From the NCBI RefSeq assembly GCF_000767465.1, contig NZ_CP009292.1, forward strand, positions 682,001-746,000: DNA of 64,000 nt. The letters are read 5' to 3'. Positions 1 to 64,000 of the stretch are shown here, one piece after another (position 1 is the first letter of the stretch; each line of letters opens with the position of its first letter). The position numbers were made by a program, and so were the translations under genes. The DNA is from Novosphingobium pentaromativorans US6-1. GTDB lineage: Bacteria; Pseudomonadota; Alphaproteobacteria; Sphingomonadales; Sphingomonadaceae. Below the pieces are notes generated by a model. It did not search any database and was not told the DNA's origin. It was given only the letters and a program-made list of their open reading frames with translations.

Positions 1-304
1 ATGACTGCCCTAGTCCGTGCGTGATATAGGAATAGAATGCCCCCGCATTGCGGATGCGCCTGCTCATCGCCGTGAAGCCTACGGCAAAGAGCGCATAGAC
101 AATTCCCGCCACCAGATAGCCGGCCGGCGCGACAGTGCCGCCAACCATAAATGAAAGGGGTGTAAATCCGGCAAGCACTGTAAGCGGAGCTGCCGCCGCG
201 ACGACGAAGAACACCAGATGCCGAGCTTCAATCGCTCCCTTTTTCAGGATCGTGTCGGGTTCGACAATTTGAGTGTCTGCCGTGGCGACTGCTATATCGT
301 GCAT
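1..304 (-). CDS. APC-type amino acid permease, N-terminal fragment (cut by window edge)
   Basis: Reading the minus strand from an ATG at 304-302 gives an open frame of 101 codons that runs off the left edge without a stop. After a polar N-terminus of about 25 residues comes a hydrophobic segment (FFVVAAAAPLTVLAGFTPL), a second one (GYLVAGIVYALFAVGFTAM), and then RRIRNAGAFYSYITHGLG. The NAGAFYSY-type stretch after the second helix is typical of APC-superfamily amino acid transporters. An inner-membrane amino acid/amine importer is inferred; the substrate cannot be read. It is divergent from the TetR gene at 789, which may control it. Confidence 0.75.
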   Translation of the reverse strand, partial: MHDIAVATADTQIVEPDTILKKGAIEARHLVFFVVAAAAPLTVLAGFTPLSFMVGGTVAPAGYLVAGIVYALFAVGFTAMSRRIRNAGAFYSYITHGLGQS

Positions 305-788
305 AGAACCCCTTGCTATTTTCGAGTGCAATCAGTTGACCGGCTTCAGGCTCAGCAAACCAGTACTTCTTTGCCGGTCGAGCGCGCGTTCTGTCCGATC
401 AACCGTCCAGAACCTTGGCAATTTGGTGAAGCATGGCAAGTTGTACGAACAGGGCTGCGCCGCGGCGACCTTGCCGACCGAGGGCATAAAGGCCGCCATG
501 ACCCATTCGTGCACACCGGACTTCCCAGGTTTCACCTCGCCTCACACACTTTCGGCCTCCTTCAATAACTCGAAGCGTCTCAAAGCCAGGGTCATCGTGC
601 TAGATGCTACTTCTTCATTCATATCATAGATAGGATCTATGCCCTTGGCGGCTCATGGCCCGGGCCTGTGCCGCGCGTCAATCAAACGAAGAATGCGTTA
701 GCAAAGCGTTTCAGCGCGCCGCGGGTAACACAGCGGCAACGAAGCCAGCAGCTGGCGACAGACTTTCCCGGGCGAGCCGAGGCGATCA
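305..788. other. Intergenic region between divergent permease and TetR gene
   Basis: These 484 bases separate two divergent genes. Short open frames exist on both strands but none has a convincing start, ribosome-binding site or recognisable product. The only clear structure is the perfect inverted repeat at 625-641, listed separately. The region presumably holds both promoters. Confidence 0.5.
625..641. promoter_or_regulatory. Perfect inverted repeat, candidate TetR operator
   Basis: CATAGAT-AGG-ATCTATG is a perfect 7-base inverted repeat with a 3-base spacer. TetR-family regulators usually bind palindromes of about this size between themselves and a divergent target. It lies about 150 bases upstream of the TetR start and about 320 bases from the permease start. 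The link to the regulator is inferred from size and position only. Confidence 0.4.
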
Positions 789-1448
789 ATGATCGGGATC
801 GATTCCATGGGCAGGCATGCTATGCCGCTATCCATGACAGTGGCATCGCATTCCGAAACGTCTCCAGAGCATCCGTTTGACCGCGCGAATTATGATGCTG
901 GCATCAGTCCGCGCAAGCGCGAAATTCTTGAGATCGCGGCGCAACTTTTCGCTCGCAAGGGTTACCGGGGAACGTCCCTTCGCGACATTGGTTCACAGGC
1001 CGGCGTATTCGGAGGCTCGCTATACCACCATATCAAGTCGAAGGACGCGCTCTTTCTCGAGCTGCATAACGCCGCACTCGATGCGGCCGAAACGAGAATT
1101 GCACAGGCTGTTCGCGGTGTGGAAGGCGCGTGGCAGAAGTTGGAAATAGCCTGCGCCACATTGCTGGACATCCAGCTCGCACCCGATTCCCTCACGATGC
1201 CGATGATGAATGACTTTCGGGAAGTGCCAGATGCAATACGCGGATCCTTGGTCGCGCGCCGGGACCAGTTTGAAGGCCTGTTCCGGCAGCTCGTTGAAAA
1301 CCTGCCACTTCCGCCGGAAATCGACCGGTCCATCTATCGCAACTTGCTGCTTTCACAATTGAACTCTGCTGGAGACTGGTATCGTCCCGGTCGACTGAGT
1401 CCGAAAGAAATTGCAGCGCAGATAGTCGCCGTTTTCCGACACGAATAG
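789..1448 (+). CDS. TetR/AcrR family transcriptional regulator
   Basis: The 219-residue product has the TetR N-terminal DNA-binding domain at about residues 41-87: a first helix KREILEIAAQLFARKGY, then the helix-turn-helix with RDIGSQAGVFGGSLYHHI and KSKDAL. The C-terminal half is variable, as usual for ligand-binding domains of this family. The ATG at 789 is chosen because GAGG lies six bases upstream; an in-frame ATG at 834 also fits. The gene sits between the divergent permease and the co-directional acyl-CoA dehydrogenase 98 bases downstream. By analogy with FadR/PaaR-like TetR proteins it may sense an acyl-CoA, but this is inference. Confidence 0.9.
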   Translation: MIGIDSMGRHAMPLSMTVASHSETSPEHPFDRANYDAGISPRKREILEIAAQLFARKGYRGTSLRDIGSQAGVFGGSLYHHIKSKDALFLELHNAALDAAETRIAQAVRGVEGAWQKLEIACATLLDIQLAPDSLTMPMMNDFREVPDAIRGSLVARRDQFEGLFRQLVENLPLPPEIDRSIYRNLLLSQLNSAGDWYRPGRLSPKEIAAQIVAVFRHE

Positions 1449-1546
1449 CGCGTATTCCTGGTTCCATCCGGCCTGTGTGCATGCTCGCCAATTGACTGTA
1501 ACAGTCGTTTGGTATAGCCGACTGTCCTCAGTCGAGGAGACAGACG

Positions 1547-3289
1547 ATGATCGATTACGCGGCACCCGTTGAGGATTACCGTTTCCTGCTGAGGCAAGTG
1601 CTGAATTTTGACAGCGCAATGGCCGACCTTGGCAAAGACGTCGACACAGACCTTGCTGGCGCAGTGCTCGAGGAAGCTGGCAAACTGTGCTCGAAAACGC
1701 TCGGCCCCATCAATCGCAACGGCGATGAGCAGGGCAGCCGACTGGTCGATGGCGAGGTAAGAACGCCTTCCGGCTTTGCGGATGCCTATCGTGAGTTTGT
1801 CGATGGCGGCTGGGCGGCACTTTCCGCCGATTCCCAGTGGGGCGGTCAGGGCCTGCCCTTTATCCTGCAGCTTTGGCTGGACGAGATGATGTCGGCGACA
1901 AATCTGTCCTTCGGGTTGTTCCCGGGGCTGACACGCGGTGCGGCCGAGGCGATAGCCGCTCATGCCAGCGAAGAGCTGAAAGCCACCTACCTGCCCTCGA
2001 TGGTCAGCGGCGAATGGACCGGCGCCATGGCGCTGACCGAAAGTGGCGCAGGCACCGACCTTGCCCTGCTCAAGACCAGGGCCGTGCCAAACGGCGACGG
2101 CGCCTACGCGGTGTCAGGGCAGAAGATATTCATCTCCTCTGGCGATCATGATCTTTGCGGCAATATCATCCACCTCGTGCTGGCGCGTCTTCCCAATGCC
2201 CCTGACGGGATAAAGGGGATCAGCCTGTTTCTCGTGCCCAAGTTCCTGCCCGATGACGCTGGCGGCTTTACGGTCCGCAACACGATGTCGGTGGGCGCGT
2301 TGGAGCAAAAGATGGGAATCCATGCTCAGCCCACCTGCGTCATGAACTATGACGAGGCAACCGGCTGGCTTGTCGGCGAGCCGCATCGCGGCCTGGCCGC
2401 CATGTTTACGATGATGAACGCAGAACGCTTGATGGTCGGAATCCAGGGCCTGGGTATTGCCGGCGCGGCATACCAGCAGGCGACAGGTTATGCCCGCGAG
2501 AGGCTGCAGGGCAGAAGCGCCGATGGCGCGCGCGGACCAGTCGCGATCATCGAGCATGCCGATGTACGGCGTATGCTGCTTAACATCCGCGCCTTTGTCG
2601 AAGCCGGCCGGGCCCTTGCAGGCTGGACCGCGCTGCAGCTCGACCGTGCGCATTCCCATCCCGATGCGCAAGCGCGTGCCGAGGCCAACGCGCTGGTTGC
2701 CCTCCTGACGCCAGTCGTGAAGGCGGCCTTTACCGACTTCGGCTTTGAAAGCGCAGTGCAGGCCCAGCAGGTCTTCGGCGGCCATGGCTACATTCGTGAA
2801 TGGGGCATGGAACAATATGTGCGGGATGCGCGCATTGCCCAGATATATGAGGGCACCAACGGGGTTCAGGCGATAGACCTGGTCGGTCGCAAGTTGGCAA
2901 TGGCAGGCGGTGCGGTTGCTGAAAGCTTCTTCAATTTGGTCGAAGCCGACCTTGCCCAAGCTGCGCAAATTGAAGCTGCGTCTGTGGTATCGCGGCGCAC
3001 CAGCAAAGCGCTTGAACTCTTGCGTGAGGCGACAGTTGGTCTTCGAGGCGGCAGCATCGATGCGCAGGGCGCCGTAGCCGTCGACTACCTGCGCCTGTTT
3101 GCGCTTGTTTCCCTTGGCTGGATGTGGGCGCGTATGGCAGCCGCGCCAGGCGATACGCCCTTTCACGCTGCCAAGAAGCAGGTAGCGGACTACTTCGCAA
3201 TGCGCGTCTTGCCGCAAGTTGACGGGCTGGCATCGAGCATCGCCGCGGGCGAGGAAACAGTCATGGCCATAAGCGCCGACACGTTCTGA
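1547..3289 (+). CDS. Acyl-CoA dehydrogenase, DmdC-like large type
   Basis: A 580-residue FAD enzyme for alpha,beta-oxidation of an acyl-CoA. Visible are the FAD/substrate signature GAMALTESGAGTDL near residue 160, the C-terminal block QVFGGHGYIREWGMEQYVRD, and the YEGTNGVQA segment whose Glu (about 435) is the likely catalytic base. At 580 residues it is longer than the usual 380-400. The extra C-terminal domain and the N-terminal part resemble 3-methylmercaptopropionyl-CoA dehydrogenase (DmdC) and related long-form enzymes. A strong ribosome-binding site (GAGGAGA) precedes the ATG. The substrate is not evident; dmdC itself is not claimed because many paralogues act on other acyl-CoAs. Confidence 0.9.
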   Translation: MIDYAAPVEDYRFLLRQVLNFDSAMADLGKDVDTDLAGAVLEEAGKLCSKTLGPINRNGDEQGSRLVDGEVRTPSGFADAYREFVDGGWAALSADSQWGGQGLPFILQLWLDEMMSATNLSFGLFPGLTRGAAEAIAAHASEELKATYLPSMVSGEWTGAMALTESGAGTDLALLKTRAVPNGDGAYAVSGQKIFISSGDHDLCGNIIHLVLARLPNAPDGIKGISLFLVPKFLPDDAGGFTVRNTMSVGALEQKMGIHAQPTCVMNYDEATGWLVGEPHRGLAAMFTMMNAERLMVGIQGLGIAGAAYQQATGYARERLQGRSADGARGPVAIIEHADVRRMLLNIRAFVEAGRALAGWTALQLDRAHSHPDAQARAEANALVALLTPVVKAAFTDFGFESAVQAQQVFGGHGYIREWGMEQYVRDARIAQIYEGTNGVQAIDLVGRKLAMAGGAVAESFFNLVEADLAQAAQIEAASVVSRRTSKALELLREATVGLRGGSIDAQGAVAVDYLRLFALVSLGWMWARMAAAPGDTPFHAAKKQVADYFAMRVLPQVDGLASSIAAGEETVMAISADTF

Positions 3290-3331
3290 ATCGCGCCAGT
3301 CCGCAAACGATCAACTCTGGATTGTCCGCAT

Positions 3332-3364
3332 GGCCGAGTGGGTTTAATGCCCCTCGGCCTTTCT
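3332..3364 (+). terminator. Probable terminator after acyl-CoA dehydrogenase
   Basis: GGCCGAG (3332-3338) pairs perfectly with CTCGGCC (3353-3359) across a 14-base loop and is followed by TTTCT. It lies 43 bases after the dehydrogenase stop. The left arm also looks like a tRNA-Ser D-arm, but no tRNA follows. Confidence 0.55.
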
Positions 3365-3559
3365 ATTCGGCCATGGAAATACGATGGCATTTCGCAATGC
3401 CGTCAGATCCCGCCATTCATGCGAAAGGGCCATTCGGCCAACAGCACGGATGAGATAATGTAGAACAGCACTTCGTTCCGGACACCGGCGTTCCGGACAA
3501 ATGCAGCACCTTTAACGCTCGCCTGACCGGAAGCCTGCAAGTCCGAAGGCAGGTCGGTC

Positions 3560-3799
3560 CTACTGGTCAGCGGCAGTCCCGTTGGCCGCTTCGCTGGGCG
3601 GTACCGGGGTCATCGGCGTATCGGGCAGGTCCACCGGCACGCCAGTTGCGTCGGCATCCTGCACAATCATCTGGCCACCGCTCTCGTCCTTGACGTCGGC
3701 CTTGTACTCGGTCGGTTCTTGTGAACATGCGGCAATGGCAAAGACGGCAGATACCGCCATCAGCGCCTTCACGGCAATCGGGGATCTTGCATAAGCCAT
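3560..3799 (-). CDS. Small secreted lipoprotein, unknown function
   Basis: This is a 79-residue protein. Its start is a minus-strand ATG at 3799-3797 with GGGAG nearby upstream. The N-terminus (MAYARSPIAVKALMAVSAVF) leads into the lipobox AIAAC, so Cys at about residue 26 should be lipidated. The mature part is short, acidic and Pro/Thr-rich (VPVDLPDTPMTPVPP) with no known domain. Longer in-frame starts exist upstream but would bury the signal peptide. It faces away from the kinase operon on the other side. A small envelope lipoprotein is certain enough; its role is unknown. Confidence 0.7.
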   Translation of the reverse strand: MAYARSPIAVKALMAVSAVFAIAACSQEPTEYKADVKDESGGQMIVQDADATGVPVDLPDTPMTPVPPSEAANGTAADQ

Positions 3800-3957
3800 A
3801 ACTCGACTCCCTTTTTTCGGAGGGTAGCGCCTTGGCAATGTTGGAGACAAGTGTCCTGTTCCCGCGTGATCCTGTTCGATGGCCCGGCGCAGGCTGGTTC
3901 CAGCGCCAGATGCTGCGACTATCGCTGTGCGCCGCGCCATATCGTTCGGGCAAAGAA

Positions 3958-3982
3958 AAACCCGGTCATTTCGACCGGGTTT
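3958..3982. terminator. Bidirectional hairpin terminator
   Basis: AAACCCGGTC and GACCGGGTTT form a perfect 10-base-pair stem around ATTTC, with five A's on the left (3956-3960) and T's on the right, so it could stop transcription from either side. No gene reads directly into it from the left on the plus strand, so a short unannotated transcript nearby is possible. Confidence 0.6.
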
Positions 3983-4232
3983 AAGAAGTTTGGGAGAGGA
4001 TGCCTGAAAGGCCCGTTCCTTTTGTGCGTCGCAGCATTATTGTGCAAGTGCGAAAAGCACCATAGTGGTTGCATTTCCTGCAACTGCTCGAGATTTCTCA
4101 GCCAGCGACTTCCGCAAAAAACTCGCGAGGGCGGATCGTCCCAGGCCCGTCGCTGCCAGGCTCTGAGGGTAGATTGGCAGTCTCCTACAAGAAACTCATG
4201 CCAGAAATCAGCCATTGCCCGTCGGTTTTGCG

Positions 4233-4257
4233 GGAACCTGGGCCGGACTGACGCGTT
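4233..4257 (+). promoter_or_regulatory. Candidate EcfG (general stress response) promoter
   Basis: GGAAC at 4233-4237 and CGTT at 4254-4257 are separated by exactly 16 bases. This matches the published EcfG-type consensus of alphaproteobacteria (GGAAC-N16/17-CGTT). It points at the hybrid kinase starting at 4374, leaving an untranslated leader of about 110 bases. No other matching pair was seen when the intergenic regions were scanned by eye. Confidence 0.65.
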
Positions 4258-4373
4258 AGCGCGCAGTCGACACAGGGGATTCTTCGCATGCAATCGTCAG
4301 GTACCGGCAGCCTGCGCAAGCCGCGCGCAGCAGTCGGAAGTACTTCTCACTCGCTAATCGTGTGGTTTGAGGG

Positions 4374-7300
4374 ATGAAGGACAAGATCAAGTCCGGGCAC
4401 CCTTCCCTGATCTATTTCGGCCTCGCCGTCTCCCTTCTCCTGCCCTTCCTTGCCGACCTGACCTTCCCCCTCGGCACGGCCGTCTGGGTGGTCTACCTCT
4501 TGCCTGTGGTTCTGGCCTACGTCGCGCCATCACCGCTGGTGCCGCCCGTCATCGCCGCGGTAGCAACCTTGCTGGCCGTACTCGGCTTCCTGTTCGCTCC
4601 CGCCGGCATCGACCCGACGCTTGCCATCACCAATCGCAGCGTCGGCACCGCGGTGACCTGGCTGCTTGCGGGGGTGGGCTATCTTTTCGTGCGCAACCGG
4701 CTGACGGTCCTGCATGAACGCTGGCTGCAGGTCGGCCAGGTCGGGCTAGCGCGCGAGATCAGCGGCGAGAAGAAACTGGATGAACTGGGCGATGCCGCCC
4801 TGCGATATCTGGCCGGCTATCTCGGCGCCCGCGCCGGAGCGATCTACATTCGCAACGGCCAGGGATATCGCCGCCGGGCCACCTATGGCGTTCCCGCCGA
4901 AGCCCCGATCCCCTCCAGTTTCGATATCGGCGACGGACTTCTCGGACAGGCGGTCAGAGAGCGGCGCGCCTTCGTGCTGGATCAAGTCCCCGACGGTTAT
5001 CTCTACTTTGGTTCGGGCCTTGGACAGGCAAAACCGGCGACCTTGCTGATTGCCAATACCTATGCCGACGGCGTGGTCAACGCGGTGATCGAGCTGGGCC
5101 TTCCGGCAGGCCGGATCGACCATGCGCGGGAATTTCTGGAACGGATCGAAGGTCAACTGGGCGTCGCCATCCGCTCCGGCAAGTACAGGGAAAGGCTGCA
5201 GGAATTGCTCGCCGAAACCCAGCAACAGGCCGAAGAACTTCAGGCCCAGAGCGAGGAACTGCGCGCCAGCAACGAAGAACTGGAAACGCAGAGCCGCCAG
5301 CTTCAGGATTCCGCCAAGGAACTGGAAGCCCAGCAAAGCGAGCTTGAGCAGACCAACGCCCAGCTCGAGGAACAGGCGCGCCAGCTCGAGGTTCAGCGCG
5401 ACGATCTGACGCGGGCGCAGAAGTCGCTCAAGGCACAGGCTGGAGACCTGGAACAGGCCAGCCGCTACAAGTCCGAATTTCTCGCCAACATGAGCCACGA
5501 ACTGCGCACGCCGCTCAATTCCCTGCTGATCATGGCGCGGCTTTTGGCGGAAAACCGCTCCGGCAACCTGACCGAGGAACAGGTCAAGCACGCGCAGACT
5601 ATCGAGACTTCGGGCAACGACCTCCTCATTCTGATCAACGACGTTCTCGACATCTCGAAGATCGAGGCAGGCAAGGTCGAGCTCGACCCCCATGTCACCG
5701 GCGTCTCGGGCATCGCCGAGAAGCTGCGGCGCCTGTTCGAACCGGCCGCGACGAACAAGGGCCTCGACTTCGCCATCGAGATAGAAGAACCGGACCTCGC
5801 ACTCGAAACCGATCCGCAGCGGGTCGAGCAGGTACTCAAGAACTTCCTTTCCAACGCGATCAAGTTCACCGATCGCGGCCGGATTACCCTCTCCGTTGCC
5901 CGCCAGGACGATGACAGGATCGCCTTCACGGTGCATGACACCGGCGTCGGCATTCCAGCCGACCAACAAGGCGCGATCTTCGAGGCCTTCCGCCAGGCCG
6001 ACGGGTCGGTCAGCCGCAAATACGGCGGGACCGGCCTTGGCCTGTCGATCTCGCGCGAACTGGCGCACCTGCTGGGCGGCGAAGTCTCTGTCGAAAGTGA
6101 GCCGGGCGAAGGAAGCGCCTTCTCGCTTGTCCTGCCCGCCAAGTTTTCGTCTCCGACGGGGGAGGTTGCGCAGCGTCCCGCTCCCAAGCCTTCCGCCCCG
6201 AGAAACAAACCCGCTCCGGCGGCTTGCCCGCCTGCCCGCTCTTCCCATGCGCCCGAAGACGATCGCGAGCGCCTTGCCGCGGACGACCGGGTGATCCTCA
6301 TCGTCGAGGACGATCCCGTCTTTGCCCGGATCCTGCGCGATCTCGTGCGCGAACAGGGCTTTTCCACCCTGATCGCCGACACCGCCGACGAAGGCGCCCT
6401 GCTCGCCCGCCAATACATTCCCAGCGCCGTCATCCTCGACATGAACCTGCCCGATCACACCGGGCTTTCCGTGCTCGACCGCATCAAGCGCGATGTGCGC
6501 ACCCGCCACATCCCGGTGCACGTCGTATCGGTCGACGACGAGAGCCAGACCGCACTAGCCAGCGGCGCAATGGGCTATCTGTTCAAGCCGGTGCAGCGCG
6601 AACAGCTCGTGCAGATGCTCGAAAGCCTTGAGCAGCGCATGGTGCAGCGCATGCGCCGCGTGCTCGTTGTCGAGGACGATGCCAAGCAGGCCGAAAGCGT
6701 CAGTCTCCTGCTGGGTTCGCGCGATGTCGAGACGGTCGAGGCCTTCTCTGCGGCACAGTGTTTCGAGATGCTCGAGCGCGAGAGCTTCGACTGCATGGTC
6801 CTCGACCTCAACCTGCCCGACGCGTCTGGAATGGAACTGCTCGAACGCCTGAGTGCGGACGAGAGCATGCCCTTCCCGCCGGTGATCGTCTATACCGGCC
6901 GCGACCTGTCCGCCGCGGAAGAGCTCAAGCTCCGCCGTTATTCCAAGTCGATCATCGTCAAGGGCGCCAAGTCCCCCGAGCGCCTGCTTGATGAAGTCAC
7001 CCTGTTCCTGCACAAGGTCGTCTCCGACCTCCCCGAGCCGCAGCAGCAGTTGATCGTCAGGTCGCTGAATCGCGACGAGGCGCTGCAGGGGCGCAACGTG
7101 CTTGTCGTCGAGGACGACATTCGCAACATCTACGCCCTGTCGAGCGTGCTGGAACCGCACGGCGTCAATGTCCGCATCGCGCGCAACGGGATCGAGGCGC
7201 TCAATTCACTGGACGAGGCGATGACCGGCAATACGCCCGTCGAGCTGGTTCTCATGGACGTGATGATGCCGGAGATGGACGGCCTTACCGCCACCCGCAA

Positions 7301-7469
7301 GATCCGCGAGCGCGAGTGGGGACGCTCCCTGCCGATCATCGCCCTGACCGCCAAGGCGATGGAGCGCGATCAACAGGAATGCATCGAGGCTGGCGCCAGC
7401 GATTATCTTTCCAAACCTCTCGACGTCGACAAACTCCTGAGCCTGGTGCGGGTATGGATGCCGCGTTGA
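4374..7469 (+). CDS. Hybrid sensor histidine kinase with GAF domain and three receiver domains
   Basis: A 1031-residue membrane-bound phosphorelay kinase. In order: four or so hydrophobic helices (about 10-105), a GAF-like domain (about 135-265), a Gln/Glu-rich coiled coil (270-365), a HisKA domain with SHELRTPLN (phospho-acceptor His375), a HATPase with NAIKFTD, DTGVGIP and GGTGLGL boxes (about 478-590), a Pro-rich linker, and three receivers with phosphorylatable Asp at about 689, 811 and 962. The third receiver has the classic VLMDVMMPEMDG core. The architecture resembles cyanobacterial and sphingomonad stress kinases. The stop overlaps the CheR-like gene by 16 bases, so translation is probably coupled. 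The EcfG-type promoter upstream suggests stress control. Confidence 0.93.
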   Translation: MKDKIKSGHPSLIYFGLAVSLLLPFLADLTFPLGTAVWVVYLLPVVLAYVAPSPLVPPVIAAVATLLAVLGFLFAPAGIDPTLAITNRSVGTAVTWLLAGVGYLFVRNRLTVLHERWLQVGQVGLAREISGEKKLDELGDAALRYLAGYLGARAGAIYIRNGQGYRRRATYGVPAEAPIPSSFDIGDGLLGQAVRERRAFVLDQVPDGYLYFGSGLGQAKPATLLIANTYADGVVNAVIELGLPAGRIDHAREFLERIEGQLGVAIRSGKYRERLQELLAETQQQAEELQAQSEELRASNEELETQSRQLQDSAKELEAQQSELEQTNAQLEEQARQLEVQRDDLTRAQKSLKAQAGDLEQASRYKSEFLANMSHELRTPLNSLLIMARLLAENRSGNLTEEQVKHAQTIETSGNDLLILINDVLDISKIEAGKVELDPHVTGVSGIAEKLRRLFEPAATNKGLDFAIEIEEPDLALETDPQRVEQVLKNFLSNAIKFTDRGRITLSVARQDDDRIAFTVHDTGVGIPADQQGAIFEAFRQADGSVSRKYGGTGLGLSISRELAHLLGGEVSVESEPGEGSAFSLVLPAKFSSPTGEVAQRPAPKPSAPRNKPAPAACPPARSSHAPEDDRERLAADDRVILIVEDDPVFARILRDLVREQGFSTLIADTADEGALLARQYIPSAVILDMNLPDHTGLSVLDRIKRDVRTRHIPVHVVSVDDESQTALASGAMGYLFKPVQREQLVQMLESLEQRMVQRMRRVLVVEDDAKQAESVSLLLGSRDVETVEAFSAAQCFEMLERESFDCMVLDLNLPDASGMELLERLSADESMPFPPVIVYTGRDLSAAEELKLRRYSKSIIVKGAKSPERLLDEVTLFLHKVVSDLPEPQQQLIVRSLNRDEALQGRNVLVVEDDIRNIYALSSVLEPHGVNVRIARNGIEALNSLDEAMTGNTPVELVLMDVMMPEMDGLTATRKIREREWGRSLPIIALTAKAMERDQQECIEAGASDYLSKPLDVDKLLSLVRVWMPR

Positions 7470-8326
7470 TCGAAACCTTCGAACCGCACGAGGAGATCGA
7501 GCTGGATCTCCTGCTCGAGGCGATATGGCGCCATTACCATTACGATTTCCGCGGCTATTCGCGCGGTTCGTTGCACCGGCGCCTGGTGCGGGCGATGCAG
7601 AGGTTCGGCTGCGCCAGCCTTTCCGAGCTGCAGCACCGGATCCTGCGCGAGCCTGCGGCTTTCGCAGAGCTGATGGGATTCCTGACCATCCAGGTGAGCG
7701 AGATGTTTCGCGACCCTGGCTACTTCCGCGTCCTGCGGGAAAACGTCATCCCGCATCTCAAGACCTTTCCCTCGATCAAGATCTGGATTGCGGGATGCGC
7801 CAACGGCGAGGAATTCTACTCGCTCGCCATTCTCCTGCGCGAGGAAGGGCTGGAGGATCGAGCGATCTACTATTGCACCGACATCAGCCCGGCCGCCCTC
7901 AAGCGCGCGCAGGCCGGCGTCTACGACCTCGACCGGGTGGCGCAGTTCACCGAAAACCACCAGCAGTCCGGCGCGCGTACATCGCTGTCGGAATATTACA
8001 CCGCGGCTTATGGTAGCGCGGTGTTCGACAAGTCCTTGCGCCGGCGCGCCGTTTTTGCCGAACACAATCTGGCCAGTGACGAGGTCTTTTCCGAAGTGCA
8101 CCTCGTTTCCAGCCGCAACGTGCTCATCTACTTCGACCGGCCGCTACAGGACAGGGCACTCGGCCTGTTCGCGGACTCACTCGTTCGCGGCGGATTTTTG
8201 GGGCTCGGGACCAAGGAGACCCTGCGCCTGTCACGCTATTCCCCGGCCTTCGGCGATTTCGACGATCACATGAAGATCTACCGTCGCAACACCCTGCCGC
8301 TGCGAGAAATTACCCATGCACCCTGA
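7454..8326 (+). CDS. CheR-type protein-glutamate methyltransferase
   Basis: The 290-residue product methylates glutamates of a receptor or partner protein using S-adenosylmethionine. The N-terminal helical domain is followed by the SAM-binding segment IWIAGCANGEEFYSLAI (about 107-123) and, later, the CheR signature SRNVLIYFD (about 220). Family members usually read GCSTGEE, so Ser-Thr is replaced by Ala-Asn. The ATG at 7454 inside the kinase's last codons is chosen because the methyltransferase domain begins right after it. It lies between two kinases in a coupled operon, not in a chemotaxis cluster, so a signalling role outside flagellar chemotaxis is likely. Confidence 0.9.
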   Translation: MDAALIETFEPHEEIELDLLLEAIWRHYHYDFRGYSRGSLHRRLVRAMQRFGCASLSELQHRILREPAAFAELMGFLTIQVSEMFRDPGYFRVLRENVIPHLKTFPSIKIWIAGCANGEEFYSLAILLREEGLEDRAIYYCTDISPAALKRAQAGVYDLDRVAQFTENHQQSGARTSLSEYYTAAYGSAVFDKSLRRRAVFAEHNLASDEVFSEVHLVSSRNVLIYFDRPLQDRALGLFADSLVRGGFLGLGTKETLRLSRYSPAFGDFDDHMKIYRRNTLPLREITHAP

Positions 8327-10133
8327 CCCCATTCGTATCCTCGCCGTTGACGACATCGCCGAGAATCTCGTCGCCCTCGATGCCCTTCTCGCGGATGGAG
8401 AGGTCGAGATCCTGCAGGCCCGATCGGGCGAGGAAGCTCTGGAACTCCTGCTCTGCCACGATGTCGCACTGGCACTGCTCGATGTACAGATGCCAGGCAT
8501 GGATGGCTTCGAACTGGCCGAATTGATGCGGGGGCTCGAACGGACGCGTTCGATCCCGATCCTCTTCCTCACCGCAGTCGCCACCGATGAACGCCGCCGC
8601 TTTCGCGGCTATGAAGCAGGCGCGGTCGATTACCTCCTCAAGCCGGTCGACACCCATATCCTGCGCAGCAAGGTCAATGTCTTCACCGAGCTTTACGCCC
8701 AGCGGCGCGAACTGGCCCGCCAGCGCGACGATCTGGCCACTGCACTGGCCCGGCTCACCGCGCACAGCGACAACTCCCCGCTCGCAATCGTCGAACTCGA
8801 CAGTGCCCAGCAAGTGATTGCCTGGTCGAACGGTGCCGAGCGCCTGTTCGGCTGGCGCGCGGCGGAAGTGAAAGGATACGATGCAAGCCGGATCGACTGG
8901 CTAAGCGCCGAGGACGCGGAGACCTTCAGCACGCTGGTCGACAAGATGATTAGCGGCAAGGCGACGCGTGAAACGCATACGCTGCGCTTTCTCACCACCA
9001 CCGGCCAGACGCTGACATGCGAATGCTACTGTTCGGCAATCTACGACGCAGCCGGCCACCTGATCTCGGTCAATCTGCAGATCCTAGATATTACCGACCG
9101 GGTCCGTGCCGAGGAAGCGCAGCGCCTGCTCAATGGCGAACTCAATCACCGGGTGAAGAACACGCTTGCGACGGTACAGGCCATTTCGCGCCAGACCCTG
9201 CGTTTCTCCTCAGGTCCGGACGACTTCTCCACCACCTTCCTGGGCCGGATCGACGCACTGGCAAAGGCGCATTCGCTGCTCAGCAATGCGACCTGGCAAG
9301 GTGCCGACCTTCGCCAGTTGATTGCCGGGCAAGTCGCGATCGGCACCTTTGACCCGGCGCGCGTCAGCGTCGAGGGTCCGGATGTCGACCTGGGCTCGGA
9401 ACCGGCCCTGCATCTGGCACTGGTCCTGCATGAACTCGTTACCAATGCCCATAAGTACGGCGCCTTGTCCGGGACGCACGGCATGGTCTCGCTGACCTGG
9501 CGGATCCTCGACGATAAGCTGAAGCTGGACTGGATCGAAAGAGGCGGGCCACCGGTCCAGCTTCCGGCACGAACGGGCTTCGGCACGACAATGATCGAGC
9601 GCAGCCTTGCCGCCGACGGTGGCAGCGCAGCAATGCATGCCGACCCCGCTGGCATGAAATGGGAACTGGTCCTGCCCTGCCCGGCCTCGGCCAAAGCCGC
9701 ACGCAAACAGCCCGGCACGCATGCGGAAACCATGCAAGCGCCCGAAGTCGCAGCGCCAGCAAACACCCTCGCGAATACGCGGTTGTTCATCATCGAGGAC
9801 GAACCGCTGGTTGCGATGGAACTCATGACCATCATCGAGGATGCTGGCGGCGAAGTAGCAGGATCCGCTTCGAGTGTTGCAGCCGCGCTCGACCTCATAG
9901 AACACAAACAGGCTGACGGCGCCGTGCTGGACGGCAATCTTCGGGGGCAATCGGTGGAGGCCGTTGCCGCGCAGCTTCGTGCGCGCCGCATACCCTTTGC
10001 ATTTGTCAGCGGATATGGGCGCGAGAACCTGCCATCGGGCTACGATGAAGCGCCCCTCCTTTCGAAGCCGTTCCGGCCGGACCTGATCGTCTCCACGATC
10101 AGTGCCTTCGCATCTCTTGAAAACCACGAGTAA
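8316..10133 (+). CDS. Receiver-PAS-HWE histidine kinase-receiver protein
   Basis: A 605-residue soluble signalling protein. Domains in order: receiver (1-125, DVQMPGMDG with Asp56), a PAS domain (about 140-265), an HWE-family kinase core with LNGELNHRVKNTLATVQAI (His278), an ATPase half with HELVTNAHKYGAL and the Trp-x-Glu pair W406/E408 that names the family, and a degenerate C-terminal receiver (about 488-600, Asp539). HWE kinases include the stress-response kinases that act on PhyR in alphaproteobacteria. With no transmembrane segment it probably receives signal from the upstream hybrid kinase. The gene overlaps the CheR gene by 11 bases. Confidence 0.92.
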   Translation: MHPDPIRILAVDDIAENLVALDALLADGEVEILQARSGEEALELLLCHDVALALLDVQMPGMDGFELAELMRGLERTRSIPILFLTAVATDERRRFRGYEAGAVDYLLKPVDTHILRSKVNVFTELYAQRRELARQRDDLATALARLTAHSDNSPLAIVELDSAQQVIAWSNGAERLFGWRAAEVKGYDASRIDWLSAEDAETFSTLVDKMISGKATRETHTLRFLTTTGQTLTCECYCSAIYDAAGHLISVNLQILDITDRVRAEEAQRLLNGELNHRVKNTLATVQAISRQTLRFSSGPDDFSTTFLGRIDALAKAHSLLSNATWQGADLRQLIAGQVAIGTFDPARVSVEGPDVDLGSEPALHLALVLHELVTNAHKYGALSGTHGMVSLTWRILDDKLKLDWIERGGPPVQLPARTGFGTTMIERSLAADGGSAAMHADPAGMKWELVLPCPASAKAARKQPGTHAETMQAPEVAAPANTLANTRLFIIEDEPLVAMELMTIIEDAGGEVAGSASSVAAALDLIEHKQADGAVLDGNLRGQSVEAVAAQLRARRIPFAFVSGYGRENLPSGYDEAPLLSKPFRPDLIVSTISAFASLENHE

Positions 10134-10225
10134 GCATGAAGCAAGCCTCGCATGGTGCAAAGACAAGCCCGGGCGAATACGCGAATCGCACCCTGCGCAT
10201 GGAACGCCAAAATTCGTTTCACGAC

Positions 10226-10250
10226 TGAACACAAGGCGCTGGAGTGTTCA
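10226..10250. promoter_or_regulatory. Perfect inverted repeat upstream of L,D-transpeptidase gene
   Basis: TGAACAC (10226-10232) and GTGTTCA (10244-10250) are exact reverse complements with an 11-base spacer, about 70 bases before the transpeptidase start. Its length and spacing fit an operator for a dimeric regulator. There is no T run, so it is unlikely to be a terminator. The regulator is unknown. Confidence 0.4.
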
Positions 10251-10319
10251 CTTCTGCATCAAAATTCCTGCGATTCTGGCCCAAATCGGGTCTTAAATCA
10301 CAGGAACAAAAGCCCCATA

Positions 10320-11018
10320 ATGGGGTGCATGGTTAAATGGTCGTCCGGATACAACAGACGCAGCATGCTATTCGCAGGGGCAACACTGGCCACCGGTGCA
10401 TTGATGAAACGCTCGTCGCTGTCTCCGGTTCCCACGATCCCCGTCGCCTCGGCGCGGCCCGCGAAAGTGCCTGCGCTCGCCAGGAAACCGGTGAAGGAAT
10501 CGCGCTTCGACGTGAACCCACACCTGCTGGAGAAGGCGATGGCCGCGCTCGATGCCCATTCCGCGCGCATCGAGGATAACAGCCGGATCGCGCTGGTCGA
10601 CTTCTCGGTCTCATCCTCCAGGCGAAGAATGTATTTCCTCGACATCGAAGGCGGGAAGGCTTCGCTGATCCTGGTCGCCCACGGCTCTGGTTCGGATCCG
10701 GACCATACCGGCTTCGTCGAGCGGTTTTCAAACGCCGTCGGGTCCAACGCCTCAAGCGAGGGCACGTTCCTGACCGATGATTACTACGTCGGCAAGCACG
10801 GCCGATCACAGCGTCTGATCGGCCTCGATCCGACCAACGACAACGCCCTCGACCGGGCCATCGTGCTGCATAGCGCGTGGTACGCGAATGAAGACATGAT
10901 CGATACGCACGGCATGCTCGGACGCAGCCAGGGATGCTTTGCGGTTGGCGAAAAGCACCTTGACGATCTTTTCTCGTTCCTGGGCAAGGGCCGGATGATC
11001 TACGCGGGCCGTGCCTGA
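10320..11018 (+). CDS. Murein L,D-transpeptidase catalytic-domain protein (YkuD_2 type), exported
   Basis: A 233-residue envelope protein. The N-terminus has a twin-arginine-like export signal (YNRRSMLFAGATLATGAL), so Tat export is possible. The C-terminal half carries the active-site region HGMLGRSQGCFAV with the likely nucleophile Cys206, and a His further upstream (VLHSAWYAN). This fits the YkuD_2 subfamily, which is distinct from the classical YkuD fold members. Expected role: 3-3 cross-linking or remodelling of peptidoglycan in the periplasm. Start codons at 10320 and 10329 are both possible. A second, different L,D-transpeptidase follows 83 bases later. Confidence 0.85.
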   Translation: MGCMVKWSSGYNRRSMLFAGATLATGALMKRSSLSPVPTIPVASARPAKVPALARKPVKESRFDVNPHLLEKAMAALDAHSARIEDNSRIALVDFSVSSSRRRMYFLDIEGGKASLILVAHGSGSDPDHTGFVERFSNAVGSNASSEGTFLTDDYYVGKHGRSQRLIGLDPTNDNALDRAIVLHSAWYANEDMIDTHGMLGRSQGCFAVGEKHLDDLFSFLGKGRMIYAGRA

Positions 11019-11101
11019 ACGCATTGGCGGCGGATATCGCGCCAGCGTGCAACATCGGCGCTCCACAATCGTTAACATACAGGTCTTTCAAGGAGATCTG
11101 T

Positions 11102-12532
11102 GTGCGAACCAATGCCATTGCCGCCTCGATCATGGCCCTGGCCGTGACGCTTGCCGGGTGCGAGCAGACATCTGCGGATGCCAATGGCCAGACCGTTGGC
11201 GCGAGCCAGTTGCGCTGGAGTTCGTCAAGCGCGCGGCAACTTCGCAATGCGCTGGACCAACGCGCGATGCACGGTCTCGACCATCTCACTTTCGCCGCGG
11301 ATGGTGCGTCGCAGGCGGACGAGGCGCTTACCCAGGAAGCGCTGCGATACGCGCGCGCACTTGCCCAGGGCGCTGCCTCGCCGGAAGAACTCTTCGAGAT
11401 CTACACCATCAGGCGCCCTCACCCCGATCTTCTGCAAGGGCTGCGCCAGGCCCTTGCCGAGGACAAGCTCGATAACTGGCTGAATAGCCTTGCCCCGCAA
11501 AGCGACGCTTATCGCCGCCTGTCACAAGCCTATAAGGATCTGAAAGCAAAGAAGGCTGCTCCTGCCCCGCAAATTCCACTCAAGGACGATCCTGTTGAGC
11601 CCGGCGACAGCGATCCGCGCGTCCCGGCCATTGCCCGCCAGCTTGCCGCGTCTGACTACCTGTCGAACACGCCAGGCTCAGTCGATCGCTACACGCCGGA
11701 CATGGTGCGCGCCGTCAAGCGGATGCAGGCGGACTATGGCATCAGGCCCGACGGTATCATCGGCAAGGACGCGCTGGAGATCCTCAACCTCTCGGATGCA
11801 GACAGGGCCCGCGCACTTGCCGTCGCCATGGAGCGTCTGCGCTGGCTGGATCGCAATCCGCCAGCCACACGCATCGACGTCAATACCGCCGCAGGCCAGC
11901 TGACGTACTGGCGGAATGGCAAGGCGGTCGACACCCGCAAGGCCATCGTCGGCGAACCGGGCAAGGAGACGCCTCAACTGGGATCTCCCATTTACCGCCT
12001 TGTGGCGAACCCTACATGGACCATCCCGCGCTCGATCCAGGAAAAGGAATTCGCCGGCAAGGACCGGGCCTATCTGCACAGTCACAACATGGCCTGGCAG
12101 GATGGCTGGATCGTCCAGCAATCCGGCCCGGATAACGCCTTGGGTCTGGTCAAGTTCGACATGAAGAACGACCATGCGATCTATCTGCATGATACCCCCG
12201 CCAAATCGCTGTTCGATCAGGTACAGCGGCAACGAAGTCACGGCTGCGTCCGGGTAGAAGATGCACCGGGCTTTGCCGAGATGCTGGCGCGCGATGAAGG
12301 CGTTCTCGACCAGTGGCGTAAGGCGCGGGAAAAGGGGGAGGAAACCTTCGTGTCGCTGCCCCGCGAAATTCCCGTCAGGCTGCTCTACCAGACAGTCCTG
12401 TTTGACGCGGGAGGCGAACCGGTGGTCCGCGCCGATCCTTATGGCTGGAACGATCGCGTAGCCGCGGCCCTGGGCTTCGCCCCGGGCAATAGCCATCTGC
12501 TGCGCACCTCGAACAGCGACGTCGGTCCCTGA
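11102..12532 (+). CDS. L,D-transpeptidase of the YcbB/LdtD type, lipoprotein
   Basis: A 476-residue enzyme making direct 3-3 peptidoglycan cross-links. The GTG at 11102 is chosen because AAGGAG lies just upstream and the next residues (VRTNAIAASIMALAVTLAGC) form a lipoprotein signal with lipobox LAGC. A peptidoglycan-binding helix bundle follows (YTPDMVRAVKRMQADYGIRP at about 200), then the catalytic domain with HDTPAKSLF and RSHGCVRVED, nucleophile Cys382. Length and order match YcbB/LdtD rather than the small ErfK/YnhG type. Probably anchored in the envelope. YcbB-type enzymes are linked to envelope-stress and beta-lactam survival. Confidence 0.9.
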   Translation: MRTNAIAASIMALAVTLAGCEQTSADANGQTVGASQLRWSSSSARQLRNALDQRAMHGLDHLTFAADGASQADEALTQEALRYARALAQGAASPEELFEIYTIRRPHPDLLQGLRQALAEDKLDNWLNSLAPQSDAYRRLSQAYKDLKAKKAAPAPQIPLKDDPVEPGDSDPRVPAIARQLAASDYLSNTPGSVDRYTPDMVRAVKRMQADYGIRPDGIIGKDALEILNLSDADRARALAVAMERLRWLDRNPPATRIDVNTAAGQLTYWRNGKAVDTRKAIVGEPGKETPQLGSPIYRLVANPTWTIPRSIQEKEFAGKDRAYLHSHNMAWQDGWIVQQSGPDNALGLVKFDMKNDHAIYLHDTPAKSLFDQVQRQRSHGCVRVEDAPGFAEMLARDEGVLDQWRKAREKGEETFVSLPREIPVRLLYQTVLFDAGGEPVVRADPYGWNDRVAAALGFAPGNSHLLRTSNSDVGP

Positions 12533-12556
12533 CAGCGTTCCGGCGCGTCCCACCCG

Positions 12557-13372
12557 TCATCGGAAACCGAAACCGATGCGCGCCGCGACACTGGCAGCAG
12601 GCGCGCCCTCGCTGAGACCGGCGGCGCCTTCGACGCTCAGCCGAATGTTGTCATTGAAGCCGGTGCCGACGCCAAGGCCAACCGCCTGCCTGTCGGGAAG
12701 CGTGCCAGTTGCCGCCTGCTCATAGGAATAGGACAATGCCGCAAAGGAGCGATCGCCAAGGTTCAAGCGCGCGCCGGCCGCGCCGCCAAGCGTATTGCGC
12801 ACGTCGAACCCGTCCGGCTCGCCAAGCACCGTATAACTGAGCGATGCGAAGGGAACGATCGCGCCCATGGGGCGGGCGACCTGCCCGCTTACCGCGTAGT
12901 CCACCTTGCCCGTGCCGAGCCCCTTGGCGCTCGATGCCGTCGGCACCTTGATGGAAGAAGCCAGCGACGTCGCAAAGCCGGCAACCGGCAGGTCCACGGC
13001 CGCCTGCAAGGTGAGATCGCCGATCCCCTCGCGCGCGGTCCGCTCGCGACTAACCGTGTCGGTACCAAGCAAGGGCGTGCCGAACAGGCCGCCCTGACTG
13101 ACGATGACACCGATCGGCGCAGTCGTGCGCATATAGGGAAGCGAGGCAGCAAGGTGGAATCGCCCTTTCTTCACCGAGACGGAAAAAGGAATCGACAGCG
13201 TTTCGAATTTGTCCTCGGTTCCGAAGTCGCCTTGCTGATACGAAATGCCGGTGCTGGCTTCGCCGGACCATTGCGATGCAGAGCCAGGCGTTGTCTCTGC
13301 ATCGCGTGCGTATGCGGGGGTTGTCATCAGCGGCAGCACAAAGGTTGCCGCGCAGGCATAAATCAAGCGCAT
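12557..13372 (-). CDS. Outer-membrane beta-barrel protein, transporter-like
   Basis: A 271-residue protein with a clear signal peptide (MRLIYACAATFVLPLMTTPAYA) and an alternating hydrophobic/polar pattern ending in RIGFGF-R. This is typical of small outer-membrane barrels of the MetA-pathway/transporter-like kind (PF13557 family appearance). It converges with the YcbB-type gene, only 24 bases between stops. It probably sits in the outer membrane as a channel for hydrophobic or aromatic compounds, but the substrate is not readable. No neighbouring catabolic gene is close enough to assign one. Confidence 0.65.
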   Translation of the reverse strand: MRLIYACAATFVLPLMTTPAYARDAETTPGSASQWSGEASTGISYQQGDFGTEDKFETLSIPFSVSVKKGRFHLAASLPYMRTTAPIGVIVSQGGLFGTPLLGTDTVSRERTAREGIGDLTLQAAVDLPVAGFATSLASSIKVPTASSAKGLGTGKVDYAVSGQVARPMGAIVPFASLSYTVLGEPDGFDVRNTLGGAAGARLNLGDRSFAALSYSYEQAATGTLPDRQAVGLGVGTGFNDNIRLSVEGAAGLSEGAPAASVAARIGFGFR

Positions 13373-13676
13373 AAGGAATCTCGTTCATTCGATTTCTGGA
13401 AGAGTCGAAAGGATGGTCGAAAGCCTACCCTGGCGGGACGCCGGTGGGCATCGCCGCCATCGTCGCAAAGGAATTCATGGGCTCGCCTCCTGCCGAATTG
13501 TAGTTCCGGCCCGTCACACGCGGTGTCGAGCCATCGATGCAGAAACGAATGCTCCGCCAGGTTTCATCCATGCGTCCGCAAATTTTGCCAAAAAACACCG
13601 GATGGTGCGAATGGCTTTACAGAAGCCATAGCCGTGTTAAGCCTCGCGATAACGACGGGGCGGGGGAGGCTTGAAG

Positions 13677-14735
13677 ATGATCAAGGGGGCAAGGGTTCCC
13701 GAGCGGGCTTATCTGATCGTTCTCTGGGCGGTGTCGGTTATCTTCGCCGGGTTCATCGTCGGCTTCGGCAATCTCGTCATCGGTGACCTGCCGCAGGTGG
13801 AGACGAGCGTCTCGCCTGAACAGTTTGTCGACAAGACGCGGGACCGGAAGCTGCGGACGGAGCTGAAGCAGGCCGAGGATCGCACCGGCGCAATCGACGA
13901 CAAGCTGCAGATCGCGCGGCTCCAGCTCGAACAGGCCCGCCGCGCCTCGCAGACCGCCACCGAGACGTTCCAGGCCTGGATCCAGACCCGCACGGCGACG
14001 ACCGATCCACAGCAGGACCCCGAAGTCATCCAGCGCACCCGCCAGCTTGAACAGCTCAAGGGCAGTGAACGTGCGATCCAGGGCAGGATCAACACGCTGG
14101 AGAACGAGCGCCTGCCGCTCGAGCAGCGCGCCGAGGCCCTGCGTCAGGAGCAGAACGACCTGCAGGACGCCGCCTATCCGGCTTATGAAAAAGCGCTGTT
14201 CTGGCAGGAGCTGCGCATATTCCTGTTGCGCCTGGCACTCACCCTGCCGATGCTGCTGCTGGCGGCCTGGCTGGTCGCCAAGCGGCGCAAAGGCGCCTAC
14301 TGGCCCCTGTCACGCGGCTTCGTGATCGCCGCTGTATTCGTGTTCTTCGTCGAACTCGTGCCCTACTTACCCAGTTACGGCGGCTATATCCGCTATGGCG
14401 TAGGCATCCTGCTGACCGTTGCGGCCGGGCACTTCCTCATCAAGAACATGCGCCACTATCTCGAAAAACGCCGGGAAGTGGAGGCGCAGGCCGAGGAAGA
14501 ACGGCGCAAGCTCGTCTCGCATGACGAGGCTTTCAAGAAGATGTCCGCCAAGGTCTGCCCGGGCTGCGATCGGCCGATCGCAGCAATGGAAGGCAGCGAG
14601 ACGAACTTCTGCGTCCATTGCGGAATGACGCTCTTCAACCACTGCAGCAAGTGCGACGCCCGCAAGATGGCCTTCTTCCGGTATTGCATGGCTTGCGGCA
14701 CCCCGGCGCAGGACGCCGCGAAGGCAGGCGCCTGA
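13677..14735 (+). CDS. Membrane protein with periplasmic coiled coil and two zinc ribbons
   Basis: A 352-residue protein of unknown function. It has an N-terminal membrane helix (about 12-35), a long Gln/Glu/Arg-rich coiled coil (about 50-170), two or three further hydrophobic segments (about 175-260), a basic coiled stretch, and a C-terminal pair of Cys4 zinc ribbons: CPGC with CVHC, then CSKC with CMAC. The ribbons should face the cytoplasm. The ATG at 13677 follows GGGGGAGG; a TTG six bases earlier is less likely. No enzyme motif is visible. A scaffold between envelope and cytoplasm is a guess. Confidence 0.75.
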   Translation: MIKGARVPERAYLIVLWAVSVIFAGFIVGFGNLVIGDLPQVETSVSPEQFVDKTRDRKLRTELKQAEDRTGAIDDKLQIARLQLEQARRASQTATETFQAWIQTRTATTDPQQDPEVIQRTRQLEQLKGSERAIQGRINTLENERLPLEQRAEALRQEQNDLQDAAYPAYEKALFWQELRIFLLRLALTLPMLLLAAWLVAKRRKGAYWPLSRGFVIAAVFVFFVELVPYLPSYGGYIRYGVGILLTVAAGHFLIKNMRHYLEKRREVEAQAEEERRKLVSHDEAFKKMSAKVCPGCDRPIAAMEGSETNFCVHCGMTLFNHCSKCDARKMAFFRYCMACGTPAQDAAKAGA

Positions 14736-14884
14736 GGGGCAAGTTCAATGCTCTCGCCCTGCTCTCATGGCGCCGCTGCGCGTCTGAATGCGAAGTTCTG
14801 GCCTTCCGGCAGATTCTCCCCCAAGATTATGCTCAAGTTCCAGAGCTCCTCTGACATCAATCGCCATCCAAACGAGGCTTACGG

Positions 14885-15688
14885 ATGACTCTCGCACAAA
14901 CATATGGAGGGATGCTCCATGCAGCTCTTCGCGCACGCAAGACGCTGCCGCCCCTGATCAACGCGAACCCCTCGCTCTCGGTGGATGATGCTTATGCGAT
15001 CAGCCTCGACCTTCTGTCCCGCCGCCTGGCGGACGGGGAAAAACTGATCGGCAAGAAGATTGGCGCCACCAGCAAGGCAGTTCAGGACATGCTCGGCGTT
15101 GACCGGCCCGACTTCGGGTTCCTGACTGACTGGATGTGCGTCGAGGATCTGATCGACATCAACGACAAGGCCCTTATCGCCCCTCGGGCGGAAGCTGAAA
15201 TCGCGTTTGTGCTGAAAGATGAGATCAAGGGTCCCGGCGTATCAGCCGCCGATGTCATGGCTGCGACGCGATGCATCATTCCGTGCTTCGAAATTGTCGA
15301 CAGTCGCATTGCGGACTGGAACATCTCCATCGTCGATACTGTCGCCGACAATGCTTCGTGCGGCGTATTCGTGCTGGGAGCGGAGCGCCTCGATCCCGCC
15401 GGACTCGAGCTGCCGAACCTGCACGTCACAGTCACAAAGAACGGCGAGCCGCTCTCCGAAGGGTATGGCCACGCAGTACAAGGCGATCCGGCGCAGGCTG
15501 TCGCGTGGCTTGCCAACACGCTGAGCGAATACGGCGTCGCCCTGAATGCAGGCGATGTCATTCTCTCCGGTTCGATGGTCCCGCTTGCTCCAGCAGTGAA
15601 AGGCGACCGTTTCGAAATGACCCTGAGCGACTGCAACCCTGACGCTGGCGGCCGCAAGCTCGGCTCCTGCGCCGCCGAATTCGTCTGA
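14885..15688 (+). CDS. 2-keto-4-pentenoate hydratase / fumarylacetoacetate hydrolase family protein
   Basis: A 267-residue cytoplasmic enzyme that would hydrate 2-hydroxypenta-2,4-dienoate to 4-hydroxy-2-oxovalerate in meta-cleavage of aromatics. Family signs are LIGKKIGATSKAVQDMLGV near residue 55, the metal-binding region with AEAEIAFVLK (about 102-111), FEIVDSRIADW (about 136-146), and LSGSMVPLAPAVKGD near the C-terminus. Length matches the MhpD/DmpE/XylJ group. GAGG precedes the ATG. No aldolase (MhpE), acylating dehydrogenase (MhpF) or ring-cleavage dioxygenase is adjacent, so here it is an orphan or serves a distant pathway. Confidence 0.9.
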   Translation: MTLAQTYGGMLHAALRARKTLPPLINANPSLSVDDAYAISLDLLSRRLADGEKLIGKKIGATSKAVQDMLGVDRPDFGFLTDWMCVEDLIDINDKALIAPRAEAEIAFVLKDEIKGPGVSAADVMAATRCIIPCFEIVDSRIADWNISIVDTVADNASCGVFVLGAERLDPAGLELPNLHVTVTKNGEPLSEGYGHAVQGDPAQAVAWLANTLSEYGVALNAGDVILSGSMVPLAPAVKGDRFEMTLSDCNPDAGGRKLGSCAAEFV

Positions 15689-16073
15689 AGGGTCGCGGCG
15701 GGCCGCCTGATCAGCCGTGTCGGGGTTCAGCCCCCACAGAGGGTACATGTCAGTGGCCTGCAATCTCGTCACAGACCTGGAAGCTCAGCCGGGCGGCTGT
15801 ATGATTTGCTTCAACATGACGAAATGCACTGGCCTTCGAAATGACCAGCACGGCCTTCTTGTCGGGGCCGTCTCGCAGAAACGGGGAATGACTCTTTCAA
15901 TTGCATTTCAATACGTGGTCAATCGCGCATTGAGCACCGAAGCTGCGACCAGTGCATTGAACAAGCTACTGACAGGTCGTCATAATCCTGAAAATCTCAA
16001 CCCATATCGGCCAGGAGGACTGCCTTCGCACAACCGGCGGCGGCATTTGTAAAAACAGGAAAGGACGATCCCG
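15689..16073. other. Intergenic region without convincing gene
   Basis: An open frame of 111 codons (15717-16052, plus) crosses this stretch, but it has no recognisable domain, no good ribosome-binding site, a weak start and an Arg/His/Pro-rich end typical of random high-GC frames. No strong hairpin was noticed. It probably holds the promoter of the downstream SurE-like gene. Confidence 0.45.
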
Positions 16074-17045
16074 ATGCTGACGCGATTACTGCTTGCTAGC
16101 GCCCTTATGGCCACCCCTGCGCTCGCCCAGGCGCGCAATATCGTTATCGCGAACGACGATGGGCTCACGAGTAATGTCGTTGCTCTCTACAAGGCACTGA
16201 AGGCCGAAGGGCACGATGTCATCGTTTCCGTCCCCTGCAGTGGACAAAGCGGCATGGGCGGCGCGGTAAGATTCATGCGCCCGATCGGCCCTCTCGCGCA
16301 GGACTGCCACAATGCGGCGGCGAAAAAGGGCGATCCGGGTGTTGGGCCGATTTCACGCGAAGGCATTCCGGCCCGGGATTTCAATTATGTCGACGGCACA
16401 CCGGTGATGGCACTCCTTTACGGTCTGGACATCGCGGCACAGAAGCGATGGGGCAAAGCCCCCGACCTGGTGCTGTCGGGCCCCAACGAAGGACAGAACC
16501 TAGGGCAAATCAGTGTCAGCTCGGGCACCGTCAACGTGGTGCAATACGCTTCCGCTCGCGGCATCCCGGCCGTAGCCTTGAGCGCCGGCGCGGACACCGC
16601 GGACGACGAAAACCTCGCCAACCCGAAATCCGCAAGAGTAGCCGCACTGACCGCCCAGCTCGTCGATGCACTCCAAGCCGGAGCTGACGACAAGCCGCTG
16701 CTTCCTGCACATGTCTCCCTCAACGTCAACTTCCCCGACGATCTTTCCAGGGACGCCTGGGCGCCGACTGAAGTCGGCACCTACAACGCCTACACGGTTC
16801 GTTTTGCCGAGGACATGAGCCAGTCTCCGCTAGCCCGCGCCACCGGTGCCGGCAACCAGGAACTGCCAGGCGTTGTCATCGACATGAACAACGCCGAGCC
16901 CGACTCCTCGCAGGAGGATGACGAAAGCGTGGTCGTACGCAATGCCATCACCATCTCGGTGATGCAGCCCGGCTTCGGCACCCATGACGGTCTAGGCGGC
17001 GGCATCCTCCATCAGCTTGCAGAGCGGCTTTCCTCCGGAAACTAG
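16074..17045 (+). CDS. SurE-family 5'/3'-nucleotidase, exported
   Basis: A 323-residue acid phosphatase related to SurE. The first 19 residues (MLTRLLLASALMATPALAQ) are a signal peptide, unlike cytoplasmic SurE. Next come the metal-binding IVIANDDGLTSN (Asp-Asp pair), VSVPCSGQSGMGG, and LSGPNEGQNLG with the conserved Asn. Expected reaction: dephosphorylation of nucleoside monophosphates, here in the periplasm, which would help scavenging of phosphate or nucleosides. AGGA precedes the ATG. A TonB-dependent receptor follows 292 bases downstream in the same direction, but no operon link is proven. Confidence 0.85.
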   Translation: MLTRLLLASALMATPALAQARNIVIANDDGLTSNVVALYKALKAEGHDVIVSVPCSGQSGMGGAVRFMRPIGPLAQDCHNAAAKKGDPGVGPISREGIPARDFNYVDGTPVMALLYGLDIAAQKRWGKAPDLVLSGPNEGQNLGQISVSSGTVNVVQYASARGIPAVALSAGADTADDENLANPKSARVAALTAQLVDALQAGADDKPLLPAHVSLNVNFPDDLSRDAWAPTEVGTYNAYTVRFAEDMSQSPLARATGAGNQELPGVVIDMNNAEPDSSQEDDESVVVRNAITISVMQPGFGTHDGLGGGILHQLAERLSSGN

Positions 17046-17337
17046 CGTTCCGGCTTCGCTTCGCGTCGCCCGATTACTCGCATTCAGGCGGCGCGATGCG
17101 AACTTATTCACCAGCGGCCCGGATCCCGGCTTTCCCGGTGAAGCATGGCGCAGACGAATACGTGGCGAAAGTGCAACGGCGCAGCAGAAATTTGCAGACG
17201 CCGTGCAGCTGCCGCGAGCCAAGACGCAAAGAACCGATTACATGTCTGCCCAGGAGGAAAGTGAAACCTGAGAACAAGACCTTCGTAGGATTAAATATAT
17301 AATATTCAATCATTTCTCCATTAGGGAGGGGAACGAA

Positions 17338-19764
17338 ATGAATACGAGACTTCAAAGCAAGGCCATGTTCATCGGCGGCGTCTGCTTCAGCATGATCGCC
17401 TTTTCCGCAGCAGCCGCGGCGCAGGACGAAGCCGGTCAGGGCGGCGGAGAAACCTACAACAACGAAATCATCGTCACCGCCACAAAGCGCAACGAGTCCA
17501 TCCAGAACGTCCCGTTCTCGATCAATGCCCAGACGGCTGAAGCCATGCGGCGTTCAGGGGCCACCTCCATCGAGGACGTTTCCCGTTCCATTGCAGGCCT
17601 TACCGTCCAGAACCTCGGCCCTGGGCAGAGCCAGGTATCGATCCGCGGCGTTTCCGCCGGCCAGGTTGTGCGCGACCAGCCCGGCGTGAAGGAGCAGGTC
17701 GGCGTCTACATGGACGAGTCGGTCATCTCGCTGTCGCTCTTCACCCCCGATTTCGACCTGTTCGACCTTGATCGTATCGAGACTCTGCGCGGCCCGCAGG
17801 GAACCCTGTTCGGTTCAGGCTCCGAAGGCGGCACGGTGCGCTACATCACCAAGCAGCCCAAGCTCGGCATCGTCGAAGGCACCGTGGAAGCAGGCGCCAA
17901 TGTCCTGAAGGGCGGCGATGTCGGATATGACGGCAAGGCGGCTGTAAACCTTCCGCTGGGCGAAACCGCGGCGCTCAGGGTCGTGGGCTATGCCGAACAC
18001 TACGCCGGCTTCGTTGACGCGATCGGCCCGGCCGCGGGCAAGAACATCAACGACGGCAACCGCTACGGCGGTCGCGCCAGCCTCTTGTGGGAACCGAGCC
18101 CGGGCATCAAGGTCACCCCGCGCATCATCTACCAGGATATCAAGACCAACGGCTTCAACCGTGAGGATTCCTACCACCTCTATTACAATCCGCTGATCGA
18201 TGCCGCGCAGATCCTTCCGAAGCGCACGCAGTACCTCAAGCTGCGCGAGGAATTCCGCGACAAGACCACTCTGGCGGACCTGACCGTAAATGCCGATGTC
18301 ACCGACACGATCGCAGTGACCTCGGTCACCACCTATATCCATCGCAACATCCTGGTCGCCCGCGACGCATCGGCTCTCACCGGTTCGGTCTCGGTATCGC
18401 CCTTCGCCTTGGATCTGGGCGTAGACGGTTCGCTGGCGAACCTGCCTTCGGAACTTCGCGACAGGACGAAGCTCAAGCAATGGACCCAGGAATTGCGCCT
18501 GTCATCCACCGACAGCGGTCCGTTCCAGTGGGTCTTCGGCGGGTTCTACAGCCATGTCGACCGGACTTACGCGCAGCGCCTGCCCACCCCCGGATACGAC
18601 GCGATCGTCGATGCCGGCCTCGGTGCAGGAACTTCCGCATCGGTCGCCAATGGCTTCCCGGCAAATTCTCCCTACAACGCAGATATTCCGTATATCATCA
18701 AGCAGGCGGCGGTCTTCGGTGAGGCGAGCTACAAGCTGGGCCAGTTCAAGCTCACCGCGGGCGGCCGCTATTACGACTTCAAGGAAAAGCGCGACTTCAT
18801 ATCGGGCGGCATCTTCGCCAACGGCGACACGAATATTGGCGACAAGACCAGTTCCACGGGCTTCTCGCCGCGCTTCATCGCCAGCTATGAAGCCAGCCCC
18901 GATGTCACGCTGAACCTGCAGGCGTCAAAGGGCTTCCGCCTGGGCGGCGTCAACGATCCGCTGAATATCCCGCTCTGCTCTGGCGGGGCGACCGGTCCTG
19001 ACGCGGCGACGTACGGCAACCGTCCGACCTTCGACGACGAGACCTTGTGGAACTACGAAGGCGGCATCAAGGCGCATACCGGAGGGATCACCTTCAATGG
19101 CGCGGTGTTCCACAACGAGATCAAGAATCTCCAGGTCACCGCCGATGCCGGCAGTTGCTCCTCTCGCGTGCTGTTCAATGTGCCCAAGGCTCATACGACC
19201 GGTGTCGAGGCCGAACTCGCCGCCCGCCTCATGCCCGGGTTCGACGTGAGCGTGAACGGCAGCTACATCGACTCCAAGATCGACAGCACTGTCGTTGACG
19301 GCTCGGGCGCAGTCATTGCGGGTATCCGCAAGGGCAATCGTCTGCCCACCGTTCCGAAGTTCCAGATCTCGGCCTCGGCCACCTACGAAACCGAGATCAG
19401 CGACGGCATCGACTGGGCCTTCACGGCAAGCTACCAGCACGTCGGCAATCGCTTCACCCAGCTTGCGGACCAGGAGCCGGGCGCAGGATCGTTCACCAAT
19501 TCGATCTTCTACGATCCGGCAACCGGCGCTTTCGGAACCGGGGCCTACGACTTCGGGTCCTATCGCCTTCCATCTTACGACCTCGTCAATCTCTCGACGA
19601 GTGTGAACTTCGACCACGGCTTGTCCGTGTCGGTCTATGTCAATAACCTGCTGGACAAGAACGCCCTGATGTCACTGGATCGCGAGCGCGGCGGCCGGGC
19701 ACGGCTTGGATACAACATCGGAAGTCCGCGCAAGATCGGCATGACCGTGCGCAAGGAGTTCTGA
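17338..19764 (+). CDS. TonB-dependent outer-membrane receptor
   Basis: An 808-residue ligand-gated channel that uses TonB/ExbBD energy. It starts with a signal peptide (ending near AAAAAQ, residue 29), then a TonB-box-like EIIVTATKRNESIQNVPFSI, a plug domain (about 50-165) with LRGPQGTLFGSGSEGGTVRY, and a 22-strand type barrel ending in the expected Phe (VRKEF). There is no N-terminal STN domain, so it does not signal to a FecR. GGAGGGG precedes the ATG. It resembles the large sphingomonad group annotated for complex organic substrates rather than siderophores. The substrate is unknown. Confidence 0.93.
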   Translation: MNTRLQSKAMFIGGVCFSMIAFSAAAAAQDEAGQGGGETYNNEIIVTATKRNESIQNVPFSINAQTAEAMRRSGATSIEDVSRSIAGLTVQNLGPGQSQVSIRGVSAGQVVRDQPGVKEQVGVYMDESVISLSLFTPDFDLFDLDRIETLRGPQGTLFGSGSEGGTVRYITKQPKLGIVEGTVEAGANVLKGGDVGYDGKAAVNLPLGETAALRVVGYAEHYAGFVDAIGPAAGKNINDGNRYGGRASLLWEPSPGIKVTPRIIYQDIKTNGFNREDSYHLYYNPLIDAAQILPKRTQYLKLREEFRDKTTLADLTVNADVTDTIAVTSVTTYIHRNILVARDASALTGSVSVSPFALDLGVDGSLANLPSELRDRTKLKQWTQELRLSSTDSGPFQWVFGGFYSHVDRTYAQRLPTPGYDAIVDAGLGAGTSASVANGFPANSPYNADIPYIIKQAAVFGEASYKLGQFKLTAGGRYYDFKEKRDFISGGIFANGDTNIGDKTSSTGFSPRFIASYEASPDVTLNLQASKGFRLGGVNDPLNIPLCSGGATGPDAATYGNRPTFDDETLWNYEGGIKAHTGGITFNGAVFHNEIKNLQVTADAGSCSSRVLFNVPKAHTTGVEAELAARLMPGFDVSVNGSYIDSKIDSTVVDGSGAVIAGIRKGNRLPTVPKFQISASATYETEISDGIDWAFTASYQHVGNRFTQLADQEPGAGSFTNSIFYDPATGAFGTGAYDFGSYRLPSYDLVNLSTSVNFDHGLSVSVYVNNLLDKNALMSLDRERGGRARLGYNIGSPRKIGMTVRKEF

Positions 19765-19784
19765 CGAAAATGCAATGAATCCAG

Positions 19785-19812
19785 CCCGGAGGCTTCAATG
19801 CAAGCCTCCGGG
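19785..19812 (+). terminator. Hairpin terminator after TonB-dependent receptor
   Basis: CCCGGAGGCTT and AAGCCTCCGGG form a perfect 11-base-pair stem around CAATGC, starting 21 bases after the receptor stop. There is no clear T run, so termination may be partial. Confidence 0.65.
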
Positions 19813-19884
19813 TATCCTGCGCCGATTATCGCGGGTATCCGGCTGCTCTGGAGAGCGCCATTTTAGGCCTTGGCAATCGAATAT

Positions 19885-19929
19885 TTGACACTTTATATGT
19901 CAATAGTGTTTATGGCCGCGTTTTTGACA
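19885..19929. promoter_or_regulatory. AT-rich TTGACA repeats upstream of the MucR-like gene
   Basis: TTGACA (19885-19890) is mirrored by TGTCAA (19898-19903) and repeated directly at 19924-19929 within TTTTTGACAC. The block is clearly AT-rich compared with its surroundings. MucR/Ros proteins bind AT-rich degenerate sites and usually repress their own gene, so this may be an autoregulatory region. One TTGACA copy may instead be a -35 element. Confidence 0.4.
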
Positions 19930-19963
19930 CTCTCCTGCTCGCATTGAGCACTTTTCAAGTTGG

Positions 19964-20953
19964 ATGGATATGGCAGATTTCGACGCACGTCGCGCTTCAC
20001 TGGACCTTGTCACAGCCTTTGTGAACAACAACCAGCTCAACGCCTCTGAACTACCCTCGCTCCTCAGCGATGTATTCAAGGCTTTCCTGGAATTCGGCGA
20101 GGACGCGCCGATGCCTGCGCTTGCCAAGGCCGAGGCCAGGTCACAGGCCAATGCAGCAGAGGCAAAAGCCGCTGCAGCGCCGAAGCCTGAACAGCCGCCT
20201 GCCAAGGTCGCTGCCGAGCCGGCCAAGCAGGCCGCCGCGATCAAGCCCGCTGTTTCGGCCGAGGAATCGCACAGCGATCCGAACTTCGTCGTCTCTCTCA
20301 TTACCGGTGAGAAGTTCAAGACGCTCAAGCGTCACTTGCGCAAGCACGGGCTAACGGAATCGCAATACAAGGCTCGCTACGATCTGCCGACCGACTATCC
20401 GATCGTCGCAAAAGCCTATTCGGACCTCCGCCGCAAGGTCGCCAAGAACATCGATCGCAGCGGTCAAGACACCGCATCGGCTGCTCCGGCGGCTGCGGCC
20501 AAGACCGAAGACGCTGCGCCCAAGGCAGCCGCAAAGGCCAAGCCTGCTGCTGCAAAGAAGAGCGCCGCCAAACCCAAGGCCGCAACGAGCAAGTCCGCCA
20601 CCACCCCGAAGGCACCTGCCGCCAAGACTGCCAATACGACCGCCAAGCCGGCAGCTCCGGCGAGCGACGGCAGCAAGGACAAGGCAGCGCCCGCAGCGGC
20701 AAAGGCAGCTACGCCCGCCAAGAAGGCGAGCAAGGCTCCGGCCAAGAGCCGTGCCAAGAAGGCTCCGGCCGCCCGCAAGCCTGCTGCTGCCAAGACTGCT
20801 TCGGCTCCTGCTCCGAAGCAGGAGGCAGCCGCACCGGCAGCTAACCCCGCGACCGAAAGCAAGAGCGCTTCCGCTCCTTCGTCGGCTGACAGCTCGGCCA
20901 GCTCGAAACCGGCCCGCAAGGACCGCCCCAAGCTCTCGGCTGTATTCAAGTAA
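19964..20953 (+). CDS. MucR-family nucleoid/regulatory protein with histone H1-like tail
   Basis: A 329-residue protein. Residues 13-45 (LVTAFVNNNQLNASELPSLL onward) match the MucR oligomerisation helix region. A first Ala/Lys/Pro linker runs 46-100. Residues 106-165 are the Ros/MucR DNA-binding domain (GEKFKTLKRHLRKHGLTESQ, DLPTDYPIVAKAYSDLRR). The final 165 residues are a low-complexity Ala/Lys/Pro tail resembling histone H1 or AlgP. Typical MucR proteins are about 140 residues. The usual first two zinc ligands (Cys and Asp of CLEDG) are Ser111 and Thr114 here, while His124 and His128 remain; similar loss is known in some Mesorhizobium Ros-type proteins. A strong bidirectional terminator follows. 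Confidence 0.88.
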   Translation: MDMADFDARRASLDLVTAFVNNNQLNASELPSLLSDVFKAFLEFGEDAPMPALAKAEARSQANAAEAKAAAAPKPEQPPAKVAAEPAKQAAAIKPAVSAEESHSDPNFVVSLITGEKFKTLKRHLRKHGLTESQYKARYDLPTDYPIVAKAYSDLRRKVAKNIDRSGQDTASAAPAAAAKTEDAAPKAAAKAKPAAAKKSAAKPKAATSKSATTPKAPAAKTANTTAKPAAPASDGSKDKAAPAAAKAATPAKKASKAPAKSRAKKAPAARKPAAAKTASAPAPKQEAAAPAANPATESKSASAPSSADSSASSKPARKDRPKLSAVFK

Positions 20954-21008
20954 TTGTGGGAGACGGTTACGGCGTTGAATGGCGCCGTAACCGCTACCAC
21001 CAGAGCCA

Positions 21009-21052
21009 AAAAAGCCCCGGATGTCGCTGACTTGCGACATCCGGGGCTTTTT
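21009..21052. terminator. Strong bidirectional terminator between convergent genes
   Basis: A 19-base-pair perfect stem with arms 21009-21027 and 21034-21052, loop TGACTT, begins with an A run and ends with a T run, so it works from both sides. It separates the MucR-like gene (plus) from the M20 gene (minus). Confidence 0.9.
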
Positions 21053-21111
21053 CATGCCAGGGGATCGGGGGGAGCCAAGCGCCGCTTGCCTCCCCCCGCT
21101 TGAGGACTTTC

Positions 21112-22437
21112 TTATTCGCTACCCGCGACGGAGAGCACGGCCAGGGCCAGCGTTTGCGTTCCCTTGCGGATCGATCCTTCCGGATCGGGCGCAAAGAAGG
21201 GAGAGTGGTTTACAGGCGGCCTTTCGCCGTTCTTCACGTAGCCCGCGAGGACCTCGGGCTTGACGCCGCCGACACCGATGAAGACGGACGGAACACCGGC
21301 AGCGATGAATTCCGAGAAGTCCTCACTGCCTGACCCCGCCGCCATCGATTCCGGCGCAACCGACACGTTGCCGCCCACGGCGTCCTTTACGACTGCTGCC
21401 ACCTTGTCCGTCAGCTTGGGGTCGTTGTACACGGCCGCTGTCCCGTAAAGGTAGTCGATCGTCGGATCCGGGGCGCCTGCCATGGCGGAGACGGCCTCGG
21501 CCGTCTTCGTCACGCCAGCCATGAGTTGCTTGCGGATCTCGGGATCGTGCGAGCGCAAGGTAAGCTCAAGTACCGAGGAGTCTGGAATGATATTGGGTGC
21601 CGTGCCAGCGTGGAAGCTGCCCACGGTAATCACACCGAACTTGCTGGGATCGACTTCACGGCTGCGGATCGTCTGGACGTCGCTGACGAAGTGTCCGCCC
21701 ATTACGATCGGATCGATGCTCGAGGCCGGCATGGAACCATGTGCGCCCTTGCCGTTGAACGTAATCCGCACCTGATCCGAGGCCGATGACGACATGCCCT
21801 CCTTGAAGTGCACGTTGCCAAGGGCATCGGGCGCAACATGCGCGGCAAAGCCATAGTCCGGCTTTGGAAAGCGCTTGAACAATTCGTCGTCGAGCATCGC
21901 CTTGGCCCCGCTCACGGTTTCCTCGGCGGGTTGCCCCACGAACATGAGGGTGCCGTGCCACCGGTCCTTCATCGCCAGCAATGCCTCGGCCGTGGCCACC
22001 CACCAGGTCATGTGGATGTCATGCCCGCAGGCATGCGCAGTCGGCACGACTTCGCCGTTCACTTTCTGGGTGTAGCGGCTCTGATAGGGCAGGCCGGTCT
22101 TCTCAAGCATGGGAAGACCGTCAAGCTCCGTGCGCACCAGAACGGTCGGCCCGTCACCGTTGCGATAAATCGCAACGATGCCGGTGCCGCCAACCTTCTC
22201 GGTCACTTCGAAGCCGAGCTTGCGCATCTTCGCCGCAAGCAAGGCTGCCGTGCGCGTTTCCTGAAAGGCAACTTCAGGATGCGCGTGGATGTCCTTGTAA
22301 AGCGCATCGAGCTGCGGGTAGTTCTTGTCGAGCACCGCATCGATACGCGCAAGGTCTGCCTTGTAGTCCGGTGATGCCGCAACCGCCGGAGAGGCAGCCA
22401 GCCCTGCCAAAAGCAGCAAGAATGGTGACTTCTTCAT
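21112..22437 (-). CDS. Exported M20-family amidohydrolase (M20D aminoacylase type)
   Basis: A 441-residue metal-dependent hydrolase of amide bonds in N-acyl amino acids or similar. The first 20 residues (MKKSPFLLLLAGLAASPAVA) form a signal peptide, so it acts in the periplasm. Metal ligands are visible in HACGHDIHM, in GQPAEETVSG and in the final SGSEDFSEF; GKGAHGS marks the lid domain. The gene begins 14 bases after the stop of the TonB receptor on the same strand, so they should be one transcript. That suggests the receptor imports an amide-containing molecule which this enzyme cleaves outside the cytoplasm. Confidence 0.9.
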   Translation of the reverse strand: MKKSPFLLLLAGLAASPAVAASPDYKADLARIDAVLDKNYPQLDALYKDIHAHPEVAFQETRTAALLAAKMRKLGFEVTEKVGGTGIVAIYRNGDGPTVLVRTELDGLPMLEKTGLPYQSRYTQKVNGEVVPTAHACGHDIHMTWWVATAEALLAMKDRWHGTLMFVGQPAEETVSGAKAMLDDELFKRFPKPDYGFAAHVAPDALGNVHFKEGMSSSASDQVRITFNGKGAHGSMPASSIDPIVMGGHFVSDVQTIRSREVDPSKFGVITVGSFHAGTAPNIIPDSSVLELTLRSHDPEIRKQLMAGVTKTAEAVSAMAGAPDPTIDYLYGTAAVYNDPKLTDKVAAVVKDAVGGNVSVAPESMAAGSGSEDFSEFIAAGVPSVFIGVGGVKPEVLAGYVKNGERPPVNHSPFFAPDPEGSIRKGTQTLALAVLSVAGSE

Positions 22438-22451
22438 GGGTTGGAACTCCT

Positions 22452-24743
22452 TTACATTGCGAAGTGGAGATTCACGCCGAACGTGCGCGGCGGGATCGAG
22501 AAGGTGATATCGCTGTAACCGAAGCCACTGGACTGGCTCACATTGCCCACGGTGTCGGTGACGTTGTTGACGTATAGCGCCATGCCCCAGGTCTCGTTCT
22601 CGATACCCGCGCGCAGGTTGACGGTCGAATAGTTACCGTAATTGGTGAGGTAGGGATCCGTCGCGCTGATGCTCGACTTCATCTTCCCGGTATAGGCATA
22701 GTCTGCGCGCAGCATTGCGTCGAAGCGGTCGTTCAACGCCCACTTGTAAGAGGCCGAGGCCGCGCCGCTCCACTTCGGGCTGTTGGCCAGACGATCGCCT
22801 TTCCGCCCGGTGGATGCGCTGATGAGGATATCTTCGCTCGACTGATCCTCGGTCAGTTTGCCATCGGTGTAGCCACCCGAAACGGAAAGCGACAGGCCCG
22901 CCAGCGGACGCGCGGTCAGGTCGAATTCACCGCCGCGAATACGCGCAGCGCCGGCATTGGTAAGAAAGGCGTAGAGCCCGTCGGCAGTGCGCGCCATAAC
23001 CTGCATGTTGCTCCAGTCGATCTGGAACATCGATGCATTGAACACGACCTTGCCGCCCAGCCAGCTTGTCTTGATGCCCGCTTCGTAGTTCCACAGGCTG
23101 TCGGAATCATAGGCGATCAGGTGCGCCGGCAGGATCGGGATGTTGTTTGCCCCGCCCGGACGGAAGCCCTTGCCCGCGCTGGCATAAGCCATGAAATCCG
23201 GCGTGAAGTTGTAACTGACGTTGAACTTCTGGATGAGGCCGTTCGCGCTGGCCTTGCGCTCCTCGTAATCGGCAAGGATGCTTCCCGTGAGCGGGCTGGC
23301 CAGGGTGGACTCGCCACTCACGGTCTTGGAGTAGTCGTAATAACGCAGGCCGCCGGTGAGGCTGAGCTTATCGGTGGGGTGCAGGGTAACTTCACCGAAG
23401 CCGGCGATCTGCTCTGTCCTGGTTTCGACATAGCGATAGCTCAGGTTCTGAAGCGGACTGGGTACCGACCCGTCGACCGGGCTCACGCTCGTCGTATTGC
23501 TGTCGATGTGGTCCTTGCGGTGCTCGTAGTAGCCGCCGATCGTCCAGTCGATCAGGTTGGTGCCGTTAGACGCCAGACGGACTTCGTAGTTCTGCGACTT
23601 GAGCCATGCAGGCTGATAGCCGATGACCGGCAGCACGGACTGCGCGTAATCGCTGAAGTCGGACTGCTGGTCGGGCGAGCAGGCACTGCTCTGGCCATAG
23701 TAGGCACTGCAGATCGAGGGAAGCGAACCCAGGACCTGTACAGTAGGCGTGAAATCGACCGTACGCACGATGTTGAACTTGTAGTAGGTACCGGTGGCCG
23801 TCAACGTGGCGAAGCCGAAGTCCTGGTCAGCCTTGAGGTTGTAAAGCTGCATTTCGCTGTTGAAGGGCAACTGCACCTTGGAGTCGGTCTTGTAGCGGCC
23901 GAGCTGCGGATACCAGCCCTGCTGATCATCGGCCGTCGTCTTTTCGTAGATGGCAGTGGCAAGGATCTTCGTATCCGGCCCCGGCTCATAGCCGATCAGG
24001 GCACGCACGCCGCGCGCCTCACTATCGTTGATGTTCTTTTCGCCGTAAAGGACATTGTCGATAAAGCCGGGCTTCTTCTGGTAGTATCCGACGACGCGGA
24101 CCCCCAGCTTGTCCTCGACGATCGGGACGTTGACCATCGCCTTCACGCCGTAGCCTGTACCGCCGCCGTCGATTGCCGACGCATCGGCCTCGGCCGCCGC
24201 TTCGTAAGTAGAAGCGTCCGGCTTCTTGAAAATGACGCGCAGGGTGCCCGCCATAGAGCTGGCGCCATAGAGCGTACCTTGCGGACCGCGTAGGACCTCC
24301 ACACGCTCAACATCGAAAAGGTTGAGATTGGCCGCGACTGCTCCGGGGTCCTGGTTCGTGCCGCTCGGACCGGTGACAGGCGTTTCGTCGTAGTACAGGC
24401 CAACGGTGGCTTCGCCAGCGGCGTTCACGCCGCGGATGCTGATGCGGCTGGACCCGATCTGACCTTGCGAAACATTGAGGTTCGGCACCTGGCGGAAATA
24501 GCCGGTAATCTCGCTCGACCCCATTTCCCGGAGCGTTTCACCACTCATCGCCGCGATGCTGATCGGCGTCTCCTGCAGGGTCGAATCGCGGCGCAGGGCA
24601 GTCACCACGATATCGCCCGAGGCCAGGATACCCCCGTTTGCGCTTTCGCTGGTGGCAGCAGCATTGCTGGTCTGCGCCATCGAAGTGAGCGGGAATGCGG
24701 ATACAGCGGCCAGAAGCGTGGCCATGATGATCGAAGATTTCAT
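22452..24743 (-). CDS. TonB-dependent outer-membrane receptor, paired with M20 amidohydrolase
   Basis: A 763-residue receptor. It has a signal peptide (MKSSIIMATLLAAVSAFPL, cut near MAQ), a TonB-box-like DIVVTALRRDSTLQETPISI, a plug with LRGPQGTLYGASSMAGTLRV, and a long barrel ending in FGVNLHFAM, which lacks the usual final Phe or Trp. No STN domain is present. A purine-rich GGGGGG lies upstream of the minus-strand ATG. It is the first gene of a two-gene operon with the exported amidohydrolase. The similar plug sequence in the receptor at 25089 suggests the two are related paralogues. Confidence 0.93.
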   Translation of the reverse strand: MKSSIIMATLLAAVSAFPLTSMAQTSNAAATSESANGGILASGDIVVTALRRDSTLQETPISIAAMSGETLREMGSSEITGYFRQVPNLNVSQGQIGSSRISIRGVNAAGEATVGLYYDETPVTGPSGTNQDPGAVAANLNLFDVERVEVLRGPQGTLYGASSMAGTLRVIFKKPDASTYEAAAEADASAIDGGGTGYGVKAMVNVPIVEDKLGVRVVGYYQKKPGFIDNVLYGEKNINDSEARGVRALIGYEPGPDTKILATAIYEKTTADDQQGWYPQLGRYKTDSKVQLPFNSEMQLYNLKADQDFGFATLTATGTYYKFNIVRTVDFTPTVQVLGSLPSICSAYYGQSSACSPDQQSDFSDYAQSVLPVIGYQPAWLKSQNYEVRLASNGTNLIDWTIGGYYEHRKDHIDSNTTSVSPVDGSVPSPLQNLSYRYVETRTEQIAGFGEVTLHPTDKLSLTGGLRYYDYSKTVSGESTLASPLTGSILADYEERKASANGLIQKFNVSYNFTPDFMAYASAGKGFRPGGANNIPILPAHLIAYDSDSLWNYEAGIKTSWLGGKVVFNASMFQIDWSNMQVMARTADGLYAFLTNAGAARIRGGEFDLTARPLAGLSLSVSGGYTDGKLTEDQSSEDILISASTGRKGDRLANSPKWSGAASASYKWALNDRFDAMLRADYAYTGKMKSSISATDPYLTNYGNYSTVNLRAGIENETWGMALYVNNVTDTVGNVSQSSGFGYSDITFSIPPRTFGVNLHFAM

Positions 24744-25088
24744 GTGGAAAGATACCCCCCTTGATACAGGACGATTATGGTTGGCGATGCGCCAGCCTCC
24801 CGTGCAATCCTTCCCAGACGCCGATTATCTTTTTGATTGGGATGTTCTGGATGCGGCATGGCCCAGGTCCCGTCGAACTTTACGGCGGACAGGCGATGGC
24901 CGGACAAAAGCCCGATACTGCCGCCTGCATTGCCGTTCGCTCCGGTCACAAAGCCATGCCCCACCTTGCCCTCACGAGTGCGACCCGAAGGGTGTTCACA
25001 AGGGAAGACGCAGCGGCGAAACGAGTCCTCACCGAATTATGAAAGTTTTTTTGCAGTGCAGCAGACCGCGATGAGCCGCAGCCGAGTA
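24744..25088. other. Intergenic region between two minus-strand TonB receptors
   Basis: These 345 bases hold the leader and presumed promoter of the receptor starting at 24743 and the end region of the upstream receptor gene. Overlapping open frames on both strands show no recognisable product. No clear terminator hairpin or operator was noticed. Confidence 0.45.
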
Positions 25089-27605
25089 TCAGAAGATCGC
25101 GTTGAACCCGATCGACACAGTGCGGGGACGGACCCGGGTGATCGTTCGCGGCGCGAAGATGAAATCGGAAGCCTGGATACGGCCGTGGCTTCCCGTCAGA
25201 TTGGTGACGCCAAGTATCACCGAATGAACCGATCCTTGCAGGCTTGCCCGCAGGTCGATCGATCCGGCGCTGCCGATACGCATGACACGCTCGTCAGTGC
25301 GGTTGGCCGTCGAATAATGGCGGCTGCTGAAATGGCCGGAGAGCGCCAGCTTGAACGCGAGGTCGCCGCCGAGGTCCCAGCGGCTTGTCAGGACGCTGCT
25401 CACGATGAACGGGGGAACGAAGGCAAGGCGATCGCCCGCGCGGCCGGACGTCTGCGCGATCTCGCTTACCTGATCGGAAGTCAGGCGGGGATCGAGGTAG
25501 GTCGCCTGCACGTTCGCCTCGAGGTGTTCGCCGACCCGGGCATCCAACCCCAGTTCGATCCCGTCGATACGCGCACTGCCAAGGTTACTGATGATGGCAA
25601 AGGCGCCGTTGTTGGTAATGGCCGAGACTTCCATGTCCGACCAGGTCTGACGGAACGCGGCGCCGCTAAGCTGGATCGCATCGCGCCCCAGCGAGACGCG
25701 CCACCCCAGTTCCCGGCTGACGAGGCGATCGCCGCGGTACACCGCAGCGTCTCTGGGCAGGCCCGGCACGATGTTGATGCCGCCCGGCCGAAAGCCCTGC
25801 GCCACCTCACCGTAGATCAGCCAATCGGGGGCAGGATGGAAATCGAAGCGCATCCGACCCGCGGTGCCCCGCACCGAGTATACGTAGGATTCAGATCCTT
25901 CACTGCCGTAGACCTCGGTCGCCGGATTGCGCAGAATGCTCTCTCCGCTTGCCGAGCGCCGATAGCGAAAGATGCGCCCCCCCGCCGTAACGTGGAGACG
26001 ATCCGTTGCATTCCAGGTCACATCGCCGAATGCCGCCACCTGATTGAGGGACCCGGCAAAGCGCCGCAGGCTTAACAGCGGGGCGGCGGCATCGACCACT
26101 CCCTGCTCGTCCGCGCTGCGGGTCAGGCTTTCACCCCGGTCAGTCCGGCGATTGACGAAGAAACCGGCCGTCCAGTTCAGCGCGCCCCTTCCGGAAAGGC
26201 GCAATTCGGCCGAGGTGCTGGTGACACGCAGCGGCTGATCGAGCACGGCCGGCGTCGCGGTATCCAGATAGCTGCCGAATTGCGTGAGTTCGGCCGCGGA
26301 ACATCCCGATGCAGCAGGCCTGTCGAAATAGCCGGCGCAGGCCTGCGCGTCACCGCGCAGATCTTCCAGGACGGCGGTGAAATCGAAACTTCGACGAGGC
26401 AGCCACCGGTAGCGCGAAGCCGAAAGTTCGACATCGGTGGTGCCCAGGGCGCCACGAACGACGGCAGAAGCCATCCAGAATCGGCTTGAAAAAGGCAGGC
26501 GAACGGTCCGGTTGGTCCGGTTCGTGCCGACGTCTCCGCTGCCGCTTCCGAAATCGTCATAGTCGGTCTTCTGATAGGCGCCTTCGAGCGAGAGCGACCA
26601 GTCCGGGTCGGGTTCCCACTTCACGGCCAGACGTGCACCGGCGTCGTCCCTGTTGCCGATATTGGCCAGACCGAGCGCCACGTTGTCGACAAAGCCCGCC
26701 TCGCGCCTGCGGTAGGCGACCGCGCGCAGCGCAGCGCGCCCGGGGAGAAGTGCGAGATTGATCACGGACGAGGCATCGAAACCGTTGCCTCCGCCCCTCG
26801 TGGAGGACACCGATCCGTCGAGATTGGCGGAATACCTGTCGAGTTCGGGCTGGCGAAAGAGCACGCGCATGGTGCCGGCCAGCGATCCGGCGCCGTAGAG
26901 AGTCCCCTGCGGCCCGCGCAGCACCTCGATCCGATCGACATCGATCAACAGCAGGTTGGGCGTCATCAGGCCGGGATCCGAAGTGGAGCCCGAAGGCCCC
27001 AGAACCGGAGCATTGCCGTAGTAGAGGCCGACGCTCGGCTCGCCTGCACTGATCACGCCGCGCAGCGACAACCGATCCAACCCCGCGCCTTGAGAGGTGA
27101 TCGCCAGACTGGGCGCCAACCTTGCAACGTCCGCATTGGTCCTGCCCGCCAGTTCGCTCCACTGCTGCCCCTCAATCGCAATCATGCTGACCGGGGTGTC
27201 CAGCAGGAGCGTGGGCCTTCGCAGGGCGGTCACGATGATGGAAGACGGGGCGGCCGTCTGAACATGCCGCTCGGCAGGTGGAGCGGATGCGTCGGTGCCA
27301 CCTTCGGATTTCGCGACTTCGATGCGCTCTATGACAAAGGTCCGAGGCGCGATGCGCCTGGCGCGCAGGCCCGTACCGCGCAGCATTTCATCGAGTGCGG
27401 CCTCCGGCTTCGACGGCTTGCCGGGCTTGCCCGCCCGAAGCCCGGACACCGTCTCGGGCCGGAAGAGAATCGACAGATGGCCGCGCCGGGCGAGGGCCTG
27501 CAGGGCCTCTGCCAGCGAAGCCTGCCCGGTCGCAGCAAACGCCGTCGGCACGGCGAAAGCGCAGCAGGACCACGCCAGGATAACAATCAGGGCCTGCCGT
27601 GCCAT
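25089..27605 (-). CDS. TonB-dependent transducer with STN domain (FecA-like)
   Basis: An 838-residue receptor-transducer. After a signal peptide (ending near PTAFAA) comes an STN/secretin-like domain at about residues 28-95 (SLAEALQALARRGHLSILFR ... GTGLRARRI), which contacts a FecR in the periplasm. The plug carries LRGPQGTLYGAGSLAGTMRV and the barrel ends in GFNAIF. The ATG at 27605 is preferred over TTG at 27611. It is divergent from fecI-fecR 113 bases away, the classic layout in which ligand binding releases the sigma factor to transcribe the receptor gene. The ligand is not readable; similarity to the neighbouring receptor suggests an organic substrate rather than a siderophore. Confidence 0.92.
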   Translation of the reverse strand: MARQALIVILAWSCCAFAVPTAFAATGQASLAEALQALARRGHLSILFRPETVSGLRAGKPGKPSKPEAALDEMLRGTGLRARRIAPRTFVIERIEVAKSEGGTDASAPPAERHVQTAAPSSIIVTALRRPTLLLDTPVSMIAIEGQQWSELAGRTNADVARLAPSLAITSQGAGLDRLSLRGVISAGEPSVGLYYGNAPVLGPSGSTSDPGLMTPNLLLIDVDRIEVLRGPQGTLYGAGSLAGTMRVLFRQPELDRYSANLDGSVSSTRGGGNGFDASSVINLALLPGRAALRAVAYRRREAGFVDNVALGLANIGNRDDAGARLAVKWEPDPDWSLSLEGAYQKTDYDDFGSGSGDVGTNRTNRTVRLPFSSRFWMASAVVRGALGTTDVELSASRYRWLPRRSFDFTAVLEDLRGDAQACAGYFDRPAASGCSAAELTQFGSYLDTATPAVLDQPLRVTSTSAELRLSGRGALNWTAGFFVNRRTDRGESLTRSADEQGVVDAAAPLLSLRRFAGSLNQVAAFGDVTWNATDRLHVTAGGRIFRYRRSASGESILRNPATEVYGSEGSESYVYSVRGTAGRMRFDFHPAPDWLIYGEVAQGFRPGGINIVPGLPRDAAVYRGDRLVSRELGWRVSLGRDAIQLSGAAFRQTWSDMEVSAITNNGAFAIISNLGSARIDGIELGLDARVGEHLEANVQATYLDPRLTSDQVSEIAQTSGRAGDRLAFVPPFIVSSVLTSRWDLGGDLAFKLALSGHFSSRHYSTANRTDERVMRIGSAGSIDLRASLQGSVHSVILGVTNLTGSHGRIQASDFIFAPRTITRVRPRTVSIGFNAIF

Positions 27606-27670
27606 TACCAAGGGCGAAATCTCTTGCGTGTTTCCTGATAGGCGAAAGTTTGATTACTCTAGCTTGATTC

Positions 27671-27689
27671 GCCGACCGTGGTAGTCGGC
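27671..27689. promoter_or_regulatory. Inverted repeat in the fecI / TonB receptor divergent promoter region
   Basis: GCCGAC (27671-27676) and GTCGGC (27684-27689) form a perfect repeat with a 7-base spacer, between the divergent sigma factor and receptor genes. Read on the minus strand it is preceded by GAAAAAGGTTGTGG, which resembles the AAAAAAGTTTGTCC upstream of the other FecIR-linked receptor (about 60331-60344). The A-rich block may be the -35 region used by the FecI-type sigma. Confidence 0.35.
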
Positions 27690-27718
27690 CCACAACCTTT
27701 TTCACACCTGGGTCCCGG

Positions 27719-28219
27719 ATGAGCGAGCCGAACAAACTGCACGACGCAATCTTTCCGCACCTGCCCGTCCTGCGACAATGGTTGCTGCGTCGCCTCGATC
27801 GCAAGGAAGACGTAGAAGACGTCGTACAGGACGTTTGGATGCGGCTTTGCCGGCTGCCGGATCAGGGCGTCATCGAAAATCCGCGCGCCTATCTGTTTCG
27901 CACCGCAGGGAGCGTCATGACCGACCGTTTCCGCCGCGGCGAAGTCCGGGCGGCCAAACGCCATGAGGAATTGACAGAAATTCGCCACCCCGTTGAGGAG
28001 ATCACGCCCGAGCGCGTCTTGATGGGAAAGAATGAGATAGAAAGGGTCGTGGCACGCATCGGGATGTTGCCGGAGCGCACGCGCGATATCTTCGTGTTGA
28101 GCAGGTTTGAGAATCTAAATAACAAGCAGATCGCTGCCGCAATGGGCATTTCGGTAAGCGCAATCGAAAAGCATATGATGAAAGCAATGCGCGCATTGCT
28201 GGAGGAGAGCGATGACTGA
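27719..28219 (+). CDS. FecI-type extracytoplasmic-function sigma factor
   Basis: A 166-residue sigma factor. Region 2 is at about 25-70 (KEDVEDVVQDVWMRL, PRAYLFRTAGSVMTDRFRR) and region 4 at about 105-160 (LPERTRDIFVLSRFENLNNK, IAAAMGISVSAIEKHMMKAM). It should direct RNA polymerase to the promoter of the divergent STN receptor when released by its FecR partner. The ATG at 27719 gives a normal length for the family. Its stop overlaps fecR by 8 bases, so the two are translationally coupled. It is distinct in sequence from the second sigma factor at 58669. Confidence 0.92.
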   Translation: MSEPNKLHDAIFPHLPVLRQWLLRRLDRKEDVEDVVQDVWMRLCRLPDQGVIENPRAYLFRTAGSVMTDRFRRGEVRAAKRHEELTEIRHPVEEITPERVLMGKNEIERVVARIGMLPERTRDIFVLSRFENLNNKQIAAAMGISVSAIEKHMMKAMRALLEESDD

Positions 28220-29207
28220 TCCGCATTCGAGGAGCGGCGGCATGAGCGACGAGGAACTGGCCGCCTTCCTGCGCAACCCTTCGGGCGAAGACCGGGCAAT
28301 GACTGAAGAGTCGGCTTCGCTGCAGGAAGCCGAGAGCCTGTGGCGCTCACTCGATGCCGTGAAGGACGATCCGCGCATTATGGCCATGCGGTCGGCGGCG
28401 CGTGCGCGCCTCGCCGCCAACGACAGTGCCGACGAGGACGTCGAACAAGCAGACGATGACGCGAGCACGCAGAATGTCCCGCGCCGCGCTCTTGCGACCT
28501 GGTTCGCGATTGCCGCCTGCCTGCTCCTCGTTGTCGGCCTGGGAAGCTATATCTGGACGGACAGGCCCGGTGTAACCGCCTCGCAAGCCGCTCAGATGCT
28601 GGCGAACGGGCGCGCGGCGCCGCGCGCCTTCCGGCTTGCCGACGGCTCGACCGTCACACTGGATGCAAATTCGCGTGTCGAAGTCGCCCTGTCAGCCGAT
28701 GAGCGGCAGTTGACACTGCAACAGGGCCGCGCCTTCTTCGATGTCTCGCATGATGCGAACCGCCCTTTCGTCGTTACTTCGGGCATGAACAGCGTTACTG
28801 CGCTGGGCACGCGTTTCACGGTCTCGCAGCGCAATGGCGATCCGCTGGTGATGCTGGCTCAGGGCAGAGTGCGCGTAAGCGACAAGATCCACGAAACCGA
28901 ACTTGAACCGGGCGAGCAACTCTCGCTCGACAGCTCGCGCGGCTTTGCCGTCTCGAAGACCGACACCGCCAGCGCCAGCCAGTGGATTACGGGATCGATC
29001 AGCTTCGATGCGCAGCCGGTCTCGCAAGTGCTGGCCAGGCTCAATCCCTATCTCCCGCAGCCTCTCGTCCTCGAAAATACCGCGGACGCGCAGGTAAAGG
29101 TCAGCGGTACGTTCCAGCTGGGCAATATCAAGGATGTCAGCGTTGGCCTTGAAGCAATGGGAATTGCCGTTTCGCAAGGACAGGCTCCATTAGCCGATCA
29201 GCAATAG
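28212..29207 (+). CDS. FecR-type anti-sigma/sigma-regulator protein
   Basis: A 331-residue inner-membrane regulator. The cytoplasmic N-terminus (1-95) is acidic and Ser/Asp-rich; one membrane helix follows (about 96-116, LATWFAIAACLLLVVGLGSY). The periplasmic FecR domain (about 125-240) shows FRLADGSTVTLDANSRV and VTALGTRFTVSQRNG, and a C-terminal STN-like part ends the protein. It would receive the signal from the STN domain of the divergent receptor and control the co-encoded sigma factor. The start overlaps the sigma gene. Confidence 0.9.
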   Translation: MTDPHSRSGGMSDEELAAFLRNPSGEDRAMTEESASLQEAESLWRSLDAVKDDPRIMAMRSAARARLAANDSADEDVEQADDDASTQNVPRRALATWFAIAACLLLVVGLGSYIWTDRPGVTASQAAQMLANGRAAPRAFRLADGSTVTLDANSRVEVALSADERQLTLQQGRAFFDVSHDANRPFVVTSGMNSVTALGTRFTVSQRNGDPLVMLAQGRVRVSDKIHETELEPGEQLSLDSSRGFAVSKTDTASASQWITGSISFDAQPVSQVLARLNPYLPQPLVLENTADAQVKVSGTFQLGNIKDVSVGLEAMGIAVSQGQAPLADQQ

Positions 29208-29420
29208 ACGATTTCCGACAATAAATCGGCGCCTTTGCGGCACCGATGCACAAGGCGGTCGGCTAGAAAGGCGCACTGCGGTCAATTGTGGCCGCGGTGT
29301 GCGATGCTGCCGCGCGGCCGAGCATTACGCAATTTGCTTCCGATCGCCCTGCCACAAAAAGCAATATCTTGCGCTGGCATCACCACATGCTGTGCTCAAG
29401 AAAACCCGAGGAGAAGATCA

Positions 29421-30173
29421 TTGCCGCGTCGTTCGCCCTTCCTGCTCGCATCCACATTTGCCTCCGCACTCGCTCTGGGCCTCACTTCCATCGCACCTGC
29501 CGATGCCCACGCGATCTGGTTCGCGCAGCGCGCCAAGCAGCTTGCCCTGATCTACGGCGTGGGTGCCGACGATCTCGATGCCGTGGGGCGCATGAAGCAT
29601 CTCACTCTGGTCAAGGGCTATGACGAAGACTGGCAACCGGTCGAGACGTCCCTGCGCGAGGCCGGCATCGTGCCCATCGTCGACAGCGACGAACCGATTG
29701 CAGCGATGACCGCAGTCATGGACTATGGCGTGTGGACCAAGGACAAGGCCGGTAGCTGGCACAACACGACGAAGGATGAAGTCGCCGACGTCGCGGTGTC
29801 CGAACACAACTGGAAATACGCTCTCCACTTCGAGAAACTTCCGAAAAAGGACGTTCCGCTTTTCGAAGGCCTCGTGCTCCAGCTCGTGCCGGTCGGCCCA
29901 ATTCCCGAAGACAAGGGCAAGCCGCTCAAGGTTCGCGCCTATCTCAATGGAAAGCCCATGGCAGGCGTCCAGGTGATGTCCGACTACGTCAACGATCCCG
30001 ACCAGATCCCGGTCAAGACCGATGCTGACGGTACGGCAACGATCACCTTGCGCAACCAGGGCCTCAACGTGCTGATGGGCATCTACGTCGGACCTTCGGA
30101 CCAGCCGACGAAATACGACCAGGTCGAATACCGCTCCTCGCTTTCGTTCGTTCTGCCGCACCTGCCCGAATAA
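29421..30173 (+). CDS. DUF4198-domain periplasmic protein (putative metal-uptake component)
   Basis: A 250-residue exported protein. A TTG at 29421 is chosen as start because GAGGAG lies seven bases upstream and the next residues (LPRRSPFLLASTFASALALG) make a signal peptide ending at ADA-HAIWF. The mature N-terminal His is typical of DUF4198 proteins, which occur with nickel/cobalt and other metal uptake genes. A C-terminal transthyretin-like segment (PLKVRAYLNGKPMAGVQVMS ... TDADGTATITL) is visible. It leads a four-gene set with a small periplasmic protein, a HupE/UreJ permease and a membrane anchor. Metal identity is uncertain. Confidence 0.8.
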   Translation: MPRRSPFLLASTFASALALGLTSIAPADAHAIWFAQRAKQLALIYGVGADDLDAVGRMKHLTLVKGYDEDWQPVETSLREAGIVPIVDSDEPIAAMTAVMDYGVWTKDKAGSWHNTTKDEVADVAVSEHNWKYALHFEKLPKKDVPLFEGLVLQLVPVGPIPEDKGKPLKVRAYLNGKPMAGVQVMSDYVNDPDQIPVKTDADGTATITLRNQGLNVLMGIYVGPSDQPTKYDQVEYRSSLSFVLPHLPE

Positions 30174-30178
30174 GCCGA

Positions 30179-30203
30179 AAGGCCGGCCGCGCAGGCCGGC
30201 CTT
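30179..30203 (+). terminator. Strong intra-operon hairpin after DUF4198 gene
   Basis: AAGGCCGGCC and GGCCGGCCTT form a perfect 10-base-pair stem around GCGCA immediately after the DUF4198 stop and before the next gene's ribosome-binding site. With no T run it may be an attenuator or RNA-stability hairpin that sets different levels for the first gene and the following three. Confidence 0.55.
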
Positions 30204-30231
30204 CGCGAGCCCGATACACGGAGATCCCCCG

Positions 30232-30630
30232 ATGAAGACTTCCGCAATTTCCGCCCTGTTCGCTGCAAGCCTGCTGGCCGCAGCTCCGGCCGCCGTCATC
30301 CCGGGCGTCGCCTATGCCCACGGCAGCATGAAGCCCCAGCACGGCGGCATGGTCCAGATGTCGGGCGAAACCCTGTTCGAACTGGTCAAGAGCGCCAAGG
30401 GCGTCGATGTCTATATCAGTGAGGAAGACGAACCCCTGCCCGCCAGCGAATTCAGCGCCAAGCTGATCGTGACGAATGCCTCGGGCGCCAAGGCCACCAC
30501 GGCCATGAGCGCGTCAAAGGCCAACCGTTTTGCGGCGCCCGGCGTCAAACTTCAGGCCGGGTCCAAGGTCGTCGTCTCGCTGGTCGAAAAGAGCAGCGGC
30601 ACGAAGACTTTCGCGACCTTCAAGCTCTGA
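30232..30630 (+). CDS. Small periplasmic protein of metal-uptake cluster, unknown function
   Basis: A 132-residue protein with a signal peptide (MKTSAISALFAASLLAAAPA, cleavage after AYA). The mature protein begins HGSMKPQHGGMVQMSGETLF, rich in His and Met, which suggests metal binding at the N-terminus. The remainder is a short beta-rich domain (SKVVVSLVEKSSGTKTFATF). It is too short for a known transporter. It lies between the DUF4198 and HupE genes in the same direction with 5 bases to the next gene. It is probably a periplasmic metal chaperone; this is inferred from composition and position. Confidence 0.75.
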   Translation: MKTSAISALFAASLLAAAPAAVIPGVAYAHGSMKPQHGGMVQMSGETLFELVKSAKGVDVYISEEDEPLPASEFSAKLIVTNASGAKATTAMSASKANRFAAPGVKLQAGSKVVVSLVEKSSGTKTFATFKL

Positions 30631-30635
30631 CGCAA

Positions 30636-31370
30636 ATGCAGACGGCCACCCTCGCAGCGTCCCGCCGCCTTGCCGCGGCCGGACGCGCGCTGACAGCCAC
30701 CTGCACCCTTCTGGCAGCGCTGGCGATCGCCGCCTCGGCCCAGGCCCACGGGGTAGGAGAAGCGGACAAGGCCTTCATCGAGGGCAGTTCGGGCATCGCC
30801 ATCCTGCCTTACATGTACCTCGGCGCGAAGCACATGGTCACGGGTTACGACCATCTGCTCTTCCTCGCCGGTGTCATCTTTTTCCTCTACCGGATGAAGG
30901 ACATCGGGACTTACGTCACGCTGTTCGCGATCGGACACAGCACGACCCTGCTGGTCGGCACGATCTTCGACATTCGCGCCAATCCCTACATAATCGATGC
31001 GATTATCGGCTTGTCCGTCGCTTACAAGGCAATCGACAACCTCGACGGCTTTCGCACGATGTTCGGCTGGGCGCCCAATCCCCGTGCCGCGGTATTCGTC
31101 TTCGGCCTGTTTCATGGCTTCGGCCTTGCAACCAAGCTCCAGGATCTCACGCTCTCGCCCGAGGGAATGATCCCCAACCTCCTGTCGTTCAACGTCGGCG
31201 TCGAACTTGGGCAGTTCATGGCCTTGGGCCTGATTCTCATCGCCATGAACATCTGGCGACTGAGCGGCAGCTTCCAGCGCAGCGCCATCGCTGCCAACGC
31301 GGCGTTGATGTGCGCCGGTTTCGTCCTCGTCGGCTACCAGCTGACCGGTTACTTCACCCAGGGAGCCTGA
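30636..31370 (+). CDS. HupE/UreJ-family membrane protein
   Basis: A 244-residue inner-membrane protein. A signal-like segment (to AQA, about 34) exposes a mature N-terminus HGVGEADKAFIEG. About six membrane helices follow. Family motifs are KHMVTGYDHLLFLAGVIFF (about 65-83), FAIGHSTTLLVG and FGLFHGFGLATKL, with His residues in helices that suit metal passage. HupE/UreJ proteins are linked to nickel or cobalt uptake. It is cotranscribed with the surrounding small periplasmic and anchor proteins, so the set may form one importer complex. Confidence 0.88.
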   Translation: MQTATLAASRRLAAAGRALTATCTLLAALAIAASAQAHGVGEADKAFIEGSSGIAILPYMYLGAKHMVTGYDHLLFLAGVIFFLYRMKDIGTYVTLFAIGHSTTLLVGTIFDIRANPYIIDAIIGLSVAYKAIDNLDGFRTMFGWAPNPRAAVFVFGLFHGFGLATKLQDLTLSPEGMIPNLLSFNVGVELGQFMALGLILIAMNIWRLSGSFQRSAIAANAALMCAGFVLVGYQLTGYFTQGA

Positions 31371-31371
31371 C

Positions 31372-31983
31372 ATGGCCACGACATATCCCGCAGACATCGC
31401 CGCGCTTCCACGCAACGTGCAAGCCTCTCCCGCCACGCTTGCCAAGGCCTGCATCGGAGCGGCCGTTGCAGCGGGCGGCGTGCTCACCCTGTTCGTTCTG
31501 CCCGCCGAATACGGCATCGATCCGACCGGCATCGGCGCCAGACTGGGCATCTCCGGCATGGCCGTGATGGAAGAAGACGAGGATTCCGCTCCTGTCTCGA
31601 CTGGGCCGGCCGCATCGCTGGTCACCCCAACCCGCGCTTCGATCGAACGCGCCACCGCCTGGCGCGAAGACGAACTCACCCTTGACCTGCCCCCGCACAG
31701 CGGCGCGGAGATCAAGGCGCACATGGTCAAGGGCGACAGCTTCGTCTTCTCCTGGCACTCCACCGGCGGACCGGTGAAGGTCGACATGCACGGCGAACCG
31801 GTCAACGCAGGCGACGACGAATTCACCAGCTACTGGAAGGAACGCCAGAGCGAGGCCGGTCAGGGCGATTTCACCGCAACCTTCGACGGCACGCATGGCT
31901 GGTACTGGCGCAACAAGAGCGACACGCCGGTCAAGGTCACCGTGAAGGTCGCAGGCTTCTACAAGGATCTCTTCAAGCCCTGA
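31372..31983 (+). CDS. Single-pass membrane anchor protein of the HupE cluster
   Basis: A 203-residue protein with one membrane helix at about residues 24-44 (LAKACIGAAVAAGGVLTLFV), an acidic Ser/Pro linker, and a periplasmic beta-domain (about 90-203) containing SFVFSWHSTGGPVKVDMHGE and GTHGWYWRNKSDTPVKVTVK. Such 'transmembrane anchor' proteins commonly follow HupE in sphingomonads. GGAG precedes the ATG and it starts one base after the HupE stop. The role is probably structural or metal delivery within the same complex; no catalytic motif is seen. Confidence 0.78.
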   Translation: MATTYPADIAALPRNVQASPATLAKACIGAAVAAGGVLTLFVLPAEYGIDPTGIGARLGISGMAVMEEDEDSAPVSTGPAASLVTPTRASIERATAWREDELTLDLPPHSGAEIKAHMVKGDSFVFSWHSTGGPVKVDMHGEPVNAGDDEFTSYWKERQSEAGQGDFTATFDGTHGWYWRNKSDTPVKVTVKVAGFYKDLFKP

Positions 31984-32499
31984 TCCCGCACGAAACATTC
32001 CCGAGCCTGAACAAGGGCGAAGCGCTACCATCCGGCGTTTCGCCCTTCTTTTTTGGCCCGTCCAAAACGGAAAGCGGCATAGTAATTCGTGATGCATCCG
32101 CGAAAGAGGCCTGCCTGCTGCTCCGATATCGCGAGAACGTCTTTGCTATGCTGCAGTGCAAAAACTCCCTTGTAGGCACCGATTCGTCTGAATTGAGAGC
32201 CCTGCCAGGACTGCATTTCGCATCTGCACAATCACTTTCGGGGCGTCGGCAGGTCCTGCCGTTTGTTCGCTGAAGGAGAACACGGCAGAATAATCGGACA
32301 ATGACCCCAATTCGTCATAATCATCCGCCCGGCCCCCTAGTTACGATTAAAGATTTGTCAGGGTACAGATAGCCTCGATCTTGCAAATAGAAGCGGACAG
32401 GTCGCAAAATCCGCAGAATTTCGCGGAGTTTGTACCAAAGAAGATCTGCTCGACTGGAAATTGCAGGACGTGGGAACAACTCAAGTGAGGGGTCACAAG
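31984..32499. other. Intergenic region before the siderophore-type receptor
   Basis: This stretch starts with the terminator at 32013-32054 and ends with the receptor's promoter and leader. No gene with a plausible product was found in it. Around 32403-32425 there is an imperfect inverted repeat (CGCAAAAT ... ATTTCGCG) that could be a regulator site, but it does not match the alphaproteobacterial Fur or Irr consensus well. Confidence 0.5.
32013..32054 (+). terminator. Rho-independent terminator after HupE cluster
   Basis: AAGGGCGAA (32013-32021) pairs with TTCGCCCTT (32039-32047), followed by C and a run of T's. It lies 30 bases after the anchor-protein stop and ends the metal-uptake operon. 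Confidence 0.85.
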
Positions 32500-34653
32500 A
32501 TGAGAATTTTTAATTCCGCAGTTCACGCTTCCCTGTTGGCTGGTACGGCGCTTGTCGCCTTCCCCGCCATCGCCATGGCAGACGAGGCGGCAAACGACAC
32601 CGAAAGCACCGATACCATTACCGTCGTCGGCCAGCGCCAGCAGTATCGGGGCGATGTCCCGCTCGCTGAAATACCGCAGTCGGTCCAGCAGATCGACGGC
32701 AAGATGCTCCAGGATCTGAATATAACCCGGCTCGATTCCGCTCTCGATCTGGCCAGCGGCATTGCCCGCCAGAACAACTTCGGCGGACTTTGGGACGCCT
32801 TCGCGGTCCGCGGCTTCGCCGGCGACGAAAACTTCCCGAGCGGCTTCCTTGTCAACGGCTTCAACGGTGGGCGCGGCTATGGCGGCCCGCGCGATGCCTC
32901 GAACATCGAGCGCATCGAAGTCCTCAAGGGTCCGAACGGCGCCGTGTTCGGCCGCGGCGAGCCCGGCGGCACGGTGAATATCATCACCAAGAAGGCCACC
33001 CTCGACGATACCTTCGGCAGCTTTGCGGCTTCGGCCGGCAGCTACTCGACCTACCGGGTCGAAGGCGATTACAACCTTGCCCTGAACGACAAGGTCGCCA
33101 TCCGGCTCAATGGCGCCGCGCAGGACGCCGGGAGCTTCCGCGACACGATCAATTCGAACAAGATCGTCGCCTCGCCCTCGGTACTGTTCGAACCCTCATC
33201 GTCGACCAGCATCAGCTACGAGATGGAATTCGTTGACCAGGAAGTGCCCTTCGACCGGGGCGTGGTTGCCGTGGACGGCGTGCTTGGCCTGATCCCGCGC
33301 TCCACCTTCCTGGGCGAACCCGGCGACGGCCCGACCAAGGTCAAAGTGCTCGGCCACCAGGTCCAGCTTCAGCAGGACATCGCCAAGGACTGGGTCTTCC
33401 TAGCCGGCTTCGGTTACCGCGATACCAGCTTCAAGGGCTATTCGAGCGATGCCGAACTGGCCGGCAGCCGCCAGACGCTCGAGGAAACCGGGAACTACCT
33501 TGCCCGCCAGCGCCGCTACCGCGATTACGGCACCACCAACCTGGTGTTCCGCGGCGAAGTTTCCGGCAAGCTCTACACCGGTTCGATCGCGCATCACGTT
33601 CTCGTTGGCGCCGACTGGGATCGTTTCAAGATCAACCTGAACCAGCTTCGCTTCCGGCCGGGTCCCTATACGGCGGGCGATCCGATCACGGCGGCGAACA
33701 ACGCCATCGACATCTACAATCCGGTCTATGGCCAGTTGCCGGTTCCGACCGCTGTAATCCAGAACTCCAATGAGACGCAGAAGTCCTGGGGCGTCTACTT
33801 CCAGGACCAGATCGACATCACGGATGCCTTCAAGATCCGTGGCGGTGGCCGCTATGACCACTTCCGCCAGCAGATCGTGAACAACATCAGCGGTACGACG
33901 ACCATCATCGTCAAGAAGCGCTTCAGCCCCACGGTCGGCGCGCTTTACCAGCTGACGGACACGCTCAGCCTCTACGCCAGCTACGGTACGGGTTTCCGTC
34001 CCAACAGCGGCATCGACTTTGCCGGAAACCCGTTCGCCCCGGAAACCAGCAAGTCCTACGAGGCCGGTCTTCGCTTCGTGTCGCCCGATGACATGATCAC
34101 CGCAACGCTCGCCGCCTATACGATGAAGAAGAACAACATCCTGACGAGCGACCCGATCAATGCCGGGTTCTCGCTCGCAGCCGGCAAGGCGCGTAGCCGA
34201 GGTATCGAGGCGGACGTCAATGCCAAGTTGCCCGGCGGCATCAATGTATATGCGACTTATGCCTATACCGATGCCGAGTGGACAAGCGCGGCTCTGGATG
34301 TAAGCTTCGGCCTCAACATCCAGTCGGGCGATCCGCTGATCAACATCCCCAAGCACGCTGCCAACCTGCTCGTGACCAAGGAATTCGACCTCGGCGATGC
34401 CGGCGTCGTCACCATCGGCGGCGGCGTCAACTACACCAGCAAGCGCCTTGGCGAGACGGGTGTCGACTTCTACCTGCCCGATTACACGCTGGTGCGCGCC
34501 CTGGCGAGCTATGCGCCGAGCGATGGCGTCAAGCTCAGCGTCGATGCCACCAACCTGTTCGACGTGACGTACTACCCGGCCTCGTACCACCGGTACTGGG
34601 TATCACCGGGCCAGCCGCGCACGGTGACGTTCCGGGTTGACTTCTCCTTCTAA
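32500..34653 (+). CDS. TonB-dependent siderophore-type receptor
   Basis: A 717-residue outer-membrane receptor. The ATG at 32500 follows GAGGGG and begins a signal peptide (MRIFNSAVHASLLAGTALVA, cleavage near AMA-DEA). A TonB-box-like DTITVVGQRQQYRGDVPLAE comes next, then a plug with VRGFAGDENFPSGFLVNGF and LKGPNGAVFGRGEPGGTVNI, typical of FhuA/FpvA-like siderophore receptors. The barrel ends with VTFRVDFSF. It is followed by a PepSY-type reductase-like gene, a common partner for ferric-siderophore uptake. Expected ligand: an Fe(III)-siderophore, though another metal complex is possible given the HupE cluster upstream. Confidence 0.93.
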   Translation: MRIFNSAVHASLLAGTALVAFPAIAMADEAANDTESTDTITVVGQRQQYRGDVPLAEIPQSVQQIDGKMLQDLNITRLDSALDLASGIARQNNFGGLWDAFAVRGFAGDENFPSGFLVNGFNGGRGYGGPRDASNIERIEVLKGPNGAVFGRGEPGGTVNIITKKATLDDTFGSFAASAGSYSTYRVEGDYNLALNDKVAIRLNGAAQDAGSFRDTINSNKIVASPSVLFEPSSSTSISYEMEFVDQEVPFDRGVVAVDGVLGLIPRSTFLGEPGDGPTKVKVLGHQVQLQQDIAKDWVFLAGFGYRDTSFKGYSSDAELAGSRQTLEETGNYLARQRRYRDYGTTNLVFRGEVSGKLYTGSIAHHVLVGADWDRFKINLNQLRFRPGPYTAGDPITAANNAIDIYNPVYGQLPVPTAVIQNSNETQKSWGVYFQDQIDITDAFKIRGGGRYDHFRQQIVNNISGTTTIIVKKRFSPTVGALYQLTDTLSLYASYGTGFRPNSGIDFAGNPFAPETSKSYEAGLRFVSPDDMITATLAAYTMKKNNILTSDPINAGFSLAAGKARSRGIEADVNAKLPGGINVYATYAYTDAEWTSAALDVSFGLNIQSGDPLINIPKHAANLLVTKEFDLGDAGVVTIGGGVNYTSKRLGETGVDFYLPDYTLVRALASYAPSDGVKLSVDATNLFDVTYYPASYHRYWVSPGQPRTVTFRVDFSF

Positions 34654-34671
34654 GGACGGCCTCCCGACAAC

Positions 34672-34710
34672 GCGCCCGCCACTCCCTTCCCAGCGGGGAG
34701 TGGCGGGCGC
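34672..34710 (+). terminator. Strong hairpin between receptor and PepSY gene
   Basis: A perfect 15-base-pair GC-rich stem (arms 34672-34686 and 34696-34710, 9-base loop) is followed by TAATTTC. It may terminate or attenuate transcription, allowing much more receptor than PepSY protein to be made. Confidence 0.75.
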
Positions 34711-34726
34711 TAATTTCAGGACAGCC

Positions 34727-35782
34727 ATGAAACCCGGTACCTTTCTTCGAATTCACCGCTGGATCGCCCTGGCCTTCGCGCCGCTCCTGCTGATCCAGGC
34801 CCTTACCGGCACCATGATCCTGTTTCGCGAACCGCTGGCGCAGACACTCGATCCCGGCGCGATGACGCGCCAGAGCAGCCACGACATGCAGCCGGCGCCG
34901 CTTTCGCAGCTTCTCGAAGCGGCCGGGGCGCGTTTCCCGACCATGCGGGTCACGCGCCTGTTCATGCCTTCCGGCCCCGATGCAGCCGCCTTTGCCCAGC
35001 TCACCGGCGCGCAAGGCGAAGTGCGCTATGCCTCGATAGATCCGGGCAATGCCCGTGTGCTGGCATCGGGCCCGATATGGCGCTTCCCGATCGAGGCCGC
35101 CTTGCAGATCCATTATCGCCTGCTGGGCGACTGGCTTGGCATTGCCATTGTCACGCTCAACGGCCTCGCCCTTTTCCTGATCGGGGTGAGCGGCGTGAAG
35201 CACTGGTGGCCTGGACGCGGCCGCATAGTCGCCTCGCTCAAGGTGCGCCGCAATCTGCCCTCGCGCATCAAGCTGCGTCTCTATCACCGCAGCGCCGGTG
35301 CCATCGCCTCGATCCTGATCCTGTTCAGCGCGGCAACCGGCGTCCTGCTTGCCGCCGCCGACTTGCCACTGGGGCCTGCCCCTGCTTCTGCCGCTCCGGC
35401 TCGGGCCGTCACTCTGAGCAGCAGCCAAGTCGAAAATGCCATTTCCCTGCTTCATACTCGTTTGCCGGAAGCGCGTATGCGCGACATCCGCTTCGGGCCT
35501 GACGGGACCCTGGCCATCAACCTGCTCGCTCCCGAAGCCGGTCCGCGCGCCGTCGACGTCGTGCGCGTCGATGCGACCGCCCCCTCTCTGGGCAAGGTCC
35601 TGAAGTCCCGTGACAATCCCGCGCTATGGCTCACAGTGCTGCCGCTGCACGCCGGGGACAGTTTCGGCCTGCCAGGACGACTGCTACTCATGGCCGAAGC
35701 CCTGGCGCTTATTTTCCTCTGCATCAGCGGACCGCTGCAATGGTGGCGCGCCCGCTCCTCTCGACCGGGAGCCAAGAAATGA
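34727..35782 (+). CDS. PepSY-associated membrane protein (siderophore reductase-like)
   Basis: A 351-residue inner-membrane protein. The ATG at 34727 follows AGGACAG and gives the typical start FLRIHRWIALAFAPLLLIQA with the His-Arg-Trp of helix 1. Four membrane helices are visible (about 10-30, 135-160, 190-215, 320-345), and periplasmic loops between carry the PepSY-type domain. RLYHRSAGAIASI and LQIHYRLLGDW supply further His residues. Family members are often next to siderophore receptors and are thought to reduce Fe(III)-siderophore or process it. Its stop overlaps the next gene (ATGA), so the two are coupled. Confidence 0.85.
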   Translation: MKPGTFLRIHRWIALAFAPLLLIQALTGTMILFREPLAQTLDPGAMTRQSSHDMQPAPLSQLLEAAGARFPTMRVTRLFMPSGPDAAAFAQLTGAQGEVRYASIDPGNARVLASGPIWRFPIEAALQIHYRLLGDWLGIAIVTLNGLALFLIGVSGVKHWWPGRGRIVASLKVRRNLPSRIKLRLYHRSAGAIASILILFSAATGVLLAAADLPLGPAPASAAPARAVTLSSSQVENAISLLHTRLPEARMRDIRFGPDGTLAINLLAPEAGPRAVDVVRVDATAPSLGKVLKSRDNPALWLTVLPLHAGDSFGLPGRLLLMAEALALIFLCISGPLQWWRARSSRPGAKK

Positions 35783-36708
35783 CATCGATCCTTCACTGCG
35801 GCGACGAAGAGCGCGGCACGCTCTGGCGCGACGTATTCGCGCGCGAGATGCCGGAAGTCGATTTTCGCTGCTGGCCCGACCTGGGCGATCCGCAGGAGAT
35901 CCGCTTCCTCGTCGCATGGACGTTGACGCCCGAACTGATCGCGAGCCTGCCGAACCTGGAAATCCTGTTCAGTATCGGCGCAGGCGTCGATCAACTCGAC
36001 CTCGGCCTCGTACCGCCACATGTCCGCGTCGTTCGCATGATCGAGCCCGGCATTACAGTAACCATGGCGCAATACATCGTCATGGCGACGCTGGCGCTTC
36101 ACCGCGACCTGCCGTTCTACGTGGCCGAGCAACGCGCGGGCCGCTGGACCCAGCGCGATGTCCTCCTTTGCTCCGAACGCACGGTCGGCTTCCTCGGCCT
36201 CGGCGAACTGGCCCGCGCCTCGATCAAGGCGCTGGCCCCGCTCGGCTTCAAGGTGCTGGGCTGGAGCCGAAGCGGCGCGAATATTGCGGGTGTCGAGACT
36301 TACGCCGGAGCCGAGGGACTCGATCCCTTTCTCGCGCGCTGCGAAATACTCGTATGTCTCCTGCCACTCACCGACGACACCCGCGGCATTCTGTGCCGTA
36401 GTCTGTTTGAACGCCTCCCGCGAGGCGCTGCGATCATCAACGCCGCGCGCGGCGGGCACCTGGTTGCCGACGACCTTTGCGCAGCGCTGGACGATGGTCG
36501 GCTCTCTGCCGCATTTCTCGACGTGGCAAGCCCCGAACCACTCCCCGAAGGCCATCCATTCTATTCGCATCCCGCCATTTTCCTGACTCCCCACATCGCC
36601 GGGGTAACCCGCAGGGAAACGGCCGTGCATGCGCTGATCGGCAACCTGCAGCGCGTGCTTGCGGGCGAGGAACCGGACGGCGAAGTCGACCGCAGCCGCG
36701 GATATTGA
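35779..36708 (+). CDS. D-2-hydroxyacid dehydrogenase, GhrA-like (glyoxylate/hydroxypyruvate reductase)
   Basis: A 309-residue NAD(P)H enzyme. The Rossmann dinucleotide motif is TVGFLGLGELARASIKALAP (near residue 134). The catalytic Arg lies in NAARGGHL and the catalytic His in LTPHIAGVT. The sequence lacks a substantial extra C-terminal domain and fits the short GhrA type, which reduces glyoxylate and hydroxypyruvate. The ATG at 35779 overlaps the PepSY stop. Longer upstream starts would extend into the overlapping gene and are rejected. It may belong functionally either to the PepSY gene or to the amine/peptide island that begins next. Confidence 0.88.
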   Translation: MTSILHCGDEERGTLWRDVFAREMPEVDFRCWPDLGDPQEIRFLVAWTLTPELIASLPNLEILFSIGAGVDQLDLGLVPPHVRVVRMIEPGITVTMAQYIVMATLALHRDLPFYVAEQRAGRWTQRDVLLCSERTVGFLGLGELARASIKALAPLGFKVLGWSRSGANIAGVETYAGAEGLDPFLARCEILVCLLPLTDDTRGILCRSLFERLPRGAAIINAARGGHLVADDLCAALDDGRLSAAFLDVASPEPLPEGHPFYSHPAIFLTPHIAGVTRRETAVHALIGNLQRVLAGEEPDGEVDRSRGY

Positions 36709-36862
36709 ACCGCAGCATGCTATGCCGAATTCGCAGGGACAAAGCGGCAAATCGCTCCACTTCCTTCCTGCAATCGGACACAAGTAGCGCCGCGGAAGTG
36801 GCCTTATTCACATCGAGAAGCGCGAGGCATCAGTGGCCCGCGCAAGAGGATCAAGCGACGAG

Positions 36863-37555
36863 ATGACCAGCGCCAGTCCCAGCTTCACTCCCCCGTTCCG
36901 ACCCAAGTACATCAGCTTCGACTGCTACGGCACGCTGATCCGCTTCCACATGTCGGAGATGGCCCGCGAGTTCTTCGCCGACCGCATCCCGGCAGAGGCC
37001 ATGGATCACATGTGCTTCGTGTTTTCGACCTATCGCTTCGACGAAGCGATGGGCCCCTGGCAGCCGTACCGCGAACTGCTCCGCAGCGCCGTGCGCCGTA
37101 CCGCAAAGAAGTTCGGCGTCGAATACCGCGAAGCTGACGCAGATTCCATTTACGACATGGTCCCCAAATGGGGTCCGCATCCCGACGTGCCCGGCGGCCT
37201 TTCCAAGATTGCCGACAAGATCCCGCTCGTCATCCTCTCCAATGCGATGAACGATCAGATCCCGCAAAACGTGGCCCTGCTCGGCGCGCCCTTCCACCGT
37301 GTCTACACGGCCGAGAGCGCCCAGGCCTACAAGCCGCGGATGCAGGCTTTCGAATACATGTTCGACCAGCTTGGCTGCGGGCCCGAGGTGATGATGCACG
37401 TTTCGTCCAGCTTCCGCTACGACCAGAACACGGCGACCGACCTCGGCTTCGGCTGCCGCGTCTTCGTCGGGCGTGGCCACGAGCCGTCGAATGCCAATTA
37501 TCGCGATGTCGAAATCCCCCACATCGGCTGCCTGCCGGCAGTCGTCGGCCTCTGA
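36863..37555 (+). CDS. Haloacid dehalogenase type II family hydrolase
   Basis: A 230-residue HAD-superfamily enzyme. Motif I is ISFDCYGTLIRF with the nucleophile Asp near residue 19, motif II VILSNAMNDQ, and motif III the Lys of AYKPRMQAFEYM, followed by SSSFRYDQNTATDLGFGCRV. Family members hydrolyse 2-haloacids or phosphate-type substrates, and the name does not prove dehalogenation. The ATG at 36863 is given; a GTG at 36833 with GAGG six bases upstream is an equally good start and would add ten residues. It lies upstream of the peptide ABC transporter, in the same direction. Confidence 0.87.
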   Translation: MTSASPSFTPPFRPKYISFDCYGTLIRFHMSEMAREFFADRIPAEAMDHMCFVFSTYRFDEAMGPWQPYRELLRSAVRRTAKKFGVEYREADADSIYDMVPKWGPHPDVPGGLSKIADKIPLVILSNAMNDQIPQNVALLGAPFHRVYTAESAQAYKPRMQAFEYMFDQLGCGPEVMMHVSSSFRYDQNTATDLGFGCRVFVGRGHEPSNANYRDVEIPHIGCLPAVVGL

Positions 37556-37673
37556 GCGCCCGCAAGGTGACGGTCCCCCTCACCCGCCGCGTCTCGCGTC
37601 GCCCGTTCCCCCGACCGGGACGGCGCGAGGCGTTGGCGGTGGGGACGCAGATCTGCGCGATGGACATCACGGC

Positions 37674-39221
37674 ATGCTGATCGGCGGCGACCTCTCGAGG
37701 CGAAGCCTGATAGGCGCGGGACTTGCCGGAGCCGGCCTGCTCGCGCTGAGCGGTTGCGGCGGCGGCGAACGTAAGTCGACTCCCAGACGTGGCGGTGGCA
37801 TTCGGGTCGCGACCCAGGCCGCCTCCACTGCCGATACGCTCGACCCTGCCAAGGGCGCGCTGGCAACCGACTACACGCGCCATTTCATGCTCTACAACGG
37901 GCTGACCTGCATCGAGGACGAAAGCCTCGTACCGCGTCCGTCGCTCGCCAAGAGCTTCGAGAGCGCTGACCGGATTACCTGGCACTTCGAACTGCAGCGC
38001 GGCGTGCGCTTCCACGACGGAAGCGAATTGACGGCGCAGGACGTCGTCTTCTCCCTGCTGCGCCACAAGGACCCGGCGGTCGGTTCGAAGATGGCGACAA
38101 TCGCCGCCCAATTCGCAGACGTTCGCAGCGACGGCCGCTATGGCGTCACGATCCGGCTCACCGGAGCCAATGCCGACTTGCCCACGATCCTCGCCCAGTC
38201 GCACTTTCTGGTCGTGCGTGCCGGTCAGAACGCACCGGACGGCAATGGCACGGGCGCCTTCCGCCTTGCCGAATTCCAGCCCGGCGTGCGTACCGTAGTC
38301 GTGCGCAACGAGGAATACTGGATCCCGGGACGGCCGCATCTGGAACGCGTGGAACTGATCGCGATTCCCGACGAAGTCAGCCGCGTAAACGCCCTGCTTT
38401 CCGGCGACATCCAGCTGTGCAATGCCGTCAATCCCCGCTCCACCCGCAGGATTGAGGCCGATCCGCGCTACGCGACAATGGCAACGCCATCCGCGCTCTT
38501 CACCGATCTCATCATGCGCCAGGACCAGCTGCCGACCGGCAACCCGGATTTCGTGCAGGCGGTAAAACTGATGATCGACAGGCCGCTGATCAAGCGAGCC
38601 CTGTTCCGCAATTACGCAACGATCGCCAACGACCAGCCGATCGCGCCGTTCCAGCGCTATTTCAACCCGGACCTACCGCAGACCGTGCTCGATCTCGACA
38701 AGGCGCGCTGGCATGTTCAGCGCGCCGGTCTGACCGGCGTGCGCATGCCTATCTTCGCCGCTACCGCAGCCGAGGGCTCGGTCGACATGGCCTCGATCAT
38801 GCAGGAATACGGCTCCAAGGTCGGGCTGAACTTTGCGGTCAACCGGGTGCCTGCCGATGGTTACTGGTCAACACACTGGATGCGTCATCCGATGACTTTC
38901 GGAAACTGCAATCCGCGTCCGACCGCCGACCTCATCTTCAGCCTCTTTTTCGATTCAAAGGCGGACTGGAACGAAAGCGGCTGGAAGAACGAACGCTTCG
39001 ACCGCCTGCTGATCGAAGCCCGCGGCGAAGCCGACGAAGCGCGCCGTGGCGAACTCTACGGCGAAATGCAGCGCATCGTCCATGACAAGTGCGGCGTGGC
39101 AATTCCCGTCTTCATCAATCTGCTCGATGGGCATGACCGCCGCCTCAAGGGCCTGCGCCCAGTCCCGCTCGGTGCCTTCATGGGTTATCGCTTCGCTGAA
39201 TACGCATGGTGGGAGGACTGA
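37674..39221 (+). CDS. Peptide/nickel-type ABC transporter substrate-binding lipoprotein
   Basis: A 515-residue SBP_bac_5 family protein. The ATG at 37674 begins a Tat-type lipoprotein signal: DLSRRSLIGAGLAGAGLLAL then SGC, so it is probably folded before export and lipid-anchored. The binding domain shows FMLYNGLTCIEDESLVPR, WHFELQRGVRFHDGSELTAQ and GTGAFRLAEFQPG, typical of DppA/OppA-like proteins. It is the first gene of a complete importer and its stop overlaps the first permease. The substrate could be a di/oligopeptide or a cationic amine; the amine-degrading genes downstream favour the second. Confidence 0.92.
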   Translation: MLIGGDLSRRSLIGAGLAGAGLLALSGCGGGERKSTPRRGGGIRVATQAASTADTLDPAKGALATDYTRHFMLYNGLTCIEDESLVPRPSLAKSFESADRITWHFELQRGVRFHDGSELTAQDVVFSLLRHKDPAVGSKMATIAAQFADVRSDGRYGVTIRLTGANADLPTILAQSHFLVVRAGQNAPDGNGTGAFRLAEFQPGVRTVVVRNEEYWIPGRPHLERVELIAIPDEVSRVNALLSGDIQLCNAVNPRSTRRIEADPRYATMATPSALFTDLIMRQDQLPTGNPDFVQAVKLMIDRPLIKRALFRNYATIANDQPIAPFQRYFNPDLPQTVLDLDKARWHVQRAGLTGVRMPIFAATAAEGSVDMASIMQEYGSKVGLNFAVNRVPADGYWSTHWMRHPMTFGNCNPRPTADLIFSLFFDSKADWNESGWKNERFDRLLIEARGEADEARRGELYGEMQRIVHDKCGVAIPVFINLLDGHDRRLKGLRPVPLGAFMGYRFAEYAWWED

Positions 39222-40201
39222 TGTCGGCTCCTGCAGAAACCCCGTCCTCGATGGCCAAGCTCGCGCCGCTGATCATCAAGCGCGTACTGTCCTCGCTGCT
39301 CACTCTCTTTCTCGTTTCGCTGGTGATCTTCACGGTCAGCGGCCTGCTGCCCGGCGATGCAGCACAGGAAGTGCTCGGCCAGAGCGCAACGCCGGAGCAG
39401 GTTGCGGCCTTGCGCCACGAAATGGGCCTCGATCGCCCTGCGCATCTGCGGTACGTCACCTGGCTCGGCGGTATCGTGCGCGGCGATCCCGGCATGTCCT
39501 ATGTCGCCAACATGCCGGTCAGCCAGATCATTTCCGACCGACTGCCCAATTCGCTCACGCTGGCCGGGATCACCGCCGTGATCTCAACCGTCCTCGCCCT
39601 GATCATTGGTATTTCCAGTGCGATCAATCGCGGCGGCAGGCTGGACAGCGCGCTGAACGTCACCACGCTCTCGCTCGTCGCCATGCCGGAGTTCCTGATC
39701 GCGACTCTGGGTGTCCTGATCTTCTCGGTAAAGCTGCTGTGGCTGCCCTCGATCGCAATGGTCACACCCGAGGCAGGCTGGAGCGCGATGCTGCGCTCGA
39801 TGGCCCTGCCGGTTTTCTCGCTGACTTGCGTCGTTGTTGCGCAAATGGCCCGCATGACCCGCGCCGCCGTCGCGGATCAGCTGGACCGGCCCTACGTCGA
39901 GATGGCCAGGCTCAAGGGCGTGCCCTTCTCACGCATCGTCCTGTTCCACGTGATGCCCAATGCCGTTGGCCCGGTGGTCAACGCCATGGCCCTTTCCCTT
40001 TCCTACCTCATGGGCGGTGCCATTATCGTCGAGACGATCTTCAACTTTCCCGGCCTTGCCAGCCTGATGGTCAATGCCGTGACGAGCCGCGACATGCCTC
40101 TGCTGCAATCCTGCGCGATGATCTTCTGCGCGACCTATCTTGCCCTGATGCTGGTGGCTGACATCGTCGCCATCCTCGCCAACCCGAGGCTGCGCGCATG
40201 A
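39221..40201 (+). CDS. Peptide-type ABC transporter permease (DppB/OppB-like)
   Basis: A 326-residue membrane protein with an N-terminal helix (LIIKRVLSSLLTLFLVSLVI), a conserved DppB segment LPGDAAQEVLGQSATPEQVA, then five more helices and the coupling loop EMARLKGVPFSRIVLFHVMP, which contacts the ATPase. GGGAGG precedes the ATG; the start overlaps the binding-protein stop (TGATG). It forms the heteromeric channel with the next permease. Confidence 0.92.
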   Translation: MSAPAETPSSMAKLAPLIIKRVLSSLLTLFLVSLVIFTVSGLLPGDAAQEVLGQSATPEQVAALRHEMGLDRPAHLRYVTWLGGIVRGDPGMSYVANMPVSQIISDRLPNSLTLAGITAVISTVLALIIGISSAINRGGRLDSALNVTTLSLVAMPEFLIATLGVLIFSVKLLWLPSIAMVTPEAGWSAMLRSMALPVFSLTCVVVAQMARMTRAAVADQLDRPYVEMARLKGVPFSRIVLFHVMPNAVGPVVNAMALSLSYLMGGAIIVETIFNFPGLASLMVNAVTSRDMPLLQSCAMIFCATYLALMLVADIVAILANPRLRA

Positions 40202-41022
40202 GCGGTAAACTGACATCCTTCCTGCGCGGACTGCCGGTGTCCGGCCGCATCGGTCTTGCACTCGTCGTCTTCTGGCTCGTCGTGGCTCTCGTAGGCCCGT
40301 GGCTCGCACCCTATTCGGTCGGCGCCTTCGTTGATCAGGACGTCTTCAGCGGAATCTCATCGCAGTTCTGGCTGGGCAGCGATTACCTGGGCCGAGACGT
40401 TCTCAGCCGCGTCCTGTGGGGTTCGCGCTATACCGTTTTCCTCGCGCTGGGCGCAGCGATGATCGCTGTGTGCATCGGGACCTCGTTTGCATTGCTCGCC
40501 GCCATCCGCGGGGGCTGGACCGACGAAGTGATCTCGCGTGCGATGGACACCTTCATCTCGATCCCTTCGAAGATCTTCGCGCTGGTCCTCGTCGCTGCTT
40601 TCGGTTCCTCGCTCTCACTGCTGCTGGTGATCGCCGCCGCCACTTACGTGCCCGGCAATTTTCGCATCGCGCGGGCGCTGGCGATGAACCTGGTGGCCCT
40701 CGACTTCGTGCAGGTCGCGCGCGCCCGCGGTGAAGGCTCGGTCCACATTGCCCTGCGCGAAGTGCTGCCGAACATGATCCATCCCCTGCTGGCCGACACC
40801 GGCCTGCGCTTCGTCTTCGTCGTCCTGCTGCTGTCGGGCCTGAGCTTCCTGGGCCTTGGCGTCCAGCCGCCCCATGCCGACCTCGGCTCGCTGGTGCGCG
40901 AGAACATCTCGGGGATCACCGAAGGCGCGCTGGCGATCATTGTCCCCGCGCTGGCGATCGCCACGCTGACAGTCGGCGCGAACCTGCTGATCGATGCCCT
41001 CAAGCCGGGAGGCAAGGCATGA
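40198..41022 (+). CDS. Peptide-type ABC transporter permease (DppC/OppC-like)
   Basis: A 274-residue membrane protein, second half of the channel. The DppC hallmarks are WLGSDYLGRDVLSRVLWGSR near residue 57 and the coupling motif DFVQVARARGEGSVHIALRE near 170, followed by LSGLSFLGLGVQPPHADLGS. The start overlaps the first permease stop (ATGA), as does its own stop with the ATPase gene, so all three are translationally coupled. Confidence 0.92.
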   Translation: MSGKLTSFLRGLPVSGRIGLALVVFWLVVALVGPWLAPYSVGAFVDQDVFSGISSQFWLGSDYLGRDVLSRVLWGSRYTVFLALGAAMIAVCIGTSFALLAAIRGGWTDEVISRAMDTFISIPSKIFALVLVAAFGSSLSLLLVIAAATYVPGNFRIARALAMNLVALDFVQVARARGEGSVHIALREVLPNMIHPLLADTGLRFVFVVLLLSGLSFLGLGVQPPHADLGSLVRENISGITEGALAIIVPALAIATLTVGANLLIDALKPGGKA

Positions 41023-42836
41023 ACGCGCCCGCAGTCGAAGTCAGCGGCCTCGTCATCGACGTCGCCCGCCCCGACGGTACCCGCAAGGCTATCGTCGAGG
41101 ACGTGTCCTTCGCCATCCCCAAGGGCGAGGTACTGGCGCTGATCGGCGAATCCGGCTCGGGCAAGACGACCATCGCCCTGTCCATGATGGGCTACTCGCG
41201 CTTCGGCGCGCGCATTTCGGCCGAATGCATTCGCGTGGGGGACATGCGCATCGACCGCATGGCCGAAAACGAACTGCCCACGATCCGCGGACGGCGCATT
41301 TCCTATATCGCGCAAAGTGCGGCCGCCGCCTTCAATCCCTCGCGCCCGATCATGGCCCAGGTCATCGAACCGCTCCTGGTCCATCGTCTGGCCGATCGCA
41401 GGACGGCGGAAGCCAAGGCAATCGAGATCTTTCGCTCGCTTGCCCTGCCCTCACCCGAGACCATCGGGCAGCGTTACCCGCATCAGGTCTCGGGCGGACA
41501 GCTTCAGCGGCTCATGGCGGCCATGGCGCTTATCACCGATCCCGAACTGGTCATCCTCGACGAGCCGACCACGGCCCTCGACGTGACCACGCAGGTCGAA
41601 GTGCTGCATACCTTCAAGTCTGCCATTGCCGCCAGCGGTGCCACCGCGATCTACGTCAGCCACGACCTTGCCGTTGTCGCCCAGGTTGCCGATCGCATTG
41701 TCGTGCTCAAGAACGGGCGCACGAGCGAGGAAGGCACCGCGGAGCAGATCCTCGAGGCCCCTTCCAGCGACTATACCAAGTCGCTCCTAGCGGCTGCGCA
41801 TCCGGCTGTCCGACCGTCGGCCGACGCAAGCGAAGACAATGTGCTGACTGTTTCGGCAATCAGGGCGGGATATGGCCGCATCGTCGATGGCCAGCCCGCA
41901 ATTCCGGTATTGAGCAATGTCGGCTTCACCCTGAAGCGCGGAGCGACCATCGGGGTCATCGGCGAGTCCGGGTCCGGCAAGTCGACCCTGGCGCGCGTGA
42001 TAGCCGGCCTCCTTCCTGCGGCCGGCGGTGAAGTCCAACTCGACGGCGATGTCCTTCCCGCCGACATGGCAGATCGCAGCCGCGAACAACTGCGACGCAT
42101 CCAGATGGTCTTCCAGAATGCCGATACCGCGCTCAATCCCGCGCATACCGTCGGGGAAATCCTTTCGCGCCCGCTCGCCTTCTACCACGGGCTCAAGGGG
42201 GCCGCTGCCGCGGCACGGGTCGCCGAGCTACTCGACATCATACAGCTTCCCCGCGGACTGGAGACGCGCCGCAGCACGGAATTGTCGGGCGGACAGAAGC
42301 AGCGCATCAATCTTGCGCGCGCGCTGGCGGCCGAGCCGGACGTGTTGCTCTGCGACGAAGTGACCTCCGCGCTCGACACCGTCGTGGGTGCGGCGATACT
42401 CGACCTCATCGACGAGTTGCGGCGCAAGCTGGGCATCGCCACCGTCTTCATCAGTCACGACATCTCAACGGTGAAGGCATTTTGCGACAAGATGCTCGTG
42501 CTCTATTCCGGCACGGCGGTTGAACTGTCGCGGCAGGCCGAATTTGCCGGCGCGATCCGTCATCCTTACACGCGGTTGCTGGTCGATTCGGTGCCTGACA
42601 TGGACCGGAGCTGGCTCACCCACCGCGCTGCCGTGGAACGCGCCGCGATGCCGGGCGCTTCGCTCAGGAATGCCGCAGGGGAGGCGCTGTGCCGCTTCCT
42701 GCCGCGCTGCCCTGCAGCGATCGCGGGGACCTGCGATGCCGTGCCTGCCCCGCTGCGCGAAAGCGCAGGACAGGCGATCCTGTGCCATCATACGCTTGCC
42801 GATCTTTCATCGGCAGCCTCGGCAGAAATTCGATAG
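41019..42836 (+). CDS. Fused double ABC ATPase (DppD-DppF type)
   Basis: A 605-residue protein with two complete nucleotide-binding domains in one chain. The first has Walker A GESGSGKTTIAL (about 44), signature VSGGQLQRLM and Walker B LVILDEPTTALD. The second has Walker A GESGSGKSTLAR (about 315), signature LSGGQKQRINLARAL and Walker B VLLCDEVTSALD. The Cys-rich C-terminal oligopeptide-ATPase tail is also present (CRFLPRCPAAIAGTC). It powers the importer and its start overlaps DppC. In Escherichia coli these are two separate genes; fused forms are common in alphaproteobacteria. Confidence 0.94.
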   Translation: MNAPAVEVSGLVIDVARPDGTRKAIVEDVSFAIPKGEVLALIGESGSGKTTIALSMMGYSRFGARISAECIRVGDMRIDRMAENELPTIRGRRISYIAQSAAAAFNPSRPIMAQVIEPLLVHRLADRRTAEAKAIEIFRSLALPSPETIGQRYPHQVSGGQLQRLMAAMALITDPELVILDEPTTALDVTTQVEVLHTFKSAIAASGATAIYVSHDLAVVAQVADRIVVLKNGRTSEEGTAEQILEAPSSDYTKSLLAAAHPAVRPSADASEDNVLTVSAIRAGYGRIVDGQPAIPVLSNVGFTLKRGATIGVIGESGSGKSTLARVIAGLLPAAGGEVQLDGDVLPADMADRSREQLRRIQMVFQNADTALNPAHTVGEILSRPLAFYHGLKGAAAAARVAELLDIIQLPRGLETRRSTELSGGQKQRINLARALAAEPDVLLCDEVTSALDTVVGAAILDLIDELRRKLGIATVFISHDISTVKAFCDKMLVLYSGTAVELSRQAEFAGAIRHPYTRLLVDSVPDMDRSWLTHRAAVERAAMPGASLRNAAGEALCRFLPRCPAAIAGTCDAVPAPLRESAGQAILCHHTLADLSSAASAEIR

Positions 42837-42864
42837 GCCATGCCGGGGAACCATCCGGCATGGC
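42837..42864 (+). terminator. Hairpin after ABC transporter operon
   Basis: GCCATGCCGG (42837-42846) pairs perfectly with CCGGCATGGC (42855-42864), directly after the ATPase stop. No T run follows, so it may be a partial terminator or stability element before the GNAT operon. Confidence 0.6.
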
Positions 42865-42986
42865 GCAATATTGTTCCGATTAGCCGGGAAAACCGGCAGC
42901 CCATGCCTTTGCGCAATCGCTAGAGGGCAGCTGAATTCAACGGTCCGGCCCCCTGCATTTCGCCGGACCGAAACGGAGAAATCGAC

Positions 42987-43841
42987 ATGGTGGTTGCGAC
43001 GAAGGCCCCCAACGTATTGCGAGACATGAGTGTGGAGGACTTGCACCGCGCAGTCGAGCTTTCCGCCGAGCAGTCCTGGCCGCACCGCACCGAGGACTGG
43101 GAGCTGTTCTACGAACTTGGCGAGGGCATTGTCGCTGAATGCGAAGGCAAGATCGTCGGTTCGATCATGGCCTGGCGCTTCGGTGGAAACTACGCCTCGA
43201 TCGGCATGGTCATCGTCACCCCCGAAAAGCAAGGCGAAGGCATCGGTCGCCAACTGATGGAAGCCATGCTTGACCGCCTCGAAGGCTGGAACATCACGCT
43301 CAATGCCACGGCGGAAGGTCTGCCGCTCTACACCAAGCTGGGCTTCGAGCCTTTCGCCACCGTTCACCAGCATCAGGGGCTGGCCCCGACGATGCCTCTG
43401 GCCGATCTGCGCCCGGGTGAGCGCGTGCGCCCGATGGGAGCCACCGACGACATGCTGCCCGCACTCTACAGCCAGACGCTGGGCATGGACCGCGATGCCT
43501 TCTTCGAACGCATCTCGCGCGACAGCCAGTCGGTGGTGCTTTCGCGCGATCACGAACCGGTCGGCTTCGCGCTGCTGCGCCGTTTCGGGCGCGGACGCGT
43601 CATCGCCCCGATCGTCGCGCCGGATCTTGGCGGAGCGCAGGCGCTGGTGACGCACTGGCTGGGTGCAAAGGCTGGCAGGTTCTGCAGGATCGACGCGCTG
43701 GTCGGCACCGGCCTGTCCGAATGGCTCGAGGATATCGGCCTGCCCAGCGTGGGCAAGGTCACGACGATGGTCCGCGGCAAAGCGCCGAAGGGCTCGGGTC
43801 CGGCGAAAGTCTTCGCTGTCGCCTCGCAGGCGTTCGGCTGA
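42987..43841 (+). CDS. GNAT-family N-acetyltransferase, first of two paralogues
   Basis: A 284-residue acetyl-CoA transferase. The N-terminal GNAT core has the acetyl-CoA motif IVTPEKQGEGIGRQLMEAML (about 76-95), preceded by IVGSIMAWRFGGNYASIGMV. The family-specific opening SWPHRTEDWELFYELGEG and a C-terminal second lobe (about 160-284) ending RGKAPKGSGPAKVFAVASQA are shared with the GNAT at 52028. Length of about 285 is double a minimal GNAT and suggests a YitH-like two-lobe enzyme. GGAGAAA precedes the ATG. It starts the operon GNAT-ALDH-dehydrogenase-aminotransferase, so it probably acetylates an amine or amino acid intermediate. Confidence 0.85.
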   Translation: MVVATKAPNVLRDMSVEDLHRAVELSAEQSWPHRTEDWELFYELGEGIVAECEGKIVGSIMAWRFGGNYASIGMVIVTPEKQGEGIGRQLMEAMLDRLEGWNITLNATAEGLPLYTKLGFEPFATVHQHQGLAPTMPLADLRPGERVRPMGATDDMLPALYSQTLGMDRDAFFERISRDSQSVVLSRDHEPVGFALLRRFGRGRVIAPIVAPDLGGAQALVTHWLGAKAGRFCRIDALVGTGLSEWLEDIGLPSVGKVTTMVRGKAPKGSGPAKVFAVASQAFG

Positions 43842-45313
43842 TGCTGGAGCTGCGCGACCCCTCGCTGCTGCGCCAGGCAGCGCTCATCTCCGGCGAATGG
43901 CTGGTGGCCGACAAGGCGTCGGGCATCGCTGTCGACAACCCGGCCGACGGCAGTCTCGTGGGCATGGTGCCTCCCTGCGGCCGCTCCGAGACGCAGGCCG
44001 CCATCGATGCCGCCATGGCAGCCTGGCCCGATTGGCGCGCCCGCACGGCGGGTGAACGCTGCGCCCTGGTCGAGCGCTGGCATGCTCTCGTCCTCGAAAA
44101 TGCCGACGACCTGGCACGGATCATGACAGCCGAGCAGGGCAAGCCGCTGGCCGAAGCCCAGGGCGAAATTCGCTATGCAGCTACCTTCATCAAGTGGTTT
44201 GCCGAGGAAGGCCGCCGGGTCGGCGCGCGCAACGTCACATCGCCGGAACGCGATCGCCGCATTCTGGTGCTGACCGAGCCGGTCGGGCCGAGCGCCATCA
44301 TCACGCCGTGGAACTTCCCGGCTGCGATGATTACCCGCAAGTGCGCGCCTGCGCTCGCGGCCGGTTGTCCGGTGATCATCAAGCCATCCGAATTCACACC
44401 CTTCAGCGCCCTGGCGATGGCCGAGCTGGCGCTGCGGGCAGGCATTCCGGCTGGATTGATCCATGTCCTGACCGGCATGCCGCAGGAAATCGGCGAGACC
44501 TTTGCGGCCAGCCCGGACGTGCGAAAGCTCTCCTTCACCGGATCGACCCGGGTCGGATCGCTGCTGATGCGTCAATGCGCAGATACCATCAAGCGGATAA
44601 GCCTGGAACTGGGCGGCAATGCCCCGCTGATCGTGTTCGAGGACGCCGACCTCGACCTTGCCGTCAAGGCGGCCATGGTCAGCAAGTTCCGCAATTCGGG
44701 CCAGACCTGCGTATGCGCGAACCGAATTTTCGTCCAATCGTCCGTGCATGACGAATTTGCCGCCCGGCTTTCTGCCGCCGTGTCCGCGCTCCACGCAGCG
44801 CCCGGTTTCGAGGCCGGAGCGACAGTTGGTCCGTTGATCAATGCCGCTGCCGTCACCAAGGTATCCGAGCACGTTGCCGATGCGCTGGATCGCGGCGGGC
44901 GCCTTGTCGCATCGGGCAGCGGGCGCGAGGACGGCAATTTCGTGCGCCCGGTGGTCATCACCGATGCCCATGCCGACATGCGGCTGGCCAGCGAGGAGAC
45001 CTTCGGGCCCGTCGCGCCTCTGTTCCGCTTCGAGGACGAGGCGCAGGCCATCGCCATGGCCAACGATACGCCCTATGGCCTGGCGAGCTACTTCTACACC
45101 CGCGACCTTTCGCGCTCCTTCCGTGTTGCCGAAGCGCTGGAAGCAGGCATGGTGGCCCTCAATACCGGTTCGATCGCCATGGAAGTGGCGCCTTTCGGCG
45201 GCGTGAAGGCATCGGGCCTCGGTCGCGAAGGCGGCACGGCGGGCATCGAGGAATATCTGGAAACCAAGGCCTTCCACATCGGCGGGCTGGAACTGCAAGA
45301 GGCACAGGCATGA
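43841..45313 (+). CDS. NAD(P)-dependent succinate-semialdehyde dehydrogenase-like aldehyde dehydrogenase
   Basis: A 490-residue enzyme oxidising an aldehyde to an acid. It has EQGKPLAEAQGEI (a GabD hallmark, near 97), the cofactor loop SFTGSTRVGSLLM, the catalytic Glu in LELGGNAP and the nucleophile Cys290 in NSGQTCVCANR; the CVCANR form is typical of GabD. Expected substrate: succinate semialdehyde or a close omega-aldehyde from amine breakdown. The ATG overlaps the GNAT stop (TGATG). It works with the aminotransferase further on, which could generate its aldehyde. A GabD identity is likely but not certain. Confidence 0.9.
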   Translation: MLELRDPSLLRQAALISGEWLVADKASGIAVDNPADGSLVGMVPPCGRSETQAAIDAAMAAWPDWRARTAGERCALVERWHALVLENADDLARIMTAEQGKPLAEAQGEIRYAATFIKWFAEEGRRVGARNVTSPERDRRILVLTEPVGPSAIITPWNFPAAMITRKCAPALAAGCPVIIKPSEFTPFSALAMAELALRAGIPAGLIHVLTGMPQEIGETFAASPDVRKLSFTGSTRVGSLLMRQCADTIKRISLELGGNAPLIVFEDADLDLAVKAAMVSKFRNSGQTCVCANRIFVQSSVHDEFAARLSAAVSALHAAPGFEAGATVGPLINAAAVTKVSEHVADALDRGGRLVASGSGREDGNFVRPVVITDAHADMRLASEETFGPVAPLFRFEDEAQAIAMANDTPYGLASYFYTRDLSRSFRVAEALEAGMVALNTGSIAMEVAPFGGVKASGLGREGGTAGIEEYLETKAFHIGGLELQEAQA

Positions 45314-46386
45314 GCGCGAAGCGCCGCTATTCGATCGCAGTCCTCCCGGGTGACGGCATCGGCAAGGAAGTCATGCCCGAAGGCACGCGAGCTCTCGAAG
45401 CCGCAGCCTCCGCCCACGGCTTCGAGCTGGACCTGCAGTGGCACGATTTCGCCAGCTGCGATTACTACGCGAAGCATGGGCAGATGATGCCTGACGACTG
45501 GAAGGATCGCATCGGCAAGGTCGACGCGATCTTCTTCGGTGCAGTCGGCTGGCCCGACACGGTGCCGGACCATGTTTCCCTTTGGCAGTCGCTCCTGCAG
45601 TTCCGCCGCGAATTCGACCAGTACGTCAACCTGCGCCCGGTGCGCCTGATGCCGGGCGTGCCCTGCCCGCTGGCGGGCCGCAAGCCGGGCGACATCGACT
45701 TCTGGGTCGTGCGCGAGAATACCGAAGGCGAATACAGCTCCGTGGGCGGACACATGTTCACGGGCACGGACCGCGAAATCGTGATCCAGGAAACGGTGAT
45801 GACCCGCCATGGCGTCGACCGTGTCCTGCGCTATGCCTTCGACCTTGCGGCCAAGCGCGAGCGCAGGCACGTGACCAGCGCTACCAAATCCAACGGCATC
45901 GCCATCACCATGCCGTTCTGGGACAAGCGCGTCGAAGCCATCGGCGCCGAATATCCCGAGGTCACGCACGACAAGTATCACATCGATATCCTCACCGCGC
46001 AGTTCGTCATGAACCCGCAGCGTTTCGATGTCGTCGTCGCATCCAATCTCTTCGGCGATATCCTGTCGGACCTTGGACCTGCCTGCACCGGCACGATCGG
46101 CGTTGCCCCTTCCGCCAACATCAATCCGGACGGGACGCACCCTTCCCTGTTCGAACCCGTCCACGGCTCCGCGCCGGATATCGCGGGTAAGGGCATTGCC
46201 AACCCGGTCGGCCAGATCTGGTCCGCGTCGATGATGCTGGAACACTTGGGCGAGGCCGAAGCGGCAGCTTCGATCATGCGCGCGATCGAAGCGACTCTCG
46301 CATCCGAGAACGGGCGCACCGGCGACCTGGGCGGCAAGGCGAACACCGTTTCCTGCGGCAAGGCCGTGGCTTCGTTGATCGGCTGA
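45310..46386 (+). CDS. Tartrate/D-malate dehydrogenase-type decarboxylating dehydrogenase
   Basis: A 358-residue member of the isocitrate/isopropylmalate dehydrogenase family. It shows VLPGDGIGKEVMPEG at the N-terminus, substrate-binding Arg residues in FRREFDQYVNLRPVRLMPG, VRENTEGEYSSVGG, TKSNGIAITMPFW with the catalytic Lys region, and DVVVASNLFGDILSDLGP for the metal Asp. The DFWVVRENTEGEYS form and the downstream insert fit TtuC/DmlA-type enzymes rather than LeuB. It would convert a 2-hydroxy diacid to a keto acid. The ATG overlaps the aldehyde dehydrogenase stop (ATGA), so it belongs to the same operon. Confidence 0.88.
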   Translation: MSAKRRYSIAVLPGDGIGKEVMPEGTRALEAAASAHGFELDLQWHDFASCDYYAKHGQMMPDDWKDRIGKVDAIFFGAVGWPDTVPDHVSLWQSLLQFRREFDQYVNLRPVRLMPGVPCPLAGRKPGDIDFWVVRENTEGEYSSVGGHMFTGTDREIVIQETVMTRHGVDRVLRYAFDLAAKRERRHVTSATKSNGIAITMPFWDKRVEAIGAEYPEVTHDKYHIDILTAQFVMNPQRFDVVVASNLFGDILSDLGPACTGTIGVAPSANINPDGTHPSLFEPVHGSAPDIAGKGIANPVGQIWSASMMLEHLGEAEAAASIMRAIEATLASENGRTGDLGGKANTVSCGKAVASLIG

Positions 46387-46391
46387 ATCGC

Positions 46392-46433
46392 TCGTGGCAG
46401 GGAGCGGCATAATCTGCTGCCACCCTGCCACGA
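46392..46433 (+). terminator. Hairpin terminator within the amine island
   Basis: TCGTGGCAGGG (46392-46402) pairs perfectly with CCCTGCCACGA (46423-46433), followed by TTTGCC, beginning 5 bases after the dehydrogenase stop. It ends the GNAT-dehydrogenase operon before the aminotransferase. Confidence 0.75.
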
Positions 46434-46505
46434 TTTGCCCGCTGGAGGTGACGGCGGGCCTTATTTCAGCGCAACCCGCCGGATGCGTGCGATAGCATCG
46501 ACGGC

Positions 46506-47915
46506 ATGGAAAACGCTCCCTCCCGCACTCCCGCCCATCGCTCCAACCAGTCGCTGGTCGATCTCGACAGGCAGCACCTGATCCATCCCGTCACATCGTT
46601 CCGGGGACACGAGGCGCACGGCGCCCGCGTGCTGGCATCGGGCGACGGGATGTGGCTGACCGATATCGAGGGCAAGAAAGTTCTGGACGCTTTTGCCGGG
46701 CTGTGGTGCGTCAACGTCGGCTACGGGCAGGAATCGATCGTCGAAGTGGCGATGGAGCAGATGCGCCGCCTGCCTTACGCTACCGGCTATTTCCACTTTG
46801 GCAGCGAACCGGCGATCCTGCTGGCTGACAAGCTCGCCTCGCTCGCGCCGGAAGGTCTCGACCACGTCTATTTCACGCTAGGCGGCTCGGATGCGGTGGA
46901 CAGCGCGATCCGTTACATCACCCACTACTTCAACGCGATCGGCAAGCCAGAGAAGAAGCAGTTCATCGCTCTCGAATGGGGCTACCACGGTTCCAGCTCG
47001 AACGGCGCCGGACTGACCGCTCTGGCGAACTTCCACCGCGGTTTCGATCTGCCGCGTCCCTGGCAGCACCATATTGCCTCGCCCTATCCCTATCGTCATC
47101 CCGAAGGCCATGACGATGCCGCGGTGATTGCCTCCACGGTTGCCGCGATCGAGGCCAAGGTCGCCGAACTGGGCGCCGACAAGGTCGCGGCCTTCTGCTG
47201 CGAACCGATCCAGGGTTCGGGCGGCGTCATCGTTCCGCCCCGCGGCTGGCTCAAGGCAATCCGCGAAACCTGCGACCGGCTCGGCATCCTGATGCTCGTC
47301 GACGAAGTCATCACCGGCTTTGGCCGCACCGGCCCGATGTTCGCTTGTGACGACGAAGGCGTCTCGCCCGATTTCCTCACGCTCGCCAAGGGACTCACCG
47401 CGGGTTACGCGCCCATGGGCGCAGTGCTGATGGCCGATCATGTCTATCAGTCGATTGCGGACTCGGCCCCGGCAGCCCTGCCCGTTGGCCATGGATTCAC
47501 GTATTCCGGCCACCCGGTCAGCGCCGCAGTCGGCCTCGAGGTGATCCGGCTCTATGAGAACGGCCTGCTCGAGAACGGCAAGAAGACGGGCAAGCGCTTC
47601 GACCATCACCTCGATCGAATCCGGGCGCACCCGCTTGTCGGCGATACACGCGGACGCGGCCTGCTGGGCGCGATCGAACTGGTCAGCAACAAGGAGACCA
47701 AGGCCGGCTTCGCACCCGAACTCGACATCGCAGGCCGGCTTTCGCAGCTAACCTGGGAAAACGACGTCATCGTGCGCTGCTTCGCCAATGCCGTAATCGG
47801 CTTCGCCCCTGCACTCTGCTGTTCCGAAAACGAGATGGACCTGATATTCGAACGGGTCGAGAGGTCGCTAGATCAGTTGCTGGACATGCCAGACGTCCGC
47901 CAGGCGCTGGGCTGA
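46506..47915 (+). CDS. Class III omega-aminotransferase (SpuC-like amine:pyruvate type)
   Basis: A 469-residue pyridoxal-phosphate enzyme. The segment AFAGLWCVNVGYGQESIVEV (about 63-82) is the hallmark of SpuC/putrescine-pyruvate-type transaminases. The PLP Asp lies in MLVDEVITGFGRTG, and the internal aldimine Lys is residue 295 in LTLAKGLTAGYAPMG. Expected reaction: moving an amino group from a diamine, beta-alanine or similar omega-amine to pyruvate. No strong ribosome-binding site precedes the ATG. The Lrp-type regulator follows 12 bases later. Confidence 0.92.
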   Translation: MENAPSRTPAHRSNQSLVDLDRQHLIHPVTSFRGHEAHGARVLASGDGMWLTDIEGKKVLDAFAGLWCVNVGYGQESIVEVAMEQMRRLPYATGYFHFGSEPAILLADKLASLAPEGLDHVYFTLGGSDAVDSAIRYITHYFNAIGKPEKKQFIALEWGYHGSSSNGAGLTALANFHRGFDLPRPWQHHIASPYPYRHPEGHDDAAVIASTVAAIEAKVAELGADKVAAFCCEPIQGSGGVIVPPRGWLKAIRETCDRLGILMLVDEVITGFGRTGPMFACDDEGVSPDFLTLAKGLTAGYAPMGAVLMADHVYQSIADSAPAALPVGHGFTYSGHPVSAAVGLEVIRLYENGLLENGKKTGKRFDHHLDRIRAHPLVGDTRGRGLLGAIELVSNKETKAGFAPELDIAGRLSQLTWENDVIVRCFANAVIGFAPALCCSENEMDLIFERVERSLDQLLDMPDVRQALG

Positions 47916-47927
47916 GGAGAATAGAAC

Positions 47928-48416
47928 ATGGCCCTGGGCCCGAAACTCGATCGCATCGATCTCAAGATCCTGGCGATGCTGCAGCAGTGCGGGCGCATCA
48001 CCAATGTAGAGCTTTCCGATGCTGTCGGGCTTTCGCCCAGCCCGTGCCTGACCCGCGTCAAACGGCTGGAAAGTGCCGGATACATCACCGGTTACGGTGC
48101 GCACATCAATCTCAACAAGCTTGGCGAATTCCTCACCGTCTTCACCGAAGTGACGCTGAGCGAGCACCGGCGCGGCGATTTCTCGCGTTTCGAAATGCGC
48201 ATCGCCAAGATCGACGAAATCGTCGAATGCCACCTTGTCAGCGGCGGCTATGACTACCTTCTCAAGTTCGCGGCCCGCGGCGTCACCCATTACCAGTCGC
48301 TCATCGAGGAAATGCTTGAAAGCGATTATGGCATAGAGAAGTATTTCAGCTACGTCGTGATCAAGAGCCCCTTCATCAAGCACCACTTTCCGATCCAGAA
48401 CCTGTTCGGCGAATGA
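47928..48416 (+). CDS. Lrp/AsnC-family transcriptional regulator
   Basis: A 162-residue regulator. The N-terminal helix-turn-helix is LDRIDLKILAMLQQCGRITN and LSDAVGLSPSPCLTRVKRLE; the C-terminal half (about 70-155) is the amino-acid-binding RAM domain with AKIDEIVECHLVSGGYDYLL. Lrp/AsnC proteins respond to amino acids or related effectors and usually act locally. GAGGAGA precedes the ATG. Its place between an aminotransferase and an amidohydrolase suggests it controls the surrounding island, in the way DoeX controls ectoine use, though the gene set is different. Confidence 0.93.
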   Translation: MALGPKLDRIDLKILAMLQQCGRITNVELSDAVGLSPSPCLTRVKRLESAGYITGYGAHINLNKLGEFLTVFTEVTLSEHRRGDFSRFEMRIAKIDEIVECHLVSGGYDYLLKFAARGVTHYQSLIEEMLESDYGIEKYFSYVVIKSPFIKHHFPIQNLFGE

Positions 48417-48435
48417 CCGGACGAATGCGAGACCG

Positions 48436-49584
48436 ATGAACGATATTGCCGACCTGCTCCAGCCGCTGATCGCCTTTCGCCGTGACATCCATGCCCATCC
48501 CGAACTGGGCTTTGCCGAACATCGCACCGCGCAGCGCATCGCCGAGCAGCTTCGCGCGATCGGCCTGGAAGTGCACGAAGGCATTGGCGGAACCGGCATC
48601 GTCGCGGTCCTGCGCAGCGGCGATGGCAAGCGCACGCTTGGCCTGCGCGCCGACATGGATGCGCTGCCGATCGAAGAGCATACCAATGCCGCATGGTCGA
48701 GCACGGTCCCCGGCTGCTTCCACGGTTGCGGCCATGACGGGCACGTCGCAATGCTGCTGGGCGCGGCGCAGGTGCTCGCGCGCGATCCGGGCTTCTCGGG
48801 AACGCTCAACTTCATCTTCCAGCCGGCAGAAGAAGGCCTTGGCGGTGCACGGCACATGATCGAGGATGGCCTGTTCGAACGCTTCGACTGCGAACGGGTC
48901 TATGCCCTGCACAACTGGCCGGGCCTGCCGGCCGGAACGATCGCCACGCGCCCCGGCGCGATCATGGGCGCGGCCGACAAGTTCAAGATCGTACTTGAAG
49001 GCAAGGGCGGTCACGCCGCTTTGCCGCAAGACACGCCCGACACGATCCTGGCCGCGGCAAGCCTCGTGCAGCAGCTCAACAGCATTATCGGCCGCGACAT
49101 CCCGCCCAGTGCCAATGCCGTCCTCTCCGTCACCGAAATCGCCGGCGGCCATGCCCACAACGTGCTCCCCGCCAGCGTGCGCATCGGCGGCACCGTGCGC
49201 AGTTTCGATCCTGTCGTGCAGGACCGCATCGAAGAGCGCATGCGCCAGATGATCAAGGGCATCGAGACGTCCTTCGAAGTGCGCAGCTCGCTCGAATACG
49301 ATCGCTATTACCCTGCAACGATCAACGATGCCGATGCGGCCGGAGATGCTCTCGATGTTGCCGCGACGGTCGCCAGCGCGCAATTGGCACCGGAACCGGC
49401 TCCGACATCGGAGGACTTCTCCTTCATGTTGCAGGAGCGGCCCGGCGCTTATCTCTGGCTCGGCCAGGGACGAGGTGACAATCCGCCGCCGCTGCACAAC
49501 CCGCATTACGACTTCAACGACGATGTGATGGAAACAGGTATTCGCCTGCACGTCGCGCTCGCCCGCCACTGGCTGCAGGACTGA
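48436..49584 (+). CDS. M20-family aminoacylase/amidohydrolase, cytoplasmic
   Basis: A 382-residue zinc-type hydrolase without a signal peptide. The metal ligands are in FHGCGHDGHVAM, FQPAEEGLGGARHMIEDG, ALHNWPGLP and TSEDFSFMLQ; GKGGHAALP marks the dimerisation lid. Family members (hippurate hydrolase, aminoacylase) remove acyl groups from N-acyl amino acids. With two GNAT acetyltransferases in the same island it may remove an acetyl group later in the pathway. It differs from the exported M20 enzyme at 21112 in location and sequence. Confidence 0.92.
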   Translation: MNDIADLLQPLIAFRRDIHAHPELGFAEHRTAQRIAEQLRAIGLEVHEGIGGTGIVAVLRSGDGKRTLGLRADMDALPIEEHTNAAWSSTVPGCFHGCGHDGHVAMLLGAAQVLARDPGFSGTLNFIFQPAEEGLGGARHMIEDGLFERFDCERVYALHNWPGLPAGTIATRPGAIMGAADKFKIVLEGKGGHAALPQDTPDTILAAASLVQQLNSIIGRDIPPSANAVLSVTEIAGGHAHNVLPASVRIGGTVRSFDPVVQDRIEERMRQMIKGIETSFEVRSSLEYDRYYPATINDADAAGDALDVAATVASAQLAPEPAPTSEDFSFMLQERPGAYLWLGQGRGDNPPPLHNPHYDFNDDVMETGIRLHVALARHWLQD

Positions 49585-49617
49585 CGCCCCTCATCCTTCG
49601 CGCCGGTAGCCGAAGTC

Positions 49618-50313
49618 TCAGAAGTTCAGGCCGAGCCCGATCACCGCACGGGTGACATGTCCGTCGTCACCCTGTGCCCGGGCAATGCGACGGGTTTGAC
49701 CCACCAGCCGCTCGTCGATGATACCTCCATAGACATTGAGCACAGGGCCGATCTGATGACGCAGGCGCGCAGAGAGTTCCAACTCTCCGATACCTGCGCC
49801 CACTTCTTCGGCCGGGATCGATTGCGCAGACCAGCCGACGGCCACGCGCGGCTCCAGCCGCAACGCCTCGCCGAGGGCGAGTGTACCCACGATCATTGCC
49901 GCGCCGGTGACATCGCCATCTTGGGAAAGCCAGAGGTAATGTTCGCCCGCGATCGCCGGCGTAATCTGCAGTTCGACGCCCAGCGCCGCGTGGCCGAGAT
50001 CCCTGCCGCCCCGAAAGTCGTTGCGCACGCCCAGAAGTATATTCGTGCCGCTGTTGGGCGCAAACGTATACAGCGCCTGCGCGGTGACTTCATCGATATG
50101 CGCGCCAACATCGCTGCCGCCTTCCAGCTTGAATGCCGCGCCCTGACGATCGCCGCTGAGTGTAAAGGTGCTGTCGAAAAGGAAATGGTCATCCCCCCGG
50201 CCGACATGCATCTCCAGCAGATCGACCTGCCCGGCGAGCTGCGTCTGCGCATGAGCCGTGGCCCAAAACAGGGGGAGAGCGGCCAGGACCGCCAGAATGG
50301 ATCGCGTGGACAT
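49618..50313 (-). CDS. copB: Copper resistance protein B-like outer-membrane protein
   Basis: A 231-residue CopB/PcoB-family barrel. A signal peptide (MSTRSILAVLAALPLFWATA, cleavage near AHA) is followed directly by the family segment LAGQVDLLEMHVGRGDDHFL and FTLSGDRQGAAFKLEGGSDV; the C-terminus is IGLGLNF. The Met/His-rich copper-binding N-terminal extension found in many CopB proteins is missing. The start at 50313 is chosen because the longer in-frame start would put charged residues before the signal peptide. It is divergent from copC-copD 223 bases away, but no multicopper oxidase copA is seen. A role in copper handling is inferred from family and neighbours. Confidence 0.8.
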   Translation of the reverse strand: MSTRSILAVLAALPLFWATAHAQTQLAGQVDLLEMHVGRGDDHFLFDSTFTLSGDRQGAAFKLEGGSDVGAHIDEVTAQALYTFAPNSGTNILLGVRNDFRGGRDLGHAALGVELQITPAIAGEHYLWLSQDGDVTGAAMIVGTLALGEALRLEPRVAVGWSAQSIPAEEVGAGIGELELSARLRHQIGPVLNVYGGIIDERLVGQTRRIARAQGDDGHVTRAVIGLGLNF

Positions 50314-50536
50314 GGATGAAAGGCTATCCGCGCGCCCGCGAAAGCGGCTGCTCTTCTCGATCCCCGGTCCGTCAGAACATGCCGGGAAGGCCACCGATCT
50401 CGGCAATATCGGTCAAATCCGCGAATACAGGTTGTGCCGATCGCAATTTTTTCGGGCGAGGCGAGGGATGAGCCGGTGCTGCGCGTATTGCCTCCATGGG
50501 CCGCGAAGAGCCGGCCATGCCCAGGAGAAATTCATT

Positions 50537-50923
50537 ATGCCCCGCCTGACCGTCACTTCCGCGCTGGCATCGCTTGCCGCCCTTGCTCTCGTCGTCCCCG
50601 GCGTTGCCATGGCTCACCCGAAGCTTGTGTCATCCACGCCAGCCGCCGATGCCAGCGTCGCCAAGCCGACCGAGATCACGCTGAACTTCAACGAAACGCT
50701 GGTAGGCCCGCTTTCGGGCATCGAACTGGTAATGACGGGCATGCCAGGCATGGCCAATCACAAGCCCATGCCGATCAGCGGCTTCACCACCAAGGCCGAA
50801 GGCAAGAGCATCAAGGTCAAGCTGCCCCGCGCGCTTCCCGCGGGCAGCTACACGCTGAACTGGCACGCTGTTGCTGCCGACCAGCACCGTATCGAAGGCA
50901 GCTACAGCTTCACCGTTCGCTAA
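50537..50923 (+). CDS. copC: Periplasmic copper-binding protein CopC
   Basis: A 128-residue protein: signal peptide (MPRLTVTSALASLAALALVV, cleavage at MA-HPKL), giving the mature N-terminal His that binds Cu(II). The Cu(II) site is completed by the Asp/His of AADQHRIEGSYSF. A Met/His stretch (MTGMPGMANHKPMP) provides a possible Cu(I) site. AGGAG precedes the ATG. The copD gene follows after 5 bases, as in classical copCD pairs. Carries copper in the periplasm for delivery to CopD. Confidence 0.92.
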   Translation: MPRLTVTSALASLAALALVVPGVAMAHPKLVSSTPAADASVAKPTEITLNFNETLVGPLSGIELVMTGMPGMANHKPMPISGFTTKAEGKSIKVKLPRALPAGSYTLNWHAVAADQHRIEGSYSFTVR

Positions 50924-50928
50924 GCGCC

Positions 50929-51789
50929 GTGGCGGACGGCATCCTGATCGCGTCGCGCCTTGCGGCCTTCATTCTGCTCCTGCTCGCGGCAGGATTGCCG
51001 ATCTACCGACTGACCGACGGACAACGGACCGCAGGCAAGGGACAGCGCTGGCTAATGGCCATGCTGACCATTGCCGCATCCGCTGTTTCCTGTCTCTGGG
51101 CCCTGGCCTCCATTGCTGTCATGGCTGCGAGTTCCCTGACCGATCTCGACGCAGAAACGGTTTCCGCCGTGCTGGGCGCAACGCCGCTTGGCGATGTGCT
51201 GATCGTGCGAACAGCCGCGCTTGCAGCGCTCCTGCTCATGGCTCTGATCTTCCCGCGCCAAGCCGTGCTCGCCCCTTTCGGCGCGCTTGCCCTGGCGACT
51301 TGCGCCTGGACCGGACATGCCGGCGCCGGGGAAGGGATCAGCGGGCAGCTCCACCAGGTCTCGGATGTAATCCACCTGATCGCCGCAGCGACATGGCTGG
51401 GTGCCCTGTGCTGCTTCGTGCGCGACGGGTTGGACCGCGCCAACGACGCCGACAAGCTCACGGCCCTTTCGCGCTTTGCCCGCACCGGCACGCTGATTGT
51501 CGTCCTTCTCGCCGTGACCGGCATTGCCAACGGCTACCTGATCACCGCGCCTTCCGGCCTGGTGCCGGGCAGCACCTGGTCGCTGCTCATCGCCGCAAAG
51601 GTGCTGCTGTTCATTGTCATGCTGGCGCTGGCCGCCGACAACCGCTGGCGCCTCGTACCCGCGCTCGCAACCGGACTGCCCGGCGCCCGGCAGCGACTTA
51701 CCGGTTCCCTGATTGCCGAAACCGGCTGCGCCATCGCTATTGTCGCGCTCGTCGCCTTTGCCGGCATGCTCGACCCGTCCGGTCTGTAA
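50929..51789 (+). CDS. copD: CopD-family copper-import membrane protein
   Basis: A 286-residue inner-membrane protein with about eight helices. The start is the GTG at 50929 (VADGILIASRLAAFILLLLA); no ATG suits. Family signs are the conserved CAWTGHAG, the His/Trp segment DVIHLIAAATWLGALCCFVR and AKVLLFIVMLALAADNRWRL. CopD is proposed to move copper from periplasmic CopC into the cytoplasm. It is cotranscribed with copC. Copper supply may matter for a cuproenzyme elsewhere in the genome. Confidence 0.9.
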   Translation: MADGILIASRLAAFILLLLAAGLPIYRLTDGQRTAGKGQRWLMAMLTIAASAVSCLWALASIAVMAASSLTDLDAETVSAVLGATPLGDVLIVRTAALAALLLMALIFPRQAVLAPFGALALATCAWTGHAGAGEGISGQLHQVSDVIHLIAAATWLGALCCFVRDGLDRANDADKLTALSRFARTGTLIVVLLAVTGIANGYLITAPSGLVPGSTWSLLIAAKVLLFIVMLALAADNRWRLVPALATGLPGARQRLTGSLIAETGCAIAIVALVAFAGMLDPSGL

Positions 51790-52027
51790 ACCTGCCTCGC
51801 AAAGGCATATTCTGCCGCCTGCGGATCCCCGGGCAATCCTGCCGATATGAAGCGTTTGCCTTGTCCGGCAGTGCCATAATCCGCACACAGGCCGATCTTT
51901 GGCAGCATATGCGGTTGCCGCTGCCAAAGCGGCACATTGCTGTCGGGCCCATGCCTATCCTGCTTGCCACGGGCCTCAACCTGAAAGAGGCCCCAGTGTT
52001 CGATGAAGATATGTGGTCGATGAGAAT

Positions 52028-52873
52028 ATGACGGACGCAATTTCCGGACCGGATGCCCTCACAGCCCAGGACCTGCCCCAGGCAGCAGCCCTTTCTGCCG
52101 CGCTTTCGTGGCCGCATCGGCTGGAGGACTGGCGCTTCGGCTACGATCTGGGCCACGGCCTTGCCTTGCGGCAGGGGGGCAGGCTGGTCGGCACTGCAAT
52201 GGCCTGGGATTACGGCCCGGACTTCGCCACCGTCGGCTCGATCATCGTCGACAGCCAGTTCAAGGGACAGCGATTGGGTTCGCGCATCTTCGATGCCTTG
52301 ATGGACACACTCGGCGAACGCTCCGTCATCCTCGCAGCAACGCTAGAGGGTCTCGAACTCTACCGGCGGCGCGGCTTCGTCGGTTTCGACCAGATCTGCC
52401 AGCACCAGGGCATTGCCGCAAACGTCGCCGCAGTCGCCCAGGCAGACGGCGTGGAACAGGCAAAGAGTGCCGATCTTCCCGCCGTGCTCGAACTCGATGC
52501 CGCCGCAACGGGGATGCCGCGCCGCGAACTGATCGCCCGCCTTGTCGAAGCCGGAGACCTGCGTGTCCTGCGCGCGGCAGACGGGCGTCCGCGAGGCTAT
52601 GCCATTACCCGCGAATTCGGTCGCGGACATGTCGTCGGCCCGGTCGTCGCCGCGACCGAGGATGACGCGCAGGTCCTGATCACCGACGCGCTTTCACGCC
52701 TGCAGGGACGCTTCGTGCGGATCGACACCTCAATCGGCTCGGGACTGGGACCATGGCTGGAATCGCAAGGTCTGGTGCACGTTGACACTGTCGAGGCCAT
52801 GGTCCGCGGCGAACGGCCCCTACCGAAAGGTCCGGGCAGGGTCTTTGCCATATCCAGCCAGTCACTGGGCTAG
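52028..52873 (+). CDS. GNAT-family N-acetyltransferase, second paralogue
   Basis: A 281-residue acetyltransferase related to the one at 42987. Shared features: SWPHRLEDWRFGYDLGHG, LVGTAMAWDYGPDFATVGSI, the acetyl-CoA motif IVDSQFKGQRLGSRIFDALM, a substrate-lobe C-terminus and the ending RGERPLPKGPGRVFAISSQS. The start could be ATG at 52028 or GTG at 52013. It precedes the FAD oxidase and second aldehyde dehydrogenase. The presence of one paralogue in front of each half-pathway suggests each acts on a different intermediate. Confidence 0.85.
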   Translation: MTDAISGPDALTAQDLPQAAALSAALSWPHRLEDWRFGYDLGHGLALRQGGRLVGTAMAWDYGPDFATVGSIIVDSQFKGQRLGSRIFDALMDTLGERSVILAATLEGLELYRRRGFVGFDQICQHQGIAANVAAVAQADGVEQAKSADLPAVLELDAAATGMPRRELIARLVEAGDLRVLRAADGRPRGYAITREFGRGHVVGPVVAATEDDAQVLITDALSRLQGRFVRIDTSIGSGLGPWLESQGLVHVDTVEAMVRGERPLPKGPGRVFAISSQSLG

Positions 52874-52960
52874 GCCGCGCGTGCAGGCTACCGGATCGCA
52901 CTGCGAGATAAAGCACGGGGTCCGGACCGGAGCTGCCGCCCGTACTTCGGAAACCAAGGC

Positions 52961-54241
52961 ATGAAACTGACCTCATACTGGCTCGATACGGTCGCCCCCT
53001 TCGCCGGACGCTCGAAACAACCTGTGGGAGGCAAGGTCGATGTCGTCATTGTCGGCGCCGGGCTGACCGGAACTTCGGCCGCACTGGCCCTTGCCAGGAA
53101 AGGCGCCAATGTCGTCCTTTGCGAGGCCGACGTCGTGGGCAGCCAGGCATCGGGCCGCAGCGGCGGCATGTGCAACAACGGCTTCGCACAGGATTACCGC
53201 ATGATGGCCGAGGCGATCGGCATCGAGAGAGCCAACATGCTCTACCGCGCCTTCGACGCCGGCGTCGACGCGGTCGAACGGCTGGTGCGCGAGGAAGGCA
53301 TCGACTGCAACTTTGCCCGCACCGGCAAACTCAAGCTCGCTGCACGCCCCGAACATTACGACAAGCTCGCCCGGACGCAGGAAATGCTGGCCCGGCAGGT
53401 GGATCCCGACACCTTCATGGTAAGCCGCGAGGAACTTGCCGAAGAAATCGGATCCGATCGCTATTGCGGCGGCATGGTCTTCGCCAAGAGCGCCGGTCTC
53501 CACGTCGGTCGTTTCGTGCGCGGACTTGCCGAAGCGGCAGCGCGCCGCGGCGCCCAGATCCACGAACAGACGCCCGTGACCGGTATTCATCGGACGCCTG
53601 GCGGGGCATTCGAGGTCACGACTCCGCGCGGCAAGGTCGAGGCAGGACAGGTACTGCTTGCCAGCGGCATTTCCGGGGTCGGCCCCCTGGGCTGGTTCCG
53701 GCGACGCATCATTCCCGTCGGCAGCTTCATTATCGCGACGGAGCCGCTTTCCGACGAACAGCTCGATCAGATCATGCCGCGCCGGCGCATGGCCACCGAT
53801 ACCAAGAACATCGTCAACTACTTCCGCCACCTGCCCGACAACCGCCTCCTGTTCGGCGGCCGCGCGCGCTTTGCCGTATCCAATCCCGATTCCGACGTAA
53901 AAAGCGGCAAGCTGCTCCAGGCCGCGCTGATAGACATCTTCCCCCAGCTCGCCGACCTTCGCATCGACTATTGCTGGGGCGGCATGGTGGACATGACCCG
54001 CGACCGCCTGCCGCGCGCCGGCCAGCGGAAAGACGGGCTGTACTACTCGATGGGCTACAGCGGCCACGGCACGCAGATGGCCACTTATATGGGAACGGTC
54101 ATGGCCGAAGTGATGGACGGCAATGTCGACCTGAACCCGTGGAAGGATTTCGACTGGCCCGCCATCCCGGGACATTTTGGCAAGCCCTGGTTCCTGCCCA
54201 TCGTGGGCACATACTATCGACTCAAGGACCGCTTCACGTGA
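52961..54241 (+). CDS. FAD-dependent amine oxidase-like protein (PuuB-like)
   Basis: A 426-residue flavoprotein of the DAO family. The dinucleotide motif is VDVVIVGAGLTGTSAALALA (about 27-46), followed by SQASGRSGGMCNNGF (about 65-79), very like gamma-glutamylputrescine oxidase PuuB, and a C-terminal GLYYSMGYSGHGTQMATYMG. It would oxidise a secondary or N-acylated amine to an imine/aldehyde with oxygen. The stop overlaps the second aldehyde dehydrogenase start (GTGA), so the aldehyde is probably passed on directly. Confidence 0.9.
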   Translation: MKLTSYWLDTVAPFAGRSKQPVGGKVDVVIVGAGLTGTSAALALARKGANVVLCEADVVGSQASGRSGGMCNNGFAQDYRMMAEAIGIERANMLYRAFDAGVDAVERLVREEGIDCNFARTGKLKLAARPEHYDKLARTQEMLARQVDPDTFMVSREELAEEIGSDRYCGGMVFAKSAGLHVGRFVRGLAEAAARRGAQIHEQTPVTGIHRTPGGAFEVTTPRGKVEAGQVLLASGISGVGPLGWFRRRIIPVGSFIIATEPLSDEQLDQIMPRRRMATDTKNIVNYFRHLPDNRLLFGGRARFAVSNPDSDVKSGKLLQAALIDIFPQLADLRIDYCWGGMVDMTRDRLPRAGQRKDGLYYSMGYSGHGTQMATYMGTVMAEVMDGNVDLNPWKDFDWPAIPGHFGKPWFLPIVGTYYRLKDRFT

Positions 54242-55698
54242 CTGATCCGCTATCCCACCTGGCTGCCGCTGGCCGCTTCGACCACATCCTTGTCGGCGGG
54301 CACTGGATCGAGCCGTTGTCCAGGACGACCGCGCCTGTCGTCGATCCGGCAAGCGAAGAGACGATCGCACAGATCGTGCTGGCCACGCGCGACGATGTCG
54401 ATGCCGCCGTCTCGGCTGCGCGCAGCGCCTTTCCCGGATGGTCCGCCACCCCCGTCGCCGAGCGGGCGCGCATGCTCTCACGCGTGCATGAACTGATCCT
54501 CGAGCGAGCCGAACTTCTCGCTCAGGCGATCTCGCTCGAGATGGGCGCAGCCATCACTTTCGCCCGTGCAGCGCAAGTGCCGTTCGCGGCAGAGCACGTG
54601 CGCGTCGCGGCGGAAAATCTTGCCAACTATCCCTTCGTGCATATGCGCGGCACAACCGCCGTCGCGCGCGAGCCGATCGGTGTGTGCGGACTCATTACCC
54701 CCTGGAACTGGCCGCTCTACCAGATCACGGCAAAGGTCGCCCCGGCTCTCGCCGCGGGCTGCACGGTCGTGCTCAAACCCAGCGAACTGGCACCTCTGAG
54801 CGCGCTTCTCTTCGCGGAAATCATCGGCGATGCGGGTATTCCCGCAGGCGTATTCAATCTGGTCACCGGCACCGGACCGGAAGTGGGCGAAGCGCTTTCC
54901 GCGCACCCGGACATCGACATGATCTCGATCACCGGCTCCACACGCGCAGGCGTGCTGGTGTCGAAGTCGGCCGCCGATACCGTGAAGCGCGTTGCCCTGG
55001 AACTGGGCGGCAAGTCGCCCAACGTGATCCTGCCAGATGCCGACCTGGCCCGGGCGATACCTCCCGGCGTCGCCTCGAGCTGCCGCAATGTCGGCCAGTC
55101 ATGCAGCGCCCCGACACGCATGATCGTTCCGCGCGTCAAGCTCGCCGAAGTGGAGCGCATCGCGGCCGAGACCGCCGCGCAATTCGTCGTGGGCGACCCG
55201 CGCGACGAGCGCACGACGCATGGCCCCATCGCCAACCGTGCCCAGTTCGAACGCGTCCAGTACATGATCGGCGTAGGGATATCCGAAGGCGCAAAGCTCG
55301 TCTGCGGCGGCGGCGGTAAGCCCGAGGGGCTGGAGCGCGGCTATTACGTACGTCCGACGATCTTCTCGCAGGTCACTTCTGGCATGGCGATCGCGCAGGA
55401 GGAAGTCTTCGGTCCGGTCCTTGTCATCATCCCATACGACAGCGTGGAAGAGGCGATCGCAATCGCCAATGACACCGTCTATGGCCTTGGCGCGCACGTG
55501 CAAGGCACCGACATGGACCAGGTTCGCGCCGTCGCCGGACGTATCCGCGCAGGACAGGTCCTGCTCAATTATCCTGCCTGGGACCCGCAGGCCCCCTTCG
55601 GTGGCTACAAGCGATCTGGCAATGGCCGCGAATTCGGCATCGAAGGCATGGAAGAGTTCCTCGAGGTCAAGGCCATGCTCGGATACGAACCGGGCTGA
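54238..55698 (+). CDS. Aldehyde dehydrogenase family protein coupled to the FAD oxidase
   Basis: A 486-residue NAD(P)-linked dehydrogenase. The start is the GTG at 54238, overlapping the oxidase stop; the long open frame upstream in this phase overlaps that gene and is not coding. It shows ITPWNWPLYQITAKVAPALA, the cofactor loop SITGSTRAGVLVS, the catalytic Glu in LELGGKSPN and the nucleophile Cys289 in CRNVGQSCSAPTR. A lone catalytic Cys followed by Ser differs from the GabD-type paralogue at 43841. It probably oxidises the aldehyde formed by the PuuB-like enzyme. It is followed by a clear terminator. Confidence 0.92.
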   Translation: MTDPLSHLAAAGRFDHILVGGHWIEPLSRTTAPVVDPASEETIAQIVLATRDDVDAAVSAARSAFPGWSATPVAERARMLSRVHELILERAELLAQAISLEMGAAITFARAAQVPFAAEHVRVAAENLANYPFVHMRGTTAVAREPIGVCGLITPWNWPLYQITAKVAPALAAGCTVVLKPSELAPLSALLFAEIIGDAGIPAGVFNLVTGTGPEVGEALSAHPDIDMISITGSTRAGVLVSKSAADTVKRVALELGGKSPNVILPDADLARAIPPGVASSCRNVGQSCSAPTRMIVPRVKLAEVERIAAETAAQFVVGDPRDERTTHGPIANRAQFERVQYMIGVGISEGAKLVCGGGGKPEGLERGYYVRPTIFSQVTSGMAIAQEEVFGPVLVIIPYDSVEEAIAIANDTVYGLGAHVQGTDMDQVRAVAGRIRAGQVLLNYPAWDPQAPFGGYKRSGNGREFGIEGMEEFLEVKAMLGYEPG

Positions 55699-55739
55699 TA
55701 CATCCCTGCTTATTGCGTCACGGCATTTGCCGAAGATCA

Positions 55740-55771
55740 GGCCGGACCCGCCTTGGTGGGTCCGGCCTTTC
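55740..55771 (+). terminator. Rho-independent terminator ending the amine island
   Basis: GGCCGGACCC (55740-55749) pairs perfectly with GGGTCCGGCC (55758-55767), followed by TTTCTT. It lies about 40 bases after the aldehyde dehydrogenase stop. Confidence 0.88.
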
Positions 55772-55981
55772 TTGTATTGGCGGGTCTTGGAATTACCGGC
55801 CGGAACGGTCGATCGTGCTGTGAAAGGGATATGTGAGGAGTCCAGGGATTATGACAGTTCAATGACGAAATTGTCACATAATTCATTGTTATAATTAGAC
55901 TTTTTTAGGGAATCACTCCTATCAGCCCTGTCCGGATCAAGCGCGGGGACATGACGTCGCTCGCGCAGCTTCGGGTGCACG

Positions 55982-58048
55982 ATGACAAACTGGAATGGGA
56001 TTGCTGGCAGGTTCTTCGGTTCGCTGGAGAGGCGCCTTATCGGCGCGATGGCCCTGATTATTGCCTTGACGCTGCTGCTGCAGTTCGTCTCGCAAAGGGA
56101 GGCCTTCGGGCTGCAACGGGAAAGCGACTCCCTTGTGCGTGCATCGGCCCTTGCGGAAAACGCGGATCAGTTCGCGGAAGCCGTCGGCAAGCTGCGCACG
56201 GCCACCAATCGCGGTCTCGTCGCCAGCGATATCACGACGACCAGCGATACCCTGACCGATGCCGCCATCGCCATAGGTGACCGGCTGGCCAAGCTGCGCG
56301 ACAGCGGCACCGTGCTTTACGACCTGCCGGCGACGGCGCAGCTTTTCGCCAATCTGGACCAGCATGTCGCCGCAATACTCCAGGTCCAGGCGACGCGCGG
56401 GGACAAGTCTGCGCTGATCGCGCAAGTCGAAGCGAAGAATGCTGCGATGGAAGCGCTCGCTGTCAAGATCGTGGAGCAGGCCCATGCCCATCGCCAGGCC
56501 GCGCAGGGCCGATTGGTATCATCGATAGAGCGCTGGCAATTCCTTGTGCTGGGCACCGGCGGTGTCACGATCCTGGTGGTTCTGATCGTCCTGTTCGATC
56601 TGATGCGCAATATCCTGCCGGCAGTGCGCCGCATGCACCGTTCGCTGCAACGGCTGGCCGACGGCGATCTGGATATCGAGATCGGTGCGTTCAGACTGCA
56701 GGAACTGCAGGCCTTGTCCGGCCCGCTCGAAACCTTTCGCCGGAACGCCAAGGCCGTCAAGAACCTCGCGTTCACCGATGCGGCGACGGGAATGCCCAAC
56801 CGCCGCGCCTTTCAGGAAGCAGCGGAAAAACTTCTGACGGACAGCAGCGATGGCCGCTTCGCCTTCATGCTGATCGACATCGACCGCTTCAAGCACATCA
56901 ACGACGATTACGGCCATGCCACGGGCGACGAGCTGGTCCGGATCATCGGCGCGCGAATGAAGTCCTTTCTCGGCGATCGAAGCCTGGTGGCGCGCGTTGG
57001 CGGCGATGAGTTCGCAGTGGCCCTGCCGCTCACTGCTCAGGTAACCGGCATCGCGAAGGGCTCCGCCCTCGTCGAGGCGATGCGCGAGCCTTTCAGCCTC
57101 GGCGAGTATTCCGTCGCCTCGACCGTCTCGCTGGGCGTGGCCGAAGTGCAGCTGCCGACCGGATCGGACGTCGACGCCATCCTGCGCAATGCCGACCTTG
57201 CCCTCTACGCCTCAAAGAAGAACGGCCGGAATTGCGCCACCGCCTTCGCCGCGCACATGGCAGAGGAGCGGTCGGTCGACCGGGCGCTGGAGAAGGATCT
57301 TGAATCCGCATTCGATGCCGGGCAGCTGCGCATGGTCTACCAGCCGATCCATTCGATCGACGAGGACTGCCGCGAAGTCGAGGCACTGGTGCGCTGGAAG
57401 CACCCCGAGCTCGGCGAAGTCCCGCCGTCCACCTTCATTCCCGCGGCCGAGCGAAGTGGGCTGATGGTGCGTCTGGGCGAATGGATCATCCGCAGGGCCC
57501 TTCAGGACTTTGCCCAGTGGCCCGACATTCACATGAGCCTCAACCTTTCGCCGCTGCAGTTGCAGCATGACGGGTTCAGCACTTTCCTGCTCGATTGCTG
57601 CCGCGAGAACGGGATAGCACCGCAAAGGCTCTTCCTGGAAGTGACCGAATCTCTTTCCATCGAGCGCAATACGCGCGCGCTGCTCACCCTGAACCTGCTG
57701 CGCAACCTGGGTTTTCGCATTGCCCTTGATGATTTCGGAACGGGCTATTCCTCGCTCTCGATGGTCAAGAGCTTCAAGTTCGACCGCATGAAGCTGGATC
57801 GCAGCCTCGTCATGGATCTTGGACAGGATCCCGCCTCGCTGGCGGTCCTGGAAGCCGCGGTAACGATGGCGCGCCATGTCGGGGCAGAAGTCGTGGCCGA
57901 AGGCATCAGCGAGGATCACCTCGTCGGGCCGACCAGAAGCGCCGGGTGCACCCATCTCCAGGGATATTTCTACAGTCACCCGATCGAGGCCGGGCATGTC
58001 TGGAACTATATCGCAAAAGTGCAGGGCAAGAGCGCCAGGGCCGCATGA
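55982..58048 (+). CDS. Bifunctional GGDEF-EAL cyclic-di-GMP protein with periplasmic sensor
   Basis: A 688-residue membrane protein. Two membrane helices (about 19-36 and 185-205) flank a helical periplasmic sensor; a HAMP-like segment follows. The GGDEF domain (about 260-420) has an intact GGDEF at 340-344 and FMLIDIDRFKHINDDYGH. The EAL domain (about 430-680) has EAL at 467-469, NLSPLQLQ, LEVTESLS and DDFGTGYSSLSMVKSFKFDR. Both catalytic motifs look intact, so it could synthesise and hydrolyse cyclic-di-GMP. An AT-rich region at 55855-55900 probably contains the promoter. Confidence 0.93.
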   Translation: MTNWNGIAGRFFGSLERRLIGAMALIIALTLLLQFVSQREAFGLQRESDSLVRASALAENADQFAEAVGKLRTATNRGLVASDITTTSDTLTDAAIAIGDRLAKLRDSGTVLYDLPATAQLFANLDQHVAAILQVQATRGDKSALIAQVEAKNAAMEALAVKIVEQAHAHRQAAQGRLVSSIERWQFLVLGTGGVTILVVLIVLFDLMRNILPAVRRMHRSLQRLADGDLDIEIGAFRLQELQALSGPLETFRRNAKAVKNLAFTDAATGMPNRRAFQEAAEKLLTDSSDGRFAFMLIDIDRFKHINDDYGHATGDELVRIIGARMKSFLGDRSLVARVGGDEFAVALPLTAQVTGIAKGSALVEAMREPFSLGEYSVASTVSLGVAEVQLPTGSDVDAILRNADLALYASKKNGRNCATAFAAHMAEERSVDRALEKDLESAFDAGQLRMVYQPIHSIDEDCREVEALVRWKHPELGEVPPSTFIPAAERSGLMVRLGEWIIRRALQDFAQWPDIHMSLNLSPLQLQHDGFSTFLLDCCRENGIAPQRLFLEVTESLSIERNTRALLTLNLLRNLGFRIALDDFGTGYSSLSMVKSFKFDRMKLDRSLVMDLGQDPASLAVLEAAVTMARHVGAEVVAEGISEDHLVGPTRSAGCTHLQGYFYSHPIEAGHVWNYIAKVQGKSARAA

Positions 58049-58178
58049 CCGTTGTCATGGAAGGGCCGACACATCCCGCTTTGCGCCAAGGCCCCTGCCC
58101 CTATTTTGGATTCGCCAGGATGGGCGCGATCGGGTATCTGCCGGTACCCGGACACGGAAACGAGTCAGGGAGTCAGTG

Positions 58179-58388
58179 ATGCATTCGCGCAAGCGACACG
58201 GACTTTATCGCGTAAGCCTTCCCGAACTGGGCGAATGTGCCCGCGTCGACAGCGCCGCCGGCGACGCGTATCCCTACCTGGAACGCTCGATGTACGAAAC
58301 TTTGGGTTTCTGGCCCACTTTTGACAAGCTGCCGGAGCAGACGGCTGCCGACAAACGACGGCACAAGCCTCTCTGGGACGCCTGGTAG
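58179..58388 (+). CDS. Small conserved-looking protein of unknown function
   Basis: A 69-residue protein starting at ATG 58179 with GGGAG eight bases upstream. Composition is that of a real soluble protein: a basic start (MHSRKRHGLYRVSLPEL), an acidic middle, several Tyr/Trp, and an end KRRHKPLWDAW. No domain, signal or membrane helix is recognised. It lies between the GGDEF-EAL protein and the second fecIR pair. It may be a small regulator or an orphan; whether it is translated is unproven. Confidence 0.45.
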   Translation: MHSRKRHGLYRVSLPELGECARVDSAAGDAYPYLERSMYETLGFWPTFDKLPEQTAADKRRHKPLWDAW

Positions 58389-58668
58389 GACCCGCCTTGC
58401 ATGGCGCCCTGCGCGCCCGAAAGCCTTCCCGCGCGATTGGCCGGATCGCTTTCTCAGGAACCCAGAACACGCCAGCGAAGAGGGTGACAAGACCCGAAAG
58501 TGTCATAGTGCGCACCTAAGCGCGCCGTTGTGACTGTCCTGCACCCAAACCAAACACTCTCAGACCCGGCCGAAGGTCCGGACCGTACGCCAGTCCTGTC
58601 CGGATTGGCGGGCTTCGATTGTCTCTAGTGCGAGCTCGCATTGGCGCAGTCCGTTGCAGGAGTGTGGA

Positions 58669-59238
58669 GTGGATGTCCTGCCTGTCAGATCCGGCGATCA
58701 AGCCGCTCTATCCCCGTTCGTGGCCATGAGCGCGCAGCATGCCGACTTCGAAATCAACGCGAGCGAGCGCGCGGCGCTCGTGGCCTTCCTCATGCGCAAG
58801 TCGGGAAGCGCGATACTGGCCGAGGACATCGCCCAGGACGCATTCATCCGTCTCGTCGAATTCCAGCGGCGTGAGAAAGTGCGCAATGCACGCGGCCTGC
58901 TGTTCAAGATCGCGGTCAACCTGCTGATAAACCACCAGCGCCGCGAACGGCGCATGGTCGCCGGTCTGGTCGAGGATTACGCCGATGAACGTCCCTCGCA
59001 GGAGAGGGCGGCGCTCGACAATGACAGGATGCGCCAGTTTCGCAAGGCGCTGGAAACCCTGCCACCGCTGCGGCGCGAAGTGCTGATCCGCAGGCGGCTG
59101 GAAAACCAGTCCTACCAGGAGATCGGCAAGGCCCTGAACCTATCCAGCGCCGCGGTGGAAAAGCACGTCGTGCGCGCGCTCGCTTCGCTGCGGGCCTATC
59201 AGGACAAGTTCATGATCGAGGGCGAACGGCCATGGTGA
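58669..59238 (+). CDS. FecI-type extracytoplasmic-function sigma factor
   Basis: A 189-residue sigma factor. The GTG at 58669 has AGGAG six bases upstream; an ATG at 58726 is a shorter option. Region 2 is at about 38-90 (LAEDIAQDAFIRLVEFQRRE, ARGLLFKIAVNLLINHQRRE) and region 4 at about 125-180 (LPPLRREVLIRRRLENQSYQ, IGKALNLSSAAVEKHVVRAL). It overlaps the FecR gene by 7 bases. Together with the STN receptor downstream it forms a second cell-surface signalling set. Confidence 0.9.
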   Translation: MDVLPVRSGDQAALSPFVAMSAQHADFEINASERAALVAFLMRKSGSAILAEDIAQDAFIRLVEFQRREKVRNARGLLFKIAVNLLINHQRRERRMVAGLVEDYADERPSQERAALDNDRMRQFRKALETLPPLRREVLIRRRLENQSYQEIGKALNLSSAAVEKHVVRALASLRAYQDKFMIEGERPW

Positions 59239-60284
59239 TCCGGATCGGCGCCTTTCGCAGTTACGAGGAACGCCTCGAGGAGATCCAGGCGCAGGCCGCA
59301 TGGTGGATCGAGCGCGAGCATCTGGGACCGATGCGCGAAGCCGAACGCATTGAACTGCGCGAATGGCTGGCCCGAAGCCCCGCGCACGAACTGGAATACA
59401 TGCTCGCCGACAATCTCTATGCGGACGACGATCTCGTCGCGGCGATGCAGGATGTGCCCCGCATCACGGCGCAGCGAACGTTTTGGTCGGCGTTGGATGC
59501 AGTCGGGAACAGTGTCGCCGCAGCCGCAAGGACGCTTGCGCAAGTCGCCGGCCCCAGGCTGGTCGCCGCGACGTTGGCTTTGGCGCTGATGGTTGCTGCG
59601 GTATCGTACCTGGCGCCATTCGGGCGCGATCCGATGACCGGCGAGGACCCGCGCATAGCCGCGGGCATGACACTCAAGACGCATACCGGCGAGCGGCTTG
59701 TTGCCCAGCTTCCTGACGGCACCCGGGTCGAAATGGGTGGAGGCAGCGAGGCGCAGGTGCGCTTTTCCGATAGTGAACGCCGCTTCGCCCTCACGCGCGG
59801 GGATGCCCTGTTCGACGTCGCCCACGACCCTGCCCGACCGTTCCTGATTGCAACCGACAGGGCCAGCATTCGCGTCGTCGGGACCCGGTTCCTGATAAGG
59901 GAAATGGCCAAGGATACACGTGTCGATGTCTATCAGGGCGTAGTGGAAGTACGGGCGCCCAAGGCCGAGGCCGCAACGATGAGAGTCCGGCGCGGATCGC
60001 GCGTGACGATCGGGCAGGAAGTGACCATCGGGCGCTTCGAAGCCGGAGCGGAAGAAGACTGGCGCGGTGGGTGGGTCGACGAGGCGGCCATTTCGCTTGC
60101 CGATCTTGCAGACCTGATCGAGCGCAGGACGGCAACACCGATTGCGGTAGACCCGGCCCTTGCCGCGATGCAGGTTTCCGGCCGCTTTCGCATTACCCAG
60201 CCCGACAGGCTGCTGGAGAAGCTTGCCCCGCTCTACGGCTTCAAAGCCCGCCGCGAAGGCGAGGGGTGGCGCATCTCGAAATAA
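59232..60284 (+). CDS. FecR-type sigma-regulator protein
   Basis: A 350-residue inner-membrane regulator. The cytoplasmic N-terminus has the conserved AAWWIEREHLGPMREAERIE and EWLARSPAHELEY, typical of FecR. The membrane helix is at about 110-128 (VAATLALALMVAAVSYLAPF). The periplasmic FecR domain (about 145-245) shows AQLPDGTRVEMGGGSEAQVR and IRVVGTRFLIREM, and a C-terminal STN-like part follows. Unlike the other FecR here it keeps the DUF4880-type N-terminus. It should relay the signal of the STN receptor encoded next. Confidence 0.92.
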   Translation: MVIRIGAFRSYEERLEEIQAQAAWWIEREHLGPMREAERIELREWLARSPAHELEYMLADNLYADDDLVAAMQDVPRITAQRTFWSALDAVGNSVAAAARTLAQVAGPRLVAATLALALMVAAVSYLAPFGRDPMTGEDPRIAAGMTLKTHTGERLVAQLPDGTRVEMGGGSEAQVRFSDSERRFALTRGDALFDVAHDPARPFLIATDRASIRVVGTRFLIREMAKDTRVDVYQGVVEVRAPKAEAATMRVRRGSRVTIGQEVTIGRFEAGAEEDWRGGWVDEAAISLADLADLIERRTATPIAVDPALAAMQVSGRFRITQPDRLLEKLAPLYGFKARREGEGWRISK

Positions 60285-60410
60285 TCTCCGTGTAATCGAA
60301 GTGTCACAATAAGTACCTGAAAATGAAATAAAAAAGTTTGTCCGGGTTACTCTTCGGGCGGTGTCTTGTCGGCCGTTGGTTGGCAACATTTCCCGGCTAC
60401 TGGAGGCCTT

Positions 60411-63320
60411 GTGTACAAGAATTTTCGTTCCGCGTTTCTCGCATCCTGCGCGTTGTTCGCGATCCCTGCCCATGCCCTTGAGGCAAAGGCGCAGGGCCAG
60501 GCGGCGAGCCAGGTTCATGACGTGAACCTTTCCGCACAGCCCCTGTCTTCGGCGCTGCGCATCCTCTCGCGCCAGACGGGGATCGAGATCGTCTTCCGTC
60601 CCGAACTGGTGCGCGGACAGAGCGCGCCTGCCGTTTCGGGCCGCACCAGCACCGAGGTCGCCCTGCAGCGCTTGCTGAGCGGCACCGGCCTGGCCGTGCG
60701 CTACTCCGGAGAGACTGCGATCCTTTACCGCGCGCCGGCCGCTACCAGGCAGCCGGTTGCCCTGACCACCGCAACTTCGGCTGTCGCGGCGGCAGGCGAT
60801 GGCGCTTCTGGCAACAATGAGATCATCGTGCAGGGAAGCTACTCCGCTTCGATCGCCGATGCGCTGGACCGCAAGCGCAAGGCCGATAATGTCGTCGATT
60901 CGATCGAGGCAGTCGATATCGCGCAGTTCCCCAACCAGAACATCGCGGAATCGCTGCAGCGCCTGCCCGGCGTGACCATCGAGCGCGACCGTGGCGAAGG
61001 ACTCTTCGTCAAGGTTCGCGGGCTCGGTCCCAACTTCCAGGTGACCTTGCTCAACGGCCAGTCGATCGCCGTGAACGAGAACGTGCGCGACAGCGGCCAG
61101 AACGGGCGCCAGTTCCGCTTCGACACGATTCCTTCCGAACTCATCGCCGGTGTCGACGTGATGAAAAGCCCTTCCGCCGACCTCGAGGAAGGCGCCATCG
61201 GCGGCATCGTCAATATCCGCACCTTCAAGCCGATGGACCTCGAATCCGGAACAGTCATCGGCACGCTTGCGGGTAATTACGTTGAAAAGGCGGACACGAT
61301 CGATCCCAACCTGTCTGGTCTTGCCAGCTGGAAGAATGACAGCGAAACCCTCGGCCTGCTGATCGCCGGTTCCTATTCCCAGCGCACCTTGCGCCAGGAC
61401 CGCATCACCGGCGTTGGCTGGGAAGAGATGTCCGAGGGCGTCGATACCGACGGTGACGGGATTGAGGACACCGGCGCGATTGTCGCCCCTTCAGCCGTTC
61501 GCCCGACGCTGGAGCAGGAAGACCGCAAGCGCTATGCGGTCAACGCAGCCCTCCAGTTCGCGCCGAGCGACGCGGTCAATCTGACGCTTGAAGGCTTCTA
61601 CACCCGGCTCGACGATCACTACGACGAACTGACTTATTCGGCGGACATCGATGTCGACACGATCGTCCCGGGATCGGCGGTGATCGAAGATGGCGCGCTC
61701 ATCAGCGCCACGACCGAAGGCAAGACGCAGATCGGCCGCGAAGTTTCCGACATGCGGCACCAGAACTGGTTCGTCGGACTCAGCGGCGATGTGCGAGCCG
61801 GGGACTGGACTTTCCATCCCACCGCCTACGTGACGCGCGCCGTCAGCGAAACGAGCGCACCGATCACCCGCACCCGCCTGCTCGGTCCGGTCGGACTCGT
61901 CAAGGTGACCATGCCCAAGTCAGCCGGGACGAACGTGCCCAGCGTCGACTTCCTCGAAGCCGATCTCGAAAATCCCGGCCAGCTCCCGTTCCGCCGTGTC
62001 GAATGGCGCGACGTAAGCTCGGTGGACAAGGAGCATGCCTTCGGCCTCGCCACCGAACGACCGGTCGATTTCGGACCGTTCTCGCGCATCTCGATGGGTG
62101 CCAAGTATCGTGATCGCAGCCGCGACTACGACCGCCGCGACGTCAACCTGACATCGCTTGCCGGGCAGTATTTCGACGGAACCTATTTCGACCGTTTCCC
62201 GTTCAACGACTTTCTCGCCGGTACCAACGGTTCGCTGCCGACCGCATGGGTCGTGCCGGACCCCGACCCGTTCTGGAACGATAGCAACAAAAGCGCCCTG
62301 TCGGCTTCCACGCCGAGCCGGTCGGACTTGCGCAATTCCTACAGCATCGGCGAAGAAATCACTTCCGCCTTCGCCATGGCGAACTTCGATACGATGCTTG
62401 GCGCCATGCCCGTTCGCGGAAATATGGGCTTGCGCTATGCGCATACCCGCCAGACTTCGGCCGGATACGCGGATGACGGCACCGCAGCCCGTCCGGTAAG
62501 CTACACGTCGACCTATGACGACTTCCTGCCTTCTGCGAACCTGGTGATCGAACCGGCACGCGATCTCATCGCGCGCTTCGCCATGGCCAAGGTCATCACC
62601 CGCCCCTCCCTGTCCGACCTCGCTCCGCGCCTCACGCTCAATTCCTCGGGCACGATCTTCGAAGCGCGAGGCGGCAATCCCGAACTGCAGCGCTTCCAGG
62701 CCTGGCAATACGATGCCGGCCTCGAATACTATTTCGCTCCCGGCAGCGTCATAAGCGCCAGCGTCTTCTACAAGGACATCGGCACTTTCGTGTACAATCA
62801 GGTCTCCGACTTCGTGGTCGACGGCCAGACCTACATGCTGACGGCACCGACCAACGGCGGCGATGCCTCGGTCAAGGGGCTGGAACTCGCCTTCCAGCAT
62901 CGCCTGAGCTTCCTGCCCGCCCCGCTGGACGGCCTCGGGTTGCAGGCCAACTACACGCTCACCGATTCCAAGGCGAGCTACAGCGACACCCTGAAGGATG
63001 ACCTCGCGAACATCGCGCGGCACAGCTACAACCTGACCGGTTTCTATGAGAACGGCCCGTTCGAAGCGTGGGTCAGCTACTCATGGCGAGGCAAGGTGCT
63101 GCAGTCCGTAGGCACCAATGACAACCTCTCGATCAACGACAGCGCCTTCGGCAGCCTCGATGCCAGCATCAGCCTCAAGGCGAGCGATCACCTCAAGGTC
63201 TCCTTGCAGGGCATCAATGTCACCAATGCCAAGCAGCGCCAGTTCGTCGGCGACAACTGGTTCGGCGGATATACCGACTACGGCCGCACCGTGCGCCTGA
63301 CGGCGCGCATGAGCCTGTAA
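60411..63320 (+). CDS. TonB-dependent transducer with STN domain, second set
   Basis: A 969-residue receptor. The GTG at 60411 is preferred because TGGAGG lies just upstream and the signal peptide follows (VYKNFRSAFLASCALFAIPA). The STN domain is at about 40-110 (LSSALRILSRQTGIEIVFRP ... LLSGTGLAVRYSGETAI). A plug with ESLQRLPGVTIERDRGEGLF and VRGLGPNFQVTLLNGQ follows; this form is typical of sphingomonad/Caulobacter receptors for carbohydrates or other complex organic molecules. The barrel ends in RLTARMSL. It is co-directional with the fecIR pair and precedes a PHP-domain hydrolase gene. Confidence 0.93.
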   Translation: MYKNFRSAFLASCALFAIPAHALEAKAQGQAASQVHDVNLSAQPLSSALRILSRQTGIEIVFRPELVRGQSAPAVSGRTSTEVALQRLLSGTGLAVRYSGETAILYRAPAATRQPVALTTATSAVAAAGDGASGNNEIIVQGSYSASIADALDRKRKADNVVDSIEAVDIAQFPNQNIAESLQRLPGVTIERDRGEGLFVKVRGLGPNFQVTLLNGQSIAVNENVRDSGQNGRQFRFDTIPSELIAGVDVMKSPSADLEEGAIGGIVNIRTFKPMDLESGTVIGTLAGNYVEKADTIDPNLSGLASWKNDSETLGLLIAGSYSQRTLRQDRITGVGWEEMSEGVDTDGDGIEDTGAIVAPSAVRPTLEQEDRKRYAVNAALQFAPSDAVNLTLEGFYTRLDDHYDELTYSADIDVDTIVPGSAVIEDGALISATTEGKTQIGREVSDMRHQNWFVGLSGDVRAGDWTFHPTAYVTRAVSETSAPITRTRLLGPVGLVKVTMPKSAGTNVPSVDFLEADLENPGQLPFRRVEWRDVSSVDKEHAFGLATERPVDFGPFSRISMGAKYRDRSRDYDRRDVNLTSLAGQYFDGTYFDRFPFNDFLAGTNGSLPTAWVVPDPDPFWNDSNKSALSASTPSRSDLRNSYSIGEEITSAFAMANFDTMLGAMPVRGNMGLRYAHTRQTSAGYADDGTAARPVSYTSTYDDFLPSANLVIEPARDLIARFAMAKVITRPSLSDLAPRLTLNSSGTIFEARGGNPELQRFQAWQYDAGLEYYFAPGSVISASVFYKDIGTFVYNQVSDFVVDGQTYMLTAPTNGGDASVKGLELAFQHRLSFLPAPLDGLGLQANYTLTDSKASYSDTLKDDLANIARHSYNLTGFYENGPFEAWVSYSWRGKVLQSVGTNDNLSINDSAFGSLDASISLKASDHLKVSLQGINVTNAKQRQFVGDNWFGGYTDYGRTVRLTARMSL

Positions 63321-63327
63321 TCGACCT

Positions 63328-63356
63328 GGGCGGCGCCCTCCCCCGGAGCGCCGCCC
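63328..63356 (+). terminator. Hairpin after STN receptor gene
   Basis: GGGCGGCGC (63328-63336) pairs with GCGCCGCCC (63348-63356), starting 7 bases after the receptor stop. No T run follows; a short C-rich repeat begins right after it. Confidence 0.6.
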
Positions 63357-63406
63357 ACCCCCGTTTTCGGCCCACCCCGTTTTCGGTCGACCCCCATTTT
63401 CGATTG
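63357..63406 (+). repeat. Three imperfect tandem 16-17-base C/T repeats
   Basis: Units at 63357-63373, 63374-63389 and 63390-63406 share the pattern ACCCC(C)-RTTTTCG followed by a variable trinucleotide. They fill the gap between the receptor hairpin and the next start codon. They may be a slipped-strand duplication or a regulatory repeat; three units only. Confidence 0.6.
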
Positions 63407-63421
63407 ACGAGATTTCTCCCC

Positions 63422-64000
63422 ATGCCCCGCTCCCTGGCGCTCCTGTGCACATCCGCGCTGCTTCTAGCCGCCTCACCGCCGAAAGATGACGAAGCATGCC
63501 GCCAGTGGCTTGCCGGCGATCACCATGTGCACAGCGAATTCAGCGCCGGCTGGCAAAAGGACCCGTCCGATCCGACCGCCCTGCCCAAGCCCGTAATGGG
63601 CGGCGACAGCCGTCACACGATCCGGCAGAACGCGCAGATGGCCAGCCGCTTCGGCCTCGACTGGATGGTCTCCACCGACCATGGCGGCCCGGGACATTCC
63701 GCCCTGAACGCCCGGCTGGCTTGGCCATCGCTTCAGGACGTACGCAGAGATTTCCCCGGCATGATGCTGTTCTACGGGCTTGAATTCGACACGCCCGGCG
63801 GTGAGCATGCCAGCCTCATCATGCCGATGACCGCCAGCGAGCGCGAGGATCTGCGCCGCATCGAGGCCGGATTTGCCGAGCGCGATGCCTGGCCAACCGA
63901 TCCTGCAAGAGACACCAAGCCAAGAATGCTCGATGCCCTGCGCTTCATGGCGGCGCTGGATCATCCCCCCGTCCTCCTCGCCAACCATCCTTCGCGCACG
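63422..64000 (+). CDS. Exported PHP-domain phosphoesterase-like protein, cut by window edge
   Basis: An open frame of 193 codons from ATG 63422 to the window end, no stop reached. The first residues (MPRSLALLCTSALLLAA) form a signal peptide. The PHP metal-binding motif GDHHVHSEFS lies near residue 33 and STDHGGPG near 83, with Glu in FYGLEFDTP and His in VLLANHPSR further on. It would be a periplasmic or outer-surface hydrolase, possibly releasing phosphate from the ligand of the receptor encoded upstream. The C-terminal part is not in the window. Confidence 0.8.
   Translation, partial: MPRSLALLCTSALLLAASPPKDDEACRQWLAGDHHVHSEFSAGWQKDPSDPTALPKPVMGGDSRHTIRQNAQMASRFGLDWMVSTDHGGPGHSALNARLAWPSLQDVRRDFPGMMLFYGLEFDTPGGEHASLIMPMTASEREDLRRIEAGFAERDAWPTDPARDTKPRMLDALRFMAALDHPPVLLANHPSRT

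Follow-up and report, generated by a model that had tools for sequence, protein, structure and literature searches.

MucR proteins are H-NS-like silencers of the alphaproteobacteria. Those described in the accessible literature are small, and according to the available text of PMC11662661 both MucR and the zinc-free Ml5 use their N-terminal helices to form ring-like multimers, and both bridge DNA and compact it; for Ml5 oligomerisation, bridging and compaction are all reported without a bound zinc. The core target in the consulted part of PMC5693944 comprises five bases that are AT-rich and include a T-A step. Bridging cannot be transferred automatically from MucR and Ml5 to every relative, since the MucR2 and MucR3 proteins of S. 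meliloti are described in the accessible part of PMC13297338 as binding DNA without bridging it. A second group of proteins relevant here carries long H1-like disordered tails: in the available excerpts, the compaction of DNA by MDP1 requires its disordered tail (PMC5974015), while such tails in AlgP and PhaF can position storage granules (PMC9239181).

Here we describe a gene for a MucR-family protein in a stretch of 64,000 nucleotides, in the following referred to as the window, whose relevant features are collected in Table 1. Pfam assigns residues 11-163 of the 329-aa product to ROS_MUCR (PF05443) with a score of 96.9 bits (cut-off 25.4) and reports nothing besides this family at E-values up to 1; no NCBIfam family was matched. 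A frame artefact for this open reading frame is ruled out by its homologues and by dN/dS, which amounts to 0.15 over the gene in comparison with the orthologue in genome G186 (one pair), so that the reading frame is under selection. The initial annotation had recognized a MucR-like N-terminus, a Ros-type domain and a long Ala/Lys/Pro tail, and the open reading frame, the Pfam match and the composition bear this out. Three features were absent from it, namely a C-terminal peptide (about residues 319-329), an Ala/Lys/Pro-rich linker between the helices and the domain (46-93) and a second member of its class in this genome, a paralogue on contig C1. Moreover, its view of a single fusion does not hold: the protein belongs to a class marked by a conserved peptide at the C-terminus. 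In our preferred reading, which we hold to be slightly more likely than not, this paralogous zinc-free MucR-family protein would be an H-NS-like DNA organiser with an added polycationic arm.

Table 1. Position of the gene, its protein segments and its flanking features in the window.
Feature	Positions	Strand	Basis or remark
Upstream neighbour, 808 aa, TonB-dependent receptor-like (by eye)	17338..19764	+	order kept in G186 and PP1Y Mpl
AT-rich upstream stretch, candidate promoter/operator	19875..19934	+	65% AT; blocks conserved in two orthologues
CDS, Ser/Thr-class MucR with basic tail	19964..20953	+	ATG start, 329 aa
N-terminal helical pair, residues 8-43, MucR oligomerisation region	19985..20092	+	AlphaFold2 helices 8-22 and 27-43; conservation in alignment A1
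A/K/P-rich linker, residues 46-93	20099..20242	+	composition; pLDDT low over most
Ros-type DNA-binding domain, residues 94-165, predicted zinc-free	20243..20458	+	Ros alignment, predicted structure
Ser111 codon, first ligand position	20294..20296	+	alignment to Ros, codon check
Thr114 codon, second ligand position	20303..20305	+	alignment to Ros, codon check
His124 codon	20333..20335	+	His in 76/76 class members
His128 codon	20345..20347	+	His in 70/76; Asn, Tyr or Arg in 6
Disordered Ala/Lys/Pro tail, residues 166-318	20459..20917	+	low pLDDT (AlphaFold2), composition
Conserved C-terminal peptide KDRPKLSAVFK, residues 319-329	20918..20950	+	conservation across class
Second hairpin 3' of gene	20956-21000
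Strong hairpin 3' of gene, candidate terminator	21009..21052	+	fold of 20950-21060, z -9.95
Downstream neighbour, 441 aa, amidohydrolase/peptidase-like (by eye)	21112..22437	-	kept in G186

The N-terminal helical pair shows a pattern that fits oligomerisation: V16, F19 and V20 as well as L30, L33 and L34 match key positions given in the accessible part of PMC11662661, mapped by sequence pattern in alignment A1. In the DNA-binding domain, the alignment to the solved structure of Ros (2jsp) places the two Ros cysteines opposite Ser111 and Thr114, while His124 and His128 fall into the Ros His region, where the alignment to Ros has a gap of one residue between the two. Together with the codon check this confirms the earlier observation that the two leading ligands are replaced and both histidines are present. 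All members of the class have the first His, and most have the last one. Because the protein has neither the Cys2His2 nor the Cys-Asp-His2 ligand set, with Ser111/Thr114 here and a Ser-x-x-Thr (72) or Ser-x-x-Asn (4) site in all 76 class members (the query and 75 of 86 homologues), we do not classify it as a zinc finger. Structure prediction, proposed at the outset as a check, returned a Ros-like fold without zinc ligands, with VIA second looks covering 18 and 17 aligned chains only; the domain is thus predicted to keep the Ros core in a zinc-free state. A precedent in Mesorhizobium had also been invoked, and Ml4 and Ml5 are indeed published as zinc-free members, as far as the accessible accounts go.

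Could a domain with both leading ligands lost and a variable last His have ceased to read DNA, leaving a protein that modulates the ordinary MucRs of the cell through mixed multimers? The same genome encodes three such ordinary MucRs as possible partners. However, the predicted structure retains the Ros core, Ml4 and Ml5 bind DNA without zinc (PMC5693944, PMC9779718, available parts), and selection constrains the domain more than any other large segment of the protein: in the comparison of the window gene with its G186 orthologue, dN/dS is 0.06 for the domain, 0.17 for the N-terminal segment and 0.29 for the linker. We therefore regard a loss of DNA reading as very improbable and continue with the DNA organiser as the favoured interpretation.

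The composition of the tail is not a matter of chance. Residues 166-329 comprise 164 aa with 62 Ala, 29 Lys and 20 Pro (68%) and a net charge of +24, and its best stretch of 120 residues reaches 78% A+K+P, compared to 36% in the runner-up among 114 window open reading frames of at least 120 aa, query included. By composition and low pLDDT it belongs with the long disordered Lys/Ala/Pro-rich domains of the AlgP, PhaF and MDP1 type, a resemblance that is one of composition and not of descent. An origin by DNA repeat expansion can be dismissed, because the repeat scan found a single weak array (22 bases, 2.4 copies, score 30) and the four Ala codons of the tail are used 20/20/14/8 times.

At its very end the tail carries a peptide of the R-x-K-L-S-P-V-F type that is characteristic of the class. 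The pattern [KR]..L[STKAF][PAVM].[FY] stands at the C-terminus of 70 of 76 class members, with 0.005 expected from shuffled tails, and in none of the 76 Ser..Asp or 47 Cys rows of the alignment introduced below; related peptides in the tails of the Ser..Asp rows are [RK]x[KR]L[SG] (13 of 76, 0.44 in shuffled tails) and RMAR (7 of 76, 0.02 in shuffled tails), all three patterns having been written after inspection of sequences that are related and hence not independent, so that the shuffles gauge chance from composition only. The six members without the end pattern are P0002, P0027, P0058, P0068, P0074 and P0083, although the end of P0058, judged by eye, agrees with a less strict form. A likeness to the peptides of sliding-clamp partners or the SSB tip was dropped since the letters do not fit. 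The Cys..Cys MucR of the own genome (L003, G000:C4) ends in KRKKLGVAFGSADVS, which resembles the class end peptide, and has KRKKLGVAFG near its end.

The tails of the class vary between 39 and 234 residues (median 190.5). Their sequence can hardly be aligned, and one might suspect tolerated low-complexity sequence without any selected function. Two members would fit such a view: P0027, from a metagenome-assembled genome (212 aa), shares 163 of its first 170 residues with P0021, but its tail has only 39 residues, and P0068 diverges from its near relative P0070 midway through the tail and has no end peptide; truncated assembly or sequencing faults are a possible cause in both cases. On the other hand, the tails are net positive in 76 of 76 members (minimum +1), mostly keep the end peptide and show no repeat array that would drive their expansion. 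Tail dN/dS towards the G186 orthologue is 0.17, a rough value from a single pair with high dS and a low-complexity alignment, and falls to 0.03 for the last 11 codons. The absence of the tail from close relatives, named early on as a result that would count against the proposal, is thus found only in part: both orthologues at the same locus have kept it, while P0027, on the paralogous branch, is nearly tail-less. An inert tail appears improbable on this evidence.

A further possibility is that the tail positions storage granules in the fashion of AlgP and PhaF. AlgP has a KPAA-rich tail of 154 aa and similar composition that is needed for the even spacing of polyP granules (PMC9239181, accessible part). 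Against this, no granule-binding module was recognised, with ROS_MUCR being the sole Pfam match, and the available portions of the AlgP accounts (PMC9239181) mention no end peptide of this kind. We consider a role at granules quite improbable and prefer to see the tail as an arm of a DNA organiser.

How did tail and zinc-free site come together? The initial proposal to search for other tailed MucR homologues yielded 74 of 76 Ser..Thr/Asn members with tails of at least 100 aa, the shorter ones being P0027 and P0083. Named members belong to Novosphingobium, Croceicoccus, Sphingomonas and Sphingopyxis (L009). For quick trees we used 153 distinct rows, which by their leading ligand pair fall into 47 Cys..Asp/Cys, 76 Ser..Asp and 30 Ser..Thr/Asn rows. 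Loci L147-L150 were excluded, as were rows that did not differ within the part used and frames that did not satisfy the domain pattern; 33 of the 86 homologues had been picked by hand. In the trees, built from 106 and 104 columns with 19 and 16 of 150 branches starred, the Ser..Thr/Asn rows form one side of a branch with an SH-aLRT of 85, or 83 when the two ligand letters are masked, which amounts to moderate support. A starred split (97) unites this class with 56 Ser..Asp rows; the named loci among these all come from Sphingobium, Novosphingobium or Sphingomonas. Tails of at least 80 aa occur in 29 of 30 Ser..Thr/Asn, 29 of 76 Ser..Asp and 2 of 47 Cys rows, in a sample whose rows were selected for their similarity to queries with tails and which gave too few pairs for an independent-pairs test. 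The idea that zinc loss causes tails is unsupported, given this bias, the scarcity of independent pairs and counterexamples in both directions, such as the Ser..Asp rows of Methylobacterium with tails of 5-38 aa. We claim no causal link, because long tails and loss of the Cys can occur apart. The MucR of Rhodovibrio sodomensis (L083) combines Cys..Asp ligands with a tail of 278 aa, a net charge of +40 and 40% A+K+P; this basic tail is apparently a separate gain.

The flanks of the gene offer some hints on its regulation. The intergenic gap on the 5' side measures 199 bases and is AT-rich near the gene; the candidate operator within it, a 60-mer, ranks in the top 0.18% of the window. The pattern ATTTGACAYTNWA from this stretch occurs once in the genome, and the blocks conserved in the two orthologues lie around ATTTGACA and CAATAGTGT. 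Because the upstream region is AT-rich and partly conserved, self-regulation of the gene is suggested. An inverted TTGAC-N9-GTCAA at 19885-19903 is present in the window copy and missing from the two orthologues. A simple consensus scan for promoters and terminators listed none, the hairpin after the gene included.

Combining these observations, the favoured DNA organiser might work in four steps. The N-terminal helical pair would assemble multimers, perhaps mixed with the ordinary MucRs of the host, as its conserved residues suggest. The Ros-type domain, in which a hydrophobic core would replace the zinc, may then read AT-rich DNA with T-A steps, judging from the predicted fold and the example of Ml4 and Ml5. 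The disordered lysine tail could by its composition add non-specific DNA contacts and so increase affinity, bridging or compaction. Finally, the terminal peptide, to go by its conservation, might dock onto a partner or back onto the multimer. The initial annotation had proposed sequence-guided binding combined with a DNA-compacting tail, and this mechanism is plausible. Its wider interpretation as a nucleoid protein stands in part, backed by the predicted zinc-free Ros fold, the N-terminal oligomerisation pattern and the persistence of the tail in two orthologues; its contrast with a simple repressor is conjectural. Likeness to an H-NS-like xenogeneic silencer is drawn by homology to MucR and Ml5 and is a likeness only, a claim on how the protein might work.

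Where the class occurs adds another aspect. Among 396 Sphingomonadales genomes, full-length members of at least 237 bits were found in three (twice in the own genome, twice in G186 and once in G333), with the next match at 122 bits; these counts are lower bounds, as the scoring covers the best few first-look candidates per genome. The three genomes are among the 33 listed for the genus, the own genome included. The window gene has an orthologue of 349 aa in G186 and an unannotated one of 351 aa on plasmid Mpl of Novosphingobium sp. PP1Y, both with the same gene order, a long tail and the end peptide. A further member resides on plasmid pCME4A9II of Croceicoccus marinus; both plasmids are large. 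The second G186 member (L148, G186:C19) has an end identical to that of P0002 from Novosphingobium mathurense, without the end peptide, and lies on a 7.8-kb contig that also carries a Tn3-type transposase domain.

Such a rare and patchy distribution with copies on two plasmids raises the question of whether the protein is an element-borne stealth silencer or maintenance factor of large plasmids or integrated elements. It would then cover AT-rich cargo in the manner of Sfh and Pmr, or act together with the adjacent ParB-like protein in partition or condensation. The paralogue P0021 (370 aa), a chromosomal copy on contig C1, is followed on the same strand by genes for a toprim/DUF7146 protein, a ParB_N/HTH_ParB protein, an AAA_34 helicase and two Phage_integrase proteins; toprim and ParB-like orthologues also follow its counterpart in BW1 and N. 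malaysiense. On pCME4A9II, a gene of the ParB family is located about 5.7 kb downstream of the class member. The region of this paralogue (L150) looks like an integrated plasmid-like module. In L150:1-9227 (G000:C1) the AAA_34 helicase has 736 aa, compared to 1465 aa in L149, and one of the two tyrosine recombinases is cut by the locus edge. By contrast, the neighbours of the window copy are receptor- and peptidase-like and not element genes, identity of 60-80% to the query is found in only the two plasmid records mentioned (among the best 60 of 418), and ordinary MucR genes are common on plasmids, too. An RP-C search of the own genome gave no match, and contig C2 is not called a plasmid because it has no RP-C or RPA replication-family match, whereas C3 and C5 have RPA. 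We judge this element-borne silencer unlikely as it stands; it is an open refinement of the H-NS-like organiser. Also doubtful, though a little less so, is the broader view of the Ser/Thr class as a distinct lineage of element-borne zinc-free chromatin proteins, in which MucR multimers with H1-like arms and docking peptides at their tips would condense or silence the DNA of plasmids and integrated elements of the Sphingomonadales.

A phage origin was considered and rejected: five phage records are matched by P0021, each over part of its length, and the one among them that was examined, the MucR of Erythrobacter phage vB_EliS_R6L (P0088; L153:2297-2698), is a small Ser..Asp protein of 133 aa without a long tail. 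MucR relatives were also seen on 38 viral contigs (L154-L191).

The family and its zinc-free state are already known; the new parts are the long tail with its conserved end and the link to elements. Among the matches listed, we found no description of a MucR with such a tail in the open-licence literature, and a 2022 review of the Ros/MucR family does not contain the terms sphingo, Novosphingobium or lysine. A zinc-free lineage with a polycationic arm and a conserved tip offers a natural experiment on how a histone-tail-like arm affects a bridging protein, and short- and long-tailed relatives are available to compare the effect of the arm. If the link to elements is true, it would extend plasmid-carried silencers to the MucR family.

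The MucR proteins of Brucella abortus and Sinorhizobium fredii share the N-terminal oligomerisation helices, the C-terminal Ros domain and the Pfam family ROS_MUCR with the class described here but differ in their ligands, which in the accessible accounts are Cys-Asp-His in B. abortus MucR and a C2H2 motif in S. fredii MucR1; the Cys-ligand rows differ also in their mostly short tails. To our knowledge, AlgP, PhaF and MDP1 are devoid of a MucR/Ros domain; their likeness to the class lies in the H1-like disordered tails ascribed to the Pseudomonas and mycobacterial proteins in the available excerpts. Closer are the Ser..Asp MucRs of Sphingobium, Novosphingobium, Sphingomonas and Methylobacterium, in which Ser likewise replaces the first Cys. 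In the first three genera many have long A/K/P tails and some have related peptides, but the Asp is kept and the end peptide is absent. Sfh, Pmr and Acr2 resemble the class as plasmid-borne, horizontally carried copies of silencer families (PMC7074111, available part), yet these are the H-NS or MvaT families, and the accessible text of that xenogeneic-silencer review does not mention MucR. Compared by description and not by sequence, Ml4 and Ml5 of Mesorhizobium loti have no long basic tail or end peptide in their available descriptions, but they share the Ros/MucR architecture with the class, and in their case it is able to fold and to bind DNA in the absence of zinc (PMC11662661, PMC5693944, PMC9779718).
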